Shown one piece after another: positions 1 to 64,000 of a stretch of DNA of 64,000 nucleotides. The stretch comes from Akkermansiaceae bacterium (GTDB lineage: Bacteria; Verrucomicrobiota; Verrucomicrobiia; Verrucomicrobiales; Akkermansiaceae). Numbering within the stretch: position 1 is the stretch's first letter; each line of letters starts with the position of its first letter. The translations under genes and the position numbers were made by a program. The DNA lies in NCBI GenBank assembly GCA_947462535.1, contig CANHPN010000002.1, positions 1-64,000 of the forward strand. Reading direction: 5' to 3'. The notes beneath the pieces were generated by a model that was not told the origin of the DNA, made no database searches, and saw nothing but the letters and a program-made list of their open reading frames with translations.

Positions 1-275
1 AGAAGACGCTTGCGCCCGCTGTCGATCTGGTAGACCAGGGTCATGTAGCGGTGGCCCTTGCTGTAGGTGACTTCATCGACTCCGATGGCGGTGATGTCCT
101 CCAGATCGCGGTGTTTCAGGCCGAAATCGACGACCCATTTCACCGAACGGCAGACGGTGTCCCAGTTGGTGTGGAAGCAGGCGGCGGTTTCCTTCCAGCT
201 CAGGTGCCTGGCCCATGAGGCGAGAAAGTGACGATAGACATCGCAACAGGCGTGCTTGCCCTAGGGGGCTTAGTT
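1..275 (-). pseudogene. ISL3-family transposase fragment, 5'-truncated
   Basis: The minus strand is open from about position 275 to the left edge. Its translation contains SWKETAACFHTNWDTVC, then a segment ending GVDEVTYSKGHRYMTLVYQ, which matches the start of the DDE catalytic core of ISL3 (IS204/IS1001/IS1165) transposases; the D of GVDE would be the first catalytic acid. A TGA stop near 277 closes the frame and no usable start codon lies inside it, so the N-terminal zinc-finger part is missing. The rest runs off the window. It lies just 3' of the XRE antitoxin gene. I read it as an insertion-sequence relic; whether the far end is intact cannot be seen. Confidence 0.75.
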
Positions 276-287
276 CACGGATTAACA

Positions 288-590
288 TCAAGCGGGCACG
301 AAGCGCAGTTCCACCTTCCGCCCGGGAGCGGCGGCGGCTTTTCCGAGGCTGGCCACGGTGAGTGAGGGGTTTGAGGGATCGAGCATCCGGTCGAGCGATG
401 CCCGGCTGGTTTTCATGCGCGAAGCCAGTTCGGTCTTGGTGACGTGTTCCTGCTCGAGGATCTGCTGGAGTTGGAGGGAAACTACGCGCTTGAGGGCCAG
501 CGCTTCCACTTCGGGAAGGACGCCCTCTCCGGCGAGAAATTCGCGGAAGTCGCTGCCTCGATGGGCGTTTTGAGATGCTTTTGTTTTCAT
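288..590 (-). CDS. XRE-type helix-turn-helix antitoxin-like protein
   Basis: A 100-residue protein with a helix-turn-helix at about residues 48-75 (VTKTELASRMKTSRASLDRM) followed by a short DNP-like turn and a helix, as in HigA/XRE antitoxins paired with RelE-like toxins. Its ATG overlaps the stop of the upstream toxin gene by four bases, so the two are probably translationally coupled. The order toxin-then-antitoxin is that of higBA loci. It likely binds the toxin and represses the shared promoter. Function is inferred from fold and context; the subfamily is not certain. Confidence 0.75.
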   Translation of the reverse strand: MKTKASQNAHRGSDFREFLAGEGVLPEVEALALKRVVSLQLQQILEQEHVTKTELASRMKTSRASLDRMLDPSNPSLTVASLGKAAAAPGRKVELRFVPA

Positions 591-940
591 CTGTTGGATC
601 GAATCAATTTCTGAATCTCATCGTGGTTGCCGATGAAGAAAAAAACCAGTTCTGCCGGTGCGGCGGTGAATACGAATGCCAATCTGTCATCCAGACCAAC
701 CCGGCACTCAAAAATCGTTTTCGTGAGTCGGCGAATCCCGATTCCTGAATGCCCATGCGGACGGCCCCAGCTTTCAAGAACCTGATTGATTGCATCACCG
801 ATTTCCTGCCGCTTGGACTTCGACTTGGAGCGGATTTGTTCCAGCAATTCCTCAGTGACCCTTGCCTTCAAGGAGGGCTTCGATGTCTCCGGTGAAGTCG
901 TGGATTTTACCTTCTTTGCGGGCTTTTTCGATTTGGCCAT
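587..940 (-). CDS. RelE/ParE-superfamily toxin-like protein
   Basis: The C-terminal ~80 residues (GIGIRRLTKTIFECRVGL, RLAFVF, and a HDEIQKL end) fit the RelE/HigB fold: small, basic, two central strands, a late aromatic and a terminal basic helix. Such toxins usually cleave mRNA on the ribosome. From the ATG the protein is 117 residues with an odd Lys/Ser/Pro-rich N-terminal 40 residues that overlap the 3' end of the Phd-like gene in another frame. A TTG at 847 would give an 86-residue protein of normal family size just after the Phd stop; which start is used is open. It overlaps the XRE antitoxin start by four bases. Confidence 0.7.
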   Translation of the reverse strand: MAKSKKPAKKVKSTTSPETSKPSLKARVTEELLEQIRSKSKSKRQEIGDAINQVLESWGRPHGHSGIGIRRLTKTIFECRVGLDDRLAFVFTAAPAELVFFFIGNHDEIQKLIRSNR

Positions 941-1145
941 GAGTTCGTTGTTCGAATTGATTCAATTCCATCGCTGTCGCTCCGTATTCACGCGTCGCGT
1001 AGTCCATGGATTCCACCGCGACCGGACGGAGTGCGACGATTTTGCCATCGACCACGATACCGATGTCGTCCCCTTTGAGCGCCCGGCGCAGTAGCTCGGA
1101 AAGATTGCCACGGGCGGCAGTTGGTGTGAGAGTCAGCATGCTCAT
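852..1145 (-). CDS. Phd/YefM-like antitoxin
   Basis: About 97 residues from the ATG at 1145 (MSMLTLTPTAARGNLSELL); ATGs at 1163 and 1139 are alternatives. The N-terminal half follows the Phd/YefM pattern: a strand, 'AARGNLSELLRRAL', then 'DDIGIVVDGKIVALRPV', which dimerises and binds DNA in this family. The C-terminal half is charged and probably disordered, as expected of the toxin-neutralising part. It is the first gene of a three-gene cluster with a RelE-like toxin and an XRE protein, so the locus has two antitoxin-type proteins for one toxin. The upstream extension of this frame is repeat-derived and not part of the gene. Confidence 0.65.
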   Translation of the reverse strand: MSMLTLTPTAARGNLSELLRRALKGDDIGIVVDGKIVALRPVAVESMDYATREYGATAMELNQFEQRTHGQIEKARKEGKIHDFTGDIEALLEGKGH

Positions 1146-1194
1146 GGCGGCAAAATGCCGCATTTCCGTCGCAGATGCGAGCGGCAATTTCAAG

Positions 1195-1312
1195 TTTTTC
1201 TCTGCGTCCCTCTCTGCGAACTCCCCGCCTCCGCACTTCGCTTCATCCCAAAAACTTTGCCCGCCCCGCGCCCTTTGCGCCTTTGCGGCAAACTCTTCCT
1301 GCCTCAACCTCC
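1195..1312. repeat. interspersed repeat of the 'AKAQRA / FAERDAE' type
   Basis: Non-coding tract between the Phd-like gene and the helicase. The plus strand has the words tctctgcgtccctctctgcg and gccctttgcgcctttgcggc; read on the minus strand these give FAAKAQRARGG and FAERDAE. From memory such words recur many times in planctomycete, verrucomicrobial and some other environmental genomes and cause many spurious ORFs. Only one copy is in this window, so the repeat status rests on recognition, not on a second copy here. Confidence 0.55.
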
Positions 1313-1316
1313 CCGC

Positions 1317-3878
1317 ATGTCCGCCCCGCTAAGCCGCAAAAACCTCCCCGAAAACCCTACCCCGGACGACATCCTCAATACCTTCCTCGACTACCTCACC
1401 GCCACCGCCACCGAGCCCTACGACCACCAGGAGGAAGCCATCCTCGAACTCTTCGCCGACAACAACGTCATCCTCAACACCCCCACCGGCTCCGGGAAAT
1501 CCCTCGTCGCCCTCGCCCTCCAGTTCAAATCCCTCTGCCAGGGCCGGCGCTCCTACTACACCGTCCCGATCAAGGCGCTCGCCAACGAGAAATTCCTCTC
1601 GCTCTGCCACGTCCTCGGCCCGGAAAACGTGGGCATGATCACCGGCGACGCCACCGTCAACCACGACGCCCCGGTCATCTGCTGCACCGCCGAAATCCTC
1701 GCCAACATCGCCCTCCGCGACGGCGCACACGCCCCGGTGGACGACGTCATCATGGACGAGTTCCACTACTACTCTGACCACTCGCGCGGCGCCGCCTGGC
1801 AAATCCCACTGCTCACCCTGCCCCGCGCCCGCTTCCTCCTGATGTCCGCCACCCTCGGCGACTCGTCGTTTTTCGCCAAACAACTCACCGCGCTCACCGG
1901 CGCGCCCACCACCCTCGTCCAGTCCGACCAACGCCCGGTCCCGCTCGAGTTCGAATACTCCACCACCCAGCTCCAGGAAAAAGTCGCCGAGCTCAACGAA
2001 CAAGGCCGCTCGCCCGTCTATCTCGTCCACTTCACCCAAAACGCCTGCGCCGATACCGCACGCGACCTGCTCTCCACCAACTTCTGCACCAAGGAGGAAA
2101 AAACCGCCATCGCCCGCGCCCTCGACGACGCCGATTTCCGCTCCCCCTACGGCCGCGAACTCTCGAAAATCCTCCGCCACGGCGTCGGTATCCACCACGC
2201 CGGCCTGCTGCCGAAATACCGGTTGTTAGTCGAGAAACTCACCGCCCGCGGCCTGCTCAAAGTCGTCTGCGGCACCGACACCCTCGGCGTCGGCGTCAAC
2301 GTCCCCATCCGCACCGTCATGCTGACAGGTCTCTGCAAATACGACGGCCGCGGCACCAAGATCCTCGCCGTCCGCGACTTCCGCCAGATCGTCGGCCGCG
2401 CCGGCCGCCGCGGATTCGACACGGTTGGCTACGTCGTCGCCCAGGCCCCCGAGCACATCATCGAAAACCTCCGCCTCGCCGCCAAGGCCACCGCTCACAA
2501 AAAGAAGTCCTTCGAAAAACGCAAACCGCCGGAAAAAGGCTACGTCCATTGGGACGAACAAACCTTCGCCAAACTCCAGACCGCACCGCCAGAGCCGCTC
2601 GTTTCCAGCTTCTCCGTCTATCATCACACGCTGCTCAACGTCCTCTCCCGCACCACCGAGGACGGCTGCGCCGCGTTGAAAAAAATCATCGACGACAGCC
2701 ACGAGCCGCCCTCCAAAAAGAAGCTCCTCAAAAAGCGCGCCTTCAAACTCTTCCGCGGCCTCATCGGCGCGAAAATCCTCCACATCATCCCGCCCGCCAA
2801 ACGCAGCGGCCCGCAGAAAGTCGTCGTCGATGTCTCCCTCCCCGAAGATTTCTCCATCAACCACGCCCTCAGCCTGTATTTGTTAGACTCCATCCCCCAG
2901 CTCGACAAGGAAGCCGAAGACTACGCCTTCAACGTCATCTCCCTCATCGAGTCCATTCTGGAAAACCCCGACATCGTCCTCCGCAAACAGGTCGATCTGT
3001 TAAAATCCGAGCTCATGGCCCGCCTCAAGGACGAAGGCATGGAATTCGACGACCGCATCGCCCTGCTCGACCAGGTAGAACACCCCAAGCCCGGTGCCGA
3101 ATTCATCTACACCACCTTCAACGCATTCAAACTCCGCCACCCCTACCTCGGCAGCGAAAACGTCAAACCCAAGACCGTCGCCCGGGAGATGATCGAGAAC
3201 TATCAGTCCTTCGAAGACTATGTCAAAACCTACAAGTTAGAGCGCGCCGAAGCCGTGCTCCTCCGCCACCTCGGCGAGGTTTACAAAGTCCTCGCCCAAA
3301 CCGTCCCCGAGCACGCCAAAACCGAGCACCTCCACGAAGCCGAATCCTTCCTCGAACTCATCGTCCGCCACACCGACTCCAGCCTGCTGGACGAGTGGCA
3401 GGCCATGAAAGAAGGGGGCACAGGCATCCTGCCTGTTCTTCATTCTTCCACTCCCCAATCCCAAATCGCCGCATTCAAATCCAAGATCCCCTACACCCGC
3501 GACAAAAAGGCCTTCCACCGCCACCTCCGCAACCACGTCCTCACGCTCGTCACCGCGCTCTCCCGCTACGACACCGAGGCCGCCCTCAGCCTCATCGCCC
3601 ATCACGATTCAGACGGCAAGCCCTGGTCCAACGAGCGCCTCCTCCAGCAGCTCAACACCTACCACGCCGCCCGCCACCAGATCCGCCTCGACCCGGAAGC
3701 CCGCAACGCCCGCCACACCCACCTCTCCGACTTCTCCGAAGACGGCCTCACCATCCACCAAACACTCATCGACCCCGACGACCTCAATGACTGGTCGCTT
3801 CACCTCACCCTCGATCCGGAGAAATCCAACCAAGCCCGCACCCCCGTCCTCTGCCTCGAATCCATCGGTCCCATTTAA
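1317..3878 (+). CDS. Ski2-like DEAD/DEAH-box RNA helicase, DUF3516-type
   Basis: 853 residues from the ATG at 1317; the frame is open further upstream, but that part reads through a repeat. N-terminal helicase core: Walker A TPTGSGKS (about 55-62), motif II DEFH (147-150), motif III SAT, then the second RecA lobe with motif VI GRAGRRGFDT (about 360-370). The rest resembles the C-terminal region of bacterial Ski2-like helicases annotated DUF3516. These ATPases unwind structured RNA; the substrate is unknown. Residues about 700-711 (GGTGILPVLHSS) look like an in-frame insertion of a short interspersed repeat and are not expected in the family. It stands alone, facing away from the toxin-antitoxin cluster. 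Confidence 0.85.
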   Translation: MSAPLSRKNLPENPTPDDILNTFLDYLTATATEPYDHQEEAILELFADNNVILNTPTGSGKSLVALALQFKSLCQGRRSYYTVPIKALANEKFLSLCHVLGPENVGMITGDATVNHDAPVICCTAEILANIALRDGAHAPVDDVIMDEFHYYSDHSRGAAWQIPLLTLPRARFLLMSATLGDSSFFAKQLTALTGAPTTLVQSDQRPVPLEFEYSTTQLQEKVAELNEQGRSPVYLVHFTQNACADTARDLLSTNFCTKEEKTAIARALDDADFRSPYGRELSKILRHGVGIHHAGLLPKYRLLVEKLTARGLLKVVCGTDTLGVGVNVPIRTVMLTGLCKYDGRGTKILAVRDFRQIVGRAGRRGFDTVGYVVAQAPEHIIENLRLAAKATAHKKKSFEKRKPPEKGYVHWDEQTFAKLQTAPPEPLVSSFSVYHHTLLNVLSRTTEDGCAALKKIIDDSHEPPSKKKLLKKRAFKLFRGLIGAKILHIIPPAKRSGPQKVVVDVSLPEDFSINHALSLYLLDSIPQLDKEAEDYAFNVISLIESILENPDIVLRKQVDLLKSELMARLKDEGMEFDDRIALLDQVEHPKPGAEFIYTTFNAFKLRHPYLGSENVKPKTVAREMIENYQSFEDYVKTYKLERAEAVLLRHLGEVYKVLAQTVPEHAKTEHLHEAESFLELIVRHTDSSLLDEWQAMKEGGTGILPVLHSSTPQSQIAAFKSKIPYTRDKKAFHRHLRNHVLTLVTALSRYDTEAALSLIAHHDSDGKPWSNERLLQQLNTYHAARHQIRLDPEARNARHTHLSDFSEDGLTIHQTLIDPDDLNDWSLHLTLDPEKSNQARTPVLCLESIGPI
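3411..3449 (+). repeat. 'TGILPV' short interspersed repeat inside the helicase gene
   Basis: The plus strand encodes GGTGILPVLHSS here; the minus strand reads MKNRQDACAPFF. Both readings are hallmarks of a short repeat that I recall as scattered through verrucomicrobial and planctomycete genomes. Here it keeps the reading frame and lies in the poorly conserved C-terminal part of the helicase. A single copy is in the window, so the identification rests on recognition of the phrase. Confidence 0.6.
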
Positions 3879-4062
3879 GGAGCCACGACACTTGTCGTAA
3901 CCGCCAATGAGTTTGCGGAGGAAGTCGACTGAAGTCCTGGACTACTTTTTTGGAGGCCGAAGCGGGGCCTTGCGGCCAGCGAGAAAAAGTGAATTTCAGG
4001 CGTAAGATTGGCGGGCTTTGATTCGTAGAACGTGCCTCATCCCAATCCTCATCTCCATTCCC
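3879..4062. other. intergenic tract with palindromic AGTCC-N-GGACT word
   Basis: No gene seen. It carries the palindrome agtcctggact at 3933-3943, followed by acttttttgg. A related palindrome, gtagtccaggactac followed by tttt, occurs at 31025. The following stretch (ggccgaagcggggccttgcg) may also belong to a dispersed repeat. A weak terminator role after the helicase is possible but the palindrome has almost no loop. Confidence 0.3.
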
Positions 4063-5073
4063 ATGCGCTACCTCATTCCATTCCTCATCACTCCGCTCGT
4101 GTTCGCCCACCCTGAAGACGGCACCAAGCCGGGAAATGATCCCCACACTGCGGTGCGCACCGGCAACGGTGCCTGGTCGTTCGAGGCGGTGCCACACTGG
4201 GGCGAGCTGCCGGACGGGAAAATCATCGGCCCGACCCACGGCGGCGTGGTGGTGGATGACGAAAGCGGGCTGGTTTACGTCTCCACGGATTCCGAGCTGT
4301 CGGTGCTGGTCTATCAACCGGACGGCAAGCTGGTCCGCACCATCGCGCCGGAGTGCCGGGGTTTCCATGCGATGGCGATCCGCAAGGAGGATGGGAAAAC
4401 CATGATTTACGGTGCCCAGCTCAACAGCAACAAGCCGCCGGTGCGGGTTTGCAAGATCGACACGGAGGGCAAGATCCTGTTGGAAATCCCCAACGCCGCC
4501 ACCGGTGAGATTCCCGGCGGCTGGAACGGCCTCACCGCGGTCACGGTCGCTCCCGATGGCAGCATCTTCGCAGCGACCGGCTACGGCGCGAACATCATTC
4601 ACAAATTCGATGCCACTGGAAAGCTGCTGAAATCCTTCGGCAGCAGGGGCGAGGATGAAAAGCAGTTCAACACGCCCCACGGGCTGGCGCTCGACACCCG
4701 TTTCGGCGAACCGCGCCTGCTCGTCGCGGATCGTGAAAAACGCCGCCTCGTCCACTTCGACCTCGAAGGAAATTGGATCGGTGTCCATGCCATCAACCTC
4801 CGCCGGCCTTGTGCAATCAGCATTTTGGGCGACACTGTGGCGGTCGCGGAGCTCGAATCCCGCGTCACTGTTCTGGACAAGACCGGCACCCCGGTCGCCT
4901 TCCTCGGCGACAATCCGAACAAGGCGCAGTGGGCGAATTTCGGAGTGACCCCGCAAGACCAACAGCTCGGGATTTTCACCGCGCCGCATGGCCTGAGTTT
5001 CGACAAGGCGGGAAATCTTTACGTCCAGGATTGGAACAAGACCGGCCGCGTCACCAAGCTGACCAAGCTGTAG
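4063..5073 (+). CDS. exported NHL-repeat beta-propeller protein
   Basis: 336 residues from the ATG at 4063, chosen because it begins a clean signal peptide (MRYLIPFLITPLVFA, cleavage after FA). The mature part is a string of propeller blades with NHL-like phrases: 'THGGVVVDDESGLVYVST', 'VTVAPDGSIFAATGYG', 'HGLALDTRF', 'APHGLSFDKAGNLYVQDW'. This is a six-bladed propeller of the NHL/peptidylglycine-lyase-like class, common in secreted proteins of this phylum, probably a periplasmic or extracellular binding or enzymatic scaffold. No catalytic residues can be assigned. Single gene between the helicase and the signalling operon. Confidence 0.7.
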   Translation: MRYLIPFLITPLVFAHPEDGTKPGNDPHTAVRTGNGAWSFEAVPHWGELPDGKIIGPTHGGVVVDDESGLVYVSTDSELSVLVYQPDGKLVRTIAPECRGFHAMAIRKEDGKTMIYGAQLNSNKPPVRVCKIDTEGKILLEIPNAATGEIPGGWNGLTAVTVAPDGSIFAATGYGANIIHKFDATGKLLKSFGSRGEDEKQFNTPHGLALDTRFGEPRLLVADREKRRLVHFDLEGNWIGVHAINLRRPCAISILGDTVAVAELESRVTVLDKTGTPVAFLGDNPNKAQWANFGVTPQDQQLGIFTAPHGLSFDKAGNLYVQDWNKTGRVTKLTKL

Positions 5074-5182
5074 TCTTTGCCGGCACTGAACCGGCTATTT
5101 TCGGAGTTTCTGCTTCCTCGGGGAATTTGGACCTTGGAAGGGTGTGCGTTTGTTGCTAGTTGGGGGCAGTGGAAACCCAGTC

Positions 5183-8100
5183 ATGACCCGGAAAAAAGAA
5201 GGTATCCAGAGGCAAAAAGTCGAGGCAGGGGCTACCAAAGCGGTAGGGTCGTCCGCAGGATCGGAGGAATCGCCGAGGGGATTTCCGGTGGTCGGCATCG
5301 GCGCGTCGGCAGGAGGATTGGCGGCGTTCGAGGCGTTTTTCGCCGGGATGCCTGCGAACAAGGACCCCGGGATGGCCTTCGTCTTGGTCCAGCACCTGGC
5401 TCCGGATTATAAGAGCATCCTCACCGACCTGATCCGCCGCTGCACCCGGATGGAGGTTTTCGAGGTGGAGGACGGAATGGTCGTGCGTCCGAACTGCACC
5501 TACATCATCCCGCCGAACCACGACATGGCATTTCTTAACGGCGCGCTGCAACTGCTGCCGCCCTCCGAGCCGCGCGGCCAGCGGCTGACGATCGACTTCT
5601 TCTTCCGCTCGCTGGCCCAGGACCAGCGCGAGCAGGCCATCGGCATCGTGCTTTCCGGTACCGGCTGTGACGGCACGCTCGGGGTGCGGGCGATCAAGGG
5701 CGAGGGCGGGATGGTCATGGCGCAGAGCCCGGAGTCCACCGAGTTCGACGGCATGCCGTGCAGCGCCATCGCCACCGGCTTGGTGGATTACGTGCTGCCG
5801 CCTGCGGAGATGCCTGCGCGGCTCATCGCTTACGCCGCCCATGCTTTCGGCAAGCCCGAGCTGACCGTCACCTCGCCGGCGACCAAGACCGAGAGCGCCC
5901 TGCGCAAAATCTTCATCCTGCTGCGCGCCCAGACCGGCCATGATTTCTCCCAATACAAGCCGAGCACCGTGCATCGCCGCATCGACCGGCGGATGGCGGT
6001 CCACCAGATCGAGTTGGTCGATGAATACGTCAGGTTCCTACAAAGCACTCCGGCGGAGGTGGAGGCGCTGTTCCGGGACCTGTTGATCGGCGTGACGAGG
6101 TTTTTCCGGGACGGGGAGGCTTTCGAGTATCTCGAGCGGGAGGTCATTCCCAAGCTGTTGAAAGAAAAGCCCGCCGGCGAGCCCATCCGGATCTGGACGG
6201 CGGGATGCTCCACCGGCGAGGAGGCCTACTCGATCGCCATCCTGCTGGTGGAACGCATGAACGCCTTGAAACGCCACTATCCGGTGCAGATCTTCGCCAC
6301 CGACATCGACAGCCGGGCGATCGCCGCGGCGCGGGCGGGACTCTATCCGGCGAGCATCGCGGTGGACGTGTCACCGGAGCGGCTGGCGCGGTTTTTCACG
6401 CCCGAGGCCGATGGCAGCGCCTATCGGATTCACAAGAACATCCGCGACCTGCTGGTCTTTTCCGAGCAGGACGTGATCAAGGACCCGCCCTTTTCCAGGG
6501 TTGACCTGATCAGCTGCCGCAACCTGCTCATTTACATGGGGGCGGAATTGCAGAAGAAGCTCATCCCGCTGTTTCACTACGCATTGAAGCCGGGCGGAAT
6601 CCTGTTTCTGGGCACTTCCGAGGGGGTGGGCGAGTTCGGCGACCTGTTTACCGCGCTGGACCGCAAGTCCAAGATCTATCAACGGCAGGGCGACCTCCAC
6701 CGCCTGCCGCGCTCGTTGCTGAGCCATTTCCTGCCGCCGGCCGGGACGCCCTATCCGTTGCTGCCGCCGGGTGCCGCCACGCCGCAGCTCCCCGCCAAGG
6801 TGCCATTGCGCGAGCTCACCGAGCAGGCACTCCTGCAGCAGGTCGCTCCGGCGGGCGCGCTGGTCAACAGCCGGGGCGACATCCTCTACCTGCACGGCCG
6901 CACCGGGATGTATCTGGAGCTCGCTCCGGGCGAGGCGGGCATCAACAACATCCTGAAAATGGCCCGCGACGGACTGCGGTCGAGCTTGATCACCACCTTC
7001 CACAAGGCGGTGGAAACCAAGGAAACCGCTTGCTCTCCCGGCTTGTACGTGAAGACCAACAGCCATTTCAGCACCGTCAACCTGACGATCCGTCCGGTGA
7101 CCAGCGGCCTTGCGGCGAGTCCCGAGTCGCCGCTCTATCTGATCATTCTGGAGGATGCTCCGGCCGTGCAGTCGCCGTCCCCCGCCGCCCTCGCCGCCCC
7201 CGCCGGCACCGGGCAGGAAACCGACGCGCTGATCCTCGCGCTCAGGCAGGAGCTGCGGGCCAAGGAGGATTACCTCCGCAGCGCCAACGAAGAACTGGAG
7301 AGCTCCACCGAGGAGCTCAAGGCCTCTAACGAGGAAATGCAGTCGGTCAACGAGGAGCTGCAATCCTCCAACGAGGAGCTTGAAACCTCCAAGGAGGAGC
7401 TCCAGTCGGTCAACGAGGAGCTCGCCACCGTCAACGCCGAGCTGCAAACCAAGGTCACCGACCTCACTCGCGCGAACAACGACATGAACAACCTGCTCGC
7501 CGGCACCGGCGTGGGCACCGTGTTTGTGGACCACCAGCTGCGCATCCTGCGCTTCACCCCGGCCGCCAACGCCATCATCAACCTGATTCCTTCCGACGTC
7601 GGCCGGCCGGTCGCCCACATCGTTTCCAACCTCGTCGGCTACGACCGGCTGGTGGCCGACATCCGCTCCGTGCTGGACTCGCTGGTCGCGATCGAAGCAA
7701 CCGTCCAGGCCACCGATGGCAAGTGGTATGCGATGCACATCCAGCCTTACCGCACGCTCGACAATGTGATCGAAGGCGCGGTGATTTCCTTCATCGATGT
7801 CACCGAAATCGTGCAAGCGCGCGACGCGCTGCGCAAGGCCAACGAGCAACTCCAGCGCCTAGCGGTGGTCGTCCGCGACGCCAACGACGCCATCACCGTG
7901 CAGGATCTGGAAGGCCGCATCACCGCCTGGAATCCCGGCGCCACGCGGATTTACGGCTGGAGCGAGGCCGAGGCGCTGGCGATGAAGACTGGCGACCGGA
8001 TTGCGCCGGACCGCCGCGAGGAAGAACTCGCCCGGCTCAACCAGCTGGGCCGGGCCGAAATTCTCGAACCTTACGAAACGCAACACCTCACCAAGCAAGG

Positions 8101-8197
8101 CGAAGTCGTCAATGTCAGGATCGTGGCCACCGCATTGCTCGATGCAGCCGGACAGATTTATGCGGTTGCGACGACCGAGCGTCCTGTATTAGTCTGA
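5183..8197 (+). CDS. CheB-CheR-PAS fusion: methylesterase/methyltransferase sensor protein
   Basis: About 1004 residues from the ATG at 5183; a GTG at 5144 is an alternative. Order: CheB methylesterase (about 35-220) with Ser42 in GASAGG, His71 in QHLAP and Asp163 in GCDGTLG; CheR methyltransferase (about 230-500) with WTAGCSTGEEAYS as the SAM site; a long Glu-rich coiled coil of repeated NEELESS/NEELQSS heptads (about 695-765); then two PAS domains. There is no kinase domain. Such fusions are known in light- or stress-sensing clusters without chemoreceptors; the methylated target is unknown and no MCP is in the window. Nine bases separate it from the histidine kinase, so they form an operon. 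Confidence 0.9.
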   Translation: MTRKKEGIQRQKVEAGATKAVGSSAGSEESPRGFPVVGIGASAGGLAAFEAFFAGMPANKDPGMAFVLVQHLAPDYKSILTDLIRRCTRMEVFEVEDGMVVRPNCTYIIPPNHDMAFLNGALQLLPPSEPRGQRLTIDFFFRSLAQDQREQAIGIVLSGTGCDGTLGVRAIKGEGGMVMAQSPESTEFDGMPCSAIATGLVDYVLPPAEMPARLIAYAAHAFGKPELTVTSPATKTESALRKIFILLRAQTGHDFSQYKPSTVHRRIDRRMAVHQIELVDEYVRFLQSTPAEVEALFRDLLIGVTRFFRDGEAFEYLEREVIPKLLKEKPAGEPIRIWTAGCSTGEEAYSIAILLVERMNALKRHYPVQIFATDIDSRAIAAARAGLYPASIAVDVSPERLARFFTPEADGSAYRIHKNIRDLLVFSEQDVIKDPPFSRVDLISCRNLLIYMGAELQKKLIPLFHYALKPGGILFLGTSEGVGEFGDLFTALDRKSKIYQRQGDLHRLPRSLLSHFLPPAGTPYPLLPPGAATPQLPAKVPLRELTEQALLQQVAPAGALVNSRGDILYLHGRTGMYLELAPGEAGINNILKMARDGLRSSLITTFHKAVETKETACSPGLYVKTNSHFSTVNLTIRPVTSGLAASPESPLYLIILEDAPAVQSPSPAALAAPAGTGQETDALILALRQELRAKEDYLRSANEELESSTEELKASNEEMQSVNEELQSSNEELETSKEELQSVNEELATVNAELQTKVTDLTRANNDMNNLLAGTGVGTVFVDHQLRILRFTPAANAIINLIPSDVGRPVAHIVSNLVGYDRLVADIRSVLDSLVAIEATVQATDGKWYAMHIQPYRTLDNVIEGAVISFIDVTEIVQARDALRKANEQLQRLAVVVRDANDAITVQDLEGRITAWNPGATRIYGWSEAEALAMKTGDRIAPDRREEELARLNQLGRAEILEPYETQHLTKQGEVVNVRIVATALLDAAGQIYAVATTERPVLV

Positions 8198-8206
8198 AAA
8201 AACCCG

Positions 8207-11200
8207 ATGCCCGACAAGTATCCAGCCCCCGCAGATTCCGCCGCTGCGGCGAGCGCCGCGGACGCCTTGCGCCGGCGGGCCGAGGCCCTCGCCCGGGAAC
8301 GGGGCACCAGCTCGCAGGGACAGCTCGCGGGTTTTTCGCTCGAGGAGGTGGAGAAGATGCTGCATGAACTCCGGGTCCATCAGATCGAGCTGGAGTTGCA
8401 GAACGAGGAGCTGCAGCGGACCCAGGCGGAACTCACCGCCGGGCGGGCGCGCTACTTCGACCTCTACGAGCTCGCCCCGGTCGGCTACATCACGCTCAGC
8501 GAGGCGGGGTTGATCCGGCAGGCCAATCTCGGTGCCTCCAAGCTGCTAGGCGCAGCCCGCAGCGCGCTGCTCCAGCGGCCGTTTTCCAGCTTCATCCTGC
8601 CTGCGGACCAAGACATCTTCTACCAAGCGCGCAAGCAGCTGCTGCTGAGCGGCGAGCCGCAGGCTTGCGAGCTGCGCCTGGTGATGTTTGAAGCCACCCA
8701 GGTCTGGATGCATCTGACCGCCACCCTCGCGCAGGACGCCGAGGGTGATCCGGAAATCCGCCTGATGGCCAGCGACATCACCGAACGCAAGCGGGCGGAA
8801 GAGGCGCTGCGCGACGCGCTGGAGTTTTCCAACAGCATGATCTCCTCGATGCAGGACGGCTTCTCGGTGCTGGATCCGGCCGGGGTCACCCTGGAGGCGA
8901 ACCCGGCCTTGTGCTTGATGACCGGCTTCTCGCGGGAAGAGCTCGTCGGCGTCGGAGTGCCGCACCCCTTCTGGCCGCCGGAGGAGCATGAGCGGGTGCA
9001 GGCCGCCCTCAGCGAGGCGATGAGAGGCGGCTCGCGGATTTTTGAATTGACCTTCATGCGGCGCAACGGCGAGCGCTTCCCGGTGACTGTCAGCCCGTTC
9101 TCGGTGGCGAACAAGGACGGCGAGGTCATCAGTTATGCCGCGACGATCCGGGACATCACCGAGCGCAAGCGGGCGGAGGAAGTGCTGGCAGCCGAGCGGA
9201 CCTTGCTGGGCACGCTGGTGGATTTATTGCCCGCATGGATCTTTGTGAAAGACCGCGACAGCCGTTTCCTGCGGGTCAACCGGGCTTGCGCGGCCAACAT
9301 GGGCGCGGCCACGCCGGAGGAAATGATCGGCAAGTCCGACGCGGATTTCTATCCGCCGGAAGTCGCCGAAAGCCTGCGCCTCGAAGAGCAAGAAGTGCTG
9401 AAAGGCATTCCGATCGTGAACCGGGAAACGAGGAAGAACACTGCCAGCGGTGAGCCGCGAATCCTGCTGATCAACAAGGTGCCGCTACGGGACGCGGACG
9501 GGACCATCACCGGCCTGGCGGGGGCCGGCGTCGACATCACCGAGATCAAGCAGGCGGAGGAAGCGTTGCGCGAGAGCGAGGCGTTTCAAAGGGCGATTCT
9601 GAATTCCCTGCCCGCGCACGTCGCGGTCTTGGACAAGGACGGCAAGATCATCGCGGTGAACGAGCCGTGGCTGCAATTCGCCCGCGAGAACGGCAACCCT
9701 GCCGAGGAGAAAATCGGCGTGGGCGCGGACTATCTGGAAGTCTGCCATAAGGCGATCCATGTCGGCGACCCATACGCGGAGGACGCGGTCGCCGGGGTGA
9801 AAGCCGTGCTGTCGGGCGAGAAGACGCGTTTCACGCTGGAGTATCCCTGCGACGCACCCGGCCGCGTGCGCTGGTTCACGATGGAAGTGGTCCGGCCGGC
9901 GGGAGACATCGGCGGCGTCATCGTCGCCCACTCCGACATCACCGAGCGCAAGCAGGCGGAGGAAGCGCTGCGGCTGGCCACCCAGAAGCTGCGGCTGCAC
10001 TTCGAACAGACGCCGATGGCGGTCATCGAGTGGGACATGGATTTCCGGGTCAGCCGTTGGAATCCGGCGGCGCAGGTGATTTTCGGTTACAGCGCGGAGG
10101 AGGCTGTCGGGAAGCACGCCTCGTTCATCGTGCCGGAGAAATTCGGTGAGGGCTTGGACGAGATTTGGCAGGACCTGATCCACCGCCGCGGCGGCGAGAG
10201 AAGCTCGAACCATAACGTCCGCAAGGACGGCACGCAGATCGACTGCGAGTGGTATAACACGCCGCTCATCGACGACCAGGGAACCTGCGCCGGGGTGGCC
10301 TCGCTGGTGTTGGACGACACCGCCCGCAGGCATGCGCAACAGCTTCTGGCATGGGAAAAGGGTACCTTGGAACTGATCGCCAGTCCGGTCCCGCCGCAAG
10401 AGATTCTCGACGGCTTGATGCTCGGTCTGGAAGAACAGTTGCCGGGTTCGATTTGCTCGCTCCTGCTGCTGGACGAGGACGGCACCCACCTGAGGCACGG
10501 TGCCGCGCCCAACCTGCCGGAGGCGTATAACCGCGCCATTGACGGCGTGTCCATTGCCGGGGTCGCCGGTTCCTGTGGCTCGGCGGCTTATCTGGACCGG
10601 CAGGTCATCGTCGAGGACATCGGCAGCGACCCGCTGTCGGCCGGTTACCGCGAGTTGGCTTTGCAGCACGGCCTGCGCTCGTGCTGGTCCACTCCGATCC
10701 ATGACAGCCATGGGAAAATCCTCGGCACCCTCGCCATTTACCACCGGGAGCCGCGCAAACCCACGCCCGCCGAGCTGGAACTGATCGCGCGGGCGGTGCA
10801 TGTCACCCACATCGCCACCGAGCGCAAACAGGCGGAGGAGAAAATCCTCCAGCTCAATGCCGACTTGGAGCGGCGGGTGCTGGAGCGCACCGCCGAGCTG
10901 CTAGCCGCCAACGCCTCCCTCGTCGATTTCAAACACGCGCTCGACGAGCACGCCATCGTCGCCATCACCGATCCGGACGGAACGATCACCTACGCCAACG
11001 ACCGGTTCTGCGAGGTTTCCAAGTATCCGCGGGAGGAGCTGCTCGGCCAGACCCACCGCATCGTCAACTCGGGCTATCATCCGCCGAAGTTTTTCCAAAA
11101 CCTCTGGGACACGATCCTCAGCGGCCGGACGTGGAAGGGCGAGGTCAGGAACCGCGCCAAGGACGGCTCGATTTATTGGGTCAGCAGCACTATCGTCCCC

Positions 11201-12406
11201 TTCCTCGGACCGGATGGAAAACCCGAGCAATTCATCGCCATCCGCACCGACATCACCAAGCGCAAGCGAATGGAGGAGGCGCTGCACGAGAGCGAAGAGC
11301 GCGTGCGACTCGCCGCCGAGGCCGCCGATATCGCGGTGTGGGAGTGGGATCTGAGAACCAACGAGCTCAAATGGGACGCGCGGATGTTCGAAATTTACGG
11401 CCTGCCGCCGAGTCCGGATGGCCGGGCGGTTTATCAAAATTGGACCTCCGCGCTGCTGCCTGAGGAACTGGCCGAGCAGGAGGCGCGACTGCGGCACACC
11501 ATCGCGACCTGCGGCCGCAACCAGCGCGAGTTCCGGATCAAGCGCGCATCCGACCACGCGGTGCGGATCATCCAGGCTTCCGAGGTGGTGATCACCGGAG
11601 CCGACGGCAAGGCCGAGCGGGTGGTGGGAATCAATTTCGACTCCACCGAGAGCAAGCTGGCGGAGGAGCGGATTCGCGAACTCAACACCGTGCTGGAGAG
11701 CCGCGCCGCCGCGCTCGAAGCGGCGAACAAGGAGCTCGAAGCCTTCAGCTACTCCGTCTCCCACGACTTGCGCGCGCCGCTGCGGGCGGTGGATGGATTC
11801 TCGCGGATGGTCCTCGCCGACTACGCTTCCAAGCTCGATGACGAGGGCCGCCGGATGCTCGGCGTGATCCGCAGCGAGGCCCAGCGGATGGGTCGGCTCA
11901 TCGACGACCTGCTCGCCTTTTCCCGGCTCAGCCGCCAGACCATCGAGTCCGCGCGGATCGACATGCAGGAACTGGCGCGGGGGGTCTTCAACGAGCTCTC
12001 CGCGCGGGAACCGGAACGCCAGGTGCACTTCGACCTGGGTGCGCTGCCGCCCGCCCTCGGGACGGAGTCGATGATCCGCCAGGTATGGATCAATCTAATC
12101 GGCAACGCCCTCAAGTTCACCAAGCAGCGCGAGGTCGCCGAGATCGAAATCGGCGTGACCCACGACGAATCCGGCGGGCCGGTTTACTATATCAAGGACA
12201 ACGGCGTCGGCTTCGACATGCGCTATGTGGACAAGCTCTTCGGAGTATTCCAACGCCTCCACAACCAGCAGGAATTCCCGGGGACCGGCGTCGGACTCGC
12301 GCTCGTCCAGCGCATCGTCCAGCGCCACGGCGGCCGCATCTGGGCGGAGGCCGAGGTCAACCGCGGCGCGACATTTTATTTCACGTTGCCTAATCAAAAA
12401 TCATGA
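8207..12406 (+). CDS. multi-PAS/GAF sensor histidine kinase
   Basis: 1399 residues, no membrane segment visible, so probably cytoplasmic. After a coiled-coil start (HQIELELQNEELQRTQAEL) come five PAS domains, each ending in a DITERK-type linker, one GAF domain (about residues 710-875), two more PAS domains, then HisKA with His1186 in SVSHDLRAPLRAVDGFS and an HATPase with NLIGNALKFTK, DNGVGFDM and GTGVGLAL. The SHDLRAPL H-box is that of phytochrome-type kinases, which pair with Rcp1-like receivers; exactly such a receiver follows with a four-base overlap. Seven PAS plus a GAF suggests integration of several small-molecule, redox or light cues; the ligands cannot be told from sequence. Confidence 0.92.
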   Translation: MPDKYPAPADSAAAASAADALRRRAEALARERGTSSQGQLAGFSLEEVEKMLHELRVHQIELELQNEELQRTQAELTAGRARYFDLYELAPVGYITLSEAGLIRQANLGASKLLGAARSALLQRPFSSFILPADQDIFYQARKQLLLSGEPQACELRLVMFEATQVWMHLTATLAQDAEGDPEIRLMASDITERKRAEEALRDALEFSNSMISSMQDGFSVLDPAGVTLEANPALCLMTGFSREELVGVGVPHPFWPPEEHERVQAALSEAMRGGSRIFELTFMRRNGERFPVTVSPFSVANKDGEVISYAATIRDITERKRAEEVLAAERTLLGTLVDLLPAWIFVKDRDSRFLRVNRACAANMGAATPEEMIGKSDADFYPPEVAESLRLEEQEVLKGIPIVNRETRKNTASGEPRILLINKVPLRDADGTITGLAGAGVDITEIKQAEEALRESEAFQRAILNSLPAHVAVLDKDGKIIAVNEPWLQFARENGNPAEEKIGVGADYLEVCHKAIHVGDPYAEDAVAGVKAVLSGEKTRFTLEYPCDAPGRVRWFTMEVVRPAGDIGGVIVAHSDITERKQAEEALRLATQKLRLHFEQTPMAVIEWDMDFRVSRWNPAAQVIFGYSAEEAVGKHASFIVPEKFGEGLDEIWQDLIHRRGGERSSNHNVRKDGTQIDCEWYNTPLIDDQGTCAGVASLVLDDTARRHAQQLLAWEKGTLELIASPVPPQEILDGLMLGLEEQLPGSICSLLLLDEDGTHLRHGAAPNLPEAYNRAIDGVSIAGVAGSCGSAAYLDRQVIVEDIGSDPLSAGYRELALQHGLRSCWSTPIHDSHGKILGTLAIYHREPRKPTPAELELIARAVHVTHIATERKQAEEKILQLNADLERRVLERTAELLAANASLVDFKHALDEHAIVAITDPDGTITYANDRFCEVSKYPREELLGQTHRIVNSGYHPPKFFQNLWDTILSGRTWKGEVRNRAKDGSIYWVSSTIVPFLGPDGKPEQFIAIRTDITKRKRMEEALHESEERVRLAAEAADIAVWEWDLRTNELKWDARMFEIYGLPPSPDGRAVYQNWTSALLPEELAEQEARLRHTIATCGRNQREFRIKRASDHAVRIIQASEVVITGADGKAERVVGINFDSTESKLAEERIRELNTVLESRAAALEAANKELEAFSYSVSHDLRAPLRAVDGFSRMVLADYASKLDDEGRRMLGVIRSEAQRMGRLIDDLLAFSRLSRQTIESARIDMQELARGVFNELSAREPERQVHFDLGALPPALGTESMIRQVWINLIGNALKFTKQREVAEIEIGVTHDESGGPVYYIKDNGVGFDMRYVDKLFGVFQRLHNQQEFPGTGVGLALVQRIVQRHGGRIWAEAEVNRGATFYFTLPNQKS

Positions 12407-12840
12407 AAAACCAGCTCGAAATCCTGCTCGTCGAGGACAACCCGCAGGACGCGGAACTCGTCATCCGCGCCCTCAATCAGTGTATGCCCGCGAACCACCT
12501 GGCCCATGTTTCCGACGGCCAGCAGGCGCTCGATTTCCTGTTCGACCCCGCGACCGAGGAAGCCCGCAAACCGCCTAAAGTCGTGCTTCTCGACCTGAAA
12601 ATGCCGAAGGTGGGCGGCCTCGAAGTCCTCCGCGAGATCCGTGCCAACGAGCGCACGAGACTGCTGCCCGTCGTGATCCTCACCTCTTCGCGCGAGGACT
12701 GCGACGTGGCAGAAGCCTACCGGCTAGGAGTTAACAGTTTCATCGTGAAACCCGTCGATTTTGAAAACTTCCTTGAGGTGGTCAGCAATATGGGCTCGTA
12801 TTGGATAGACCTGAATGAAGCACCAATATTGAAATCATGA
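12403..12840 (+). CDS. single-domain response regulator, Rcp1/CheY-like
   Basis: 145 residues, receiver domain only. Acidic pocket in LLVEDN, phospho-acceptor Asp64 in VVLLDLKMP, Thr/Ser in ILTSS and Lys in VKPVDF. The insertion after the second helix (FDPATEEARKPPK) is typical of Rcp1-type regulators that partner with SHDLRAPL kinases. There is no output domain, so it acts by docking or as a phosphorelay intermediate. Both ends overlap neighbours by four bases (ATGA), showing tight translational coupling with the kinase and the phosphatase. Confidence 0.92.
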   Translation: MKNQLEILLVEDNPQDAELVIRALNQCMPANHLAHVSDGQQALDFLFDPATEEARKPPKVVLLDLKMPKVGGLEVLREIRANERTRLLPVVILTSSREDCDVAEAYRLGVNSFIVKPVDFENFLEVVSNMGSYWIDLNEAPILKS

Positions 12841-14180
12841 ACGCACTTGAGAAGACCGAAATCCGCATCCTCGCACTGGAAGACTCCGACATCGATTCGG
12901 AATTGATCATGCATGAACTCCGGCAGGGCGGAATCGAGTTCACCGCGACCCGCGTGCAGACCGGAGCCGACTTCGAGCGCGCCATTTTTGAATTCAAACC
13001 GGAGCTCATCCTGGCGGATTACCGGCTGCCGACCTTCGACGGCGGACAAGCCCTCGCGATCGCCAAGGAGCGCTGCCCGGACGTCCCGGTCATCGTCATT
13101 TCCGGAGCCGTGGGCGAGGAAACCGCAGTGGAACTGCTCAAGAACGGCGCGACGGATTTCGTGCTGAAAGACCGCCTCGGCCGACTCGTGCCCGCAGTGG
13201 ACCGGGCGCTGTGGGAGGTCGAGTTACGCAATGCCCGCCGCCGGGCAGAGGCGGACCTGCGTGCGCTCAACGAGCAGCTCGAACAACGCGTGGCGGACCG
13301 CACCCGCGAACTGCGCGAGAAGAACGCACTGATGGAAGAGGACCTGGAAATGGCCCGCGAGCTCCAAATGACCTTCCTTCCCAACCAATTCCCCACCCTC
13401 CCGCGGGGCGCGGCCCAAGCGGCGAGCGCGGTGAAATTCTCCAGCATCTTCCATCCAACCAGCTCGGTGAGCGGCGACTATTACAACGTCGTCCGCGTGT
13501 CGGACACCGCCGTCGGCATTTTCATGTGCGACGTGATGGGCCACGGCGTGCGCGCCGCGCTGGTCACCGCGATCATGCGCACGCTCGAGGAGCAGCTCAG
13601 CGATCTGGCGGGCGACCCCGGCGCGCTGCTCACCAAGATGAATCACTCGCTGCGCGGCATCCTCGGCCAGCTGGGTGCCACCCTTTTCACCTCCGCCTGT
13701 TATGTCGTGGTGGACGTGGCGACCGCGCGGCTGACCTTCGCCAACGCCGGGCACCCGAGCCCGCTGCTGCTGCGCGCCGCGACCGACGAGGTGGTGCCTA
13801 TCACCACTCCCAACGCCTCCGGCCCCGCGCTCGGCCTTTTCGACGACGTCCACTACCAGACCCAGGAGCTCCCGGTGGAAGTGGGCGACTCCCTGCTCGT
13901 CTTCACCGACGGGCTTTACAAGGTGGAGAACCCCTGCGCCGACCCCTTCAGCGTGGAATCCCTGCGCGAAGCGATCCAGCAGCGCGCCGGCCTGCCGCTC
14001 GCCAAGCTGATGCAGGACCTTTTCTCGGAAATCAAAACCTTCGCGGAAGGCGAGGAGTTCCCCGATGACGTCTGCCTCGTCGGCATGGAAATCACGCGCT
14101 TGGAAAGCCCTGTCGGAAAAGCGGAGAACGGAGCACACACTAACGGCTCGTCCCGGCTGGCCCTCGCCGGCAACCGCTGA
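12837..14180 (+). CDS. receiver-SpoIIE-type PP2C phosphatase
   Basis: 447 residues. An N-terminal receiver (about 1-125) has Asp61 in LADYRLP and a Lys in FVLKDRL; a coiled coil follows (QLEQRVADRTRELREKNALMEEDLEMARELQ); then a PP2C/SpoIIE phosphatase domain with SGDYYNVV, CDVMGHGVRAAL, ANAGHPSPLL, FTDGLYKVE and DDVCLVG metal-site motifs. Family members (RsbU/RsbP, HsbR-like) dephosphorylate STAS anti-sigma-factor antagonists. Here phosphorylation by the upstream kinase probably switches the phosphatase. No STAS gene is adjacent; the nearest in the window is at 58.6 kb. Last gene of the operon. Confidence 0.9.
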   Translation: MNALEKTEIRILALEDSDIDSELIMHELRQGGIEFTATRVQTGADFERAIFEFKPELILADYRLPTFDGGQALAIAKERCPDVPVIVISGAVGEETAVELLKNGATDFVLKDRLGRLVPAVDRALWEVELRNARRRAEADLRALNEQLEQRVADRTRELREKNALMEEDLEMARELQMTFLPNQFPTLPRGAAQAASAVKFSSIFHPTSSVSGDYYNVVRVSDTAVGIFMCDVMGHGVRAALVTAIMRTLEEQLSDLAGDPGALLTKMNHSLRGILGQLGATLFTSACYVVVDVATARLTFANAGHPSPLLLRAATDEVVPITTPNASGPALGLFDDVHYQTQELPVEVGDSLLVFTDGLYKVENPCADPFSVESLREAIQQRAGLPLAKLMQDLFSEIKTFAEGEEFPDDVCLVGMEITRLESPVGKAENGAHTNGSSRLALAGNR

Positions 14181-14226
14181 GCTTCTTCTCACGCCGGCGC
14201 GGTGAAGAGAAAGAGCACCGCGTCCC

Positions 14227-14940
14227 CTACTCCGGCAGCTCTACCTTTTCGCCGAGATGAATCGGCCGGGTGTTGAGGAAATTCACATCCAGCCACATCT
14301 TCACCCGCGCGCCCACCTCGCGGATCTTGGTTTTCCAGCCCGCCTGGGTCTCGACGTCGCGGGCGTTGAATCCGTAGGCCTGGATCCCGTGCGCCTTCGC
14401 CAGATAGATCGCCCGCTCGTTTTGAAAGCGCTGGCTGATGAACAGCATCGAATCCACCCCGAAAATCTCCTTCGCCCGCACCACCGAGTCCAAGGTCCGC
14501 AAGCCCGCGAAATCACAAACGATCCGGTCCCCGGGAATCCCGCGCTCCATCAGCGCCTGCTTCATCTTTTCCGGCTCGTTGTAATAGCGCGACCGGTTGT
14601 CGCCCGAGACGATCATCGTCTCCAGCTTGCCGGATTTCCACACCCGCACCGCCGCGTCGATCCGGTAGCGGAAATACAGGTTCTCCCGGCCGTTCACCCG
14701 GTCGGTCGTGCCGAAAACCAAGCCCACCTTGGCGGCGGGAAGTTCCGCGACCTCGGTGAACAACCGGCCCCGCGACGCCCACACCGCCGTGAAGTTCGCG
14801 TAGGCCACCACCCCGCCTATCAGCAACGCGACCGCCAGCAAAAACAGCGCCAGACGCAGCGACCACCGCCGGAGAATTTTTTTCCCAACAGGCTTCACCG
14901 GCTGCGCGTCGTTTGAAGTTCCACCGGCTTGCGCGGCCAT
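14227..14940 (-). CDS. SanA/YdcF-like DUF218 membrane protein
   Basis: 237 residues from the ATG at 14940, giving a 46-base overlap with the upstream lipid kinase-like gene. One N-terminal membrane helix (about 27-46: LALFLLAVALLIGGVVAYA) is followed by a DUF218 domain with 'VGLVFGTTDRVNGR', 'IVSGDNRSRYYNE' and 'LRTLDSVVRAKEIFGV'. The TTDR and SGD..R signatures are those of SanA, linked in enterobacteria to envelope barrier function at stress. The domain faces the periplasm by the usual topology. The exact activity of the family is unknown. Confidence 0.8.
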   Translation of the reverse strand: MAAQAGGTSNDAQPVKPVGKKILRRWSLRLALFLLAVALLIGGVVAYANFTAVWASRGRLFTEVAELPAAKVGLVFGTTDRVNGRENLYFRYRIDAAVRVWKSGKLETMIVSGDNRSRYYNEPEKMKQALMERGIPGDRIVCDFAGLRTLDSVVRAKEIFGVDSMLFISQRFQNERAIYLAKAHGIQAYGFNARDVETQAGWKTKIREVGARVKMWLDVNFLNTRPIHLGEKVELPE

Positions 14941-15878
14941 TGCAGCAGGGATTTCACCGAATCCGCGAAGCCGCCCGCGAGCGGGACCTCCGGGGCGATC
15001 ACCCGCAAACGGTGAGCCGACTCCACGAACCGGATCTCGGAAAACCTTCCGAGCCACTCGCCGTCCACCTCCACCGGCACTTCGCGCTCCGCCTTGACGA
15101 CGAATTCCTCCGCCTGGAAATAACTCGTCGAGGCCATCAGGTCGATGCCGCCGAAGGCCAGCCCGCGCAGCGAGTCGAGCACGATCCGATAGCCCGCCTC
15201 CTTGTAAACGAGCACGTCGAGCTTCGAGTCGTGGTTGTTCGCGTTGCGGAAAAACCTGAACGGCCCGCCATACAGCGCGCCGTTTCCGGCAAGCACCGCC
15301 ACGCCTTCCTCGCGCCGCCCGTCCGGCAAAATCACCTCCAGCTTCGGAGGAGTCTCGCCGAGCACCTTCATCCCCGCGAGCAGATAGGCAAGCGGGCCTA
15401 ACCGCTTCTTCGCCTCCCACGTCGTTTCCTCGATCACCATCGCGTCGAATCCCACACCCGCCATCTGCACGAACGGCGCGCCGTTAGCCTCGAACAAATC
15501 CACGTCTTGGATGAACCCGCGCTCGATCACCTGGAACGCCCGCTCCAGCGAATCAAACGGAATGCCCATCTCCCGGGCGAAGACATTCATCGTGCCCGCG
15601 GGCAAAACCCCCAGCACCGTCCGCGATCCCGCCAGCCCGTTGACCACCTCGTTCAGCGTGCCATCCCCGCCTGCGGCGATGACCACCGGCTCGCCCGCCG
15701 CCGCGAAGCGGGCCGCGATTTCGCGCGCCTCCCCGGCGTGATGCGTCGGATGCAGCGCGAGGCGGTCCGCGTGACTCTCGATGAACCGCAGCACCCGCCC
15801 GCCCTTTTGGCTACGGGCCTTGGGGTTGAAAATGACCGGATACCGGTGCGGCGACTGCATGCCGGATTCTTCACCCAC
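14895..15878 (-). CDS. diacylglycerol/sphingosine kinase-like lipid kinase (YegS/DagK family)
   Basis: 327 residues from the ATG at 15878 (a second ATG at 15860 is equally good). It opens with the nucleotide-binding strand YPVIFNPKARSQKGG, then the kinase signature AAGGDGTLNEVVNGL (about 76-90), LGVLPAGTMNVFAREMG, and a C-terminal beta-sandwich ending 'VPVEVDGEWLG'. The family phosphorylates diacylglycerol or related lipids at the inner membrane. Normal length for the family. It is followed, with overlap, by the SanA-like gene, giving a two-gene envelope-related operon. Confidence 0.85.
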   Translation of the reverse strand: MGEESGMQSPHRYPVIFNPKARSQKGGRVLRFIESHADRLALHPTHHAGEAREIAARFAAAGEPVVIAAGGDGTLNEVVNGLAGSRTVLGVLPAGTMNVFAREMGIPFDSLERAFQVIERGFIQDVDLFEANGAPFVQMAGVGFDAMVIEETTWEAKKRLGPLAYLLAGMKVLGETPPKLEVILPDGRREEGVAVLAGNGALYGGPFRFFRNANNHDSKLDVLVYKEAGYRIVLDSLRGLAFGGIDLMASTSYFQAEEFVVKAEREVPVEVDGEWLGRFSEIRFVESAHRLRVIAPEVPLAGGFADSVKSLLQWPRKPVELQTTRSR

Positions 15879-15902
15879 GGCCGCCGCCTCCGCAACCCGA
15901 TT

Positions 15903-16409
15903 TCACCGTAACATCGGCGATGGCGCTGCGCTCTTCTTGGATCTCTTCCTAGCAGGCAGTTCCAAGTAGTCGGCCGCATCCAGATACGTGGTAGCCTCGC
16001 GAGGATCGGTGAGCTTGGCACCCGCCGCGCGCAAGACCGGCGCGGCCGAGACTTCGCCCGCCCGCAGCAGCCCATCAAGCGCCATCTTGCGGATCTCTAA
16101 ATCCGCATGTGCGAGATAAGGCGCGATCGCCGCGACCGCACGCTCGTCATAGGTTGTCGACGCGTCGTCAATCACGACATAGGCCTCGGCGCGCGCGGCG
16201 GCGGCATCGACTGCCGTCGGTTGAGCCGGCGAAGAATCCGCCCCCGCTCCGGTCGCCGCGGCGGGCTTACGACTCACTGCTTCGTGCCGGATCGAGATTG
16301 CAGGCGAGGCCTTGACCTCCACCGGCGGAGACGACGACTGGCGGCGTAACAGAAAGACAAATAGAGCGCCCAGCGCCACGACGACACCAAGCATCAAACT
16401 TCGTTTCAT
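15903..16409 (-). CDS. hypothetical membrane-anchored protein with HEAT-like C-terminus
   Basis: 168 residues. An N-terminal membrane anchor (LMLGVVVALGALFVFLL) precedes an Ala/Pro-rich low-complexity linker (about 25-75). The C-terminal part has two helices of HEAT/PBS type (AIAPYLAHADLEIRKMALDGLL and a following helix pair), a repeat often used for protein contacts. No enzyme motif. It is likely a periplasm-facing scaffold; I do not recognise a named family. Confidence 0.6.
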   Translation of the reverse strand: MKRSLMLGVVVALGALFVFLLRRQSSSPPVEVKASPAISIRHEAVSRKPAAATGAGADSSPAQPTAVDAAAARAEAYVVIDDASTTYDERAVAAIAPYLAHADLEIRKMALDGLLRAGEVSAAPVLRAAGAKLTDPREATTYLDAADYLELPARKRSKKSAAPSPMLR

Positions 16410-16450
16410 AGGCTTTGGATAAACCGGATCCGGTGAGGAGCAGCGCCTCT

Positions 16451-16486
16451 GTCGGACTCAAACGGGACGCGCCCGTCTGAGCCGAC
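16451..16486 (-). terminator. long imperfect hairpin after the 16496-17254 gene
   Basis: The two arms gtcggactcaaacggg and cccgtctgagccgac pair over about 14 base pairs with small mismatches around a short acgcg loop. It begins ten bases beyond the end of the minus-strand gene. There is no T-run, so it is either an RNA-stabilising 3' hairpin or a factor-dependent terminator. Confidence 0.5.
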
Positions 16487-16495
16487 AACGAGACA

Positions 16496-17254
16496 TCATT
16501 CGGTGGAAGCGGGAGGAGCAGGATAGCCGCTGATATCGATGGGGATTTCTGCCGAGAAACTGACCAAGCCCTCGATCAATTCTTCGTCATATTCGTCATA
16601 ATATTCGTCATAATATTCCACCGAACCGACGATCCCGCCGAGCTTGGCGCTCACGAGTTGATAAAGGAATGTAAAGGATTCAGTGGAGATCTTCACCGGG
16701 CCCGTCTTGTCGCTGCCCGTAAGCAACCCGGTCATGCTGAATTCAGCAAAATCCAGCGGAAGATATCCATCAAGGCCCAATTGACTGCGGAATGTGGACT
16801 TGCCACTGATGATCTCGTCGTCACCATTCACGGTATCGGTGTAGGATTCAGCAAACCCCGGAAGCTCCTCAAGGGTGAAATATGGCACCGGCACCGGTGT
16901 CTGATTGGCCTTTACCAAATAGAACGAACGACCTTCTTCTTCACCTTCGTCCATAGGATCTCGATTCACCATCACCAACTTCCAGCCGGTGACCGTATTG
17001 TCCGGCAGGTCGCCAGCCTCACGCATATCCGCGATGAGTTGCTTGTTGCCGTAAGACGCCTTGACGATGCGTCCTGAATAGATGGTGTTGGAGCCAGAAT
17101 ACTTGTCAGCATTCTCTTCCGTGAAACTGGAGGTGAGAGTGAGGGTGACGTTTGATTGCGCACCAGGCACCACGATTTGGGCGTGCAAGGCAGGTGCCGC
17201 GAAGGAGAGGCTTCCGGCCAAGACGAGAAGTTTAAGCGAGGGACGAGGAGTCAT
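16496..17254 (-). CDS. hypothetical secreted protein
   Basis: 252 residues from the ATG at 17254, chosen for its signal peptide (MTPRPSLKLLVLAGSLSFAAPALHA). The mature protein is acidic and rich in strands, with an internal direct repeat YYDEYYDEYDEE near residues 220-232 that matches a tandem repeat in the DNA (attcgtcat units around 16585-16615). No domain is recognised. Upstream 17255-17349 has AT-rich sequence that could hold its promoter. A strong hairpin follows the stop. Confidence 0.6.
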   Translation of the reverse strand: MTPRPSLKLLVLAGSLSFAAPALHAQIVVPGAQSNVTLTLTSSFTEENADKYSGSNTIYSGRIVKASYGNKQLIADMREAGDLPDNTVTGWKLVMVNRDPMDEGEEEGRSFYLVKANQTPVPVPYFTLEELPGFAESYTDTVNGDDEIISGKSTFRSQLGLDGYLPLDFAEFSMTGLLTGSDKTGPVKISTESFTFLYQLVSAKLGGIVGSVEYYDEYYDEYDEELIEGLVSFSAEIPIDISGYPAPPASTE

Positions 17255-17349
17255 GTTGGTTGGTTTTTTTGTTAGCGAATCGGATATCAAAGAATTGCGA
17301 ATTCGTATCAGCGATCTCCTTCCCGTCAAACCAAAAATCCCCCCCGATT

Positions 17350-17898
17350 TCACCCCAGCGCCGCAATCACCTTGGCCACCGGCAGGCCCATCACGTTGTC
17401 GAAATTTCCGCGAATCCCTGCGATGATCCGCTCGCCGGATTCCTGGATGCCGTATGCCCCGGCCTTGTCTAGCGGGTTGACGAGCGCGAAATATTCCTCG
17501 ATCGCCGCGTCGTCGAGAGCGAGGAACGTGACCTCGGTGGTGTCATGAAACACGTTTTTCCCGCCACCCGGATAGATGACACACACGCCGGTGCAGACCC
17601 GGTGCGTGCGGCCGGATAGACGCCGCAACATGCCGCGCGCCTCGTCCAGATCCGCGGGTTTCCCCAGCGGCAGATCATCGATGAACACCAACGTGTCCGA
17701 GCCGATCACCGTCGCGTCCGGCCGCATGATCGCCACCGCCGCGGCTTTCAAAGTGGCGTTCAGCTCGCACAGCAAATCCGGCTTCATCGCCGGATCGTGG
17801 AGTTCCTCCGCCGGGGAGGCCACCACCTCGAAACTCACCCCCGCCTGCTCCAGCAATTCACGGCGGCGGGGGGATGAGGAGGCGAGCACGACGGGCAT
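17350..17898 (-). CDS. maf: Maf-like nucleoside triphosphate pyrophosphatase
   Basis: 182 residues. Starts with the family signature LASSSPRRRELLEQAG, continues with IGSDTLV (catalytic acid strand), GKPADLDEARGMLRRLSGRTH and ends with the GAYGIQ and GNFDNVMGLP blocks. Maf proteins hydrolyse non-canonical or modified NTPs (dTTP/UTP or m7GTP) to monophosphates in the cytoplasm and are linked to septation in some bacteria. It lies 36 bases after the HtrA-like pair on the same strand and may be co-transcribed with it. Confidence 0.92.
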   Translation of the reverse strand: MPVVLASSSPRRRELLEQAGVSFEVVASPAEELHDPAMKPDLLCELNATLKAAAVAIMRPDATVIGSDTLVFIDDLPLGKPADLDEARGMLRRLSGRTHRVCTGVCVIYPGGGKNVFHDTTEVTFLALDDAAIEEYFALVNPLDKAGAYGIQESGERIIAGIRGNFDNVMGLPVAKVIAALG

Positions 17899-17934
17899 GC
17901 CGCTTGCATGGCTGCAAACCGGCCGGTGATCAAG

Positions 17935-19122
17935 TCACGGTTGTTCGAGCGCTTCCATTTCCTGGCGCAGGTGGTCCATCAGACGCTGCATGTCGCTCAG
18001 ATGGCGGCGCATCCGGTCCTCGCCACCGGGCATCGCCCGGCCGCGTTGCGCATTCCCGCGCGTGGTCGCCGGCACTTCCTTCTCTTCCTGCCTCACCTGG
18101 GCCAGTGCCGGATTTCCGGCTTCTTTCTTGAGCAAATCCACCACCGCCGCAGCCGGCATCACGAACGAGCGCGTCCGGTCCGCGCGCGCCATGGTGATTC
18201 CTAACACGCGCCCCTGCAGATCCACCACCGGCCCGCCGACCTGGTTCGGCTTCGGCCGCATGTCGGTCTGGATCACCTGGGTGAACGAATCCCGCACCTG
18301 GCTAACCGGTCCTCCCATGCGCTCCATCTGCTCAAGCCGGCCGTTGGCATACTGTGGCAGCTGGGGGCGGTTTCCCACAGTCACCTCGACTGCTTTCTTA
18401 TCGCCGTTCGCTTCGACGAGCAGCGAAACCTTCGCGCCGGGAGTAACCCCGGTGAGCGCGTTCTTCAACTCCAACAGACCTGAGATCGGCCGCTCGCCGA
18501 CTTTTAAAATCACGTTCCCCGGCTTCAATCCCGCCGCGTGCGCGCCGGAACTTTCATCCACCTTATGAATTTTCACGCCCTGGCCGGTGAAGCCCGGTTC
18601 CCCGATCACCCCGAGGTAGGCGAGATCCGTGTCGCGCAGGTTGCGGCTCAACACGCTCACCACGCCGAACGCGGCGAGCCGGCCGTCCGGCTGCGGAGCG
18701 GCGAGAAATCCCCCGAGTCTGGGAGATTCGAACGACCAGCTCACCGGAGTGAGCGGCTGGCCCTCGACCTCCAACAACACCAGGTCCTCGTCTTGATAGA
18801 CACCCGCCAGCTTGACGGCGCGGCTCTCGTCCCCGGCGTCCACGCGCAGGTTCCCCCTCGCGCGGGCGACCTCGCTCCACTTTGTTAGAATCCTGCGACC
18901 GTCCCCGACCACGGTGCCGTATGCCAGCCGCCGCGAGCCGGACCACACCCGCACCGTGGACTTCGCCGCGGTGGCGAGCGCGGGCTTGATGGCTGCGTTG
19001 AACTCGTCCGCTTGCGCATCGACGGCCTGGCGCTCCTCCGGCAACAGCAGCGGGATGTCGTCCTGCGCACGCAATGCGTTAGGCAGTCCGAGCGCGATGA
19101 TGAGATAAACAATCGGTTTCAT
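17935..19122 (-). CDS. HtrA-like pseudoprotease with internal PDZ domain
   Basis: 395 residues with a signal peptide (MKPIVYLIIALGLPNALRAQ). The trypsin-like fold is visible but the triad is lost: the His site reads ILTKWSEV (Ser83) where the neighbour has ILTAAHVV, and the Ser site reads NQVGGP (Val295) where the neighbour has GDSGGP; only the Asp site (DEDLVLL) remains. A PDZ domain (about 158-245) lies between the N-terminal lobe and the strand holding the former Ser, not after the protease as in normal HtrA. The tail is Arg/Gln/Met-rich and helical. It follows an active HtrA by 11 bases and probably regulates or scaffolds it in the periplasm. Confidence 0.75.
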   Translation of the reverse strand: MKPIVYLIIALGLPNALRAQDDIPLLLPEERQAVDAQADEFNAAIKPALATAAKSTVRVWSGSRRLAYGTVVGDGRRILTKWSEVARARGNLRVDAGDESRAVKLAGVYQDEDLVLLEVEGQPLTPVSWSFESPRLGGFLAAPQPDGRLAAFGVVSVLSRNLRDTDLAYLGVIGEPGFTGQGVKIHKVDESSGAHAAGLKPGNVILKVGERPISGLLELKNALTGVTPGAKVSLLVEANGDKKAVEVTVGNRPQLPQYANGRLEQMERMGGPVSQVRDSFTQVIQTDMRPKPNQVGGPVVDLQGRVLGITMARADRTRSFVMPAAAVVDLLKKEAGNPALAQVRQEEKEVPATTRGNAQRGRAMPGGEDRMRRHLSDMQRLMDHLRQEMEALEQP

Positions 19123-19133
19123 AGCGGTGTTCC

Positions 19134-20129
19134 TTAGCGTTCTTCAAAAAGGGCTTCGCGGCGGGCCAGCACGACCTCCACCTCCAGCGCTCGGCGGTCC
19201 CGCAGGACACCGAGCCTTACCTTGTCGCCGGGCTGCTTTTTCGCCAGCACCTGGAGCAGCTTGCTAGCATCGCGGATGGCGCTGCCGTCGAGCGACTCGA
19301 TGATGTCGCCAACTCTAACTCCCGCAGCGGCGGCCGGAGATTCCGGAACCACGCTCTCCACCGGCACGCCCTTGGATGCGCGGCGCATTCCCATGCCGAT
19401 GCCGAGCACCGGCATTTCCGGGTTGGCGAACGGATTCATCGAGAGCCTTCCCCAGGCCTCGCCGGCGCGGATGCGCTCCCAGTCCTCCTTGAAGCCGTCG
19501 ATGCCGGCGTGGTTGTTGTTCGTTAGGGAAACCCCGATAGAGGAATTGATGCCGACGATTTTCCCGTCGAGGTCGAACAACGGCCCGCCCGAATCACCGC
19601 CGATCAAGGTGCAGTCGGTGGTCAGGAAATTTCCCGGGCCTTTCGAAACCACGCGGCCGAAGCGGACTGGCGGCGTGCGCGCGGCATCGAAGCCCGCCGA
19701 GTGGCCGAGCGCGACCACCCAGTCGCCGGCGGCGAGCGATTTCGAAGCACCCATCGCCGCGAACGGCCACGGCCCCTTGCGGGTGATTTGCACCATCGCG
19801 ATGTCCTTGGAATAGTTCGCGCCGAGGACTTTTCCCGGGACTTGCTCGCCATTCGGAAAAACCACCAGCAGCTCGTCCGCGCCTTGCACGACGTGGGCGG
19901 CGGTCAGGATCAGGCCCTCCGCGGTGGTGATCACGCCGGAGCCGGAGGAGCCGGTTTTTTCCGAAAGCAGCGCCACCGTGGCTGGCAGCACCTTGGCGGA
20001 AACCGTCTCGACCCTGCCCTCCAGTTTCGCGAGGTCCTTCAAATCACGCACCGGCTCGCTCGCCAACAAAACTCCCGGAACCAGCCACAAACAAGCGCAG
20101 GCGATGAGAAATACGGGATTCACTTTCAT
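19134..20129 (-). CDS. HtrA/DegP-like periplasmic serine protease
   Basis: 331 residues from the ATG at 20129, which starts a signal peptide ending in LLASEP. Full catalytic triad: His79 in LTAAHVV, Asp109 in YSKDIAM and Ser180 in GGDSGGPL. One PDZ domain at about 235-325 (PAAAAGVRVGDIIESLDG). HtrA proteases degrade or refold damaged envelope proteins. It is first in an operon with the pseudoprotease and possibly maf, and is divergent from the penicillin-binding protein genes with about 100 bases between them. Confidence 0.88.
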   Translation of the reverse strand: MKVNPVFLIACACLWLVPGVLLASEPVRDLKDLAKLEGRVETVSAKVLPATVALLSEKTGSSGSGVITTAEGLILTAAHVVQGADELLVVFPNGEQVPGKVLGANYSKDIAMVQITRKGPWPFAAMGASKSLAAGDWVVALGHSAGFDAARTPPVRFGRVVSKGPGNFLTTDCTLIGGDSGGPLFDLDGKIVGINSSIGVSLTNNNHAGIDGFKEDWERIRAGEAWGRLSMNPFANPEMPVLGIGMGMRRASKGVPVESVVPESPAAAAGVRVGDIIESLDGSAIRDASKLLQVLAKKQPGDKVRLGVLRDRRALEVEVVLARREALFEER

Positions 20130-20227
20130 GGTTGTATAGTGCACAGCGACGCCGCCAAGCCACTTCGTCTGTCCTCAACAAACAAGGATGGATCGTCGGC
20201 GGAGGATCGCTTAGCATTTGCACGCCG

Positions 20228-22528
20228 ATGCCAAAACACAACCCGCCAGATACTAACCGCCGCCGAAAGGAAGCGCCCGGAAGCGCCCCGTCGCGCGGCC
20301 CCGGCGGCCTGTCGATCCTGTTGTTCTGGCCGTTTCACCTCTTCAACCTGTTCACCCGCCCCTTCGCCACGCCGGTGAAATTCCTGCTCCGCCTCGCCGG
20401 ATATCCGGTCGTCGCGGGCATTTACGGCCTCGTGTTTTTCGCCGTCGCTTACGGCGTCCGCGCCCAGAAATACGATCTCGCGAAAATCCACGCGATGCCC
20501 GAGCGCTCGATCATCCACGACCGCCTCGGCGAGGAAATCGGCCGTATCCACGGGGAAAAGCGCTCGATCGTCCCGCTCCACCAGGTCGCCGAGAATTTCC
20601 GCAAGGCCATCCTCGCCCGCGAGGACGAGCGCTTCTATCAACACGGTGCCGTCGATCTCATCGGCATCGCCCGGGCGGTTCTGAAAAACCTCGGCGGTAA
20701 AAAAGAAGGCGCCTCGACTCTCACCCAGCAGCTCGTTTCCGACATCTTCCAACTCAAGCGCGGCGAGAACCGCGGCGACACGCTCCGCCAGTTGGACCGC
20801 AAGATGCTCGAAATCGCCATCGCCTTCCGCCTCGAAGCGTCGCTGGAAAAGGACGACATCCTCGAGGCCTACATCAACCAGATCAACTGGGGCCGCCAGA
20901 TCAAAGGCGTCGGCGAGGCCTCGCGGATCTATTTCGAGAAACATCCGTCCGAGCTAACACTTTCGGAATCCGCCCTGCTCGCCGGCATCGTCCGCGGCCC
21001 GGATTCCTTCAATCCTTTCAAATCGATGGACGCCGCCACCCGCGAGCGCGGCACCACGCTCGCGCGCATGGTCACTGCCGGAGTCATCACCCCGGCCGAG
21101 GCCCAGGCCGCCAAGGCGGAACCCATCGAGGTCAGGCCGGAATGGCGGCGCGAAACCCAGGAATCCTACGCGATGGACGCCATCCGCCGCGACCTCGAGG
21201 TGATTCTCGAAAAGGAAAACATCGAACTCGGCGGACTCAGCATCACCACCACCATCGACCTCCGCATCCAGCGCAAAGGCGAAGAGGCGCTGGACAAAAA
21301 ACTCCGCGAGGTTGAGCGCCTGTCAGGCTATCCGCATCCCACCCGCGCCGCCTGGCGGGAGGCCCCGGCGGAAAAGCGCAAGGAGCCCGCCTACATCCAG
21401 GGTGCCGCCGTCGTCGTCGAAAACCGCACCGGAGCCGTGCTCGCCATCATCGGCGGCCGCGACGCCAACGAATCCCGTTTCAACCGCGCCACCCAGGCCC
21501 GCCGCCAGATCGGCTCGCTCTTCAAACCCTTCGTTTACCTCGCCGCCTTCGACAAGGGCCTGCGGCCGGACACCAGCATCAGCGACGGCCCGATCCAGAG
21601 CGGCGAGATCAAAGGCGGCGGCACCTGGCACCCGGACAACTCCGACGGCAAATTCGGCGGCATGCAGCCCGTTTCCTACGGCCTCATCCGCTCCCGCAAC
21701 ACCATGTCCGTCCGGGTTGGCAACCACGCCGGCATCCCCGTGGTCAAGGAAGTCGCCCGGATGGCCGGCTTCACCACACCGATGCCGGAGAACCCGTCGT
21801 CCTTCCTCGGTTCCTGGGAGGCCTCGCCCTGGGAAATCGCCACCGCCTACACCATCTTCCCTAACGACGGCGTCCGCTACCGCCCTTATTTGATTTCCGA
21901 AATCAAGGACCGCGACGGCAACGTCCTCTACCCCGCCAACCAGATTTCCTACCCCGCCGCCAAAGCCGGCTCCGCATGGTCCGTTTCCCGCATCCTCAAC
22001 GAGGTCGCCACCCACGGCACCGCCGCCTCTGTCACCCGCCTCGGCTTCGACAAACCCTGCGGCGGAAAAACCGGCACCACCAACGACTTCAAGGACGCAT
22101 GGTTCGCCGGATACACCTCCACTCTAACCTGCGCCGTCTGGGCCGGCTTCGACACCCCGAAAAAAACCATCCAGGGCGGCTACGGCTCCGCCCTCGCCCT
22201 GCCGGTCTGGGTGGACATCATGAAAACCGCCGACCGCCTCGGCTACAAGGCCGGCAAGCTCAACAGCAAGTCCAACCTCGTGGAAATGGAACTCTGCCGC
22301 CACTCCGGAAAGCGCGCCACCAACGGCTGCCAGTCCGCCGGCTCCGCCTATCAGGACCGCGTCCCCGCCGACATCGCCCTGCCCGCCAACGACCTCTGTC
22401 CGCTCCACCCCGCCAGGGCCCAGGCCGTCGATGAGGCGACCCTGACTTCCACCGAGCCCGCCCCGCCCCGCGCCCAGCCCGTCGAGGAGGACGCCGACAT
22501 CCCGCTCAAAGCCATCCCCGTCGAATAA
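20228..22528 (+). CDS. class A penicillin-binding protein (bifunctional)
   Basis: 766 residues from the ATG at 20228. One membrane helix (about 59-75) follows a basic cytoplasmic tail. The GT51 glycosyltransferase has REDERFYQHG and EGASTLTQQLV. The transpeptidase has all three motifs: S430LFK, S489RN and K614TGTT. It polymerises lipid II and crosslinks peptidoglycan. A Pro/Ala/Glu-rich tail follows a Cys-containing segment (ELCRHSGKRATNGC). The next gene is a second, degenerate PBP on the same strand, 49 bases away. Confidence 0.93.
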   Translation: MPKHNPPDTNRRRKEAPGSAPSRGPGGLSILLFWPFHLFNLFTRPFATPVKFLLRLAGYPVVAGIYGLVFFAVAYGVRAQKYDLAKIHAMPERSIIHDRLGEEIGRIHGEKRSIVPLHQVAENFRKAILAREDERFYQHGAVDLIGIARAVLKNLGGKKEGASTLTQQLVSDIFQLKRGENRGDTLRQLDRKMLEIAIAFRLEASLEKDDILEAYINQINWGRQIKGVGEASRIYFEKHPSELTLSESALLAGIVRGPDSFNPFKSMDAATRERGTTLARMVTAGVITPAEAQAAKAEPIEVRPEWRRETQESYAMDAIRRDLEVILEKENIELGGLSITTTIDLRIQRKGEEALDKKLREVERLSGYPHPTRAAWREAPAEKRKEPAYIQGAAVVVENRTGAVLAIIGGRDANESRFNRATQARRQIGSLFKPFVYLAAFDKGLRPDTSISDGPIQSGEIKGGGTWHPDNSDGKFGGMQPVSYGLIRSRNTMSVRVGNHAGIPVVKEVARMAGFTTPMPENPSSFLGSWEASPWEIATAYTIFPNDGVRYRPYLISEIKDRDGNVLYPANQISYPAAKAGSAWSVSRILNEVATHGTAASVTRLGFDKPCGGKTGTTNDFKDAWFAGYTSTLTCAVWAGFDTPKKTIQGGYGSALALPVWVDIMKTADRLGYKAGKLNSKSNLVEMELCRHSGKRATNGCQSAGSAYQDRVPADIALPANDLCPLHPARAQAVDEATLTSTEPAPPRAQPVEEDADIPLKAIPVE

Positions 22529-22529
22529 T

Positions 22530-22571
22530 CCCGATTTTCAGCATTTCAGTTCTCAGCGTTTCAGCATTTAC
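22530..22571. repeat. degenerate 'ttcagcattt' tandem words
   Basis: Between the two PBP genes, the word tttcagcattt appears twice with related ttcagttctcagcg in between, over about 40 bases. It looks like a small AT-leaning repeat rather than a promoter. No gene is lost to it. Confidence 0.4.
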
Positions 22572-22577
22572 CCCATC

Positions 22578-24287
22578 ATGTCCACCTGGCGTCCCATCCA
22601 CCCACCCTCGTTTTGGAAGCGCTGGCTTCCCGGATGGATGCACGGCCCGGTGAAACTGCTCTTCCAACTCTCAGTCGCGGGAGCCGTCGTTTTGTTAGGA
22701 TTCGCGTTCTTCTACTTCATGCTCGCGATGCGCTTCGACATGGACGAGGTCGCCAAACTCCCCGCCGGCACGACCTTCTACGACCGCAAGGGCCAGGAAA
22801 TCACCGCCCCCGGCAGCAACAGCGGCAAGCTGGTGAGGCGCGATGAAATCCCGGACTTCCTCGTCAAATCGCTGCGCGCCCGGGAAGACGCCCGGTTTTT
22901 CGAACACGGCGGCGTGGACTTCCGCGGCCTGGCGAGGGCCACCGTTAGGAACCTCAAGGACCGCGACTTCACCCAGGGTGCCTCCACCCTCAGCATGCAG
23001 CTCGCCCGCAACAGCTTCAAAATGAAGCAGAAATCCCTGCACCGGAAGTTCCTCGAAATCGCCCTCACCCTCCGCGTCGAGCAACGCTACACGAAGGACG
23101 AGATTCTAACCCACTATCTGAACCGCATCTACTTCGGCGCCGGGGCCGACGGCATCGAGCAAGCCGCGCGCACCTATTTCGGGAAAACCACCCGCGACCT
23201 CAGCGACGGCGAGTGCGCCATGATCGTCGGCATCATCCGCGGCCCGCACATCTTCTCGCCCTTCCGCAACCTCGACGCCGCCATCGAGCAACGCAACCAG
23301 ACCCTCACCCGCCTCATCGCCATGGGCCTCATCGACACCGCCCGCCGCGACGCCATCATCGCCGAGCCCGTCAAACTCGTTAGCGACGAACACCGCGAAA
23401 CCCAGACTTCCTACGCCCTCCAAGCCGTCCGCCGCGAGCTCGACGGCATTCTCGAAAAGGACGACATCCTCTTCGGCGGCCTGCACGTCCACACCACGTT
23501 GGATGCCGCCTGGCAGAACCGCCTGGAAGTCGAGCTCACCCGCGCCGTCGAGGATCTGGAGCATGAGAAAGGCTGGCCGCATCCCACGGAAGCCGCCCAC
23601 GCCTCCGGCACCGAGCCCGCCTACATCCAATACGCTGCCGTCACCACCGAGACCAAATCCGGTGCCACCCTCGCGCTCATCGGCGGGCGGAATTACAGCC
23701 ACTCCCGCTTCGACCGCACCCGCTCCAGCCGCGATCTCGGCTCCGCCTTCGAGCCCTTCGTCGCTGCCGCCGCCGCCGAGCGCGGCGGGCTGGTGCTGCC
23801 CGGCAAGCCCGTGCAAACCGGCCGCCAGATCGGCCCGGCGGAAGTCGAGCGCCTCGCCAAACGCTGCGGCATCGCCGGTCCGTTTCTCGAAACCGAGGAT
23901 TTGTTCCGCGGCTCGGTCGCCGCCACCCCGCTCGAAATGTCAGTCGGCCTCGCCACCCTCGGCAACCAGGGCAAACGCGCGAAACCCTATCTGATTCAGG
24001 AAATCCGCGACACCACCGGCGAGGTGATTTACAAGGCCAAGCCCGTCCTGAGTGCCGCCCTCAGCCCCGCCGCTGCGCTCGATGCGACCAGCGTCCTTCA
24101 GCGCTCCGGCGGCACCCGTTGTTTCACCGGAGCCACCGGTTCCGAGCGCGACGCCTGGACCCTCCGCCTCGGCCCCGGCGGCGCGACCGCCATCTGGCTC
24201 GGCTTCGACAAACCCGCCGCCATCGCCCGCGAGCCCCGCCTCAAGTCCCTGCTCGACGAGTTCGTCAAGCGCCTCGGAAACAACTGA
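22578..24287 (+). CDS. class A PBP with intact glycosyltransferase and degenerate transpeptidase
   Basis: 569 residues. Membrane helix about 30-50. The GT51 domain is complete: AREDARFFEHGGVDF with Glu103, QGASTLSMQLARN, and YLNRIYFGAGADGIEQAARTYFG. The C-terminal domain keeps the transpeptidase outline (YIQYAAVTTETKSGATLALIGG, as in the upstream PBP) but motif I is S389AFE, with Glu in place of the essential Lys; no SxN is seen and the KTG site reads GATGSERD. It is about 200 residues shorter than its neighbour. It is probably a monofunctional glycan polymerase that may still bind muropeptides or the upstream PBP. Confidence 0.8.
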   Translation: MSTWRPIHPPSFWKRWLPGWMHGPVKLLFQLSVAGAVVLLGFAFFYFMLAMRFDMDEVAKLPAGTTFYDRKGQEITAPGSNSGKLVRRDEIPDFLVKSLRAREDARFFEHGGVDFRGLARATVRNLKDRDFTQGASTLSMQLARNSFKMKQKSLHRKFLEIALTLRVEQRYTKDEILTHYLNRIYFGAGADGIEQAARTYFGKTTRDLSDGECAMIVGIIRGPHIFSPFRNLDAAIEQRNQTLTRLIAMGLIDTARRDAIIAEPVKLVSDEHRETQTSYALQAVRRELDGILEKDDILFGGLHVHTTLDAAWQNRLEVELTRAVEDLEHEKGWPHPTEAAHASGTEPAYIQYAAVTTETKSGATLALIGGRNYSHSRFDRTRSSRDLGSAFEPFVAAAAAERGGLVLPGKPVQTGRQIGPAEVERLAKRCGIAGPFLETEDLFRGSVAATPLEMSVGLATLGNQGKRAKPYLIQEIRDTTGEVIYKAKPVLSAALSPAAALDATSVLQRSGGTRCFTGATGSERDAWTLRLGPGGATAIWLGFDKPAAIAREPRLKSLLDEFVKRLGNN

Positions 24288-24296
24288 CCCGCATCA

Positions 24297-24355
24297 AAGT
24301 GTTCCGGCTGTCCCAGCCGGAATCTCGCACTCCCGACTGAGACCGTCGGGACACC
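24297..24355. repeat. double-hairpin intergenic repeat, possible terminator
   Basis: Just after the second PBP stop. Hairpin one is ccggctg-tcc-cagccgg (24304-24320); hairpin two is cccgac-tgagacc-gtcggg. The flanks gtgttcc and ggacacc are also nearly complementary. The combination resembles extragenic hairpin repeats that I recall from related genomes; no second copy lies in this window. No T-run follows. Confidence 0.5.
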
Positions 24356-24390
24356 TTGCTTAAGCCGCTCCGGACTCCTACGCTTCCCCC

Positions 24391-26472
24391 GTGGCCGCGG
24401 GGAATGACGCAGAACGATGGCGGACGGACGGGAAATTCTTCCGCTCCGGAGACCGGCGCATGCGGATGAACGCGGTCACTTACGGGCCGTTTCCCGGCGG
24501 CTGGCCGAGGTCGTTCGGGCCGGATTTCTCACAAATAACGGCGACGGGATTCAACGCGATCCGGCTTTATGAAATGCCGGACCTGCGGCTGCTGGACGCC
24601 GCAGCGGATCACGGATTGAAAGTTTTTGGCGGGCTCGAATGGGGCCAGAGCGCGGATTTTTTCCAACGTCCGGGGATTTACACAGCCGCCGCGATCTCGC
24701 TGGTCAACGCCTTGAAGGAAACCGGCGATCATCCGGCACTGGCGGGCGTCTATGTCGGCAACGAGATCCCCGCCGACCTGGCGCGCTGGATGGGTCCGCT
24801 CAAAGTGCGACGGGCGATCGAAGAACTTATCGCCCTCGGCAAGGAGCTCGCGCCCGACCTGTTATTCGCCTACGCGAACTACCCGAGCACCGAATACCTG
24901 GAGCCGGAAAACGCCGATTTCACCGCCTTCAACATCTATCTGGAAAGCGAGCCGGAGTTCCGCAGCTACCTCAAGCGGCTGCATCACATCGCCGGCGACC
25001 GGCCGCTGGTGATCTCGGAATTCGGCGTCGATTCGTGGCGGAACGGCCTGGAGCGGCAGGCGGAAATTCTCCGCTGGGCCGGCCAGGCCGCGCTGGATCT
25101 GGAAACCGCCGGAATGACGATCTACGCGTGGAGCGACCGCTGGTGGGTCGGCACCGAAGTGCTCGACTGGGATTTTGGCCTGATAGACCGGCAAGGCAAC
25201 GCGAAGCCCGCGCTCTCCGCGCTCAAAACTCACACAGCGCCTGTCCGCCCCCTGTCCTTCAGCGTCATCGTCTGCACGCGTCGCGGCCGCGACCGCATCG
25301 GCGGCTGCCTAACCGCCATCGGGAAAATGGACGGCGGCGGCTTCGAGACGATCGTCGTGGACGACGGCTCGACGGACGGCAGCGCCGATTTCGTGGAGAG
25401 AAATTTCCCGTGGGCCCGGCTCGTGAGGTTGGAACCGTGCGGCCTGAGCAGCGCCCGCAACATCGGCGCGGCCGCCGCGAAAGGCGAGGTGCTGGCGTTC
25501 ACGGACGACGATTGCGAGCCGGACCGGGAATGGATCGCGCGGTTGAGGACAATTTTTCACGAGGGAATATTCGTAGCGGCGGGCGGACCGAATTTACCGC
25601 CGAAACCAAAGACCTGGGAGCAAGCGGTCGTCTGCGCCGCGCCCGGGGCACCCAGCCACGTGATGCTCGACGACGAGGAGGCCGAGCACCTGCCAGGCTG
25701 CAACCTGGCCGTGACGCGGGCGGCGTTAGAGGCGGTCGGCGGCTTCGATCCGCAGTTCCACGCGGCGGGCGACGACGTGGATTTCTGCTGGCGGCTGAGG
25801 GACGCCGGATTCCGCCTCGGCTTCGTGCCCGGTGCCTTCGTCTGGCATTGGCGGCGGCCGTCGATCTCGAAATTCCTCGGCCAGCAACTCGGCTACGGCC
25901 GCGCCGAGCGCCTGTTGTTAGCGAAGCACCGTGCCCGCTTCTCGAAGCGCGGCGACGCGAAATGGCACGGCTTCATTTACGGCGGCGGCCCGGTCCGCGT
26001 GATGGCGGATTCCATCATCTACCACGGCCCGATGGGCGACGCGGGCTATCAGTCGATCACCAACCGGATGCTGCCGCTGCGCGGGATTGAGAAAAAATTC
26101 GATACCTGGCAATCCCGGCTCGCGCTCCGTGCCGTGAAATTCCTCCAGCCCCGAATCCGCGCCTGGGCGAGAAGCCCGACGATTTTCCTCCGCTCGGAAT
26201 CCGACCGGAAACCCCGGACTTCCGGCCAAGCCGATGAGTTCTCGATCAACTCCGCAGAAGGCAAGGACCGCCACCATTTCCTCGGAATCCTGCTCCGCCA
26301 AGGCTGGAAGACCGCAGGCGAAACCGACGCCTGGGACCTCGAAAAAGCCGGCACCCGCGTGCTGATGGCCACCGAGCGCGGCGGCGGAACCGCCAGACGC
26401 ACGCTCGTCCGCGTGTGGGGTTCCGAGCCGGCCCGGATCGCCCGGATCCTCGGAGAGAAAATCGTTTCCTGA
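24391..26472 (+). CDS. glycoside hydrolase-like / family 2 glycosyltransferase fusion
   Basis: About 693 residues from a GTG at 24391; later starts are possible. N-terminal domain (about 20-285) is a clan-A TIM barrel resembling GH2/GH5, with YVGNEIP holding the acid/base Glu and VISEFGVDSW holding the nucleophile Glu. A GT-A glycosyltransferase follows (about 290-600): FSVIVCTRRGRDR, VVDDGSTDGSADF, AFTDDDCEPDREW, and FHAAGDDVDFCWRLRDAG. The last ~100 residues are unassigned. No signal peptide or membrane helix is seen, so it is likely cytoplasmic and makes or remodels a polysaccharide. No other polysaccharide genes adjoin it. Confidence 0.75.
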   Translation: MAAGNDAERWRTDGKFFRSGDRRMRMNAVTYGPFPGGWPRSFGPDFSQITATGFNAIRLYEMPDLRLLDAAADHGLKVFGGLEWGQSADFFQRPGIYTAAAISLVNALKETGDHPALAGVYVGNEIPADLARWMGPLKVRRAIEELIALGKELAPDLLFAYANYPSTEYLEPENADFTAFNIYLESEPEFRSYLKRLHHIAGDRPLVISEFGVDSWRNGLERQAEILRWAGQAALDLETAGMTIYAWSDRWWVGTEVLDWDFGLIDRQGNAKPALSALKTHTAPVRPLSFSVIVCTRRGRDRIGGCLTAIGKMDGGGFETIVVDDGSTDGSADFVERNFPWARLVRLEPCGLSSARNIGAAAAKGEVLAFTDDDCEPDREWIARLRTIFHEGIFVAAGGPNLPPKPKTWEQAVVCAAPGAPSHVMLDDEEAEHLPGCNLAVTRAALEAVGGFDPQFHAAGDDVDFCWRLRDAGFRLGFVPGAFVWHWRRPSISKFLGQQLGYGRAERLLLAKHRARFSKRGDAKWHGFIYGGGPVRVMADSIIYHGPMGDAGYQSITNRMLPLRGIEKKFDTWQSRLALRAVKFLQPRIRAWARSPTIFLRSESDRKPRTSGQADEFSINSAEGKDRHHFLGILLRQGWKTAGETDAWDLEKAGTRVLMATERGGGTARRTLVRVWGSEPARIARILGEKIVS

Positions 26473-26556
26473 GCCTTCGATTCGCCGCGTTCGAGAATTC
26501 CGAAAAAGCTCGGAAACACCCCGCGTAAAAACCGCACACTTTTGAAACTCCCGCAA

Positions 26557-29112
26557 ATGAATCGTTCCCTGTTCTTCTCAAGCCTCGCCCTCCTCGCCAT
26601 ACCGCTGGAGGCCGCGCCCGATCCGAACCGAATCCAAGTGCCCGCCGGCTTTAAAGTCGAGTTGCTCTACAGCGTGCCCAAAGAACAGCAAGGCTCATGG
26701 GTCGCCATCACCGAGGACGACAAGGGCCGCCTCATCACCAGCGACCAATACGGCAAGATCTATCGGATCACGCTGCCCGCCGCCGGCAAGAGCGACGCGC
26801 TCAAGATGGAGCCGCTCAAAATGCCCGACGGCAAGCCCACCGGCGGTGCCCACGGCCTGCTTTACGCCTTCGACAGCCTCTACGTGATGGTCAACGAGAT
26901 GGCCGACAAGGGCCTCTGGCGCTTGCAAGACACCGACGGTGACGACCAGTTCGACAAGGCAGACTTCATCCGGAAATGCGACGGCGGCGGCGAACACGGA
27001 ACCCACGCCATCGTCCTCGGACCTGATGGAAAATCGATCTACTTCGCTAACGGCAACCACACAAAACTCCCGGAAAACCTCGACTACGCCCGCCCCGTCG
27101 CCATCGGCGAGGACCACCTCATCGAGCGCCTGTGGGACGCCAACGGCCACGCCAGCGGCATCCTCGCGCCCGGCGGATACGTTTGCAAAACCGACCCGGA
27201 CGGCAAACGCGTTGAGTTCGTCGCCGGCGGCTTCCGCAACCAATACGACATCGCCTTCGATGCGAACGGCGAACTCTTCACCTTCGATTCCGACATGGAG
27301 TGGGACTTGGGATCCCCCTGGTACATGCCGACGCGCATCAACCACATCGTCAGCGCCGGCGACTACGGCTGGCGCTCCGGAGCCGGTCGCTGGCCGGATT
27401 ATTACGCAGACTCGCTGCCCGCCGTGATCGACATCGGCCCAGGCTCGCCGACCGGCACCGTCTTCGGCACGGGCGCGAAATTTCCCGCAAAATACCAGCG
27501 CGCGATGTATGCGCTCGACTGGACCTACGGCACGATGTGGGCCATCCACCTCCAGCCCGACGGCGCGAGCTTCAAGGCGGAGAAAGAGGAGTTCGTCACG
27601 GGCAAACCGCTGCCCCTAACCGACGCGATCATCCGCCGCGAGGACGGCGCGATGTATTTCACCACCGGCGGCCGCAAGAGCCAGTCCGCGCTCTACCGCG
27701 TCAGCTACACCGGCAAGGAAAGTACCGTCGCCGCCGCGAAAATCCAGCCGGATCCCGGGATGAAACTCCGCGAATCGTTAGAAGGTCTCCACGCGCAAGG
27801 CACCGGCCCGGAAGCCGTCGCCAAGGCCTGGCCGTCGCTCGCCAGCAAGGACCGCTTCATCCGCTTCGCCGCACGCGCCGCGATCGAGCGCCAGCCCACC
27901 GCCAAATGGGCGGACCAAGCGCTCGGGGAAACCGACCCGCAGGCCTCCATCGAGGCGTTGATCGCGCTCGCCCGCGTCGGCGACAAATCGCTCCAGCCGA
28001 AGATCATCGTTTCCCTCGGCAGGCTCGATTTCGCCAAGCTGCCGGCAGAACTCCGCCTGCCCTACCTCCGCGCCTGGCAGCTCGTCTTCACCCGCATGGG
28101 CAAGCCGACCCCGGAAATCCTCGCGAAAATCGCCGAGCGCTTCGACCCGCTATTCCCTAACACCGACCCCATGGTTAACCGCGAGCTCGTCTCCCTGCTA
28201 GTCTATCTGGAATCCCGCAGCATCGTCGCGAAAACCGTGCCGATGCTCGACACCGCCAAGGACGCCGACATCACCATCGCCAGTGAAAACATGCTTGCCC
28301 GCAACGACGGTTACGCCCACGCCGTGGCCGGCATGCACCACAGCCTCCCGAACCGCCAGGCCATCGCCTACGCCTACGCCCTCCGCGAAGCCCACAGCGG
28401 CTGGACGCCTGCTCTCCGCAAGGCCTTCTTCAGCTGGTTCCCCCGCACCTCCAAATGGTCCGGCGGCAACAGCTTCACAGGCTTCCTCAAAAAAATCCGG
28501 ACCGACGCTCTCGCCAACTGCGTACCGGATGCCGCCGAGCGCGCCGCCCTCGACACGCTCTCGCAACAAGCGCCACCCGCAGCCCCGGCCAATCTGGTCA
28601 TGCCCAAAGGCCCCGGCAAGAACTACACCGCAGATGAAATCGACGCGCTCGCCAAGGACGGACTCAAGGGCCGCAACTTCGAGCAAGGCAAGGCGATGTT
28701 CGCCTCTCAGCTCTGCATCAACTGCCATCACTTCGGCCGCGACGGCGGCAACAGCGGCCCCGACCTGACCGGCTCCGGCAGCCGCTACACCGTCCGTGAC
28801 CTCGCGGAAAACATCGTCGAGCCCTCCAAGGTCATCAGCGACCAATATCCGAGCGAGCAGATCGACCTCAAGGACGGCGGAGTCATCGTCGGCCGCGTGG
28901 TCATGCAGGAAAACGGCAAGCTCTTCGTCATGACTAGCGCCCTCGCCCCGGACGCGCTCACCGCCGTCGAGGAGACCAACGTCAAGGCGCGCCAGCCGTT
29001 CAACGTCTCGATGATGCCGCCCGGCCTGCTCACGCCACTCAACAAGGACGAGCTGCTAGATCTGTTCGCTTACATCCTCTCCGGTGGAAATCCCAAGGAC
29101 CCGCGGTTCTGA
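26557..29112 (+). CDS. secreted propeller-HEAT-cytochrome c protein (PVC type)
   Basis: 851 residues from the ATG at 26557, which begins a signal peptide (MNRSLFFSSLALLAIPLEAA). Order: a sugar-dehydrogenase-like propeller (about 30-390) with 'GGAHGLLYAFDSLYVMVNEMA' and GGEHGTHAIVLGPDG; a helical HEAT-like region (about 410-610); and a c-type heme domain with CINCHHFG (CxxCH) and GPDLTGSGSRY near residue 720-745. This architecture is largely restricted to planctomycetes and verrucomicrobia. It probably acts in the periplasm, passing electrons from a sugar oxidation, but the substrate is not known. Confidence 0.8.
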   Translation: MNRSLFFSSLALLAIPLEAAPDPNRIQVPAGFKVELLYSVPKEQQGSWVAITEDDKGRLITSDQYGKIYRITLPAAGKSDALKMEPLKMPDGKPTGGAHGLLYAFDSLYVMVNEMADKGLWRLQDTDGDDQFDKADFIRKCDGGGEHGTHAIVLGPDGKSIYFANGNHTKLPENLDYARPVAIGEDHLIERLWDANGHASGILAPGGYVCKTDPDGKRVEFVAGGFRNQYDIAFDANGELFTFDSDMEWDLGSPWYMPTRINHIVSAGDYGWRSGAGRWPDYYADSLPAVIDIGPGSPTGTVFGTGAKFPAKYQRAMYALDWTYGTMWAIHLQPDGASFKAEKEEFVTGKPLPLTDAIIRREDGAMYFTTGGRKSQSALYRVSYTGKESTVAAAKIQPDPGMKLRESLEGLHAQGTGPEAVAKAWPSLASKDRFIRFAARAAIERQPTAKWADQALGETDPQASIEALIALARVGDKSLQPKIIVSLGRLDFAKLPAELRLPYLRAWQLVFTRMGKPTPEILAKIAERFDPLFPNTDPMVNRELVSLLVYLESRSIVAKTVPMLDTAKDADITIASENMLARNDGYAHAVAGMHHSLPNRQAIAYAYALREAHSGWTPALRKAFFSWFPRTSKWSGGNSFTGFLKKIRTDALANCVPDAAERAALDTLSQQAPPAAPANLVMPKGPGKNYTADEIDALAKDGLKGRNFEQGKAMFASQLCINCHHFGRDGGNSGPDLTGSGSRYTVRDLAENIVEPSKVISDQYPSEQIDLKDGGVIVGRVVMQENGKLFVMTSALAPDALTAVEETNVKARQPFNVSMMPPGLLTPLNKDELLDLFAYILSGGNPKDPRF

Positions 29113-29204
29113 GTTCTTCGAGAACGGCGATCTCCGAATCGCCGGGGCCCATGGGAAGCCAATGAATCGCGGCACCCCTCATCTCATTGGCATCTCATGG
29201 GCGT

Positions 29205-29224
29205 GGGCGGATCGGAGTCCGCCC
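29205..29224. repeat. perfect hairpin upstream of queA
   Basis: gggcgga-tcggag-tccgccc, a seven-base-pair stem with a six-base loop, about 48 bases before the queA start. The word resembles hairpin repeats seen between genes in this lineage. A regulatory role for queA is not supported: no preQ1-riboswitch-like sequence is seen. Confidence 0.4.
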
Positions 29225-29271
29225 CTCCTTGTTGCCTTGCGGCGGGCCGAACCGCTGGCTACGCATTGCCA

Positions 29272-30243
29272 ATGCCGCTGCTGACGAAAGATTTCGACTA
29301 CCACCTGCCCGAGGATCTGATCGCCGCGCGGCCGCTCGCCGAGCGCGCAGCCTCGCGGATGCTGGTCGTTCACAAGGACAGCGGCGTGATCGAGCACCGG
29401 ATGTTCCGCGATTTCCCCGACTACCTGCGGGCGGATGATTTGCTCGTCCTCAACGACACCAAAGTCATTCCCGCGCGGCTCTTCTCGGACGATGGCAAGA
29501 CCGAGTTGCTCTGCCTCGACCGGCTTTCCCCGCTGGAATGGCGCTGCCTCGTGAGACCCGGCAAGCGCATGAAACCCGGCCGCACCGTGAGCGTCGGCGG
29601 CATCACGGGAACCGTGACGGAAGTCTTTGAAAACGGCGACCGACTGATCCGCTGGGACGCGCCCGTGGATCTGGACAAACACGGCCACCTCGCCCTTCCC
29701 CACTACATGGGCCGCGACGACGAGCTCGCCGACCGCGACCGCTATCAGACCGTGTTCGCCCGCGAGGAAGGCGCCATCGCCGCGCCCACCGCCGGGCTGC
29801 ATTTCACGCCGGAGCTGTTGGAGAAAATTTCCCATGCGTTTCTCACGCTGCATGTCGGCGTCGGCACCTTCCGCCCGGTCAGCGCGGAGGTCGTCGCGGA
29901 CCACATCATGCACTCCGAGCGCTACGTGGTGAGCGCGGAGACGGCGGAGAGAGTCAACGCCGCCGGCCGCGTCGTCGCCGTGGGCACGACGGTGACGCGG
30001 GTGCTGGAATCCATCGGCCGCCCGGTCCGCGAACAGCGCGGCGAGACGGACATCTTCATCCACCCGCCCTATCAGTTCCGCGTGGTCGGCGGCTTGCTGA
30101 CGAATTTCCACCTGCCGCAAAGCACGTTGATCATGCTGGTGAGCGCGTTCGCCGGGCAGGAGCTGGTGATGGAGGCTTACCGGAAAGCGGTCGAGGAGCG
30201 TTACCGGTTTTTCAGCTACGGGGATTGCATGTTGCTGGTGTGA
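29272..30243 (+). CDS. queA: S-adenosylmethionine:tRNA ribosyltransferase-isomerase
   Basis: 323 residues from the ATG at 29272; the frame is open upstream but without family similarity. Family blocks are clear: FDYHLPEDLIAARPL, LLVLNDTKVIPARLF, IAAPTAGLHFTPELL, LHVGVGTFRPV, and LLTNFHLPQSTLIMLVSAFAG. QueA transfers and rearranges the ribosyl part of SAM onto preQ1 at wobble position 34 of tRNA, giving epoxyqueuosine. Followed after 18 bases by the exonuclease gene on the same strand. Confidence 0.95.
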   Translation: MPLLTKDFDYHLPEDLIAARPLAERAASRMLVVHKDSGVIEHRMFRDFPDYLRADDLLVLNDTKVIPARLFSDDGKTELLCLDRLSPLEWRCLVRPGKRMKPGRTVSVGGITGTVTEVFENGDRLIRWDAPVDLDKHGHLALPHYMGRDDELADRDRYQTVFAREEGAIAAPTAGLHFTPELLEKISHAFLTLHVGVGTFRPVSAEVVADHIMHSERYVVSAETAERVNAAGRVVAVGTTVTRVLESIGRPVREQRGETDIFIHPPYQFRVVGGLLTNFHLPQSTLIMLVSAFAGQELVMEAYRKAVEERYRFFSYGDCMLLV

Positions 30244-30261
30244 AGTGAAAACTCCGCGCCG

Positions 30262-31020
30262 ATGAGACTCATTTCCTGGAACGTAAACGGCATCCGCGCC
30301 ACGATTGGCAAAGGCCTCGGTGATTTTGTGACGGCGGAAAAGCCGGACATTCTCTGCCTGCAGGAAACGAAGGCGCGCCCGGAACAAGTGCAGCTGCCGC
30401 TGGAACTCGGCGGCTATCACGGCTACTGGGACTCCGCGCAGAAGCCGGGTTACTCCGGCGTGGCGGTGTTCACCCGCGAGCAGCCGCTTGATTTCCGGAC
30501 TGGCCTCGGCATCGACGAGCACGACCAGGAAGGCCGCGTGCTCACGCTGGAATATCCGGATTTCCACCTGGTGAATGTTTACACGCCGAACTCGCAGGAC
30601 GCGCTCCGCCGGCTTCCCTATCGGATGACCTGGGACCACGCGTTCCGCCGCCACGTCGCCGAGCTGGCGAAGACCAAGCCCGTCGTTTTCTGCGGCGACC
30701 TCAACGTGGCCCATCAGGAAATCGACATCGCCCGGCCCAAGGACAACCGCTTTTCCGCGGGATTTTCCGACGAGGAACGCGCGGGCTTCGGCGAGCTGCT
30801 AGGCGCCGGCTTCACCGACACCTTCCGCCATTTCTATCCGGACAAACGCGATGCCTACTCGTGGTGGTCCTTCCGCGGCGGCGCGCGGGAACGCAACGTC
30901 GGCTGGAGGATCGACTACTTCGGCGTTTCCTCGCCGTTCATGAGCCGCGTGAAAGACGCGGAGATCCTGCCGCACGTCACCGGCTCGGACCACTGCCCGG
31001 TGGGGATCACGCTGGCGTAA
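30262..31020 (+). CDS. xth: exodeoxyribonuclease III (AP endonuclease)
   Basis: 252 residues of the EEP nuclease fold: MRLISWNVNGIRA, LCLQETKA (metal-binding Glu), NVYTPNS (Tyr), CGDLNVAH (Asp/Asn), RNVGWRIDYF and GSDHCPV (catalytic His with its Asp). It cuts DNA at abasic sites and removes 3' blocking groups in base-excision repair. Normal family length. It ends 15 bases before the convergent rsmI stop, with a palindrome between them. Confidence 0.93.
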   Translation: MRLISWNVNGIRATIGKGLGDFVTAEKPDILCLQETKARPEQVQLPLELGGYHGYWDSAQKPGYSGVAVFTREQPLDFRTGLGIDEHDQEGRVLTLEYPDFHLVNVYTPNSQDALRRLPYRMTWDHAFRRHVAELAKTKPVVFCGDLNVAHQEIDIARPKDNRFSAGFSDEERAGFGELLGAGFTDTFRHFYPDKRDAYSWWSFRGGARERNVGWRIDYFGVSSPFMSRVKDAEILPHVTGSDHCPVGITLA

Positions 31021-31024
31021 AACC

Positions 31025-31039
31025 GTAGTCCAGGACTAC
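31025..31039. repeat. palindrome gtagtccaggactac between convergent genes
   Basis: A perfect 15-base palindrome between the xth stop and the rsmI stop, which it overlaps, followed by tttt on the plus strand. A close relative lies at 3933. With a one-base centre it makes a poor RNA hairpin unless the middle opens, so it may be a protein-binding or repeat word as well as a weak bidirectional terminator. Confidence 0.4.
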
Positions 31040-31731
31040 TTTTCAGAGTGGACCAGCAGCACGATCTCGCCCTTCGGGGCATGGCTTTGGAAATGCGCCA
31101 ACACCTCGGCGGCGGTGCCGCGGTGGTAGGTCTCGAATTTCTTCGTCAGCTCGCGGGCGACGCAGGTGCGGGCGAGCGGATCGATTTCCGCTAGGATTTC
31201 CAACGTGGAGATGATCCGGTGAGGCGACTCGAAAAAGATCCCGGTTTCACCCGATTCCAACGCTTCAGTTAGGGCGCTGCGGCGCTTGCCGGATTTCACC
31301 GAGAGGAAGCCGCCGAAGCGGAAGGCGTGGCAGGGAAACCCCGAACCGATCAGCGCGGTGATGACCGCCGACGGCCCGGGCAGGACTTCGAGCGGCGTGC
31401 CGGACTCGATGCAGGCCTGCACGAGCCGGTAACCGGGGTCCGAGATTCCAGGCATGCCCGCATCGCTGATGACAGCGATGGTTTCACCCGCTCGGGCGGC
31501 GGCGATGAGGTCCGGTGCGCGGCGGGCTTCGTTGTGCTCGTGGAGCGAGACGAGCGGCTTTCCGGAAATCCCGTGATGGGCTAACAACTGCCCGGAGTGG
31601 CGGGTGTCCTCGCAGGCGATGCGGTCGGCGCGACGGAGGATTTCAAGGGCGCGCAGCGTGATGTCGCTCATGTTGCCGATGGGAGTCGGGACGAGGATGA
31701 CGCGGCCGGAGATTTCGGGAGAGGATTCCAT
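31036..31731 (-). CDS. rsmI: 16S rRNA 2'-O-ribose C1402 methyltransferase
   Basis: 231 residues from the ATG at 31731. The tetrapyrrole-methylase-type fold shows VILVPTPIGNMSDITLRALE, ACEDTRHSGQLLAHHGI, ISDAGMPGISDPGYRL, LPGPSAVITALIGSG, and FFESPHRI. RsmI methylates the ribose of C1402 in the decoding centre. It is the last gene of a minus-strand run fabF-thioesterase-rsmI with one base between it and the thioesterase. Confidence 0.95.
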   Translation of the reverse strand: MESSPEISGRVILVPTPIGNMSDITLRALEILRRADRIACEDTRHSGQLLAHHGISGKPLVSLHEHNEARRAPDLIAAARAGETIAVISDAGMPGISDPGYRLVQACIESGTPLEVLPGPSAVITALIGSGFPCHAFRFGGFLSVKSGKRRSALTEALESGETGIFFESPHRIISTLEILAEIDPLARTCVARELTKKFETYHRGTAAEVLAHFQSHAPKGEIVLLVHSEK

Positions 31732-31732
31732 A

Positions 31733-32125
31733 TCAAATGAGTGCCGCGCGCTCATCCTCGCGGATCGGCTTCGGCCGGCCTTCGTGATCGACGCGCACGT
31801 TGGTCATTCTGCCGAAAGCCGCGATTTCCCCAGCGGAGTTGATGACCTCGAAATCCCAGGAAATCGATGACGAGCCGATGTTGGAAATGGCGAGCAGCAC
31901 CTCGAATTTGTCGCCGCACTGGAAAGGCCGCTTGAAGTCGCAGGATACTCTCACACGCGGCCAACCGCCTTTTTCCCGGTCGAAAACCAGCACGCCCCGC
32001 GAACGCAAAAACGCGTGCTCCGCCTCCTCGGCGTATTTGAAAACGTTCGGGAAGTGCATCCAGCCGCTGGCGTCGGTATCGCCGAACGCGATCTCCCCCG
32101 CCTGCCGATAGACCGGATTTTCCAT
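31733..32125 (-). CDS. 4HBT-type acyl-CoA thioesterase
   Basis: 130 residues from the ATG at 32125; a GTG at 32137, overlapping the fabF stop as GTGA, would add four residues. Hot-dog fold with IAFGDTDASGWMHFPNVFKYAEEAEHAFL, where the Asp of FGDTD is the catalytic acid of the 4-hydroxybenzoyl-CoA thioesterase/YbgC class. It probably releases free acid from an acyl-CoA or acyl-ACP, in keeping with its place directly after fabF. Confidence 0.82.
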   Translation of the reverse strand: MENPVYRQAGEIAFGDTDASGWMHFPNVFKYAEEAEHAFLRSRGVLVFDREKGGWPRVRVSCDFKRPFQCGDKFEVLLAISNIGSSSISWDFEVINSAGEIAAFGRMTNVRVDHEGRPKPIREDERAALI

Positions 32126-32133
32126 GGGCGAAC

Positions 32134-33381
32134 TCACTCGAACTTGCTCACGAGCACCGACGCGTTGTGGCCGCCGAAGCCGAAGCTGTTACTGAGAGCG
32201 ACCGTGACGGGCACCTCGCGGGCGACGTTCGGACAGACGTCCAGATCGCACTCGGGGTCCAGCTCCTCGACGTTGATCGTCGGCGGAATCACGCCGTCCT
32301 TGATGGCCATGACGCTGGCGATGAGCTCCACGCCGCCGGCCGCGCCGAGCATGTGGCCGGTCATTGACTTGGTGGAACTAACCACCAGCCCGTTCGTGGC
32401 GTAATCGCCGAACGCAAGCTTGATCGCCTTCGTTTCCGCGACATCGCCGAGTCCGGTGGAGGTGGCGTGGGCGTTGAGATAATCGACGTCTTCGGGATTC
32501 TTTTTGCCGTGCTTGAGCGCCATGCCGATGGCGTAAGCCGGGCCGCTGCCATCGGGAGAAGGAGCACTGAGATGATAGGCATCCGCGCTGACGCCGTAGC
32601 CGATGAGCTCCGCGTAAATTTTAGCGCCGCGCTTGCGGGCGTGTTCGAGTTCCTCGATGACGATCACTCCGGCACCTTCTCCCATGACGAAACCGTCGCG
32701 GTTTTTGTCAAACGGCCGCGACGCGCGCTCGGGGTCGTCGTTGCGGGTGCTGAGGGCTTTCATGCTGCCGAATCCGGCAAGGCCCATCGGCAGGATCGCG
32801 GCTTCCGCGCCGCCGCAGACGAAGGCGTCCGCATCGCCGAACTTGATGATACGCCAGGCTTCACCGATGTTATGGTTAGACGTCGCGCAGGCGGTGACGA
32901 TGACCATGTTCGGACCGTGGAGGCCGTATTCCATCGAGATGATCCCGCTGGCGATGTTGGAAATCATCATCGGGATGGTGAACGCCGATACCCGCTTGGG
33001 CCCCTTGTTGATGTAGGTCGAATGCTCGCGCTCAAGGGTCGCCAATCCGCCGATTCCGCTGCCGACCATCACGCCGAAGCGCCGCGAGTCGATGGTGGAA
33101 ACATCCACACCGGAGTCCGCCATCGCCATCTTTGAGGCCGCCACCGCTAACTGGACGTAGCGGTCCGAGCGCCGGGCGTCCTTGGGGACGTTAAAATAAT
33201 CGTCGGCATTGAAATTCTTGACCTCGCCCGCGATTTTGCAATCGAACGGTGACGGATCAAACTGGGTGATAGTTCCAATGCCACTGCGCCCGCTCTTGAG
33301 TCCATCCCAAGTGGTGGTCAGGTCGTTGCCAAGTGGGGTGATACAGCCAATGCCGGTGATGACGACGCGTCGTTCGCTCAT
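32134..33381 (-). CDS. fabF: 3-oxoacyl-[acyl-carrier-protein] synthase II
   Basis: 415 residues, normal for FabF. MSERRVVITGIGCITPLGND at the start; catalytic Cys in VTACATSNHN; His in NAHATSTGLGD and in KSMTGHMLGAAGG; closing NSFGFGGHN. It condenses malonyl-ACP with acyl-ACP in fatty-acid elongation. acpP is usually next to fabF but is absent here; instead a thioesterase and rsmI follow. Two hairpins lie in its 5' leader. Confidence 0.95.
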   Translation of the reverse strand: MSERRVVITGIGCITPLGNDLTTTWDGLKSGRSGIGTITQFDPSPFDCKIAGEVKNFNADDYFNVPKDARRSDRYVQLAVAASKMAMADSGVDVSTIDSRRFGVMVGSGIGGLATLEREHSTYINKGPKRVSAFTIPMMISNIASGIISMEYGLHGPNMVIVTACATSNHNIGEAWRIIKFGDADAFVCGGAEAAILPMGLAGFGSMKALSTRNDDPERASRPFDKNRDGFVMGEGAGVIVIEELEHARKRGAKIYAELIGYGVSADAYHLSAPSPDGSGPAYAIGMALKHGKKNPEDVDYLNAHATSTGLGDVAETKAIKLAFGDYATNGLVVSSTKSMTGHMLGAAGGVELIASVMAIKDGVIPPTINVEELDPECDLDVCPNVAREVPVTVALSNSFGFGGHNASVLVSKFE

Positions 33382-33395
33382 AATTTAGTTGGGAA

Positions 33396-33447
33396 GCTTG
33401 GCGGGTGACGAGCGACCACGCAAGCCTCATGATGAGCTTGCTCATCA
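33396..33447 (-). promoter_or_regulatory. two tandem hairpins in the fabF leader
   Basis: The first hairpin, 33396-33425, pairs gcttg-g-cg-ggt with acc-a-cg-caagc around an eight-base loop. The second, 33430-33447, is tgatgag-cttg-ctcatca. Both sit 15-66 bases upstream of the fabF ATG and would be in its 5' untranslated RNA if transcription begins further up. A role in attenuation or mRNA stability is inference. Confidence 0.35.
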
Positions 33448-33600
33448 GGCTCAAGATAAGAGACTTGCCTCGTCTGCAGGGCCTTCCGGCAGGCGCGGGG
33501 AAAATCGATTTCGCTTTCGACAGCCTCGCGGCGTGAATGATTTGCTCCGCAGGAAATCACGGGTGAGACTGTGTCGCGCCGCGCCGCCTCCATTTTTCCC

Positions 33601-34269
33601 ATGAAAATCACCCGCACTCTCGCGACCTGCAAAACGCCCGACGGCGCCCAGCTCACACTCCACGAGCACGACGGCCACCATTTCCTCAAGGTCGCCGGCC
33701 TGCAGCTGATGAGCACGACTGCCTCGTCCTCCGAGGAACAAATGGCGGAGCTCTCTTGCGCCCATCTTCCTGCCCGCCCGCGCATCCTCATCGGCGGGCT
33801 CGGCTTCGGCTTCACGCTCAAGCGCGTGCTCGCCCTAACCGGCCCGGACGCCGTCGTCGATGTCGCCGAGCTCCTGCCCGAAGTCGTCGCCTGGAACCGC
33901 GAGTTCCTCCACGAGGTCAACGGCAAGCTGCTCGACGACCCGCGGGTGCGCATCCACGTCGGCGACGTTTACGACCTCATCGACCGCTGCGGCAACGACC
34001 GCTACCACGCCATCCTGCTAGACGTGGACAACGGCCCGGACCCCTTCGTGCAGAAGGGAAACGAGCGGCTTTACGCCCAGAAAGGCATCACCCGCATTAA
34101 GAACGCGCTGGAGCCCGAGGGCCGCGTGATCTTCTGGTCCGCGCACCCGGACAAGTCGTTTGCGAAGTCGCTGCAAGGCACTTTCAAGCACGTTGAGTGC
34201 ATCAGCGCGAAAGCCTATCCGAAAGCGAAACGCTTCACCCACACGCTCTTCGTCGCGGACCGCGACTGA
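33601..34269 (+). CDS. spermidine-synthase-like SAM-dependent methyltransferase
   Basis: 222 residues from the ATG at 33601. Rossmann-type core with 'ARPRILIGGLGFGFTLKRVLAL' (motif I), 'DAVVDVAELLPEVVAWNREFL' (acidic residue for the ribose), 'VRIHVGDVYDLI' and 'RYHAILLDVDNGPDPF'. This is the spermidine-synthase-like fold; the aspartate patterns of true putrescine aminopropyltransferases are incomplete, so a methyltransferase with unknown substrate is more likely. Convergent with the SprT-like gene, with no gap between the stop codons. Confidence 0.65.
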   Translation: MKITRTLATCKTPDGAQLTLHEHDGHHFLKVAGLQLMSTTASSSEEQMAELSCAHLPARPRILIGGLGFGFTLKRVLALTGPDAVVDVAELLPEVVAWNREFLHEVNGKLLDDPRVRIHVGDVYDLIDRCGNDRYHAILLDVDNGPDPFVQKGNERLYAQKGITRIKNALEPEGRVIFWSAHPDKSFAKSLQGTFKHVECISAKAYPKAKRFTHTLFVADRD

Positions 34270-34860
34270 TCACGGCGTGTGCTTGATCAGCCGGAAACGG
34301 TCCTGATACGCGCCGTCGCTGAATTTCCGGCAGCAGTCATAACAAGCGACCGCCCGCTTGATCGGCTTCACGCGGTGGATGACGGAGAAGCAATTGGAGC
34401 AGATGTAGGCATGGTTGCGCTTCATCCTGCGGCGTTTGAACGGCAGGTTGTGAAACGGCTGCTCGCCCGGGATGCCCAAGTCGTTGCACGCCATCCGCCA
34501 CTCCGGCCCATGCGGGTCGATCCGCCGCCGACCGCAGCGTTCGTAAGCGACGAGATGCGCGAGCTCGTGTTTCAGCGTGCGCCAGAGTTCCTCCGGCTCG
34601 CACTCCTTGAGCTTCGGGTTGAGCTCGATCGAGCGGTCCGGCCACCAAGCGCGGCCCGCCGTCGTCTGCATCCGCGGGTTCCAGGAAACGCGGACCTTGC
34701 GCGCGAGCTCGTTGAGAAAGAGCGATTTCGAAGCCTCCGCGCACCAGGCGGTTAGGCCGCTGTCATCCAGCATGGGCGGCGTCTGCGGGGCCTCCGGGGC
34801 CTTCAAAACGCGGAACCACGAGGTCCAGCGGAATTCAAGTTGCGGCGTGCTTCGACCCAT
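34270..34860 (-). CDS. SprT-like zinc metallopeptidase
   Basis: 196 residues from the ATG at 34860. The longer open frame upstream has no family features. The active site is LKHELAHLVAYERCGRR (HExxH); a distal zinc-ribbon follows with CSNCFSVIHRVKPIKR and CYDCCRKF. SprT-like/Spartan-like domains are DNA- or protein-associated proteases; bacterial members are uncharacterised. Sequence NPRMQTTAGRAWWPDRSIELNPKL matches the substrate-side strand seen before HExxH in SprT. Convergent with the methyltransferase gene. Confidence 0.8.
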   Translation of the reverse strand: MGRSTPQLEFRWTSWFRVLKAPEAPQTPPMLDDSGLTAWCAEASKSLFLNELARKVRVSWNPRMQTTAGRAWWPDRSIELNPKLKECEPEELWRTLKHELAHLVAYERCGRRRIDPHGPEWRMACNDLGIPGEQPFHNLPFKRRRMKRNHAYICSNCFSVIHRVKPIKRAVACYDCCRKFSDGAYQDRFRLIKHTP

Positions 34861-35326
34861 CGGAAAAATGGCTACCAGCTTTCCCGAAAAATGGCAACAG
34901 GCGCTTCGCAGAAAATCAGGATTTTCCGGCCGGGTGGCGGCGATAGCTGCCCCAGCGGTGAAGCGGGCTTGCGGCGGCTGCGGGCACTTCGTCGCGGAGG
35001 GTCCATGGCGGCAGGCGGACGATCTCCCCGCCCTTGAGCGCCCGGCGAGATTCTTTGCGAAAATCGCCTCGGTGTGGCTTCCCTGGTTCTTGAGTTCGCC
35101 GATGACGTATTCAAACTCGACGCACTCAGCGCATCGGTCGTGTTGAAGCCTCGTGCCGATGCAAAGATGCTCGAAACCGCCATGAAAGGCAAAATCCTGG
35201 CGGAACCCAGCTGGTCGGCCTCTACTCCACCGCCCGGTGCACATTCGCGCAGAGCATTTGACCGGGACCGAAACGGCAATTTGACTTCGGGTTCCGGGCA
35301 TCTACTTTCACCGTTGGCTTAAACCC
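34861..35326. other. 466-base region without a recognised gene
   Basis: Open frames exist on both strands but none has a recognised domain, good start or clear coding bias. One minus-strand frame contains the protein-like phrase VIGELKNQGSHTEAIFAKN (about 35050-35110), which could be a gene relic or repeat. The last ~30 bases likely hold the leader of the DUF1549-type gene. Confidence 0.4.
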
Positions 35327-37234
35327 ATGAATCATCAGATAGCGCTCATCATTCTGGCGGTGCTTGCCCCGTTCACGGGGTCATTCGCCCAGACACCGAA
35401 ACCCCACGCAGACCTCAAGCTCATCAAGAAGGCGGCGTTGCGGATTGATCAGCACATCGCCTCGTTTTACCGGAATAAAAATCTAGCGGTTCCCAAGGTG
35501 GCCGACGACGCGATCTTCCTGCGGCGCGCATTTCTCGTTTCCGTGGGACGCATCCCGACGGCGGAGGAAGCCCTCGCGTTTTTGGAAATCGAGGACCCCG
35601 CCAAGCGGGAAACGCTGGTGGATTACCTGCTGAAATCCCAAGGCTACTCCAGCCACATGTCGAACTGGACGTTCGATCTGCTGCGTCTTACCGACAACCG
35701 CACCGGCTCTCCCGCCGGCAACGCGCCCTACCGCCACTGGGTCCGCACCGCCATGCGCAACAACATGCCGTGGAATGAATTCACCCGCCGTCTCGTCGCG
35801 TCATCCGGCGACGGATGGGACCCGAACACCGCCGCCGTCGGCTACTATACCCGCGACCGCGGCATGCCACTCGACAATCTATCCAATACGATGCGCGTCT
35901 TCCTCGGAACCCGCATGGAGTGCGCCCAGTGCCACGATGACCCGTATGGCACCACGGAGCGGCATGATTTCTATCAACTCGCCGCGTTCACACACGGCCA
36001 GACCACGGTCGGGCAGCACCACATGGAATCCCTCTGGCAGGAACTCCGGGACGGAGACCGCTCGCAAAGCGACGAATACCGCGTGGCACAAGTGCTGTGG
36101 GATCGCGTTTACGGCATGTCATTGAGCGGCGGTGGCACGGGTCGGATCCCGCTGCCGTCGGACTATCAGTATCGCGATGCCACGCCCGGCGAAGTCGTCG
36201 GTGCCCGAACCCCGTTCGGCCAGACGGTCCGCATGTCGGAAAAACGGGTGGAGTCTGATGGCCGGGTGAAACTAGCAGAATGGATCACTTCAAAAACCCG
36301 TGACCAGTTTCCCGCCGTCATTGCCAACCGGATGTGGAAGCGCGTCATGGGGAGGGGAGTTTACGAACCGGTAGATGAATTCATCCCGGTCGAAAAAACC
36401 ACCTACCCCGACCTCGTGAGCTACCTCGGGACGCTCATGGTGGAGCTGGATTACGACCTCCGCGCCTTCCAGCACGTCCTGCTCCTGACCCGCACCTTTC
36501 AGTTCGGGGCCAATCCGAATCCCTCCTCCATCGAGGGCGGCGACGACTTCCACGGCCGGAAAATCGAACGCCTGTCGTCCGAACAAATCTGGGACTCGCT
36601 CATCACCCTGGCCGCCGGCGATCCCGACAAACAACCCGCACGACCGCTGGACAGCCGCATCTACGTGGGCAACAAGCCCGTCCTCGTCGGGAAAAAGGAC
36701 ATGGCCCAGCTCTCGAAGGAAGTCCTCGCCCTCAAGTCGGAAAACGAACTCCGCTCGTATTTCTCCAAGTTCGTCAAAGAGGTGCGAAGCAGCGACTCAG
36801 GCTCCGAAAGCCGCGGCTCCATGATGGCGATGACTTCGGACCGCCCTTATAACAAGGACGCGAAAGTCCGCGCCTCCGAGCTCCCGTCACCCGCCCCGCG
36901 CGACCACTTACTCTATCTGTTCGGCGCTTCCGACCGCGAGGTGGTGGACGCCTTCAGCCGCGAGCCGAACGTCGGCCAAGTGCTCTCGCTGATGAACGGC
37001 TTCGTCCAGCGCGAACTGGTCAACAAACCCTCCGCCCATCTCTACAAATCGCTCGAAGGCGCCACCACCGACAAGGAGAAGATCCGCCGCCTCTACATCG
37101 CCGTCCTCAACCGCCTGCCGTCCGGTGAGGAAATGTCGTGGATGCTCGACGAGGTGCAAAAACAAGGCGACGCCGGCTACCGCAACATTGTCTCCGCCCT
37201 CGTGATGTCCTCCGAGTTCCTCTTCCTTCAATAA
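35327..37234 (+). CDS. DUF1549/DUF1553-type heme-binding protein
   Basis: 635 residues with a signal peptide (MNHQIALIILAVLAPFTGSFAQ). The DUF1549 part has 'DDAIFLRRAFLVSVGRIPTAEEALAFL' and a CAQCH motif in RMECAQCHDDPYG, as expected for covalent heme. The DUF1553 part has 'FPAVIANRMWKRVMGRGVYEPVDEF' and a C-terminal 'RRLYIAVLNRLPSGEEM' block. The family is characteristic of planctomycetes and verrucomicrobia and nearly always precedes a DUF1501 gene, as here (six-base gap). The separate N-terminal cytochrome of the longest members is absent. Role proposed in periplasmic oxidation of polysaccharides or sulfatase-linked catabolism; not established. Confidence 0.85.
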   Translation: MNHQIALIILAVLAPFTGSFAQTPKPHADLKLIKKAALRIDQHIASFYRNKNLAVPKVADDAIFLRRAFLVSVGRIPTAEEALAFLEIEDPAKRETLVDYLLKSQGYSSHMSNWTFDLLRLTDNRTGSPAGNAPYRHWVRTAMRNNMPWNEFTRRLVASSGDGWDPNTAAVGYYTRDRGMPLDNLSNTMRVFLGTRMECAQCHDDPYGTTERHDFYQLAAFTHGQTTVGQHHMESLWQELRDGDRSQSDEYRVAQVLWDRVYGMSLSGGGTGRIPLPSDYQYRDATPGEVVGARTPFGQTVRMSEKRVESDGRVKLAEWITSKTRDQFPAVIANRMWKRVMGRGVYEPVDEFIPVEKTTYPDLVSYLGTLMVELDYDLRAFQHVLLLTRTFQFGANPNPSSIEGGDDFHGRKIERLSSEQIWDSLITLAAGDPDKQPARPLDSRIYVGNKPVLVGKKDMAQLSKEVLALKSENELRSYFSKFVKEVRSSDSGSESRGSMMAMTSDRPYNKDAKVRASELPSPAPRDHLLYLFGASDREVVDAFSREPNVGQVLSLMNGFVQRELVNKPSAHLYKSLEGATTDKEKIRRLYIAVLNRLPSGEEMSWMLDEVQKQGDAGYRNIVSALVMSSEFLFLQ

Positions 37235-37240
37235 ATCCCC

Positions 37241-38539
37241 ATGAACCCCTTCCCCAAAGCCGACGAGCTCACCCGCCGCCAGTTCGTCTCGAACGCCGCC
37301 CGCGCCTATCTGGGAGTGCATCTCTTCCCGATGTTAGGCGGCACGCTCGCCAGCGCCGCGCCGGCGACAGCCGCCAAGGGCGGCACCGCGAAGAGTGTCA
37401 TCTATCTCTACATGTCCGGCGGCATGAGCCATCTCGACACTTTCGATCCCAAGCCGAAGAACAAGTCGGTCATGGGAAAAACCGAAGCCATCCCTACCAA
37501 GGTGGACGGCGTCATGCTCGGGAACCACCTCCCAAAAACCGCGGAGGTCATGGACAATGTCTGCGTCATCAACTCGATGAATTCCACCCAGGGCGCCCAC
37601 GAGCAAGGCGCTTACACCATGCACACCAGCTACGCCCTGCGCGGCACCATCGCCCATCCTTCGTTAGGCGCATGGGTGGTGAAACAAGGCGGCCGGATTC
37701 ACCCCGAGCTTCCCGGCTTCGTCGCCATCGACAGCTCCCCCGAGCACGTCGGCGGCGGCTTCTTCGGCGCGAAATACTCCGCCGCCCTCATTGGCAGCCC
37801 GGATGAAGGCCTCCAGGATTCCAAGCGACCCGATGCCGTGAGTCCCGAGGACTTCGACCGACGCCTCTCGCTTGCGGACCGCATGAACAGCCAGTTCCAC
37901 AACCGCTATCCGAATGCGGATGTCAAAGCCTACGAGGAACTCTATCGGGAAGCCATTGCCCTCATGAAATCCAAGGACCTCAGCGCTTTCGATCTCTCCC
38001 GGGAATCTGCCGCCACCCGCGGGCTCTACGGCAGCGGCCGCTTCGCCCAAGGCTGCCTGCTCGCCCGCCGGTTAGTGGAGAATGGCGTGCGCTTCGTCGA
38101 GGTGCAGCTCGGCGGCTGGGACACCCACGTGGACAACTTCACCGCCGTCGCCGGCCGCTGCAAGGAGTTCGACCAAGCCTATGCCGCCCTCATCACCGAC
38201 CTCGCGAAGTCCGGAAAACTCAAGGACACGCTCGTCGTCGTCGCCACCGAATTCGGCCGTTCCCCGGAAATCAAAGCCGAGCACAAAGACGGCCGCGACC
38301 ACCACCCGCAAGCCTTCTCCTGCCTGCTCGCCGGCGGCGGCATCAAGGGCGGGGTGAAGCACGGCCTAACCGATTCATCCGGCGGAAAAGTCAAGGAGGG
38401 CCTCGTCAGCGTCCAGGATTTCAACGCGACCATCGCCTACGCCCTCGCACTTCCCTACGACAACATCGTCATGTCGCCCACCAAGCGCCCCTTCAAGATC
38501 GCCGACAAGGGAGTCCCAGTCGCCAGCCTCTTCGGCTAA
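37241..38539 (+). CDS. Tat-exported DUF1501 protein
   Basis: 432 residues. A Tat signal is present (ELTRRQFVSNAARAYLG with a following hydrophobic stretch). The body has the alkaline-phosphatase-superfamily-like DUF1501 blocks: 'IYLYMSGGMSHLDTFDPKP', 'MDNVCVINSMNSTQGAHEQG', 'LGGWDTHVDNF', 'VVATEFGRSPEI', 'DGRDHHPQAFSCLLAGGGIKGG'. Several conserved Asp/His could bind metal. Forms a two-gene unit with the upstream heme protein. The biochemical role of the family is unknown. Confidence 0.88.
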   Translation: MNPFPKADELTRRQFVSNAARAYLGVHLFPMLGGTLASAAPATAAKGGTAKSVIYLYMSGGMSHLDTFDPKPKNKSVMGKTEAIPTKVDGVMLGNHLPKTAEVMDNVCVINSMNSTQGAHEQGAYTMHTSYALRGTIAHPSLGAWVVKQGGRIHPELPGFVAIDSSPEHVGGGFFGAKYSAALIGSPDEGLQDSKRPDAVSPEDFDRRLSLADRMNSQFHNRYPNADVKAYEELYREAIALMKSKDLSAFDLSRESAATRGLYGSGRFAQGCLLARRLVENGVRFVEVQLGGWDTHVDNFTAVAGRCKEFDQAYAALITDLAKSGKLKDTLVVVATEFGRSPEIKAEHKDGRDHHPQAFSCLLAGGGIKGGVKHGLTDSSGGKVKEGLVSVQDFNATIAYALALPYDNIVMSPTKRPFKIADKGVPVASLFG

Positions 38540-38560
38540 TTGGGGCGTTTCGAATAATTT

Positions 38561-38579
38561 AATTACGCTCCGCGTAATT
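38561..38579. terminator. hairpin between convergent genes
   Basis: aattacg-ctccg-cgtaatt, a perfect seven-base-pair stem with a five-base loop, in an AT-rich stretch between the DUF1501 stop and the photolyase stop. The flanking T- and A-rich bases make a bidirectional terminator plausible but the stem is AT-rich and weak. Confidence 0.45.
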
Positions 38580-38702
38580 TCAATTGATGCATCAGATCCG
38601 CGACCCGAAATGAGCCGGTCCGCTGCTGGTGAAATCGATAGTCTCTTGAATCGAAATTGGATTTCTGTGAATTACCGCCAGAGCTTGTGAAGTTGGAATT
38701 CA

Positions 38703-40154
38703 TCACAGCCCCGCCAGAAAGCCATCCGCCGCACGCCGGTGGGCTTCCTGTTTCTCCGGGGTCATTTTCTCCCAGCTCCTCGCCATCATGGAGAGCCGGG
38801 GGTTCTTGAGGAAAAACGGCGAGTGGTCGCCGATGAAGGTCCAGAAGAGGCCGTCCCAGATCCGGCACCACGCGCCTTTCGGCTCGTCTGACATTTTCAG
38901 GATGTAATTGGAGCCGGAGAGGTAGGGCTTGGTGGTGAAGGTGCCGCCGTCGGCGAACTGGGACATGCCGTAAACGTTAGGAACCATCACCCAGTCGTAG
39001 GAGTCCACGAACATTTCCATGAACCAGCGATAGACGTCGTCCGGCCGGATGCGGCAGAGCAGCATGAAATTCCCGAGCACCATCAGCCGCTCGATGTGGT
39101 GGCAGTAGCCGTCGTCCAGCAATTGCCGGATCACGCGGTCCACGGGCGGGATACCGGTGGTGGCGTCGTAGAAGCAGCGGGGCAGGGGACGGTCGAAATT
39201 CCAAAAATTGCCGTTGCGGATCTCCGTTCCACGGTGCCGATAGATGCCGTGCATGAACTCGCGCCAGCCGATGACCTGGCGGACGAAGCCTTCTAGCGAG
39301 TTCATGGGAGCGCTCCCGGACCTCGCCATCACGCGGTCGATGACGTCCTGCGGATCAAGCAGGCCGATGTTGAGCGCCGGGGTGATGGCGGAGTGATAGA
39401 TCGTGGCGTGTTCGGTGGAGATCGCGTCTTCGTAGAGGCCGAAGTTTTCGAGGCGCTCGTCGATGAATTGGTCCAGCCAGGTTTCCGCGTCCTTGCGGGT
39501 GACCGGCCAGCGGAAGTGCTTCAGCGAGCCGGGGTTGTCGGGGAATTTTCGGGTGACGTAATCGGCGGCTTCCCGGGTGAAGTCGTTGGTTCGCGTGAAC
39601 GGCTCGCGGGGCGGGACGTGGGCTTTCGGCAGCTTCGCGCGGTTCTCGGTATCGAACGACCACTTGCCGCCGACGGGCGTGCCGTCAGATTCTAGCAAGA
39701 CGTTCATCCGCTTGCGCTGGGCTTCGTAGAACTTGGCCATGAACGGCTTTTTCTTCGAGGCGATGTGCGCTGCCAGAAATTCCGGCGGGCTGAGGAAATT
39801 CGGGGAAGTGTGGACGACCAACTTCGCTCCGTGTCTCCCCGCCAGACGTTTCACGCGCCTCATCAACACGTCGTCGGCTGGATCGGCGAGGTGGATTTCC
39901 CGGGTCTGCGCGGGCAGGGCGGGCCGTTCCGCGGATTCGATGTAACGCACATGGTGACCGGCCGCTTCAAGTTCGGCGGCGTAGGCCCTCATCGACGCGC
40001 GGTGGAGCATGAGCTTCTGGCAATGCATCGCCGCCGGCCAGTGCGGGTCGTTGCCGAAGAACAAAGGATCTTCGATCAGCTGGATTTCCCGACCCCGCGC
40101 GACGGCCGGGTGGTTTTTAAAAAGCTGATGGGGGAAGATGAGGGTGATTTCCAT
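38703..40154 (-). CDS. cryptochrome/photolyase-related protein (PhrB-like clade)
   Basis: 483 residues. N-terminal Rossmann half begins EITLIFPHQLF. The FAD-binding half has 'EGFVRQVIGWREFMHGIYR', 'YCHHIERLMVLGNFMLL', 'YDWVMVPNVYGMSQFADGG' and 'TKPYLSGSNYILKMSD', which match the PhrB/(6-4) FeS-BCP group. The Agrobacterium PhrB iron-sulfur ligands are mostly missing: after MSD only Cys430 remains, and position 350 is Tyr with Cys351 next to it. It probably binds FAD; whether it repairs (6-4) photoproducts or senses light is open. Six bases from the SDR gene. Confidence 0.85.
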   Translation of the reverse strand: MEITLIFPHQLFKNHPAVARGREIQLIEDPLFFGNDPHWPAAMHCQKLMLHRASMRAYAAELEAAGHHVRYIESAERPALPAQTREIHLADPADDVLMRRVKRLAGRHGAKLVVHTSPNFLSPPEFLAAHIASKKKPFMAKFYEAQRKRMNVLLESDGTPVGGKWSFDTENRAKLPKAHVPPREPFTRTNDFTREAADYVTRKFPDNPGSLKHFRWPVTRKDAETWLDQFIDERLENFGLYEDAISTEHATIYHSAITPALNIGLLDPQDVIDRVMARSGSAPMNSLEGFVRQVIGWREFMHGIYRHRGTEIRNGNFWNFDRPLPRCFYDATTGIPPVDRVIRQLLDDGYCHHIERLMVLGNFMLLCRIRPDDVYRWFMEMFVDSYDWVMVPNVYGMSQFADGGTFTTKPYLSGSNYILKMSDEPKGAWCRIWDGLFWTFIGDHSPFFLKNPRLSMMARSWEKMTPEKQEAHRRAADGFLAGL

Positions 40155-40160
40155 GAGCGG

Positions 40161-40856
40161 TCAAAACGTCCTGATCGATGAGAGCCCACCGTCGGGGCGG
40201 AGGATCTGGCCGGTGAAGAACTTGGAGGCACCCGAGAGGAGGAATGACACGAGTTGGGCCACGTCATCGGGATCGCCGACTTGTTGGAGCGGGTGGCGTT
40301 TGGCGGCGGCCTCCATTTTCACATCGGAATTTAACAGATTCCCGGCGAGCGGCGTGTCGGTGAGCGAGGGTGCGATGGCGTTCACCCGGATGCGCGGCGC
40401 CAGCTCTGCGGCGAGTGACAGGACCAGCCCTTCCACCGCGCCCTTGGCGGCGGCGATGGAGGCGTGGAACGGGAGTCCCTGCGCGACGGCGATGCTGGAA
40501 AAAAGCACCACCGAGGCGGAGGGCGCGGCTTTCAACGCGGGCAGCGCGGCCTGGAGCGCGGCGACCGCGCCGAGGCAGTTGATCTGATAGTCGTTGAGGA
40601 AATCCTCTGCGGTGAGCCGGTGGAATGGCTTGAGGGTGATGCTGCCGGGAAAATAAACGAAACCGTCGAGCACCGGCGGCAGCTCGAGCGGACCCGGGTT
40701 GTGCGCGTCGAAGGGCTGCACGGGAACGCCCATTTCCTCCAGCGGCCCGGCGCTGCGGGCGGCGACGACAAGCGAATTTCCCTGCGCCTGCAACAAGCGG
40801 GCCGTCGCCAGCCCGATCCCCGAGTTTCCGCCGATCATCAATATCGTTCGTGACAT
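40161..40856 (-). CDS. short-chain dehydrogenase/reductase
   Basis: 231 residues from the ATG at 40856. NAD(P)-binding start MIGGNSGIGLATARLL (GxxxGxG-like), catalytic Ser in VVLFSSIA; the usual YxxxK is replaced by HASIAAAKGAVEGL, where His stands for Tyr and Lys is kept. C-terminal 'TPLAGNLLNSD...GQILRPDGG' is typical of SDR. The Tyr-to-His change may lower or alter activity. Sits directly upstream of the photolyase-related gene, a pairing also seen for SDRs with photolyase-type genes elsewhere, so a shared light or stress role is possible. Confidence 0.8.
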   Translation of the reverse strand: MSRTILMIGGNSGIGLATARLLQAQGNSLVVAARSAGPLEEMGVPVQPFDAHNPGPLELPPVLDGFVYFPGSITLKPFHRLTAEDFLNDYQINCLGAVAALQAALPALKAAPSASVVLFSSIAVAQGLPFHASIAAAKGAVEGLVLSLAAELAPRIRVNAIAPSLTDTPLAGNLLNSDVKMEAAAKRHPLQQVGDPDDVAQLVSFLLSGASKFFTGQILRPDGGLSSIRTF

Positions 40857-41039
40857 GGCCGAAGGTGGGCCGCTATGCGACTCGGTCAAGGGGGCGATAA
40901 TATTAAGCTTCATCAAAACATCCGCGCCGGGGTTCTGCAGCGACACCATGTGATCCGGCGAGAACGCGATGAACCATTTTCCACCGCGCACGATGCGGGC
41001 GGTGAAGGTGGCGGCGGTTTTCATTTGGGTGGGGTGCAT
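40857..41039 (-). other. possible HicB-like remnant fused in frame upstream of the SDR gene
   Basis: The SDR frame stays open upstream to an ATG at 41039 (another at 41024). The extension, about 61 residues, contains FTARIVRGGKWFIAFSPDH followed by SLQNPGADVLMKL, which faintly resembles the first strands of HicB-type domains. It is more likely an upstream relic than part of the SDR enzyme, which starts properly at 40856. Similarity is weak. Confidence 0.2.
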
Positions 41040-41370
41040 CTTCCTTAAACTTGCCGCAAGTTCTGATTCGGCGGCGGATAGGTGGGTGGCGTGGCTTTAG
41101 GATTCAGGGAAAAGCCCCGGAATTTGGCGGAAGGCCCTGCCATTCCAAGGCCGTAAACCCTCGCCCAAGGGAGCGATGATATGGGCATGCTGTTCTGCCC
41201 CCCGGAACCAAAATTCCGCCGGGGAATTTTCCTCAGGTGATTGACCATGAACGGCTCATGGCACTGGTGCGCGAGCCAGTTGCCTACAGTCATTCCGACT
41301 TCTTTTGACTGCTAGATGCTCGGGAAATTGAATTCGCGAGCCCCCGTAACGGAGCAAACCACTGACAGCA
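41040..41370. other. intergenic stretch upstream of the intron remnant
   Basis: About 330 bases with no supported gene. A plus-strand frame from about 41182 to 41309 ends in VIDHERLMALVREPVAYSH and a TGA, with no recognised family. Part of this DNA could be upstream intron sequence, since the following bases are group II intron domain V. Confidence 0.35.
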
Positions 41371-41452
41371 GAGCCGGATGCGGGAGATTCGCACGCCCGG
41401 TTCTGAGGGGGGGCGGGGCGAAAACCCCGTTCCTGCCTCTATCCTGGGTCGC
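41371..41452 (+). mobile_element. group II intron 3' remnant (domains V and VI)
   Basis: 41371-41403 (gagccggatgcgg ... cgcccggttc) has the hallmark of domain V: an AGC catalytic triad in gagccg paired with cggttc, a bulged middle and a short capped hairpin gcg-ggagatt-cgc. It is followed by tgaggggggg and a second hairpin, cggggcgaaaaccccg, as domain VI, then tcctgcctctatcc, which resembles an intron 3' end. No reverse-transcriptase/maturase gene is present in the ~500 bases upstream. The element is a decayed or solitary 3' fragment next to the end of the superoxide dismutase gene. Confidence 0.7.
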
Positions 41453-41466
41453 GTTGCGAGAGCGGG

Positions 41467-42198
41467 TTAGGCTTTGAAACGCTGCGAGACCGCAGGCCAG
41501 TTGACGATGTTCCACCAGGCGGCGATGTAGTCCGGGCGGCGGTTCTGGTAGTGGAGATAGTAGGCGTGCTCCCAGACGTCGAGGCCGAGGAGCGGGGTGC
41601 CGAGGTCGGCGTCGGGGACGAGGCCCCTCATCGTGGGGTTGTCCTGGTTGGCGGTGCTGGTGATCTTGAGCTTGCCGTCTTTGACGATAAGCCATGCCCA
41701 GCCGGAGCCGAAGCGCTTGGTGGCGGCCTCGCCGAAGGATTTCTTGAAGGCGTCCATCGAGCCGAACTCGGCGTCGATGGCGGCGGTGAGTTCGGCGGAT
41801 GGCTTGCCGGATTTTCCTGCGGGGGCGAGGGTTTTCCAGAAGAAGTCGTGGTTCCAATGGCCGCCGCCGTTGTTGCGGAGGGTGGTGCGGAGGGCTTCGT
41901 CGCCGACGGTGGGGAGGCTGGCGAGGAGCGCGTCTAGCGGCTGCTTGGCGAGCTCGGGCGCGGTGGCGAGGGCGGTGTTGAGATTGTTGATGTAGGCGGC
42001 GTGGTGCTTGCCGTGATGGATCTCCATCGTCCGGGCGTCGATGTGCGGCTCCAGCGCATCGAATGCATACGCGAGGGCGGGAAGCTTGTGGATCGGGACG
42101 GTCTGCGCGCTGGCGGCGCGAGGCAGCAAGGCGGCGGTGGCGGCGAGGGTGCCGAGTTTCACGAAATTCCGGCGGTCGAGGGAGGATGAATTTTTCAT
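41467..42198 (-). CDS. Fe/Mn superoxide dismutase, Tat-exported
   Basis: 243 residues. A twin-arginine signal ([24 protein letters not shown]) replaces the usual cytoplasmic start. The enzyme has all four metal ligands: His in [14 protein letters not shown], His in [11 protein letters not shown], Asp and His in [18 protein letters not shown] and the DVWEHAYY block fit the Fe/Mn SOD family. It converts superoxide to peroxide and oxygen, here outside the cytoplasm. Metal choice cannot be decided by eye. A group II intron relic follows its stop. Confidence 0.93.
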
Positions 42199-42231
42199 GG
42201 TCGGATTATCTAAGCGGGGTGTGAGGGAAAT

Positions 42232-43179
42232 TCAAACGCTGATTGAAACGGCTTCGCGGGCGAGCGCGGCGGCGCCGATGGTGCCGGCCTCGTGGCCGAA
42301 TGCGGCGGGCAAGATCTGCAGGTGGTCCTTGAACGGACCTGATAGCTGTGAGAACAGGTGCGTTTGAAAGGATTTGAAAAGGAGTTCCCCGGCACGGGCG
42401 ACGCCGCCACCGATGATGATGGCCTCGGGATTGAGGAGCCAGCAGCAGTTCATGGCGGCGGTGGCGAGCATCCTGCCGATGAGCTCCCATTGGGCGATGG
42501 CGACGGGATCTCCGAGGTGGGCGGCGGCGGCGAGGGCGGCGGGCGAGCATTCTTCAAGGGCTTTTTGAATGCCAGCCGCGTGGTAGGCGTCGTGGGCCAT
42601 CGCGGTGATTTCGCGATTTCCGACATAGTCTTCGAGCGCGCCGAGATTTCCGTAATGGCCGGGCCGGCCCTGATAGTCGATAGAGGTCTGGCCGATTTCG
42701 CCCGCGCCGTGACGGGCGCCGCGGATCATCTGGCCGTTGGCGATGATGGCACCGCCGACGCCGGTGCCCAGGGAGATGAAAACGACGTGTTGGAAGCCGC
42801 GGCCGGCACCCCATTTCCACTCGGCGAAGCCCATGCATTTGGCGTCGTTTTCGACGACGACCGGCAGGGCGGTTTGCTGTTGGACAATTTTCCGGAGGGG
42901 GATGGAGGTCCAGCCTTGGACATTGGTGAGACCATGGACGAGACCGGCTTCGAAATCGACGAAGCCGGGCATGCCCACGCCGATGGCGGCGATGCCCGGA
43001 TGCCTCGCCCGCAAATCCTCAACCACGCGAACCATGGCGGCGATCAGCTCGTCAGGGCCGGAGAATTCCTGGGTGGCGATGGGCGGCGCGTGATCGATGA
43101 TGTGGCTTTGGAAAACGACGGCGATTTTCACCGAGGTTCCGCCAAAATCGATGCCGATGGTCAGGGAGCTGTCACTCAT
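42232..43179 (-). CDS. ROK-family sugar kinase (glucokinase-like)
   Basis: 315 residues from the ATG at 43179. ROK kinase features: IGIDFGGTSVKIAVV (phosphate loop), 'VVENDAKCMGFAEWKWGAG' with the catalytic Asp, 'FISLGTGVGGAIIANGQMIRGA', 'GEIGQTSID', and NPEAIIIGGGVA. The usual Cys-rich zinc motif after GE(I/L)G is not seen: the sequence reads 'YQGRPGHYGNLGALEDYVGN', with GALE in place of CGNRGCLE. Probably phosphorylates glucose or a related hexose with ATP. It shares strand with coaX, 43 bases away. Confidence 0.85.
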   Translation of the reverse strand: MSDSSLTIGIDFGGTSVKIAVVFQSHIIDHAPPIATQEFSGPDELIAAMVRVVEDLRARHPGIAAIGVGMPGFVDFEAGLVHGLTNVQGWTSIPLRKIVQQQTALPVVVENDAKCMGFAEWKWGAGRGFQHVVFISLGTGVGGAIIANGQMIRGARHGAGEIGQTSIDYQGRPGHYGNLGALEDYVGNREITAMAHDAYHAAGIQKALEECSPAALAAAAHLGDPVAIAQWELIGRMLATAAMNCCWLLNPEAIIIGGGVARAGELLFKSFQTHLFSQLSGPFKDHLQILPAAFGHEAGTIGAAALAREAVSISV

Positions 43180-43222
43180 TGCGGGAGGAGAGGTATCGGA
43201 TAGGATCGGAATGGCACGTGTT

Positions 43223-43960
43223 TTATGAAAACACGCGGGCCGCCACTTGGCGGAGGCCATCGAGGGTGATGTCGGGATCGACCGCGTCGATCTCGGGCAA
43301 GCCCCGGGCGATGAGCGGTGCGTCGCCGCCGGTGGCGATGATTTTCGGCTTGCCGGGGAGTTCGGCGCAGATCCGCGCGATGATTTCCCTCACCAGCCCG
43401 CGGTAGCCGAAAACGGCACCGACCTGCATGGCGTGGACGGTGGATTTGCCGATGGCGGAGGCGGGTTCCTTCAGCACGATCTCGGGGAGCAACGCGGTTT
43501 TCCGAGAAAGATAGCCCGACATCGCGCCCAAACCGGGGGCGATCACTCCGCCGCAGTAGGCAGGCTCGGCGGAAATGACGTCGAAAGTGACGGCGGTGCC
43601 GAAATCGATGATGACGGCGGGAACGCCGTGGCGGGTGAGGACACCTGCGGCATTGGCAAGGCGGTCCGCGCCGATCTGCGAGGGCAGCGGGTAGTCGATG
43701 CCCATGCCGAGCGGGCTTTGGTGATCGAGGAAATGCAGCGGGTATTTCCCCTCGAAGTGGGATTGGAGGATCGCGGCTTTTTCCGGGACGACGGAGCAGA
43801 CCATCACGGCGTCGAAGTCGATTTCCGCGAGGAGGGACGCCAGCGAGTCGGGGGAAATTTCGGCGGTCGGAAGGACGTTCCGCCACGGCAGCAGGCGGTC
43901 GGCGTCGCCGAGGGCGAATTTCGTGCGGGTGTTCGAGTTGTCGATCAGGAGCCAGGCCAT
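43223..43960 (-). CDS. coaX: type III pantothenate kinase
   Basis: 245 residues. LLIDNSNTRTKFALG is the phosphate-binding start (Asp-Asn in place of the more usual DIGNT), 'QIGADRLANAAG' with the catalytic Asp, IIDFGTAVTFDVIS, GGVIAPGLGAM, and IIATGGDAPLIA. CoaX makes 4'-phosphopantothenate, the first step of coenzyme A synthesis, and needs a monovalent cation. Normal length. Four bases separate it from the upstream small gene. Confidence 0.93.
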   Translation of the reverse strand: MAWLLIDNSNTRTKFALGDADRLLPWRNVLPTAEISPDSLASLLAEIDFDAVMVCSVVPEKAAILQSHFEGKYPLHFLDHQSPLGMGIDYPLPSQIGADRLANAAGVLTRHGVPAVIIDFGTAVTFDVISAEPAYCGGVIAPGLGAMSGYLSRKTALLPEIVLKEPASAIGKSTVHAMQVGAVFGYRGLVREIIARICAELPGKPKIIATGGDAPLIARGLPEIDAVDPDITLDGLRQVAARVFS

Positions 43961-43963
43961 GGG

Positions 43964-44413
43964 TCACCAGTGGTTGATGTTGAAGTTCCTATAGGTGGAG
44001 GTCGCGAGCTCGGGGACGTTGTTTCCGTTTTTGATCAGGAGTTTGCCGTCATTCAGATGCAAGGTGAGAGGGCCTGCGAGATCGGCGGGTTCGAGCCAGA
44101 ATTTGAACCAGATCTCGGTGGTTCCGTGGCCGTCATTTCCGGCGAAGGCGGTATCGGCGGGTTCGTGTCTCGCGCCGGTTGCGGTTTCCAGGCGGACGGT
44201 TTTCTGGAGATCGTGGGTCATGCCGGGATTCACCTTCAAGTGCACATCGACCCAGAAAAACGATTGGTCGCGGGTGACCAGGGTTTCCACGACTTTGCAG
44301 CGCGCCGCAGGATCCGGCCGCCACGCGTAGGGCCGGAAACAGCTCCACGCCGCGAACGCGGCGGAAATCAACAGGCATACCAACAGGGAATGACGAAGGA
44401 TCCGGCGCTTCAC
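43964..44413 (-). CDS. hypothetical membrane-anchored protein
   Basis: About 149 residues if it begins at the GTG at 44413; the frame is open further but that part overlaps nothing recognisable and lacks a better start. An N-terminal membrane helix (LLVCLLISAAFAAWSCF, with a possible lipobox-like SC) precedes a strand-rich domain. No family recognised. It lies immediately before coaX in the same direction. Confidence 0.55.
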   Translation of the reverse strand: MKRRILRHSLLVCLLISAAFAAWSCFRPYAWRPDPAARCKVVETLVTRDQSFFWVDVHLKVNPGMTHDLQKTVRLETATGARHEPADTAFAGNDGHGTTEIWFKFWLEPADLAGPLTLHLNDGKLLIKNGNNVPELATSTYRNFNINHW

Positions 44414-44507
44414 GCGGAAAGAGGAAACTGATTGGAGCGATGCTGCAAACGAAAACGGGCGGACCGTTACCGGCCCGCCCGTGGGAATCAACAACCGGGT
44501 TCGGAAA

Positions 44508-45974
44508 TCAATGTTCGTAACCCACCTCGCCGTGCTCGGCGAGATCGAGGCCGGCTTCTTCGATTTCCGGCGCAGGGCGGAGACCGATGACCGCCTTGAC
44601 GATGTAGGCGATGATGGCGGTGGCAACCACGCTCCAGACGATCGTCAGGCCCACGGCTTTGAATTGCTCCAGGAGCAGACCCTCCTTGAGTGGGCCGACC
44701 ACCGAGTTGGCCTTCTCGTCGGCGAAGACACCGGTGAGGATCGCGCCCAAGGTGCCACCCACGCCATGGATGCCGAAGGTGTCGAGCGCATCGTCATATC
44801 CAAGCAGTTTCTTGAGGTAGGCGACTGCGAGGAATGGAATGAACCCGGCGAGCACACCCATGATCATCGCGGAACCGGTGGTGACAAATCCGCAGGCGGG
44901 GGTGATGACCACCAGGCCGGCGACGATGCCCGAGCAGAAACCAAGAACACTTGGCTTGCCTTTGAAGATCCATTCGATGAGCGCCCATGCAAGGCCAGCG
45001 GTGGCGGCGCAAAGCGTGGTGGTGGTGAAGGCGTTGGCGGCGATGCCGTCCGCACCGAGCGCGGAACCGGCGTTGAAGCCATACCAGCCGACCCAGAGCA
45101 TGCCGGTGCCGACCATACAAAGAACCATGCTGTGAGGAGCCATCGACTCTTTGCCGAGACCCTTGCGCTTGCCGAGGATCATGCAGAGCACGAGAGCACT
45201 CCAGCCGGAGGTCATGTGAACGACGGTGCCACCGGCGAAATCGAGTGCCTTGATGGCCGCTGCAGGATTAAGAGGACCGCACATCAAGCCAGTCGCGGAC
45301 CAGACCATGTGGGCGAAGGGGAAATACACGGCGAACATCCAGATCACGACGAAAGCCATGACGGCGGCGAATTTCATCCGCTCGGCAATGGCGCCAATGA
45401 TGAGCGCGGGAGTAATGATCGCGAAGGTGAGCTGGAACATGGCCCAGATGCTGTCCGAGATCCACCAGTAACCCGCTCCGGTGTTACCCGGTTCGACACC
45501 TTTGAAAAGTGCCATGCTGAAGTCACCGATGAGGGAATTCCCCGCGCCAAAGGAGAGCGAATACCCGCAAAGCCACCAGATCGGGGTGACCATGCAGGCA
45601 ATTCCGAGACATTGCGCGAGGACGGAGAGCACGTTCTTGCGGCGGACGAGACCGCCGTAAAAAAGCGCCAAGCCCGGCAAGGTCATGAACAGGACGAGCG
45701 CGGTGCTCACCATTTGCCAGGCGTTCGCGCCGGGACCCGGACCTTTCACCAGCGACTCGGCACCGCTCGCCTTCTCAGGACGAGCCACGTTATTCATGTA
45801 AGCCTCGACGTCAGCCAAGCGCTCCTCGAGCGTCGGCGTGGCAGCCACCGCTTCCGCAGCCACCGGGGGTGCTGCGGCATCCTGGGCATGCGCGGTATGA
45901 GATAGCGGGATGGCGATGAGCGCGATGGCGGCAGCCGTGAGGGCTCGGATCTTATTGAGGTGTCGACTGGTCAT
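44508..45974 (-). CDS. amtB: ammonium transporter
   Basis: 488 residues from the ATG at 45974, with a signal-like N-terminus (ALTAAAIALIAIPLSHTAHA) typical of Amt proteins. Eleven membrane helices are suggested. Family blocks: 'MTLPGLALFYGGLVRRKNVLS', 'DFAGGTVVHMTSGWSALV' (first pore His), 'GFVTTGSAMIMGVLAGF', 'LDTFGIHGVGGTLGAILTGVF' (second pore His). It conducts ammonium across the inner membrane. glnK, which usually accompanies amtB, is not next to it. A sigma-54 promoter lies upstream. Confidence 0.95.
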   Translation of the reverse strand: MTSRHLNKIRALTAAAIALIAIPLSHTAHAQDAAAPPVAAEAVAATPTLEERLADVEAYMNNVARPEKASGAESLVKGPGPGANAWQMVSTALVLFMTLPGLALFYGGLVRRKNVLSVLAQCLGIACMVTPIWWLCGYSLSFGAGNSLIGDFSMALFKGVEPGNTGAGYWWISDSIWAMFQLTFAIITPALIIGAIAERMKFAAVMAFVVIWMFAVYFPFAHMVWSATGLMCGPLNPAAAIKALDFAGGTVVHMTSGWSALVLCMILGKRKGLGKESMAPHSMVLCMVGTGMLWVGWYGFNAGSALGADGIAANAFTTTTLCAATAGLAWALIEWIFKGKPSVLGFCSGIVAGLVVITPACGFVTTGSAMIMGVLAGFIPFLAVAYLKKLLGYDDALDTFGIHGVGGTLGAILTGVFADEKANSVVGPLKEGLLLEQFKAVGLTIVWSVVATAIIAYIVKAVIGLRPAPEIEEAGLDLAEHGEVGYEH

Positions 45975-46362
45975 GGTAGTCAGGGTTGGTCGGATATTTG
46001 ATTGCTTGGTCCCGACGATTCCAAATCTTCGAGGCTTAAGACTCCCAAGCAACCACCGTGCCAAAATCCAAATCCGCCACAATTCAATAGCCTCGCGCTT
46101 CATTTATCGTGAAAAAACATGAAAAAATCCGGTTCTTGCTTGCCAGCGCCAAGCCCCACCCCTATGCCGACACCCTGTCGGGACGTTGATCCGTGTAAAA
46201 ATTATTCTGGACAATTACTTCGGAAAGTTAAACCTTTCGCCCAACGGAGAGTTTCCAGCATGACATCTGACATGCGAGACGCTAGATCCGACTTTGCTCC
46301 TGTCTGTTCCGTAACCCGGCACAGCAAGGACGCAAGCAGCAACCGAAAACCAACAAAACAAT
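45975..46362. other. divergent intergenic region between amtB and the porin gene
   Basis: 388 bases without a gene. It carries the amtB sigma-54 promoter (46047-46064), a hairpin ccgaca-ccc-tgtcgg at 46167-46181, and an AT-rich stretch (about 46190-46235) that could hold the porin promoter. No clear sigma-54 site faces the porin gene. NtrC-like enhancer sites could be here but none stands out by eye. Confidence 0.5.
46047..46064 (-). promoter_or_regulatory. sigma-54 (RpoN) promoter of amtB
   Basis: On the minus strand the sequence is ttggcacggtggttgctt. It matches the RpoN consensus TGGCACG-N4-TTGC(A/T) at every conserved base: the -24 TGGCAC with GG, and the -12 TTGC with correct 16-base pattern. 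The predicted start lies about 60 bases before the amtB ATG, giving an ordinary leader. This ties amtB to nitrogen-limitation control through an NtrC-type activator. Confidence 0.85.
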
Positions 46363-47127
46363 ATGCAAAACTACTGCAAAACCATTGGCGCCTTGGCCGC
46401 TGCCTCCGCCCTTGTGGCCGGCAACGCTAACGCGGGAACCACCACTGCCGCCGCACCTGCACCTGCATCGGCAGTCAACTACGAACTCCACACCGGATAC
46501 TCCAGCGAGTACCTGTTCCGTGGTCTCGACCTTGGCGACCAACTCATTGAGGTCGGTGCCGATGTCTCTACCGAATGGAACGGCCTCGGCCTGAGCGCCG
46601 GCGCTTGGTATGGCAGCTTCAACGAGTCCACCTTCGACACCGACGGTGACGAGCTCGATCTCTATGCTGAAGTCTCCAAGGATCTTGGTTTCCTCAAGGC
46701 ATCCGTTGGCTATATTGCTTACGTCTACAATCAAGCAGATCTGAACAAGTCTTTGGTGAATTTGAACGACACTCAGGAAGTTTACTTCTCGGTGGCTCGC
46801 GACTTCGGCTTCGCTGAAGCATCTCTCACCTACTTCTGGGATATCGAGAATGGCAACGACGGCTACTCCGAGCTCGCCCTGAGCCGTAGCTTCGAACTCA
46901 GCCCATGCCTTGCCCTCAATGTCGGCACCAACGTCGGCTACTTGGTCGAGGAAGGTGACTTCACCGCATGGACCACCAAAGTCGCTCTCGACTGGGGCTT
47001 CGCCGAACACGCCAAGCTCTCGCCGTTCGTTGCTGTGTCCCTCGCTCTCAGCGATGAAGAAAACACCGCATATGCCGGTTCCGGCAACGAATTCGTTGCA
47101 GGTTCGATGCTCAGCGTCAGCTTCTAA
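46363..47127 (+). CDS. outer-membrane porin-like protein (TorF/Gcw_chp type)
   Basis: 254 residues with a signal peptide (MQNYCKTIGALAAASALVAGNANA). The mature protein alternates short strands with acidic turns and begins NYELHTGYSSEYLFRGLDLG, a signature like that of the TorF/TIGR02001 family (SDYxFRG). The last residue is Phe (SVSF), as is usual for outer-membrane barrels. It likely forms an 8-12-stranded barrel and could admit small nitrogen compounds, given its place opposite amtB. A strong terminator follows. Confidence 0.75.
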   Translation: MQNYCKTIGALAAASALVAGNANAGTTTAAAPAPASAVNYELHTGYSSEYLFRGLDLGDQLIEVGADVSTEWNGLGLSAGAWYGSFNESTFDTDGDELDLYAEVSKDLGFLKASVGYIAYVYNQADLNKSLVNLNDTQEVYFSVARDFGFAEASLTYFWDIENGNDGYSELALSRSFELSPCLALNVGTNVGYLVEEGDFTAWTTKVALDWGFAEHAKLSPFVAVSLALSDEENTAYAGSGNEFVAGSMLSVSF

Positions 47128-47160
47128 GCTGAAGCGAGTCATTTGACTTGAATTACCTCA

Positions 47161-47190
47161 AGGGCGGTCGCGAAAGCGACCGCCCTTTTT
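47161..47190 (+). terminator. Rho-independent terminator of the porin gene
   Basis: agggcggtcgc-gaaa-gcgaccgccct followed by tttt: an 11-base-pair GC stem with a GNRA tetraloop and a T-run, 33 bases past the porin stop. Confidence 0.9.
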
Positions 47191-47274
47191 CGTATCCACG
47201 CCGCCCGGGAGAATACGGGCAAACAAATCACATTCCGGCTTGGAAATCCGCCGATCTCCGGAAAAGCTCCGCCC

Positions 47275-48828
47275 ATGTTCCTCGGCCTCGATTCTTCCAC
47301 CCAGTCCCTCACCGCAGTCCTCATCGATTCCGAATCGGGAAAAATCGCTTGCCAGCTTTCCGTCAACTTCGGAGCGGAGTTTCCAAAATACCATTCTCCA
47401 AGCGGATTCATTCCCGGCGGCAAGGACGGCGAGGTCCACTCAAACCCGCTGATGTGGCTTGAAGCGCTCGATCTGCTCCTCTCCCGGCTTTCCTCCGCCA
47501 CGGATCTTTCGAAAGTGAAATTGATCGCCGGCTCCGGACAACAACATGGCTCGGTCTATCTGGACGCCACTTTCGACGCCCGCCTCGCCAAGCTCGATCC
47601 CGCCCTCGACCTTGCCTCCCAGCTCTCCCCCGCCCTGACCCGCGCGACCTCGCCGATCTGGATGGATACCTCGACGGGAGCGGAGTGCGCGGAAATCACG
47701 GCGGCGCTCGGAGGCTCCGCGGAAGTCTGCGCCCGCAGCGGCTCGATCGCCATCGAGCGCTTCACCGGTCCTCAGATCCGGCGCTTTTACAAATCTGATC
47801 CAGCAGCCTACGAGCGCACCAGCCAGATCCACCTGGTGAGTTCGTTCATCGCTTCGGTGATCGCCGGGAAATCCGTGCCCATCGATTTCGGCGACGGGGC
47901 CGGGATGAATCTTCTCAACCTTTCCAAGCTCGGCTGGGACACCGATCTGCTGGCTGCCACCGCGCCCGATCTCGGGAAGAAACTCCTGCCACCGGCCGCA
48001 GCGACGACGGTCCAAGACCGGATCTCGCCGTATTTCACCCAAAAATACGGCTTTGCCGAAAACTGCCGCTCGGCGCTTTTCACCGGCGACAATCCGGCCT
48101 CGTTGGTCGGCATGGGCGCGACCACGCCCGGCAACGTGGTGATTTCCCTCGGCACCAGCGACACCTTCTTCGCCGCCATGCCGGGGCCGAAAACCGACCC
48201 GAACGGCTTCGGCCACGTCTTCGGAAATCCCGCCGGCGGTTTCATGTCGCTGATCTGTTTCCGCAACGGCTCACTCGCGCGCGAAGCGCTGCGCGACAAG
48301 CTCGGCTTGGATTGGTCGGCGTTCGATCGCGAAGCGCTCGCCGGGACACTTTCATCGGCGGGAGAAAACCTGATGCTGCCGTTCTTCGGTCCGGAAATCA
48401 CTCCGCGGCACGATTTCACGGAGCCGGTTTTCCAAGGGTCTTCCGCCTTCGAATCCGGCTCCGATCCAGCGCTGCAAGTCCGCGCGCTGCTTGAAGGGCA
48501 ATTCCTCAACATGCGTCTTCATTCGGAATGGATGGGCGTCAAAACCGAGCGCATCCGCCTCACCGGCGGCGCCGCCAAAAACGACGGGATCGCCCAAGTC
48601 GTCGCCGATATCTTCCAAGCTCCCGTTGAGCGACTCGATGTCTTGAACTCCGCGGCCCTGGGTGCCGCGCTCATCGCCGCGGTGGCCGACGGTCATGATT
48701 TACCGGCGCTTCAGGAAATTTTCTGCAAGGCCGCCCCCGGCTCGTCGCTCCAGCCGAGTCCATCGCTTGCCGCCACTTACGACGAGGCGCTCGGACGCTT
48801 CCAGACGCTTCTCAACGCCAATCTCTGA
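47275..48828 (+). CDS. xylB: xylulokinase-like FGGY carbohydrate kinase
   Basis: 517 residues. FGGY fold: FLGLDSSTQSLTAVLIDS (ATP phosphate loop), 'AGSGQQHGSVYLD' (substrate loop), 'SPIWMDTST', 'VVISLGTSDTFFAAM', and 'RLTGGAAKNDGIAQVVADIF' (second ATP site). The SGQQHG/W-M-D patterns fit xylulokinase rather than glycerol kinase. It phosphorylates D-xylulose for entry to the pentose phosphate pathway. No xylose isomerase is adjacent. Confidence 0.83.
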   Translation: MFLGLDSSTQSLTAVLIDSESGKIACQLSVNFGAEFPKYHSPSGFIPGGKDGEVHSNPLMWLEALDLLLSRLSSATDLSKVKLIAGSGQQHGSVYLDATFDARLAKLDPALDLASQLSPALTRATSPIWMDTSTGAECAEITAALGGSAEVCARSGSIAIERFTGPQIRRFYKSDPAAYERTSQIHLVSSFIASVIAGKSVPIDFGDGAGMNLLNLSKLGWDTDLLAATAPDLGKKLLPPAAATTVQDRISPYFTQKYGFAENCRSALFTGDNPASLVGMGATTPGNVVISLGTSDTFFAAMPGPKTDPNGFGHVFGNPAGGFMSLICFRNGSLAREALRDKLGLDWSAFDREALAGTLSSAGENLMLPFFGPEITPRHDFTEPVFQGSSAFESGSDPALQVRALLEGQFLNMRLHSEWMGVKTERIRLTGGAAKNDGIAQVVADIFQAPVERLDVLNSAALGAALIAAVADGHDLPALQEIFCKAAPGSSLQPSPSLAATYDEALGRFQTLLNANL

Positions 48829-48885
48829 GAGGATTCTCCCCGAAAGTTTGACCAATCCTGACTTCTCTCCTAATTTGCCGCCGCG

Positions 48886-49992
48886 ATGACGATTGACCAA
48901 TACGCGAACCGATTTGTGTGCGACCTCGTGGCCTACGAGCCGGGCAAACCGATTGATGAAACCGCCCGCGAACTCGGGCTCGATCCCTCGCAAATCGTCA
49001 AGGTCGCCTCGAATGAAAACCCGCTAGGCCCGTCGCCGCTGGCGAAAATCGCCATGCGCGAAGCGCTTGAGGAGGCCCACATCTATCCGGATGGCGGCGG
49101 CTATCGCCTGCGCAGCGCCATCGCGGACTCGTTCGGGATGGAGCTCTCCAACGTCGTGCTCGGCAACGGCTCCAATGAAATCATCGAGCTGCTTTGCCAC
49201 ACGTTTTTGAACCGCGACGCGGAACTCATCGCCGCGAAACACGCCTTCGTGGTTTACAAGCTGATGGCCACGCTGTTCGGCGCGAAATACGTCGAAGTGC
49301 CCGACCCCGGCTTCGTTCACGACCTCGATGCGATGGCCGACGCGATCACCGACAAAACGCGCCTGGTTTTCATCGCCAATCCGAACAACCCGACCGGTAC
49401 GATGGTCAGCCAGCAGGCGATCGACCGCTTCATGGCCAGAGTCCCGGCCCATGTGATCGTTGTTTTCGACGAAGCGTATTTCGAATTTCCCGACTCGCCA
49501 CCGGACGCGCTCAAATATGTCCGCGAAGGCCGGAACGTCTGCGTGCTGCGGACGTTTTCAAAGATCCACGGCCTCGCCGCCTTGCGTGTCGGCTACGGCC
49601 TGGCTTCGAAAAGCGTCGCCACGCTCCTGCAAAAGGCGAGGCAGCCGTTCAATGTGAACGCCATCGCCCAAGCCGGTGCCCTTGCCGCGCTTGCGGATAC
49701 GGAACACATCGAAAAGACCCGGTCGGTGAACCGCGCAGGCATGGCTTTTTATGAAGAGGCCTTGGCCGCTAGAAATCTCGAATACGTACCCAGCTTCGCC
49801 AATTTCCTGCTCATCAAGACCGGCGACGGCGACCGGGTTTTCCGCGACATGCTCAAGCAAGGCGTCATCGTCCGTGCGATGAGCAGCTACAAACTGCCGG
49901 ACTGGGTCCGGATTTCCATCGGCACCGAGCCGCAGAACCGCCGTTGTCTGGAGGTTCTGGACTCCGTGCTGGCGGCCACGGCGGCGGCATGA
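48886..49992 (+). CDS. hisC: histidinol-phosphate/aromatic aminotransferase
   Basis: 368 residues, fold-type I PLP enzyme. 'VASNENPLGPSPLAKIAM', 'YPDGGGYRLRSAIA', 'NPNNPTGTMVS', 'VVFDEAYFEF', and the PLP-lysine in TFSKIHGLAALRVGYGLA. HisC makes histidinol phosphate; close homologues also transaminate prephenate or phenylpyruvate. No other his genes are near, but tyrA and aroA lie 4-5 kb away, so an aromatic role is plausible. Precedes the frameshifted zinc-ribbon gene. Confidence 0.9.
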   Translation: MTIDQYANRFVCDLVAYEPGKPIDETARELGLDPSQIVKVASNENPLGPSPLAKIAMREALEEAHIYPDGGGYRLRSAIADSFGMELSNVVLGNGSNEIIELLCHTFLNRDAELIAAKHAFVVYKLMATLFGAKYVEVPDPGFVHDLDAMADAITDKTRLVFIANPNNPTGTMVSQQAIDRFMARVPAHVIVVFDEAYFEFPDSPPDALKYVREGRNVCVLRTFSKIHGLAALRVGYGLASKSVATLLQKARQPFNVNAIAQAGALAALADTEHIEKTRSVNRAGMAFYEEALAARNLEYVPSFANFLLIKTGDGDRVFRDMLKQGVIVRAMSSYKLPDWVRISIGTEPQNRRCLEVLDSVLAATAAA

Positions 49993-50043
49993 TGTTTCCC
50001 GCCCGCCCTTGAAAGGGCGGCCTTGATTCCCTAACTTTTCATC

Positions 50044-51233
50044 ATGGCAGCCTTTGTGAGTCCAAAGCCCCAACGGAAATTCCATTGTCGGCATTGCGCC
50101 GGGAAAATCATGATTCCCGCAGATCTTCCGCCGAAGACCGGACCCTGTCCGCATTGCAGCGGCGTGGTCACGTCGCCCCAACTTGACGCCCTCGTCGCGC
50201 CCGTCGCTGCATTTCAGCCCCCTCCGCCGCCAGCTCCGCCTGCGGAAATTCCTCCGGCTCCCGTTTCCCTGAAAACACCGGTCAAGAAGCAGCCCCCGCA
50301 GCCCGTTTCGACTTCCAAGAACTATCCGCCCAAAACCAGCAAGCCGCGGCGCCGCAGCCTCATTCCAGCCATGCTGATCCCGCTCGCGTTGTTCCTGCTA
50401 GCTCTCGGCGGGGTTTATTATACCTCGTTGGAGATGAGCCAGAACATCGACCCGCCAACCGTCAAAGCCACCTCGGGCGACCCGAAGGTCAACGAGGCAA
50501 ACTACATGGCCGCCACCTGCGGCAAGGACAAGATCCCTTTCGTGCTCAACGGCGGCGGCGTCATCAATGATTCGGACACGCCAGCGGATGCCTTTCGATC
50601 TATGAACTCTCCGAGGAAGATCGCAAGCGAGGCCTGTTCATGATGATTTACGACCAGCCGCCACAATTCGAAATGAAGGAATTCTTCCGGTCACTCGCCA
50701 GTCTCGAAGTGCAGTATGGCGTGAATGAGGCCGACCTGCTTCTCAGCACTTTGGCCCGCGTCGGAAACTTCGCCATGGACCCCCTGCGGGTGCGCACCTT
50801 CTTCAAGCGCACTTCAGACGGCCTCAAGCTCGACTGGGAAATCTTCGCCCAAACCAAATACCGCACCCTCCAGAATTTCGTCGAACTGCCGGAAGTCGGC
50901 CAGGTTGGAGTGTTCCGCGTCTTCATCGTCGAGGACGTCCCCGACAAGGGCCGGGCCGTCGCAGGCACCCGCACCTACCGCGTGTCCGATCCTGCTAACA
51001 CCAGCGACACCGCGCGGGTCAACGTCAAGGTGGACTCCGAAACGGGACGCGCCCTTTCCATCATCAACTGGCGCGGCACCAAGGAGAACCGCCCGATCAC
51101 CCGCACCGCGACGGTCAAGCTCAAATGGGGCGGCGAGCAGACCGCACCGGAGCTGGAAATCAGCCGCTTCCTCTGCTGGGAATTCCTCGGTCTCGGTGGC
51201 CGGGAAACGCCCTCCCCGGCACCAAAGAAGTAA
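50044..51233 (+). pseudogene. zinc-ribbon membrane protein gene split by a frameshift
   Basis: The first frame (50044-50643, 199 residues) gives a zinc ribbon (CRHCAGKI...CPHCSG), a Pro-rich linker, a membrane helix near 120-140 and an abrupt, uncharacteristic end. The second (from 50640) gives a soluble domain. Reading the second frame upstream of its ATG yields LSIYELSEEDRKRGLFMM, which looks coding, while the first frame there does not. Restoring one T in the ttt run at 50593-50595 joins ...DSDTPADAF to SIYELSEEDRK... in one frame. So a one-base loss probably broke one ~390-residue gene. The ATGA overlap at 50640 could still allow coupled translation. Function unknown. Confidence 0.65.
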
Positions 51234-51241
51234 CTAACCGG

Positions 51242-52600
51242 ATGGAAAGAATTTCAGAACCCCACCGCGCGACGATCGCCGCGATCGCCACGCCGCCCGG
51301 CATGGGCGCGGTCTCGTTGCTGAGGATTTCCGGACCGGACGCGATCCGGATTGCCGACCAAGCCACCGACGGAAAGGCTTCCCCCCAGGCGCCCCGCACC
51401 ACCCGCTATTGCCGGATCAAGGACGCCGACGGGCAAATCCTCGACGACGGATTGATAACGGTTTTCCACGGACCCAACAGCTACACCGGTGAGGATTGCG
51501 TCGAGTTCACCGGCCACGGCGGGATTCTCGTCACCAGCGAGGTGCTGGCCAGGTTTCTCGCCTGCGGAGCGGTCGCCGCGGGGCCGGGCGAGTTCACCCA
51601 GCGCGCGTTCCTGAATGGCAAACTCGATCTAACTCAGGCGGAGGGCGTGATGGATCTGATCTCCGCGCAGACGCGGCTCTCGCTGCGAGCCGCCCGCAGC
51701 CAGCTGGAGGGCACGCTCGGCCGGCGCACCACCGAGGCCCGCGACCAGTTGCTGGAAACCCTCGCCCATCTGGAAGCCTGGATCGATTTCCCCGAGGAGG
51801 ACATCGACCCGCAAACCGGCGTCCTGCTGCGCGGCCGGGTTGGCTCGGTCCTCGCCGTGGTCGATTCCCTGCTCGCTACCGCCGACCAGGGACGGGTGCT
51901 GCGTGAAGGCGTTAGGACCGTGATTTTCGGCGAGCCTAACGTGGGGAAATCCAGCCTGCTCAACCGCCTGCTAGGCTTCGAGCGGGCGATCGTCAGCGAC
52001 ATCGCCGGCACCACCCGCGACACGATCGAGGAGGTGGTCAATTTGCACGGCATCCCGCTCCGGTTGGTCGATACGGCCGGCGTCCGCGAAGCGTCCGACC
52101 GGATCGAAGCGGAGGGCATCCAGCGCACCGTCCGGCAGATCGAAGCCGCCGACCTGCTGTTGGAAATCGCCGACGCCAGCCAACCCCGACCCGCTGACGC
52201 CATCCTTTCCGCGACCGCCGCCAAGCGCCTGCAAGTGCTCAACAAAACAGATCTCGGCGAGCATCCATCCTGGACGGGAATCGAGGCCGTGCGGCTTTCC
52301 TGCACTACGGGTGCGGGCTTCGATCGGCTTTCCGACGCCATCCGCGATTCGCTTCATTTCAGCCAGGCCGACTGGGGCGAGCACGCCGTCGCCATCAATG
52401 CCCGCCATCAGGCGAGCCTCCAGCTCGCCCGCGCCTCGCTGCTCGCCGCGCTGGAGCTACTCAACGACCCCTCAACCGATCCGGAGCTCGCCGCCATTGA
52501 TCTCCGCGAAGCCTTGGACGCGCTCGGGGAAATCCCCGGAAAAGTCGATACCGAGGACCTGCTGGGCGTGATTTTCAGCAGCTTTTGCATCGGGAAATAA
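51242..52600 (+). CDS. mnmE: tRNA modification GTPase
   Basis: 452 residues from the ATG at 51242. N-terminal formyl-THF domain (TIAAIATPPGMGAVSLLRISG, TGEDCVEFTGHGG), helical domain, and the inserted G domain: GEPNVGKSSLLN (G1), GTTRDTIEE (G2), DTAGVRE (G3), NKTDLG (G4). It ends in FCIGK, the conserved C-x-G-K tail. With MnmG it adds the cmnm5 group at wobble uridine. Convergent with infA, five bases between stops. Confidence 0.95.
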   Translation: MERISEPHRATIAAIATPPGMGAVSLLRISGPDAIRIADQATDGKASPQAPRTTRYCRIKDADGQILDDGLITVFHGPNSYTGEDCVEFTGHGGILVTSEVLARFLACGAVAAGPGEFTQRAFLNGKLDLTQAEGVMDLISAQTRLSLRAARSQLEGTLGRRTTEARDQLLETLAHLEAWIDFPEEDIDPQTGVLLRGRVGSVLAVVDSLLATADQGRVLREGVRTVIFGEPNVGKSSLLNRLLGFERAIVSDIAGTTRDTIEEVVNLHGIPLRLVDTAGVREASDRIEAEGIQRTVRQIEAADLLLEIADASQPRPADAILSATAAKRLQVLNKTDLGEHPSWTGIEAVRLSCTTGAGFDRLSDAIRDSLHFSQADWGEHAVAINARHQASLQLARASLLAALELLNDPSTDPELAAIDLREALDALGEIPGKVDTEDLLGVIFSSFCIGK

Positions 52601-52605
52601 ACCAC

Positions 52606-52833
52606 TCATTCCGCACCACCGAGGATGCGTGCCTGGTCGAAATCATAAGCCGTCAACTCGAGCACGACGCGGTCATCCGATAAGAATTCGGCTTTCGCCT
52701 CGGTCAGCGGCTTCGAGAGATGGGCGAGAATTTTTTTCCCGTTCGGCAGAGCCACCCGGTAGAGAACGGGATTGAGGTGCTCCAAAATTTTCCCGACGGC
52801 GTGGATCGTGGCATCTGGCATGGCGTGCGGCAT
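52606..52833 (-). CDS. infA: translation initiation factor IF-1
   Basis: 75 residues from the ATG at 52833, or 71 from the ATG at 52821. S1-like OB fold: AVGKILEHLNPVLYRVALPNGKKILAHLSK matches IF-1 (G-V-L-E-x-L-P...R-V-x-L-x-N-G-x-x-x-x-A-H), and the end VVLELTAYDFDQARILG matches V-x-V-E-L-x-x-Y-D-x-x-x-x-R-I. IF-1 occupies the ribosomal A site during initiation. It lies outside the usual ribosomal operon, so it may be an extra copy. Confidence 0.88.
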   Translation of the reverse strand: MPHAMPDATIHAVGKILEHLNPVLYRVALPNGKKILAHLSKPLTEAKAEFLSDDRVVLELTAYDFDQARILGGAE

Positions 52834-52989
52834 TCTCAGCCAGAAAGCTGCTTGCCGACAAGCCCCGCCCGTGCCAAATTTCACGGTCGATTCGGAATTG
52901 AGAACAACGACCTTGCTTGACGGAAAGCTCAGGAACACCATCATCTCCCCCGACACTTCAATCCCAAATATTCTTTCCTCCGCACCACC

Positions 52990-53433
52990 ATGAACCTTCG
53001 TTCCCTCAACGGATTTACCGCACTTGGATGCGTTTTACTTGCCTCCTGCACCCCTTACAACGAGCACCCGAACAAGAAGGCGACTGGAAAACCGCCGCAA
53101 AAAACCGGCACCGCCGCAGAGCAGCAAAAGATCCAGGAACAACGGGACCTTCTGAAACAAAAGGAAGAGCTCGCGAAGAAAGAAGAACTCGCGAATCCAA
53201 CCCCCGAAACTCCCTCCACCACTCAGACGACTCCGCCTACGCAAACTCCCACCCCGCCGGTTGAGGAAAAGCGCACGGACTACAAGTTCGCGAACAAGGT
53301 GCCCGGTAAGGACGGCTTCGTTTTCAGCCCTTATAACAACAAGGTCGTCGATGTCCGCGACATTCCCAGCGGCACCTTGGTCCAGGACCCGACCTACACC
53401 GGCGCGGGCAAAGGCTACTTCCGCGTACCTTGA
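52990..53433 (+). CDS. putative lipoprotein
   Basis: 147 residues. A lipobox LLASC follows a hydrophobic stretch, predicting a lipid-anchored Cys at residue 19. The middle is a charged helix rich in Lys/Glu/Gln and a Thr/Pro linker. The C-terminal ~55 residues (KVPGKDGFVFSPYNNKVVDVRDIPSGTLVQDP) resemble a small conserved domain seen in verrucomicrobial lipoproteins. Function unknown. Confidence 0.65.
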   Translation: MNLRSLNGFTALGCVLLASCTPYNEHPNKKATGKPPQKTGTAAEQQKIQEQRDLLKQKEELAKKEELANPTPETPSTTQTTPPTQTPTPPVEEKRTDYKFANKVPGKDGFVFSPYNNKVVDVRDIPSGTLVQDPTYTGAGKGYFRVP

Positions 53434-53470
53434 GATTTCCTGATTCCCGGTAAACCTATCTAGGAAAACC

Positions 53471-53505
53471 GACCGGGTCCGGCGCACTGGACCCGGTCTT
53501 TTTGT
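53471..53505 (+). terminator. Rho-independent terminator before tyrA
   Basis: gaccgggtcc-ggcgcact-ggacccggtc with a ten-base-pair stem, followed by tttttgttttt. It ends the lipoprotein transcript; the tyrA ATG is 13 bases after the stem, so tyrA needs its own promoter or readthrough. Confidence 0.85.
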
Positions 53506-53510
53506 TTTTG

Positions 53511-54374
53511 ATGAAGACGGATTTTCAAAACATCACCATCCTCGGAGGCGGCCTGCTCGGAGGCTCACTCGCCCTTGCGCTCGGTGCGTTGGAGAACCCG
53601 CCGAAAGTCCGGCTCTGGGCGCGCAAACAGGAAACCGTCGGAGCCGCGCGCGATCTCGGCATCACCGGAGCCACCGGCGATCTCGGCGAAGCCGTCCGGG
53701 ACGCGGATCTAATCGTTCTCGCCGTTCCCGTCGGTTCGATGGCCGCCCTCGTTTCATCCGCCTTGGAGGTCGGCCTTCCTAACGGCTGCCTCGTCACCGA
53801 CGTCGGCAGCGTCAAGCGCGTGCCGCACCGGCAGATCGGCCCCTTGCTGCTAGGACTGAAAATTCATTTCATCGGCAGCCACCCGATGGCGGGCTCCGAG
53901 CGCAACGGCCTCGCCGCCACCACCGCCCGTCTGTTTCAAAACGCCGCCTGCCTGCTCACTAACGACGACGGAGCGCCCGCGGAACTAACCGCCGCGTTGG
54001 AGCGTTTTTGGCAAACAATCGGCTGCCGCACCTCGTGGATGAGCGCCGCCGTCCACGACGAGCTCGTCGCCCGCATCAGCCACCTGCCGCACCTCATCGC
54101 CGCCAGCGCCGCCCGCGTCTGTTTGAAGGACCCGTCGGAAGGCCGCTTCGGCGGCGGCGGACTGCGCGACACCACTCGCGTCGCCGCCGGGAACCCCTCG
54201 ATGTGGGCGGAAATCGTCACCGAAAACCGCGAGGCGCTCATCGGCCCGCTCCGGGAAACCATCGCCGATCTTCGCGAAATCCTTGCCAGTCTTGAAAGCG
54301 GCGACCAAGAACAAGCCCGCGAATGGCTCGTCACCGCCAAGCAGCGTCGCGACCCGTTGAACCCACCCCAATAG
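53511..54374 (+). CDS. tyrA: prephenate dehydrogenase
   Basis: 287 residues from the ATG at 53511. NAD-binding start NITILGGGLLGGSLALAL, then 'VTDVGSVKRVP' and 'FIGSHPMAGSERNGLAA' with the catalytic His, 'DELVARISHLPHLIAA' and GGGLRDTTRVAAGNPSMWAEI. It oxidises prephenate to 4-hydroxyphenylpyruvate for tyrosine. Followed after 18 bases by aroA, so the genes probably form an operon tyrA-aroA-cmk-plsC. Confidence 0.92.
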   Translation: MKTDFQNITILGGGLLGGSLALALGALENPPKVRLWARKQETVGAARDLGITGATGDLGEAVRDADLIVLAVPVGSMAALVSSALEVGLPNGCLVTDVGSVKRVPHRQIGPLLLGLKIHFIGSHPMAGSERNGLAATTARLFQNAACLLTNDDGAPAELTAALERFWQTIGCRTSWMSAAVHDELVARISHLPHLIAASAARVCLKDPSEGRFGGGGLRDTTRVAAGNPSMWAEIVTENREALIGPLRETIADLREILASLESGDQEQAREWLVTAKQRRDPLNPPQ

Positions 54375-54392
54375 TTTTTTTCACCACCCCTC

Positions 54393-55745
54393 ATGTCGGA
54401 ATTTCGAGTCAAAGCCATTTCAAAACTGCACGCCGAGTTCAGCGTCCCGGGCGACAAAAGCATGTCCCACCGCGCCGCCATCCTCGGCGGGCTTTCCAAC
54501 GGCACCTGCACCATCCGCAACTTCCTCCCCAGCGAGGACTGCATCAACACGCTCAATGCCATGAAGGCGCTCGGCGCGTCCTACGAAGTCCTCGACGAGC
54601 TCGAAGGCTACGGCCCTATCAACCTGCGCATCCATGGCCAGTCGATGAAACTCAGCGCGCCCGCCGCGCCCATCGACTGCGGCAACGCGGGCACCGGCAT
54701 GCGACTTCTCGCTGGCCTTCTCGCTGGCCAATCCTTCTCGACCGAACTTTTCGGCGACGCCTCGCTCTCCTCGCGCCCGATGGGCCGGATCACCATCCCG
54801 CTCGGCCAGATGGGTGCTAACATCGAGACCCGCGGCGAGAAACCCGGCTGCGCTCCCCTGCTCATCCACGCCGCCAAGCTGCACCCCATCACCTACGACA
54901 TGCCGGTCGCAAGCGCGCAGGTGAAAAGCGCGGTTCTCCTCGCAGGCCTCTTCGCCGAGGGAGAAACCACCGTCGTCCAACCCGCCGAAACCCGCGACCA
55001 CACCGAGCGGATGATGGCCTCCTTCGGCATCACCACCCGCCGCACGGGCAATGCGATCTCGATCGACGGCGGACAAATCCCCCAAGCCTGCGATTTCACC
55101 GTACCCGGCGACATTTCCAGCGCCGCCTTCTGGCTCGTCGCCGCCGCCGCCATTCCCGGCTCGCGCCTGCTCATCAAGGACGTCGGCCTCAACCCGACCC
55201 GCACCGCCATTCTCAAGGTGCTCAGCCGCATGGGCGCGCACATGACCGAGATCGTCCATGAGTCCGAAGGCGAGCCCATCGGCAACATCGAGCTGCACGG
55301 GGCCTCACTAACCGGCACCACGATTTTCATCGATGAAGTCCCGAACCTCATTGATGAAATCCCGGTCATCGCCGTCGCCGCAGCGCTGGCACAAGGCCGC
55401 ACTGTCATCCGCAACGCCAAGGAACTCCGCGTCAAGGAGTCCGACCGCATCTCCACCGTCGTCAATCACCTCCGCGCCATGGGTGCCGAGGTCGATGAGT
55501 TCGAGGACGGCATGGAAATCGAAGGCGGCAAACCGCTGCACGCCGCCGTGATCGACAGCCACGGCGACCACCGCATCGCCATGGCCTTCGCCATCGCCGG
55601 GCTGTTCGCGGAAGGCGAAACCGTTATTAACAACACGGACTGCGTGAACACCTCCTATCCTGGATTCGCCCATCACCTCGACGCCATCCTTCACGAGCGC
55701 TCCCACGCCGCCGACTTCACCCTGCCCACCGTTCTCCGCGCATGA
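54393..55745 (+). CDS. aroA: 3-phosphoshikimate 1-carboxyvinyltransferase (EPSP synthase)
   Basis: 450 residues. VPGDKSMSHRAAILGGLS (catalytic Lys and Arg), DCGNAGTGMRLLAGLLA, SARVK-like 'ASAQVKSAVLLAGLFAEGET', 'DISSAAFWLVAAAAIPGS', 'KELRVKESDRI', and 'DSHGDHRIAMAFAIAG' (GDHR). It adds enolpyruvate to shikimate-3-phosphate. The GNAGTGMR block with Met/Arg could affect glyphosate binding, but class cannot be fixed by eye. ATGA overlap with cmk. Confidence 0.95.
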   Translation: MSEFRVKAISKLHAEFSVPGDKSMSHRAAILGGLSNGTCTIRNFLPSEDCINTLNAMKALGASYEVLDELEGYGPINLRIHGQSMKLSAPAAPIDCGNAGTGMRLLAGLLAGQSFSTELFGDASLSSRPMGRITIPLGQMGANIETRGEKPGCAPLLIHAAKLHPITYDMPVASAQVKSAVLLAGLFAEGETTVVQPAETRDHTERMMASFGITTRRTGNAISIDGGQIPQACDFTVPGDISSAAFWLVAAAAIPGSRLLIKDVGLNPTRTAILKVLSRMGAHMTEIVHESEGEPIGNIELHGASLTGTTIFIDEVPNLIDEIPVIAVAAALAQGRTVIRNAKELRVKESDRISTVVNHLRAMGAEVDEFEDGMEIEGGKPLHAAVIDSHGDHRIAMAFAIAGLFAEGETVINNTDCVNTSYPGFAHHLDAILHERSHAADFTLPTVLRA

Positions 55746-56401
55746 CCGCCACTCCCCGCTTCGCCATCGCCATCGACGGCCCTGCCGCCTCCGGCAAAAG
55801 CACGCTCGCCCGCAAGCTCGCGGAGCGCCTCGGCCTCGTCATGGTCAACTCCGGTGCCATGTATCGCGCCGTCACGTGGAAGGCGCTCCAGCAAAACATC
55901 GACCCGTCCGACACCGCCGCAGTGATCAATCTGTTAAACCGCATCGACATCCATTGCGGCGAAAAAGGCATGACCTCCACCTGCACCATCGACGGCGTCG
56001 ATCCAGGCGACGAACTCCGCAGCGAGACTATCAATTCCAACGTCTCCGCCATCGCTGCCATCCCGGAAGTCCGCGACAAACTCGTCGCACTCCAGCGCGG
56101 ATACCTCGACCACACCAGCATCGTCATGGAAGGCCGCGACATCGGCTCCGTGGTGTTTCCTGACACGCCTTATAAAATCTACGTCGATGCCAGCGAGGAG
56201 GTCCGCAACGCCCGCCGGATCGCGGCTGGTGAGGTCGATTCCATCGCCAAACGCGACGCCGCCGACAGCGATCGGACCACTGCGCCGCTGAAAATCGCCG
56301 ATGGTGCCGTGGTCCTCGATACCTCGCACCACACCATTGAGAGCGGGGTCGATGCCGCCATCGAAATCCTCAAACAACAAGGCCTGCCCGCACTCCCATG
56401 A
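55742..56401 (+). CDS. cmk: cytidylate kinase
   Basis: 219 residues. P-loop IDGPAASGKSTLARKLAERLG, 'VNSGAMYRAVTWKAL', 'IVMEGRDIGSVVFPD' and 'RIAAGEVDSIAKRDAADSDR'. It makes CDP and dCDP. The order aroA-cmk-plsC with four-base overlaps on both sides is common in bacteria and indicates a single translationally coupled unit. Confidence 0.94.
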   Translation: MTATPRFAIAIDGPAASGKSTLARKLAERLGLVMVNSGAMYRAVTWKALQQNIDPSDTAAVINLLNRIDIHCGEKGMTSTCTIDGVDPGDELRSETINSNVSAIAAIPEVRDKLVALQRGYLDHTSIVMEGRDIGSVVFPDTPYKIYVDASEEVRNARRIAAGEVDSIAKRDAADSDRTTAPLKIADGAVVLDTSHHTIESGVDAAIEILKQQGLPALP

Positions 56402-57021
56402 AACCGGAAACTCCCATGCGCTGGGTCTATTGGTTAGGCTGGATGGCTTTCGGCGCGGCCTTCCGCACGCTCTTCGGCCTGAAAATCATAGGCGAGGAAA
56501 ACCTCGTTTCGGATGGCCCGGTCCTCGTCGCCTCCAATCACCAGAGCTTCCTCGATCCGCCGCTCATCGGAAATCTCTACAAAACCGAGATGACCTACCT
56601 CGCCCGCAAGACGCTATTTGTGGGATTCGGCAAATGGCTCTATCCGCAATGGAACGCAATCCCGGTGGACCAGGACCGCCCGGACATGGGCAGCCTCAAG
56701 ACTATCATCCGCAAGCTCAAGGAAGGCGAGCGCGTCCTCGTTTTTCCCGAAGGAGAGCGAACCCTCAACGGCGACATCGGCGAGGCGGCCCCCGGCATCG
56801 GCCTCATCGCAGTGAAATCCGGCGCGGTGATCCAGCCTGTTAAAATCTCCGGGGCCCGCGAGGCACTTCCCCGCGGCTCCGGGAAAATCCGCTTCGCCCG
56901 CATCACCGTGACCGTCGGCAAACCCATCCGCCTGACGCCCGAAGAGCTCGAGTCGGCCAAAGGCAAGGAAGACTACGACCGCATCGCCAAGCGGATCATG
57001 AGCGCCATCCGCGAGCTTTGA
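56398..57021 (+). CDS. plsC: 1-acyl-sn-glycerol-3-phosphate acyltransferase
   Basis: 207 residues. An N-terminal membrane-associated helix (WVYWLGWMAFGAAFRTLFG) then the acyltransferase motifs NHQSFLD (HX4D) and VLVFPEGERT (PEGTR variant), with a 'GAVIQPVKISG' strand. It makes phosphatidic acid. Last gene of the tyrA/aroA unit. Family and position make the call firm; acyl donor unknown. Confidence 0.88.
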   Translation: MKPETPMRWVYWLGWMAFGAAFRTLFGLKIIGEENLVSDGPVLVASNHQSFLDPPLIGNLYKTEMTYLARKTLFVGFGKWLYPQWNAIPVDQDRPDMGSLKTIIRKLKEGERVLVFPEGERTLNGDIGEAAPGIGLIAVKSGAVIQPVKISGAREALPRGSGKIRFARITVTVGKPIRLTPEELESAKGKEDYDRIAKRIMSAIREL

Positions 57022-57050
57022 TTCCCACGTGGCGGCGGGTTCCAACCGCC

Positions 57051-57140
57051 ATGCCAATCCTGCGGATGAGCGAGGAGCAGGAATACGAGGGCGTGGACCG
57101 CTCGGAACACGGCGGGAACACTTATCCGATAGAGCCGTGA
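57051..57140 (+). CDS. small ORF, 29 residues, unsupported function
   Basis: ATG at 57051 and TGA at 57138-57140. It is a short acidic peptide (MRMSEEQEYEGVDRSEHGG and a YPIEP end). It lies between plsC and the convergent phosphatase gene; a hairpin tggcgg...ccgcca covers its start. It may be a gene remnant or a tiny protein; there is no domain. Confidence 0.25.
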   Translation: MPILRMSEEQEYEGVDRSEHGGNTYPIEP

Positions 57141-57141
57141 G

Positions 57142-58584
57142 CTAGCGTTTCTCGATCGCGACGAGCGTGATGTCGTCCATTTGCGGACCTTCTCCGGTGA
57201 ACTGTGTTAGCTCGTCCTGCATCCGGGTGAGGACGGCTTCTGCTCCCATTGGCGCGGCCATGCGGAAGGCTTCGCACATGCGCTCCATGCCGAATTCCTC
57301 CTCGTGCGCATCAACGGCTTCCTTCATTCCATCGGTGTAAAACAGCACGCAGTCCCCGGATTTCAGCTCCACTTCCTGATCCCGTGTCACCCGCTCGAAG
57401 ACTGTGCCGCTGTCGATGCCGAGAGCCAGACCGGGTGAACGGAGGAGTTCGACCTTGCCGGATTCCCGCCGGAAAAGCAGCGCGGGTTCATGCCCCGCGC
57501 GGGCGAGGGTGAGTGTGCCGCTTGCTGCGTCCAGCACGCTGTAGGCCATGCTGATGAACATGTCTTCGCGGATGTCCGGGAAAATCTGGCGGTTGACGGC
57601 GGCCATGACGTTAGACGGTGAGGTCTCGCCGACAGCGACCGAGCGCAGGGCGCTGCGACACATCGCCATCAGCATGCCTGCTGGGACTCCCTTGCCCGAG
57701 ACATCGGCGATCACGATACCGAATTTTTGAGCTCCGAGGTCGATGTAGTCGTAGTAATCGCCGCTGATGATCCGCGCCGGAAGGTTGGTCCCGCTGATTC
57801 GGAAGCCGGCGACGAGCGGATCCTGTTGGGGGAGCAAAATCCGCTGCACCTCGCGGGCGTTTTTCAACTCGCCTTCGATGGCGCGCTTTTCATGGGCTTC
57901 CCGGTGAATCCGGGCGTTACCGATGGCGAAGGAGGATTGCTCCGCCGCCGAGCGGAAAACAGCGAAGTCGTTGGCGGTGAAGCCGCCGTCCTCATGACGG
58001 CGGGCGACGACCAATACTCCGAGGTCCTTGTTGGCGTGGCGCAGTGGGGAGAGCAGCACGGAAACATCGTCCGTGTAGCGGGTGAACGCGTCGCGAAATG
58101 AAGGGTGGTTTTTCACATCCCTGACATGGATCGGCTCGCCCGCACTCAGGCAGTGGCCAAGGATTCCTTCATCCACGGCGACCCGGGACAAGCGCAGGTG
58201 GCTTTCGAGCGCCCGCGGATCGCGCTCTGCCTTCTTGCGGATTTCCACCGGAATCCCGATCAACGGCGGGCATTCTTCAGAAATGTAAGATGGATTGAGA
58301 AAATCATTTTCCGCGTTCACGAAGTAGATGGCACCGCCGCGGGCCGTGACGACTTTATCGATGCCGTCCACGATGATGCGGGAAAGCAACGAAGGAGAGG
58401 GTTCGTTTTCGATCGCTAGGCCCAAGTCATGGAGGAAGGCGAACATGCGTTGCTCCTCGCCCTCGAGGTCATCGAATTTCTGCCGGATGCGCTTGGATCT
58501 CCGGCGCTGGTTCTGCAGAGCGAGCAGCAATACCGCGATCACCAGTGCGCCGACTGCTAGTAAGATGGCGGTGGGGTCGGGCAT
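57142..58584 (-). CDS. membrane-anchored GAF-SpoIIE-type PP2C phosphatase
   Basis: 480 residues from the ATG at 58584. One N-terminal membrane helix (ILLAVGALVIAVLLLAL), a coiled segment, a GAF domain (about 50-215), a linker helix (REAHEKRAIEGELKNAREVQRILLPQ) and a PP2C phosphatase with 'SGDYYDYIDL', 'ADVSGKGVPAGMLMAM', 'ARAGHEPALLF', 'FYTDGMKEAVD', 'MDDITLVAI'. RsbP/RsbU-like enzymes dephosphorylate STAS proteins; the gene for one lies ten bases upstream. The GAF domain probably senses a small ligand. Confidence 0.9.
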   Translation of the reverse strand: MPDPTAILLAVGALVIAVLLLALQNQRRRSKRIRQKFDDLEGEEQRMFAFLHDLGLAIENEPSPSLLSRIIVDGIDKVVTARGGAIYFVNAENDFLNPSYISEECPPLIGIPVEIRKKAERDPRALESHLRLSRVAVDEGILGHCLSAGEPIHVRDVKNHPSFRDAFTRYTDDVSVLLSPLRHANKDLGVLVVARRHEDGGFTANDFAVFRSAAEQSSFAIGNARIHREAHEKRAIEGELKNAREVQRILLPQQDPLVAGFRISGTNLPARIISGDYYDYIDLGAQKFGIVIADVSGKGVPAGMLMAMCRSALRSVAVGETSPSNVMAAVNRQIFPDIREDMFISMAYSVLDAASGTLTLARAGHEPALLFRRESGKVELLRSPGLALGIDSGTVFERVTRDQEVELKSGDCVLFYTDGMKEAVDAHEEEFGMERMCEAFRMAAPMGAEAVLTRMQDELTQFTGEGPQMDDITLVAIEKR

Positions 58585-58594
58585 CCTTGCGGCA

Positions 58595-59146
58595 CTATGA
58601 TTGCTCCTCCGGCACCTCTGCCTGCTTCTTCTTCGTCTCCAGCTCGGACTCCAGCAAGGTGACGACATTGGAGAACGCGCGCAGGTTCCGCTCGTTCGTT
58701 TGGGAAAGAACCTTATGCGCCTCGAGAACGTGTTTGGTCTGCTGGATCTGGCCCAGCGCGGCAGCCGGGCGGTGGGGCCTCAAGGCGGCGCGAATCGAGT
58801 CGACGGACCCTCGCCAAACGGCTTTTTCCGGATCGATGTCCATCAGGAAATCCAGACCCAGATCCTCAAGCGAGTGCCGGTTGCGCTCGCCGGCGTCGGC
58901 GATTTGAAGCGCCGCGCCATCCTTGGCGGACAGGCGGGTCGCCATGCCAGCGAGTGTTCCCATGAAAGTGGAATCCATGCCGGTGCAGGCTTGCAAATCC
59001 ACGACCAGGCAGGTCTCGCCTGCGGTGATTCGCTCGAGGCCGAATGCTTTCAGCGCGGGGCTGTTCAAAAAAGAGCCCTTCCCCTCACAGCGGATCCAAC
59101 TGAATCCATCGAAGATTCCGACTAAAATTGGGCATTCCGTAGTCAC
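58595..59146 (-). CDS. STAS-domain anti-sigma-factor-antagonist-like protein
   Basis: 183 residues. STAS fold: 'CLVVDLQACTGMDSTFMGTLAGMATRL' where Ser59 in DST is the expected phosphorylation site, then 'LQIADAGERNRHSLEDLGL'. The C-terminal ~50 residues form a charged helix (VLEAHKVLSQTNERNLRAF...ESELETKKK). In such systems a kinase phosphorylates the Ser and a PP2C phosphatase removes it, freeing the STAS protein to bind its partner. The phosphatase is the next gene; no anti-sigma kinase is adjacent. Confidence 0.83.
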   Translation of the reverse strand: MTTECPILVGIFDGFSWIRCEGKGSFLNSPALKAFGLERITAGETCLVVDLQACTGMDSTFMGTLAGMATRLSAKDGAALQIADAGERNRHSLEDLGLDFLMDIDPEKAVWRGSVDSIRAALRPHRPAAALGQIQQTKHVLEAHKVLSQTNERNLRAFSNVVTLLESELETKKKQAEVPEEQS

Positions 59147-59237
59147 TGAAAAAAAGCCGTCATTTGAGCGGCAGGGGATTACTGACTATAAAATCAGAGT
59201 CGCCGATGGTCAACCATCCATCTGAGAATTCAACAAC

Positions 59238-59696
59238 TCACCGCCAGAGATAGGATTGGCGACTTGCGACCTCCCGTTTGCCTCGCCGCAGCGTGGCTTT
59301 CCACGTCAGGACTTTGCCTCCCTTGAAATAGTCGTCGCCGATCACCGCGAATTCCGCAACTCCCTTGGCGGTGGATGACGGGAAGCTTTTTGTCATTTGT
59401 TTCACCACGCTGGCGGTGCCTCCCTGTTGATACTGGAAAATCAATTCCACGTCGCCCTGGCCCGCTCCGGCAGTGTCATCCCACAGCAAGGCGTAATATT
59501 GGCCGAGCCGGTCGCGTTGCTCCGCCCAGCTGACGGCACCGTAAAGATACCGCTCCTTCTCCATCCGCATCATCGGCTGGTCGCTGGTGTTTGCGGCCAG
59601 ATCGCGGAGGTGATACTGTTTCACCGCCAAGGGTTGACTTGGTCCCGCGCAGGCACCGAGCAACAACACCGCAAGAAGACTGTAGCGAGGATTCAC
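59238..59696 (-). CDS. putative lipoprotein
   Basis: 152 residues. The lipobox LLLGACAG predicts a lipid-anchored Cys at residue 16. The mature part begins PSQPLAVKQYHLRD and contains a strand-rich region ending KVLTWKATLRRGKREVASRQSYLW. No domain recognised. It is one of a lipoprotein pair upstream of lnt on the same strand. Confidence 0.6.
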   Translation of the reverse strand: MNPRYSLLAVLLLGACAGPSQPLAVKQYHLRDLAANTSDQPMMRMEKERYLYGAVSWAEQRDRLGQYYALLWDDTAGAGQGDVELIFQYQQGGTASVVKQMTKSFPSSTAKGVAEFAVIGDDYFKGGKVLTWKATLRRGKREVASRQSYLWR

Positions 59697-59755
59697 GCTG
59701 GGGATTTAGTCGGCGCGGAAGTGCGATTCAAGGCGCAAGAAATTTTTCCGCCTGG

Positions 59756-60346
59756 TCACTCGGCCTTCGGCTCCACAGGTGGGACGGGCGCGGGAAACTG
59801 GTCAGTCGGCGGAGCGACCGGAGGCACCGGAGCGGTGGCGGCCGGCGCGTCGGGATCGATGACCGTCGGGATCGCTCCTCCCGGCGGCAAGCCCGCAGGA
59901 TCGGCGGGTGGAAGCGGTTCCCCGATCCCGGAACCAGGCAGCGGGGGGTAAACCTGATATTCCCCGGGATTGGTCGTTGGCATCTGCTGCGCGGCGTTGG
60001 GATCCTCAAGCATGACCGATGGCACGAATCCCACCTCGCCGCTATCGAGTTCCACCTTCACATAACTTTCGCTGGTGGAAATCACCTTCATGGAGGTGCC
60101 CCGCCTGAGCAGCTTGTCGGCATCCGCGTCGCCTTTCGGGCGGGCTTGGAAAAAGGCGGTGTTATCCATGGCCGCACGGACGAACTGACCTGCTGAAAAC
60201 GTGGCACCTGCGGTCGGGGTCGAGAGACCGCCGCTGCCAGCCGGAAGGAGCGGATTGTAACCACCATTGGTGACGGGACCCGTCATGGTGTCGCACGCCG
60301 CGAGGCTCAGGAAAGCAATGGCGGAGATGGCCGGAGTGGACTTCAT
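59756..60346 (-). CDS. lipoprotein with SH3-like domain
   Basis: 196 residues, lipobox LSLAACDT (Cys18). Residues about 45-115 fit a bacterial SH3 fold: 'ATFSAGQFVRAAMDNTAFFQARP', 'LLRRGTSMKVISTSESYVKVELDSGEVGFVPSVML'. The last ~70 residues are Pro-rich (VAPPTDQFPAPVPPVEP). SH3b domains often bind peptidoglycan; the protein may tether to the wall. Lies between the two other envelope genes and lnt. Confidence 0.68.
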   Translation of the reverse strand: MKSTPAISAIAFLSLAACDTMTGPVTNGGYNPLLPAGSGGLSTPTAGATFSAGQFVRAAMDNTAFFQARPKGDADADKLLRRGTSMKVISTSESYVKVELDSGEVGFVPSVMLEDPNAAQQMPTTNPGEYQVYPPLPGSGIGEPLPPADPAGLPPGGAIPTVIDPDAPAATAPVPPVAPPTDQFPAPVPPVEPKAE

Positions 60347-60419
60347 AGAGACAAGAAATTGGCACGTCCCGGGGGCCCGGTCAACGTCATTTCAGAAAGC
60401 GAAAAAGCTCCGCAGGGAT

Positions 60420-62102
60420 CTAATTTCCAGTAACCACCTGCCCTGATTTCCGAGTGAAGATCGCCACGACCAGTCCCGTCGCCGCGAGTCCGAGGATTCC
60501 CCAGTCGCCGATCACCGCGAACAGTGAAAAGCTCGGATGCAGCGGAATTTTCAGCTCGGTGAGCAGCGAACCGCGGGTGAAATGACTGCCGTTTTCATCC
60601 GTCAGAATCTGCTGCTTCCAGGAATTAGGATCATCGGCAGACCCGGTGGAATCGAGCGCCGCGCTGACGCCGCTGTTCGCGCAGCGCAGCATCGGCCGCC
60701 GCAGCTCGATGGCGCGGAAACGCGCGTTGGCGAAATGCTGGGCCGCCGCCGGGGATTGCTTGAACCAGCCGTCGTTGGTCACGTTGATGATCACCTGCGG
60801 CCCCGGTCGGGTGAATTGCCGGACCAGCCTGCCCACGGTATCCTCGAAACACACCGTGGGAATCGCGCCGATGACCGTTTCGCCCGCGAGGATCGGCAGC
60901 GGTTCCACCGAATCGCCCGGCGTGAAGGAACCCCCGAACTCGACACCTGCCTGCTGCTCGTAGATTTTCTTCAGAAACGGAATTAAATCCACAAAGGGAA
61001 TCGTCTCGCCGAAGATCACCAGATGCCGCTTCCGGTAAGTCTGCAACTTGTTTTCCGGCGACATCACCGCGATGGAATTGTAGGCGCGGCCCTGCGGTTT
61101 CATCAGTAGATCCTCGCCGGATTTTTCCGCCTCCAGCTCGTTCACGCCGTAAATCAGCGAAAACGGACCGGCGGTTCGAACCTGCGAGATCGTGTCGAGG
61201 TTGATCTGCCACGTCCCCCACTCGCCCTCGTTGGTGCGGAGAATCCGACCCGTTAGCGCGCTCTCTGGCCACATCACCCAGTCCGGCCACTTGGGGGAAA
61301 TTTCGCCCTGAGGCGACTTCAAAGGATCGAGCGCTTTCAAGGTCTCATCCTCATACGCCTGATGGACTTGCAGATCCGTCCACAGCACCCGCGCCGCTTC
61401 CTGCGGGATGTTGATTTGCACCAGCAGCGTCTTCAGCCGCACGGATTCGGCCCGCGCCTCGCCGGCGATCCGCGCCTTACCGTAACCGTATATGGAAATC
61501 ACCAGCAGCGCCGCGACGGCCAGATCCCAGCGCATTCCGGGCTTCCGCCGGACCAGATCCCAGCCCGCTTGCACCAGAACAGACTGGAAAAAAACCAGCA
61601 CCAGCGAAAGTCCGGTCACGCCTACCAGATCCGCCGCCTGCGCCATCACCCGCGCCTCGTGAAACGCCACACCCAGCCCGTTCCAACCGAAACCGGTGAA
61701 TAACCAGCCCCGCAACCACTCCAATCCCGCCCAAACCGCAGCGAGGCAAAACGCAACCCGCAGACTCGCCCCGGCACTTTCTGATTTCCCGAGCTTCGCC
61801 GCAAACGCCCCGAACAGTCCCCAGAAAACCCCCAGATACAAGGGCAGCAGCACCATCCCGAGCGGCGAGACCACCGCCAACCACCGGAGCTGGATCAAGC
61901 AACTAACCACCCCTGCCAGATACCCGATCGCAAATCCCTTCCAGCCCGCGCGCTTCCCCTCCACCGACCCCAGCGCCGCGAGCAAAGGCAGCATCGCCAC
62001 CCACGCCAGCTCCGAGAAATCAAACGGCGGAATCAAGCCCGCCACCAGCAAACCGCTGACAACCGCCGCCACGATCCGCATCCATCCCGAGCCGTTTCTC
62101 AT
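60420..62102 (-). CDS. lnt: apolipoprotein N-acyltransferase
   Basis: 560 residues from the ATG at 62102. Six or more membrane helices in the first ~200 residues, then a nitrilase-like periplasmic domain with the triad in WVMWPESALTGR (Glu), 'YRKRHLVIFGETIPF' (Lys and the second Glu) and IPTVCFEDTVG (Cys). It completes lipoprotein maturation by acylating the N-terminal Cys. Its neighbours are lipoprotein genes. Confidence 0.93.
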   Translation of the reverse strand: MRNGSGWMRIVAAVVSGLLVAGLIPPFDFSELAWVAMLPLLAALGSVEGKRAGWKGFAIGYLAGVVSCLIQLRWLAVVSPLGMVLLPLYLGVFWGLFGAFAAKLGKSESAGASLRVAFCLAAVWAGLEWLRGWLFTGFGWNGLGVAFHEARVMAQAADLVGVTGLSLVLVFFQSVLVQAGWDLVRRKPGMRWDLAVAALLVISIYGYGKARIAGEARAESVRLKTLLVQINIPQEAARVLWTDLQVHQAYEDETLKALDPLKSPQGEISPKWPDWVMWPESALTGRILRTNEGEWGTWQINLDTISQVRTAGPFSLIYGVNELEAEKSGEDLLMKPQGRAYNSIAVMSPENKLQTYRKRHLVIFGETIPFVDLIPFLKKIYEQQAGVEFGGSFTPGDSVEPLPILAGETVIGAIPTVCFEDTVGRLVRQFTRPGPQVIINVTNDGWFKQSPAAAQHFANARFRAIELRRPMLRCANSGVSAALDSTGSADDPNSWKQQILTDENGSHFTRGSLLTELKIPLHPSFSLFAVIGDWGILGLAATGLVVAIFTRKSGQVVTGN

Positions 62103-62148
62103 GCAACGAGCATCACCGGACAGCGCCCGTTGGTCCACTGCGAATCCA

Positions 62149-62604
62149 TCATCCCGGGCTTGAAATACCAAGGAATGGCTTTCGCCAGCGCGGGCCCGGG
62201 ATTTTCTCCGTGGGCCGCGAGGCGATGTTTCCGGCATGCAGGCAGCCGAGCTCGGTTTCCACGGCCTCGATGAACTTGGAACGCTCCGCCTGAGAAATGA
62301 CCTTCTCACTCTCCGCAGCGATCCACTTCGCGGCCGCGCGTTTATTCATGGTGCCCAGCACGACCTCCCGCACAAAGCTCCCGATCGCCGCGCGGTGACG
62401 CAGACGGAATGGATCGGGGTCGCCCAAAGACTGCCGCACCGCCGAATAGCGCGCACAAGACCGCCGGTATGCCCAGGCAAACACGTCCCGCAGATACTCG
62501 ACGCGGTTCAAATCGTAAACGCCTAGCAGCCCCCCGATATAGTCGTGCGAATCCACATCGACGAACGATAACGGACAAAGGTTGTAACGAATGAGCGGGG
62601 CCAA
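62149..62604 (-). pseudogene. truncated Fic-domain protein, C-terminal remnant
   Basis: The frame from a TTG at 62604 gives 'MAPLIRYNLCPLSFVDVDSHDY', 'LLGVYDLNRVEYLRDVFAWAYRRSCARY' and 'SLGDPDPFRLRHRAAI', which match the C-terminal half of Fic-family proteins. The HPFx(D/E)GNGR catalytic motif, which lies N-terminal to this part, is missing, and an in-frame TGA stands right before the TTG. So it is a relic of a Fic AMP-transferase-like gene. Confidence 0.6.
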
Positions 62605-62704
62605 CGGTCATCATTGCCACCTGCCGGGCGACACAGCAACCGAGCCACGACGAGCCGGTTGATTACCGGCACTTGCCCGTGGACGCGCGCAAGGATCTTC
62701 GCGC

Positions 62705-62842
62705 GGATGTCACCACCTCTTCCGCCTCTGCGATGAATTCCCCTGCGGCCGCACTTGTATCAACGGGCTGAAGGAAAATCTAGCGGTCCGCAAGGCCTGG
62801 CTGGAAAAGAACGCGCCTGCCGGAAACTCACTCGCGCGGCAG
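62705..62842 (+). other. possible cysteine-rich gene remnant
   Basis: On the plus strand, one frame reads CHHLFRLCDEFPCGRTCING then LKENLAVRKAWLEKN, with spaced Cys that resemble the end of small DUF3795-like metal-binding proteins. No start is seen and the frame runs into the antisense of proA. It may be a degraded gene between the Fic relic and proA; the evidence is only the Cys pattern. Confidence 0.25.
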
Positions 62843-64000
62843 CTAGCCTTTCACCTGTCCGTTCCCGCGGACGCGGTACTGGTAGCTGGTGAGTTCACGC
62901 AAGCCCATCGGACCGCGGGCGTGAAGCTTGTCAGTGGAGATGCCGATTTCCGCGCCGAAGCCGAACTCGCCGCCGTCGGCGAAGCGGGTGGAGACGTTGT
63001 GGAAAACGCAGGCGGAATCCACCTCCCGCATGAACCGTTCGGCTGCCAGATGATCCGTGGTGACGATGACATCGGTGTGGTGCGAGCCGTATTGGTTGAT
63101 GTGGGCGACGGCTTCTTCGAGCGAGCCGACGATTTTGATGGAGAGAATGAGGTCGAGGTATTCGGTGCTCCAGTCTTCCTCTGTGGCGGGAAGGATGTCC
63201 GCGAGATGCTTGCGGGTTTCATCACAACCGCGGAGCTCGACATTCTTCGCGCGCAGGACGGCGGCGACTTTCGGGAGGAACGAATCGGCGATCTCACGGT
63301 GGACGAGCAGGGTTTCCAGCGCGTTGCAGACGCCGCATTTGTGGGTCTTGGAATTCACGGTTAGGGCGACGGCCATCTCCTGGTCCGCGGCGGCATCGGC
63401 GAAGAGATGGCAGATGCCGTCGTAGTGCTTGATCACGGGCATGCGGGCGAGCGAGACGACGGTCTCTATCAAACCCTTGCCGCCGCGCGGGATGATGAGG
63501 TCGAGCCACTTATCCATGCCTGCCAGAACGGCGACGCTCTCACGGTCGGTGAAAGGGATGAGCTGGATCGCGTGCTCGGGCGCGCCGGCTTGGGCGAGGG
63601 CATCCGCGATGGCGACGTTCGAATGAAGCGCCTCGCTGCCGCCGCGGAGGATGGTCGCGTTGCCGGTCTTGAAACACAGCACGGCGGCGTCCGCGGTGAC
63701 GTTCGGTCGGCTTTCGTAAATGATGCCGATGGTGCCGATGGGCACGCGGATCTGCTCGATGTGAATGCCATTAGGACGTTCCCATGCATCCAGAATCTGC
63801 CCGACGGGATCAGGCAGCTTGGCGACCTGGTCGATGCCAGCCGCCATCGCCTCGATGCGTTTCTCATCGAGCATGAGCCGATCGAGCATGGCGCTTGAAA
63901 GTCCTTTTTCCCGTCCCGCTTCGAGATCCTTCGCGTTTGCAGCCAGCAATTCCGGCACCCGCTGGCGTATGGCGGCGGCCATCTCGCGGAGAATCGTGTT
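62843..64000 (-). CDS. proA: gamma-glutamyl phosphate reductase (partial)
   Basis: At least 385 residues; the frame stays open to the right edge, and the ATG at 63982 is internal to the family alignment, so the start lies outside. It contains 'LLAANAKDLEAGR', 'IGIIYESRPNVTADAAVLCFKTGNATILRGGSEA', 'IIPRGGKGLI' and the catalytic Cys in THKCGVCNALETLL, ending 'VFHNVSTRFADGGEFGFGAEIGIST'. It reduces gamma-glutamyl phosphate for proline synthesis. Confidence 0.95.
   Translation of the reverse strand, partial: NTILREMAAAIRQRVPELLAANAKDLEAGREKGLSSAMLDRLMLDEKRIEAMAAGIDQVAKLPDPVGQILDAWERPNGIHIEQIRVPIGTIGIIYESRPNVTADAAVLCFKTGNATILRGGSEALHSNVAIADALAQAGAPEHAIQLIPFTDRESVAVLAGMDKWLDLIIPRGGKGLIETVVSLARMPVIKHYDGICHLFADAAADQEMAVALTVNSKTHKCGVCNALETLLVHREIADSFLPKVAAVLRAKNVELRGCDETRKHLADILPATEEDWSTEYLDLILSIKIVGSLEEAVAHINQYGSHHTDVIVTTDHLAAERFMREVDSACVFHNVSTRFADGGEFGFGAEIGISTDKLHARGPMGLRELTSYQYRVRGNGQVKG

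Follow-up and report, generated by a model that had tools for sequence, protein, structure and literature searches.

A conserved pair of active and inactive HtrA proteins in the Verrucomicrobiales suggests a protease with cutting and sensing parts on separate proteins

In the genome of an Akkermansiaceae bacterium we identified an HtrA-type protease (P0002) encoded next to a relative (P0001) that has lost the catalytic triad and carries a PDZ domain inside its trypsin-like fold. The two genes are a conserved two-part system, kept together and sometimes fused across one order, and their features suggest a protease with its cutting and sensing parts on separate proteins. We put at about even the chance that P0001 and P0002 form one secreted two-subunit HtrA in which the dead subunit senses via loop L3 and its PDZ and controls the protease in trans. 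No description of this protease/pseudoprotease pair was found in the open-licence literature searched.

The gene pair and its distribution

The window, the whole stretch of DNA that was analyzed, comprises 64,000 nucleotides (contig CANHPN010000002.1, positions 1 to 64,000; GenBank assembly GCA_947462535.1). The features discussed below are as follows.

17350..17898: Maf-like gene, flank of the pair (ORF list and Pfam)
17935..19122, minus strand: P0001, triad-less HtrA relative, 395 aa, PDZ inside the C-terminal lobe (Pfam, alignments, AlphaFold, VIA-align)
17944..18024, minus strand: C-terminal helix of P0001, residues 367-393 (AlphaFold model)
18238..18240, minus strand: P0001 Val295, at the catalytic Ser position (alignment)
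18373..18627, minus strand: PDZ inserted in P0001, about residues 166-250 (Pfam PDZ_2 179-249 and AlphaFold secondary structure)
18643..18645, minus strand: P0001 Arg160, aligned with the HtrA L3 arginine, directly before the PDZ insertion (alignments)
18784..18786, minus strand: P0001 Asp113, at the catalytic Asp position (alignment)
18874..18876, minus strand: P0001 Ser83, at the catalytic His position, motif T-K-x-S-E (alignment)
19123..19133, no strand: intergenic gap between P0002 and P0001, 11 bases (ORF coordinates)
19134..20129, minus strand: P0002, active HtrA-type protease, 331 aa from ATG (ORF, Pfam, conservation, AlphaFold)
19170..19400, minus strand: C-terminal PDZ of P0002, residues 244-320 (Pfam PDZ_2)
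20228..22528, plus strand: class A penicillin-binding protein (PBP), divergent neighbor (Pfam Transgly and Transpeptidase; start at the in-frame ATG at 20228)

On the minus strand P0002 comes first, with P0001 11 bases downstream. The positions, sizes and gap given in an initial annotation of this DNA are borne out by the minus-strand ORFs at 19134-20129 (331 aa) and 17935-19122 (395 aa). P0002 consists of an N-terminal hydrophobic segment, a trypsin-like domain (Pfam Trypsin_2, residues 63-194, 2.2e-27) and a PDZ domain (PDZ_2, residues 244-320, 2.2e-18).

A second class A PBP (22578-24287, plus strand), also divergent from the pair, lies beyond the first. Its SxxK motif reads S-A-F-E and its Pfam Transpeptidase match covers only 43 residues; the first PBP (20228-22528), by contrast, has an intact GSLFKPF. 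From its sequence the second protein seems to have a dead transpeptidase domain. Among the 59 loci where the best PBP match spans the motif (duplicates included), SxxK is ordinary in 46, probably because the first PBP is being matched, and has Glu for Lys in 13. The two PBPs may be another live/dead gene pair adjoining the protease pair. The region at 24391-26472 (plus strand) encodes a protein of 693 residues that has a glycosyltransferase family 2 domain at about residues 290-500 and, N-terminal of that domain, a weak, below-cut-off match to a glycoside-hydrolase catalytic core.

In the order to which the window belongs, the Verrucomicrobiales, the pair is widespread among families. A first search recovered some P0001 match in 95 of 99 genomes. 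The search covered 60 other genomes of the window's genus: 53 of them have a full-length P0001 orthologue, and in 3 others it is present as pieces cut by contig ends. More distant homologues of a second type (about 30% identity) turn up both in this genus and elsewhere in the order, in other families. Of the 150 places that this search listed, 89 were fetched: 54 full-length matches from the window's genus and 35 of the 92 second-type matches, which are weaker. The remainder consists of 57 such weaker matches and 4 fragments cut by contig ends. All 89 contain an intact protease and a triad-less partner. Together with 28 further loci and 62 from a GTDB-wide scan for close relatives only, all 62 of them Verrucomicrobial, the set amounts to 179 loci. 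Both genes are present in 178 of these loci, which were fetched as P0001-type matches, and the single exception (L178) ends at a contig edge. As the three search sets overlap, duplicates among the 178 paired loci were removed on the basis of 200 residues of the dead partner, which left 134 distinct pairs.

Gene arrangement is nearly uniform. None of the 178 pairs is split across strands, and the protease comes first, judged by frame start, in 162 of the 163 unfused pairs. The reversal at L166 is only apparent, as the dead partner lies in a long open frame and its match (5001-6167) follows the protease. Thirteen of fifteen further regions picked as odd cases hold both genes. In one genome (G080) the two genes are on different contigs, each more than 16 kb from the contig ends, and the 5-6 kb fetched contain no partner.

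Presence and absence of the two proteins also coincide. In a 387-genome sample of the phylum the same 37 genomes hold a full pseudoprotease and a pair-type protease (29 from family f1, 6 from family f4 of the same order and 2 from the distant family f38), by cut-offs chosen after seeing score gaps: 8.1e-69 or better versus four partial matches near 1e-21 for the pseudoprotease, and a best match per genome of 2.3e-53 or better versus 5.1e-48 to 5.5e-41 in 21 other genomes for the protease. In a sister genus (g21) 13 of 23 genomes have both proteins and 10 have neither, and several complete g21 genomes contain the pair in duplicate. The ten g21 genomes without either pair are 2.2-2.7 Mb in size.

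The genome from which the window comes encodes a second pair (L055, G000:C62, about 13.1-15.1 kb) with overlapping reading frames, about 30% identical to P0001 and 37% to P0002. Each half of the two pairs falls in the clade of its own pair, indicating that the pairs stayed faithful. More broadly, the trees of the two halves have 43 splits in common, out of 70 and 68 supported at 0.9 or higher, and their distances correlate at 0.94, a value not reached in any of 1000 permutations and to which shared species history contributes.

Single-ORF fusions account for 15 of the 134 distinct pairs (15 of 178 loci), and the fusion state changes 8 times by parsimony on a tree with some weak nodes. The dead half comes first in the L115 fusion, and by eye the second half of the L048 fusion has no signal peptide. 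Further fusions were identified beyond the 134 pairs (L238, L239 and L242). Two fusions from family f38 (L112 and L238) have long linker segments between the halves.

The initial annotation had proposed a dedicated regulator or chaperone built from a protease. There is strong support for P0001 being a protease-derived, dedicated partner: the adjacency (178 of 179 loci), the co-occurrence (37 of 387 genomes), the matching trees and the fusions in both orders.

Fold and dead site of the partner

Pfam matches Trypsin_2 to P0001 in two stretches around a PDZ at residues 179-249, and all 63 close-family members match both PDZ_2 and Trypsin_2. In an AlphaFold model built with 62 homologues in the input (mean pLDDT 82.5, pTM 0.67), the strands of the second lobe are at residues 139-143, 149-160, 283-286, 298-300, 306-313 and 319-323. 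The PDZ and a helix (261-268) lie between strands 149-160 and 283-286, the place of the HtrA allosteric loop L3. The insertion is always there: the span from Arg160 to Asp287 is 122-137 residues in the 134 homologues. The initial annotation was thus right that the PDZ is not C-terminal. Its placement between the lobes is ruled out by the AlphaFold model, in which the PDZ interrupts the C-terminal lobe between the second and third strands, at L3. The structure prediction that it had called for shows the PDZ within the trypsin fold, not outside an intact one, and the domain order that it proposed seeking in other verrucomicrobia, with the PDZ inserted, is present in all 134 distinct homologues, where no catalytic residues appear at shifted positions.

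Foldseek gives P0001 low TM-scores (query-normalized 0.25-0.35 among the 50 matches listed), presumably a consequence of the inserted PDZ, which interrupts the colinearity with ordinary HtrAs. As a cross-check, VIA-align matches P0001 residues 28-340, with about 180 aligned, to AlgW, DegS, MucD and DegP at Z 20.7-21.3. Pfam, AlphaFold and VIA-align agree on the trypsin-like fold that characterizes HtrA proteases (S1C). P0001 lacks two other features of that family, the His-Asp-Ser triad and a PDZ C-terminal to the protease domain. P0002 has both, with a triad (His79, Asp109 and Ser180) in its trypsin-like domain that is kept in 134 of 134 distinct homologues, and with its C-terminal PDZ at 244-320. 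Against the NCBIfam model for Do-family HtrAs (TIGR02037), P0002 scores 162.9 bits and P0001 58.5, both below the cut-off of 416.2. The C-terminal helix of P0001 contains three positions conserved at 90% or more (Met378, Leu381 and Glu388; alignment A4).

The family alignment confirms the active-site changes first read from the single sequence, with Ser83 at the His position, Val295 at the Ser position and Asp113 kept. The His position is Ser in all 134 distinct homologues, a uniformity that is beyond chance; by eye, two distant members outside the 134 have Thr (L238) and Glu (L242). The Asp position is Asp in 133 and Asn in one (L118). At the Ser position 129 homologues have Ile, Cys, Val, Ala or Met, and one (L115) has Ser, together with Ser at the His position. 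We looked for an alternative triad and found no alignment column with more than 50% His among the 134. No hidden or shifted triad was seen. A His at position 286 occurs in 30 of 134, beside the conserved Asp287 and away from the catalytic His position.

Loss of the His and Ser is what a functionless, decaying duplicate would show. Conservation is order-wide, with new invariant residues, the pairing is maintained, and no internal stop interrupts any of the 54 full-length sequences from the window's genus, counting the window's own. We consider decay scarcely credible, and on the conservation pattern we reject a pseudogene.

Charged residues at or near the dead site are nearly invariant (Lys81 in 132, Asp113 in 133, Arg313 in 131 and Arg316 in 134 of 134 homologues), and Glu84 is also conserved. 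The site may, in addition, be a binding pocket lined by Lys81, Asp113, Arg313 and Arg316. These residues could indicate a repurposed scaffold, in which the dead site binds a ligand or ion and the protein works largely independently of the protease, adjacency reflecting shared envelope or cell-wall maintenance. There is precedent in MamO, which binds metal (PMC4794232), and a divergent class A PBP adjoins 48 of the 66 testable near-clade pairs. The same neighbor is present in only 1 of 35 testable far-clade pairs, so a PBP does not generally belong to the system. A joint function is favored by the fusions, which occur in both orders, and by the shared presence and absence, and the lack of a His column above 50% also speaks against a scaffold of this kind, which we regard as very unlikely.

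Loop L3 and a possible division of labor

Arg160 of the dead partner, at the edge of the PDZ insertion, is present in 134 of 134 homologues. An ungapped but weak stretch of alignment (1.5 bits) pairs it with the HtrA2 L3 arginine. The spacing from this arginine to the catalytic Ser is 26 in HtrA1 (328 minus 302) and in the HtrA2 chain aligned to P0001. Two ordinary HtrAs of the window's genome (L181 and L182) have a longer L3, in which an Arg is as far from the strand glycine as Arg160 is in P0001. We take DegS R178 and DegP R187 to be equivalents of the L3 arginine; the VIA-align matches include a structure titled DegS R178A. In HtrA1 trimers the L3 arginine works across the subunit boundary, on the LD loop of the adjacent chain and so on the oxyanion hole (PMC5666011). 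From the alignments, it looks as if the dead subunit kept the sensor arginine and a PDZ was placed directly behind it. A role for P0001 as regulator of P0002, the other part of the initial proposal, would fit this arrangement.

The catalytic subunit appears, from its AlphaFold model (mean pLDDT 82.9), to have lost most of its L3 loop. The predicted strands at residues 155-163 and 168-171 leave four residues for L3 (164-167), where pLDDT is about 74. The pLDDT falls below 50 at residues 18-23, 176-180 (ending with the catalytic Ser) and 198-200, a pattern compatible with an activation region that would be unformed without the partner. Arg156 is conserved in 134 and Arg159 in 126 of 134 proteases, and phmmer sets Arg159, rather than a gap, against the L3 arginine of DegQ; the proposed loss of the L3 arginine from P0002 thus rests on the AlphaFold secondary structure. 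Arg156 and Arg159 might do the job of the L3 arginine themselves.

The conserved L3 arginine, the PDZ in L3 and the short L3 of the protease lead us to read the pair as a two-subunit HtrA. P0002 would be the cutting subunit and P0001 a dead trypsin-fold subunit that assembles with it. P0001 would carry the sensor, composed of the L3 arginine and a peptide-binding PDZ spliced into the same loop. Given the short L3 of P0002, the L3-to-LD step would be supplied in trans by P0001, which would activate rather than inhibit the protease. Gating may occur via peptides that bind the P0001 PDZ, such as the exposed C-termini of damaged proteins. Secretion, the hetero-oligomer and its stoichiometry are parts of the model that we infer. 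The conserved pairing, the co-occurrence, the fusions and the matching trees count in its favor. Several observations count against it: the conserved charges of the dead site (Lys81, Glu84, Asp113, Arg313 and Arg316) suggest an extra role that the model leaves unexplained, the genes are unlinked in G080, the Arg160 alignment has only 1.5 bits, Arg156 and Arg159 of P0002 are conserved, and in the comparable MamE/MamO pair no physical interaction was detected (PMC4794232).

Alternatively, the dead subunit could be an adaptor or chaperone that binds unfolded substrates via its PDZ and body and passes them to a protease whose intrinsic activity is unchanged. DegP-like proteins are also chaperones, and the inserted PDZ retains what we take to be the carboxylate-binding signature in the region of residues 170-171 (Gly171 in 133 of 134; Leu, Ile, Val or Met at position 170 in 134 of 134). 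The pairing and fusion evidence fits an adaptor equally well. An adaptor predicts neither a fixed PDZ position in L3 nor an invariant L3 arginine, as a PDZ at either end would do, and we consider it unlikely. The pairing data also all fit a brake: within a mixed oligomer the dead subunit would keep the protease switched off until a ligand binds the PDZ and frees it, and a dead subunit in an oligomer would be a simple dominant inhibitor. Yet a protease with a truncated L3 is expected to be idle alone, which would leave little to inhibit, and a brake therefore seems improbable.

The absence of the protease's own PDZ in some relatives also counts for the two-subunit reading. By a PDZ profile, 3 of the 15 fusions (L068, L071 and L112) have only one PDZ, that of the dead half; loss from the protease half of L074 and L075 is ruled out, since the profile finds two PDZs in each. 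In genus g21 (loci L231-L234, L239 and L243) the protease of the second pair has no PDZ. Second-pair protease ORFs are 249-273 aa in 12 of the 13 pair-bearing g21 genomes, PDZ absence being judged from frame length, and the fused pair of the 13th likewise has no protease PDZ. Pfam finds no protease PDZ in L232 or in the L239 fusion. The protease keeps its own PDZ in 12 of the 15 fusions and in the unfused proteases examined other than the g21 second type. As most proteases keep their PDZ, any transfer of sensing to the dead partner is incomplete. At two loci (L023 and L129) the protease ORF ends early in the PDZ, leaving about 102 residues beyond the catalytic Ser, and the dead partner's frame is open; the early stop is either a frameshift or a real truncation.

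A fuller version of the two-subunit reading is possible, and we hold it more tentatively. It describes a split HtrA, in which a reduced catalytic subunit (short L3 and, in some lineages, no PDZ) would be idle alone and switched on in trans by its dead paralogue upon peptide binding. Such a system would have arisen once before the radiation of the order, been duplicated as a unit and been fused several times.

Relation to known HtrA systems

DegS, DegP/DegQ, AlgW and MucD are HtrAs of peptidase family S1C. P0001 shares with them the trypsin fold, a PDZ and an arginine at the L3 position, but their PDZ follows the protease domain and their triad is intact, whereas in P0001 the PDZ is inside and the triad is lost. 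DegS/DegP-type HtrAs have sensor and catalysis on one chain, in homo-oligomers. In human HtrA1 (PMC5666011) the L3-to-LD step is the one proposed here to sit on P0001, but the enzyme is a homotrimer with all parts in each subunit. Deg8 is a weak PDB match to P0001. In plant chloroplasts Deg5 and Deg8 are two different HtrA subunits that work together. Both are regarded as active, and we know of no inserted PDZ in either.

The closest parallel may be MamE/MamO of magnetotactic bacteria, where an HtrA-derived pseudoprotease is likewise encoded together with an active HtrA. There the dead HtrA is needed for proteolysis by its live sister, a physical interaction could not be detected, and activation needs the TauE-like transporter domain of MamO, which also has a metal-binding di-histidine (PMC4794232). 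P0001 matches the MamO protease domain at VIA-align Z 19.8. Unlike MamO, it has its PDZ inside the fold, its Pfam matches are Trypsin_2 and PDZ only, and its C-terminal part is modeled as one helix, with no transporter domain. It also lacks a conserved surface di-histidine site (no column above 50% His in 134 homologues), although another metal site is possible. The NCBIfam MamO model scores 16.7 bits on P0001, against a cut-off of 800. Natural fusions exist for pairs of the P0001/P0002 type, in contrast to MamE/MamO, for which no physical interaction was detected (PMC4794232). With neither the transporter domain nor the histidines, and with another architecture, P0001 and P0002 may work like the MamE/MamO pair without being a member of it.

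HtrAs are textbook allosteric enzymes with sensor and catalytic site on identical subunits, which makes the relay from L3 to LD between subunits hard to separate. If the two-subunit reading is true, nature has separated this relay, and the sensor could be mutated while the enzyme itself is left unaltered. Alongside MamO, the pair would also give another example of a bacterial HtrA pseudoprotease that serves an active sister.
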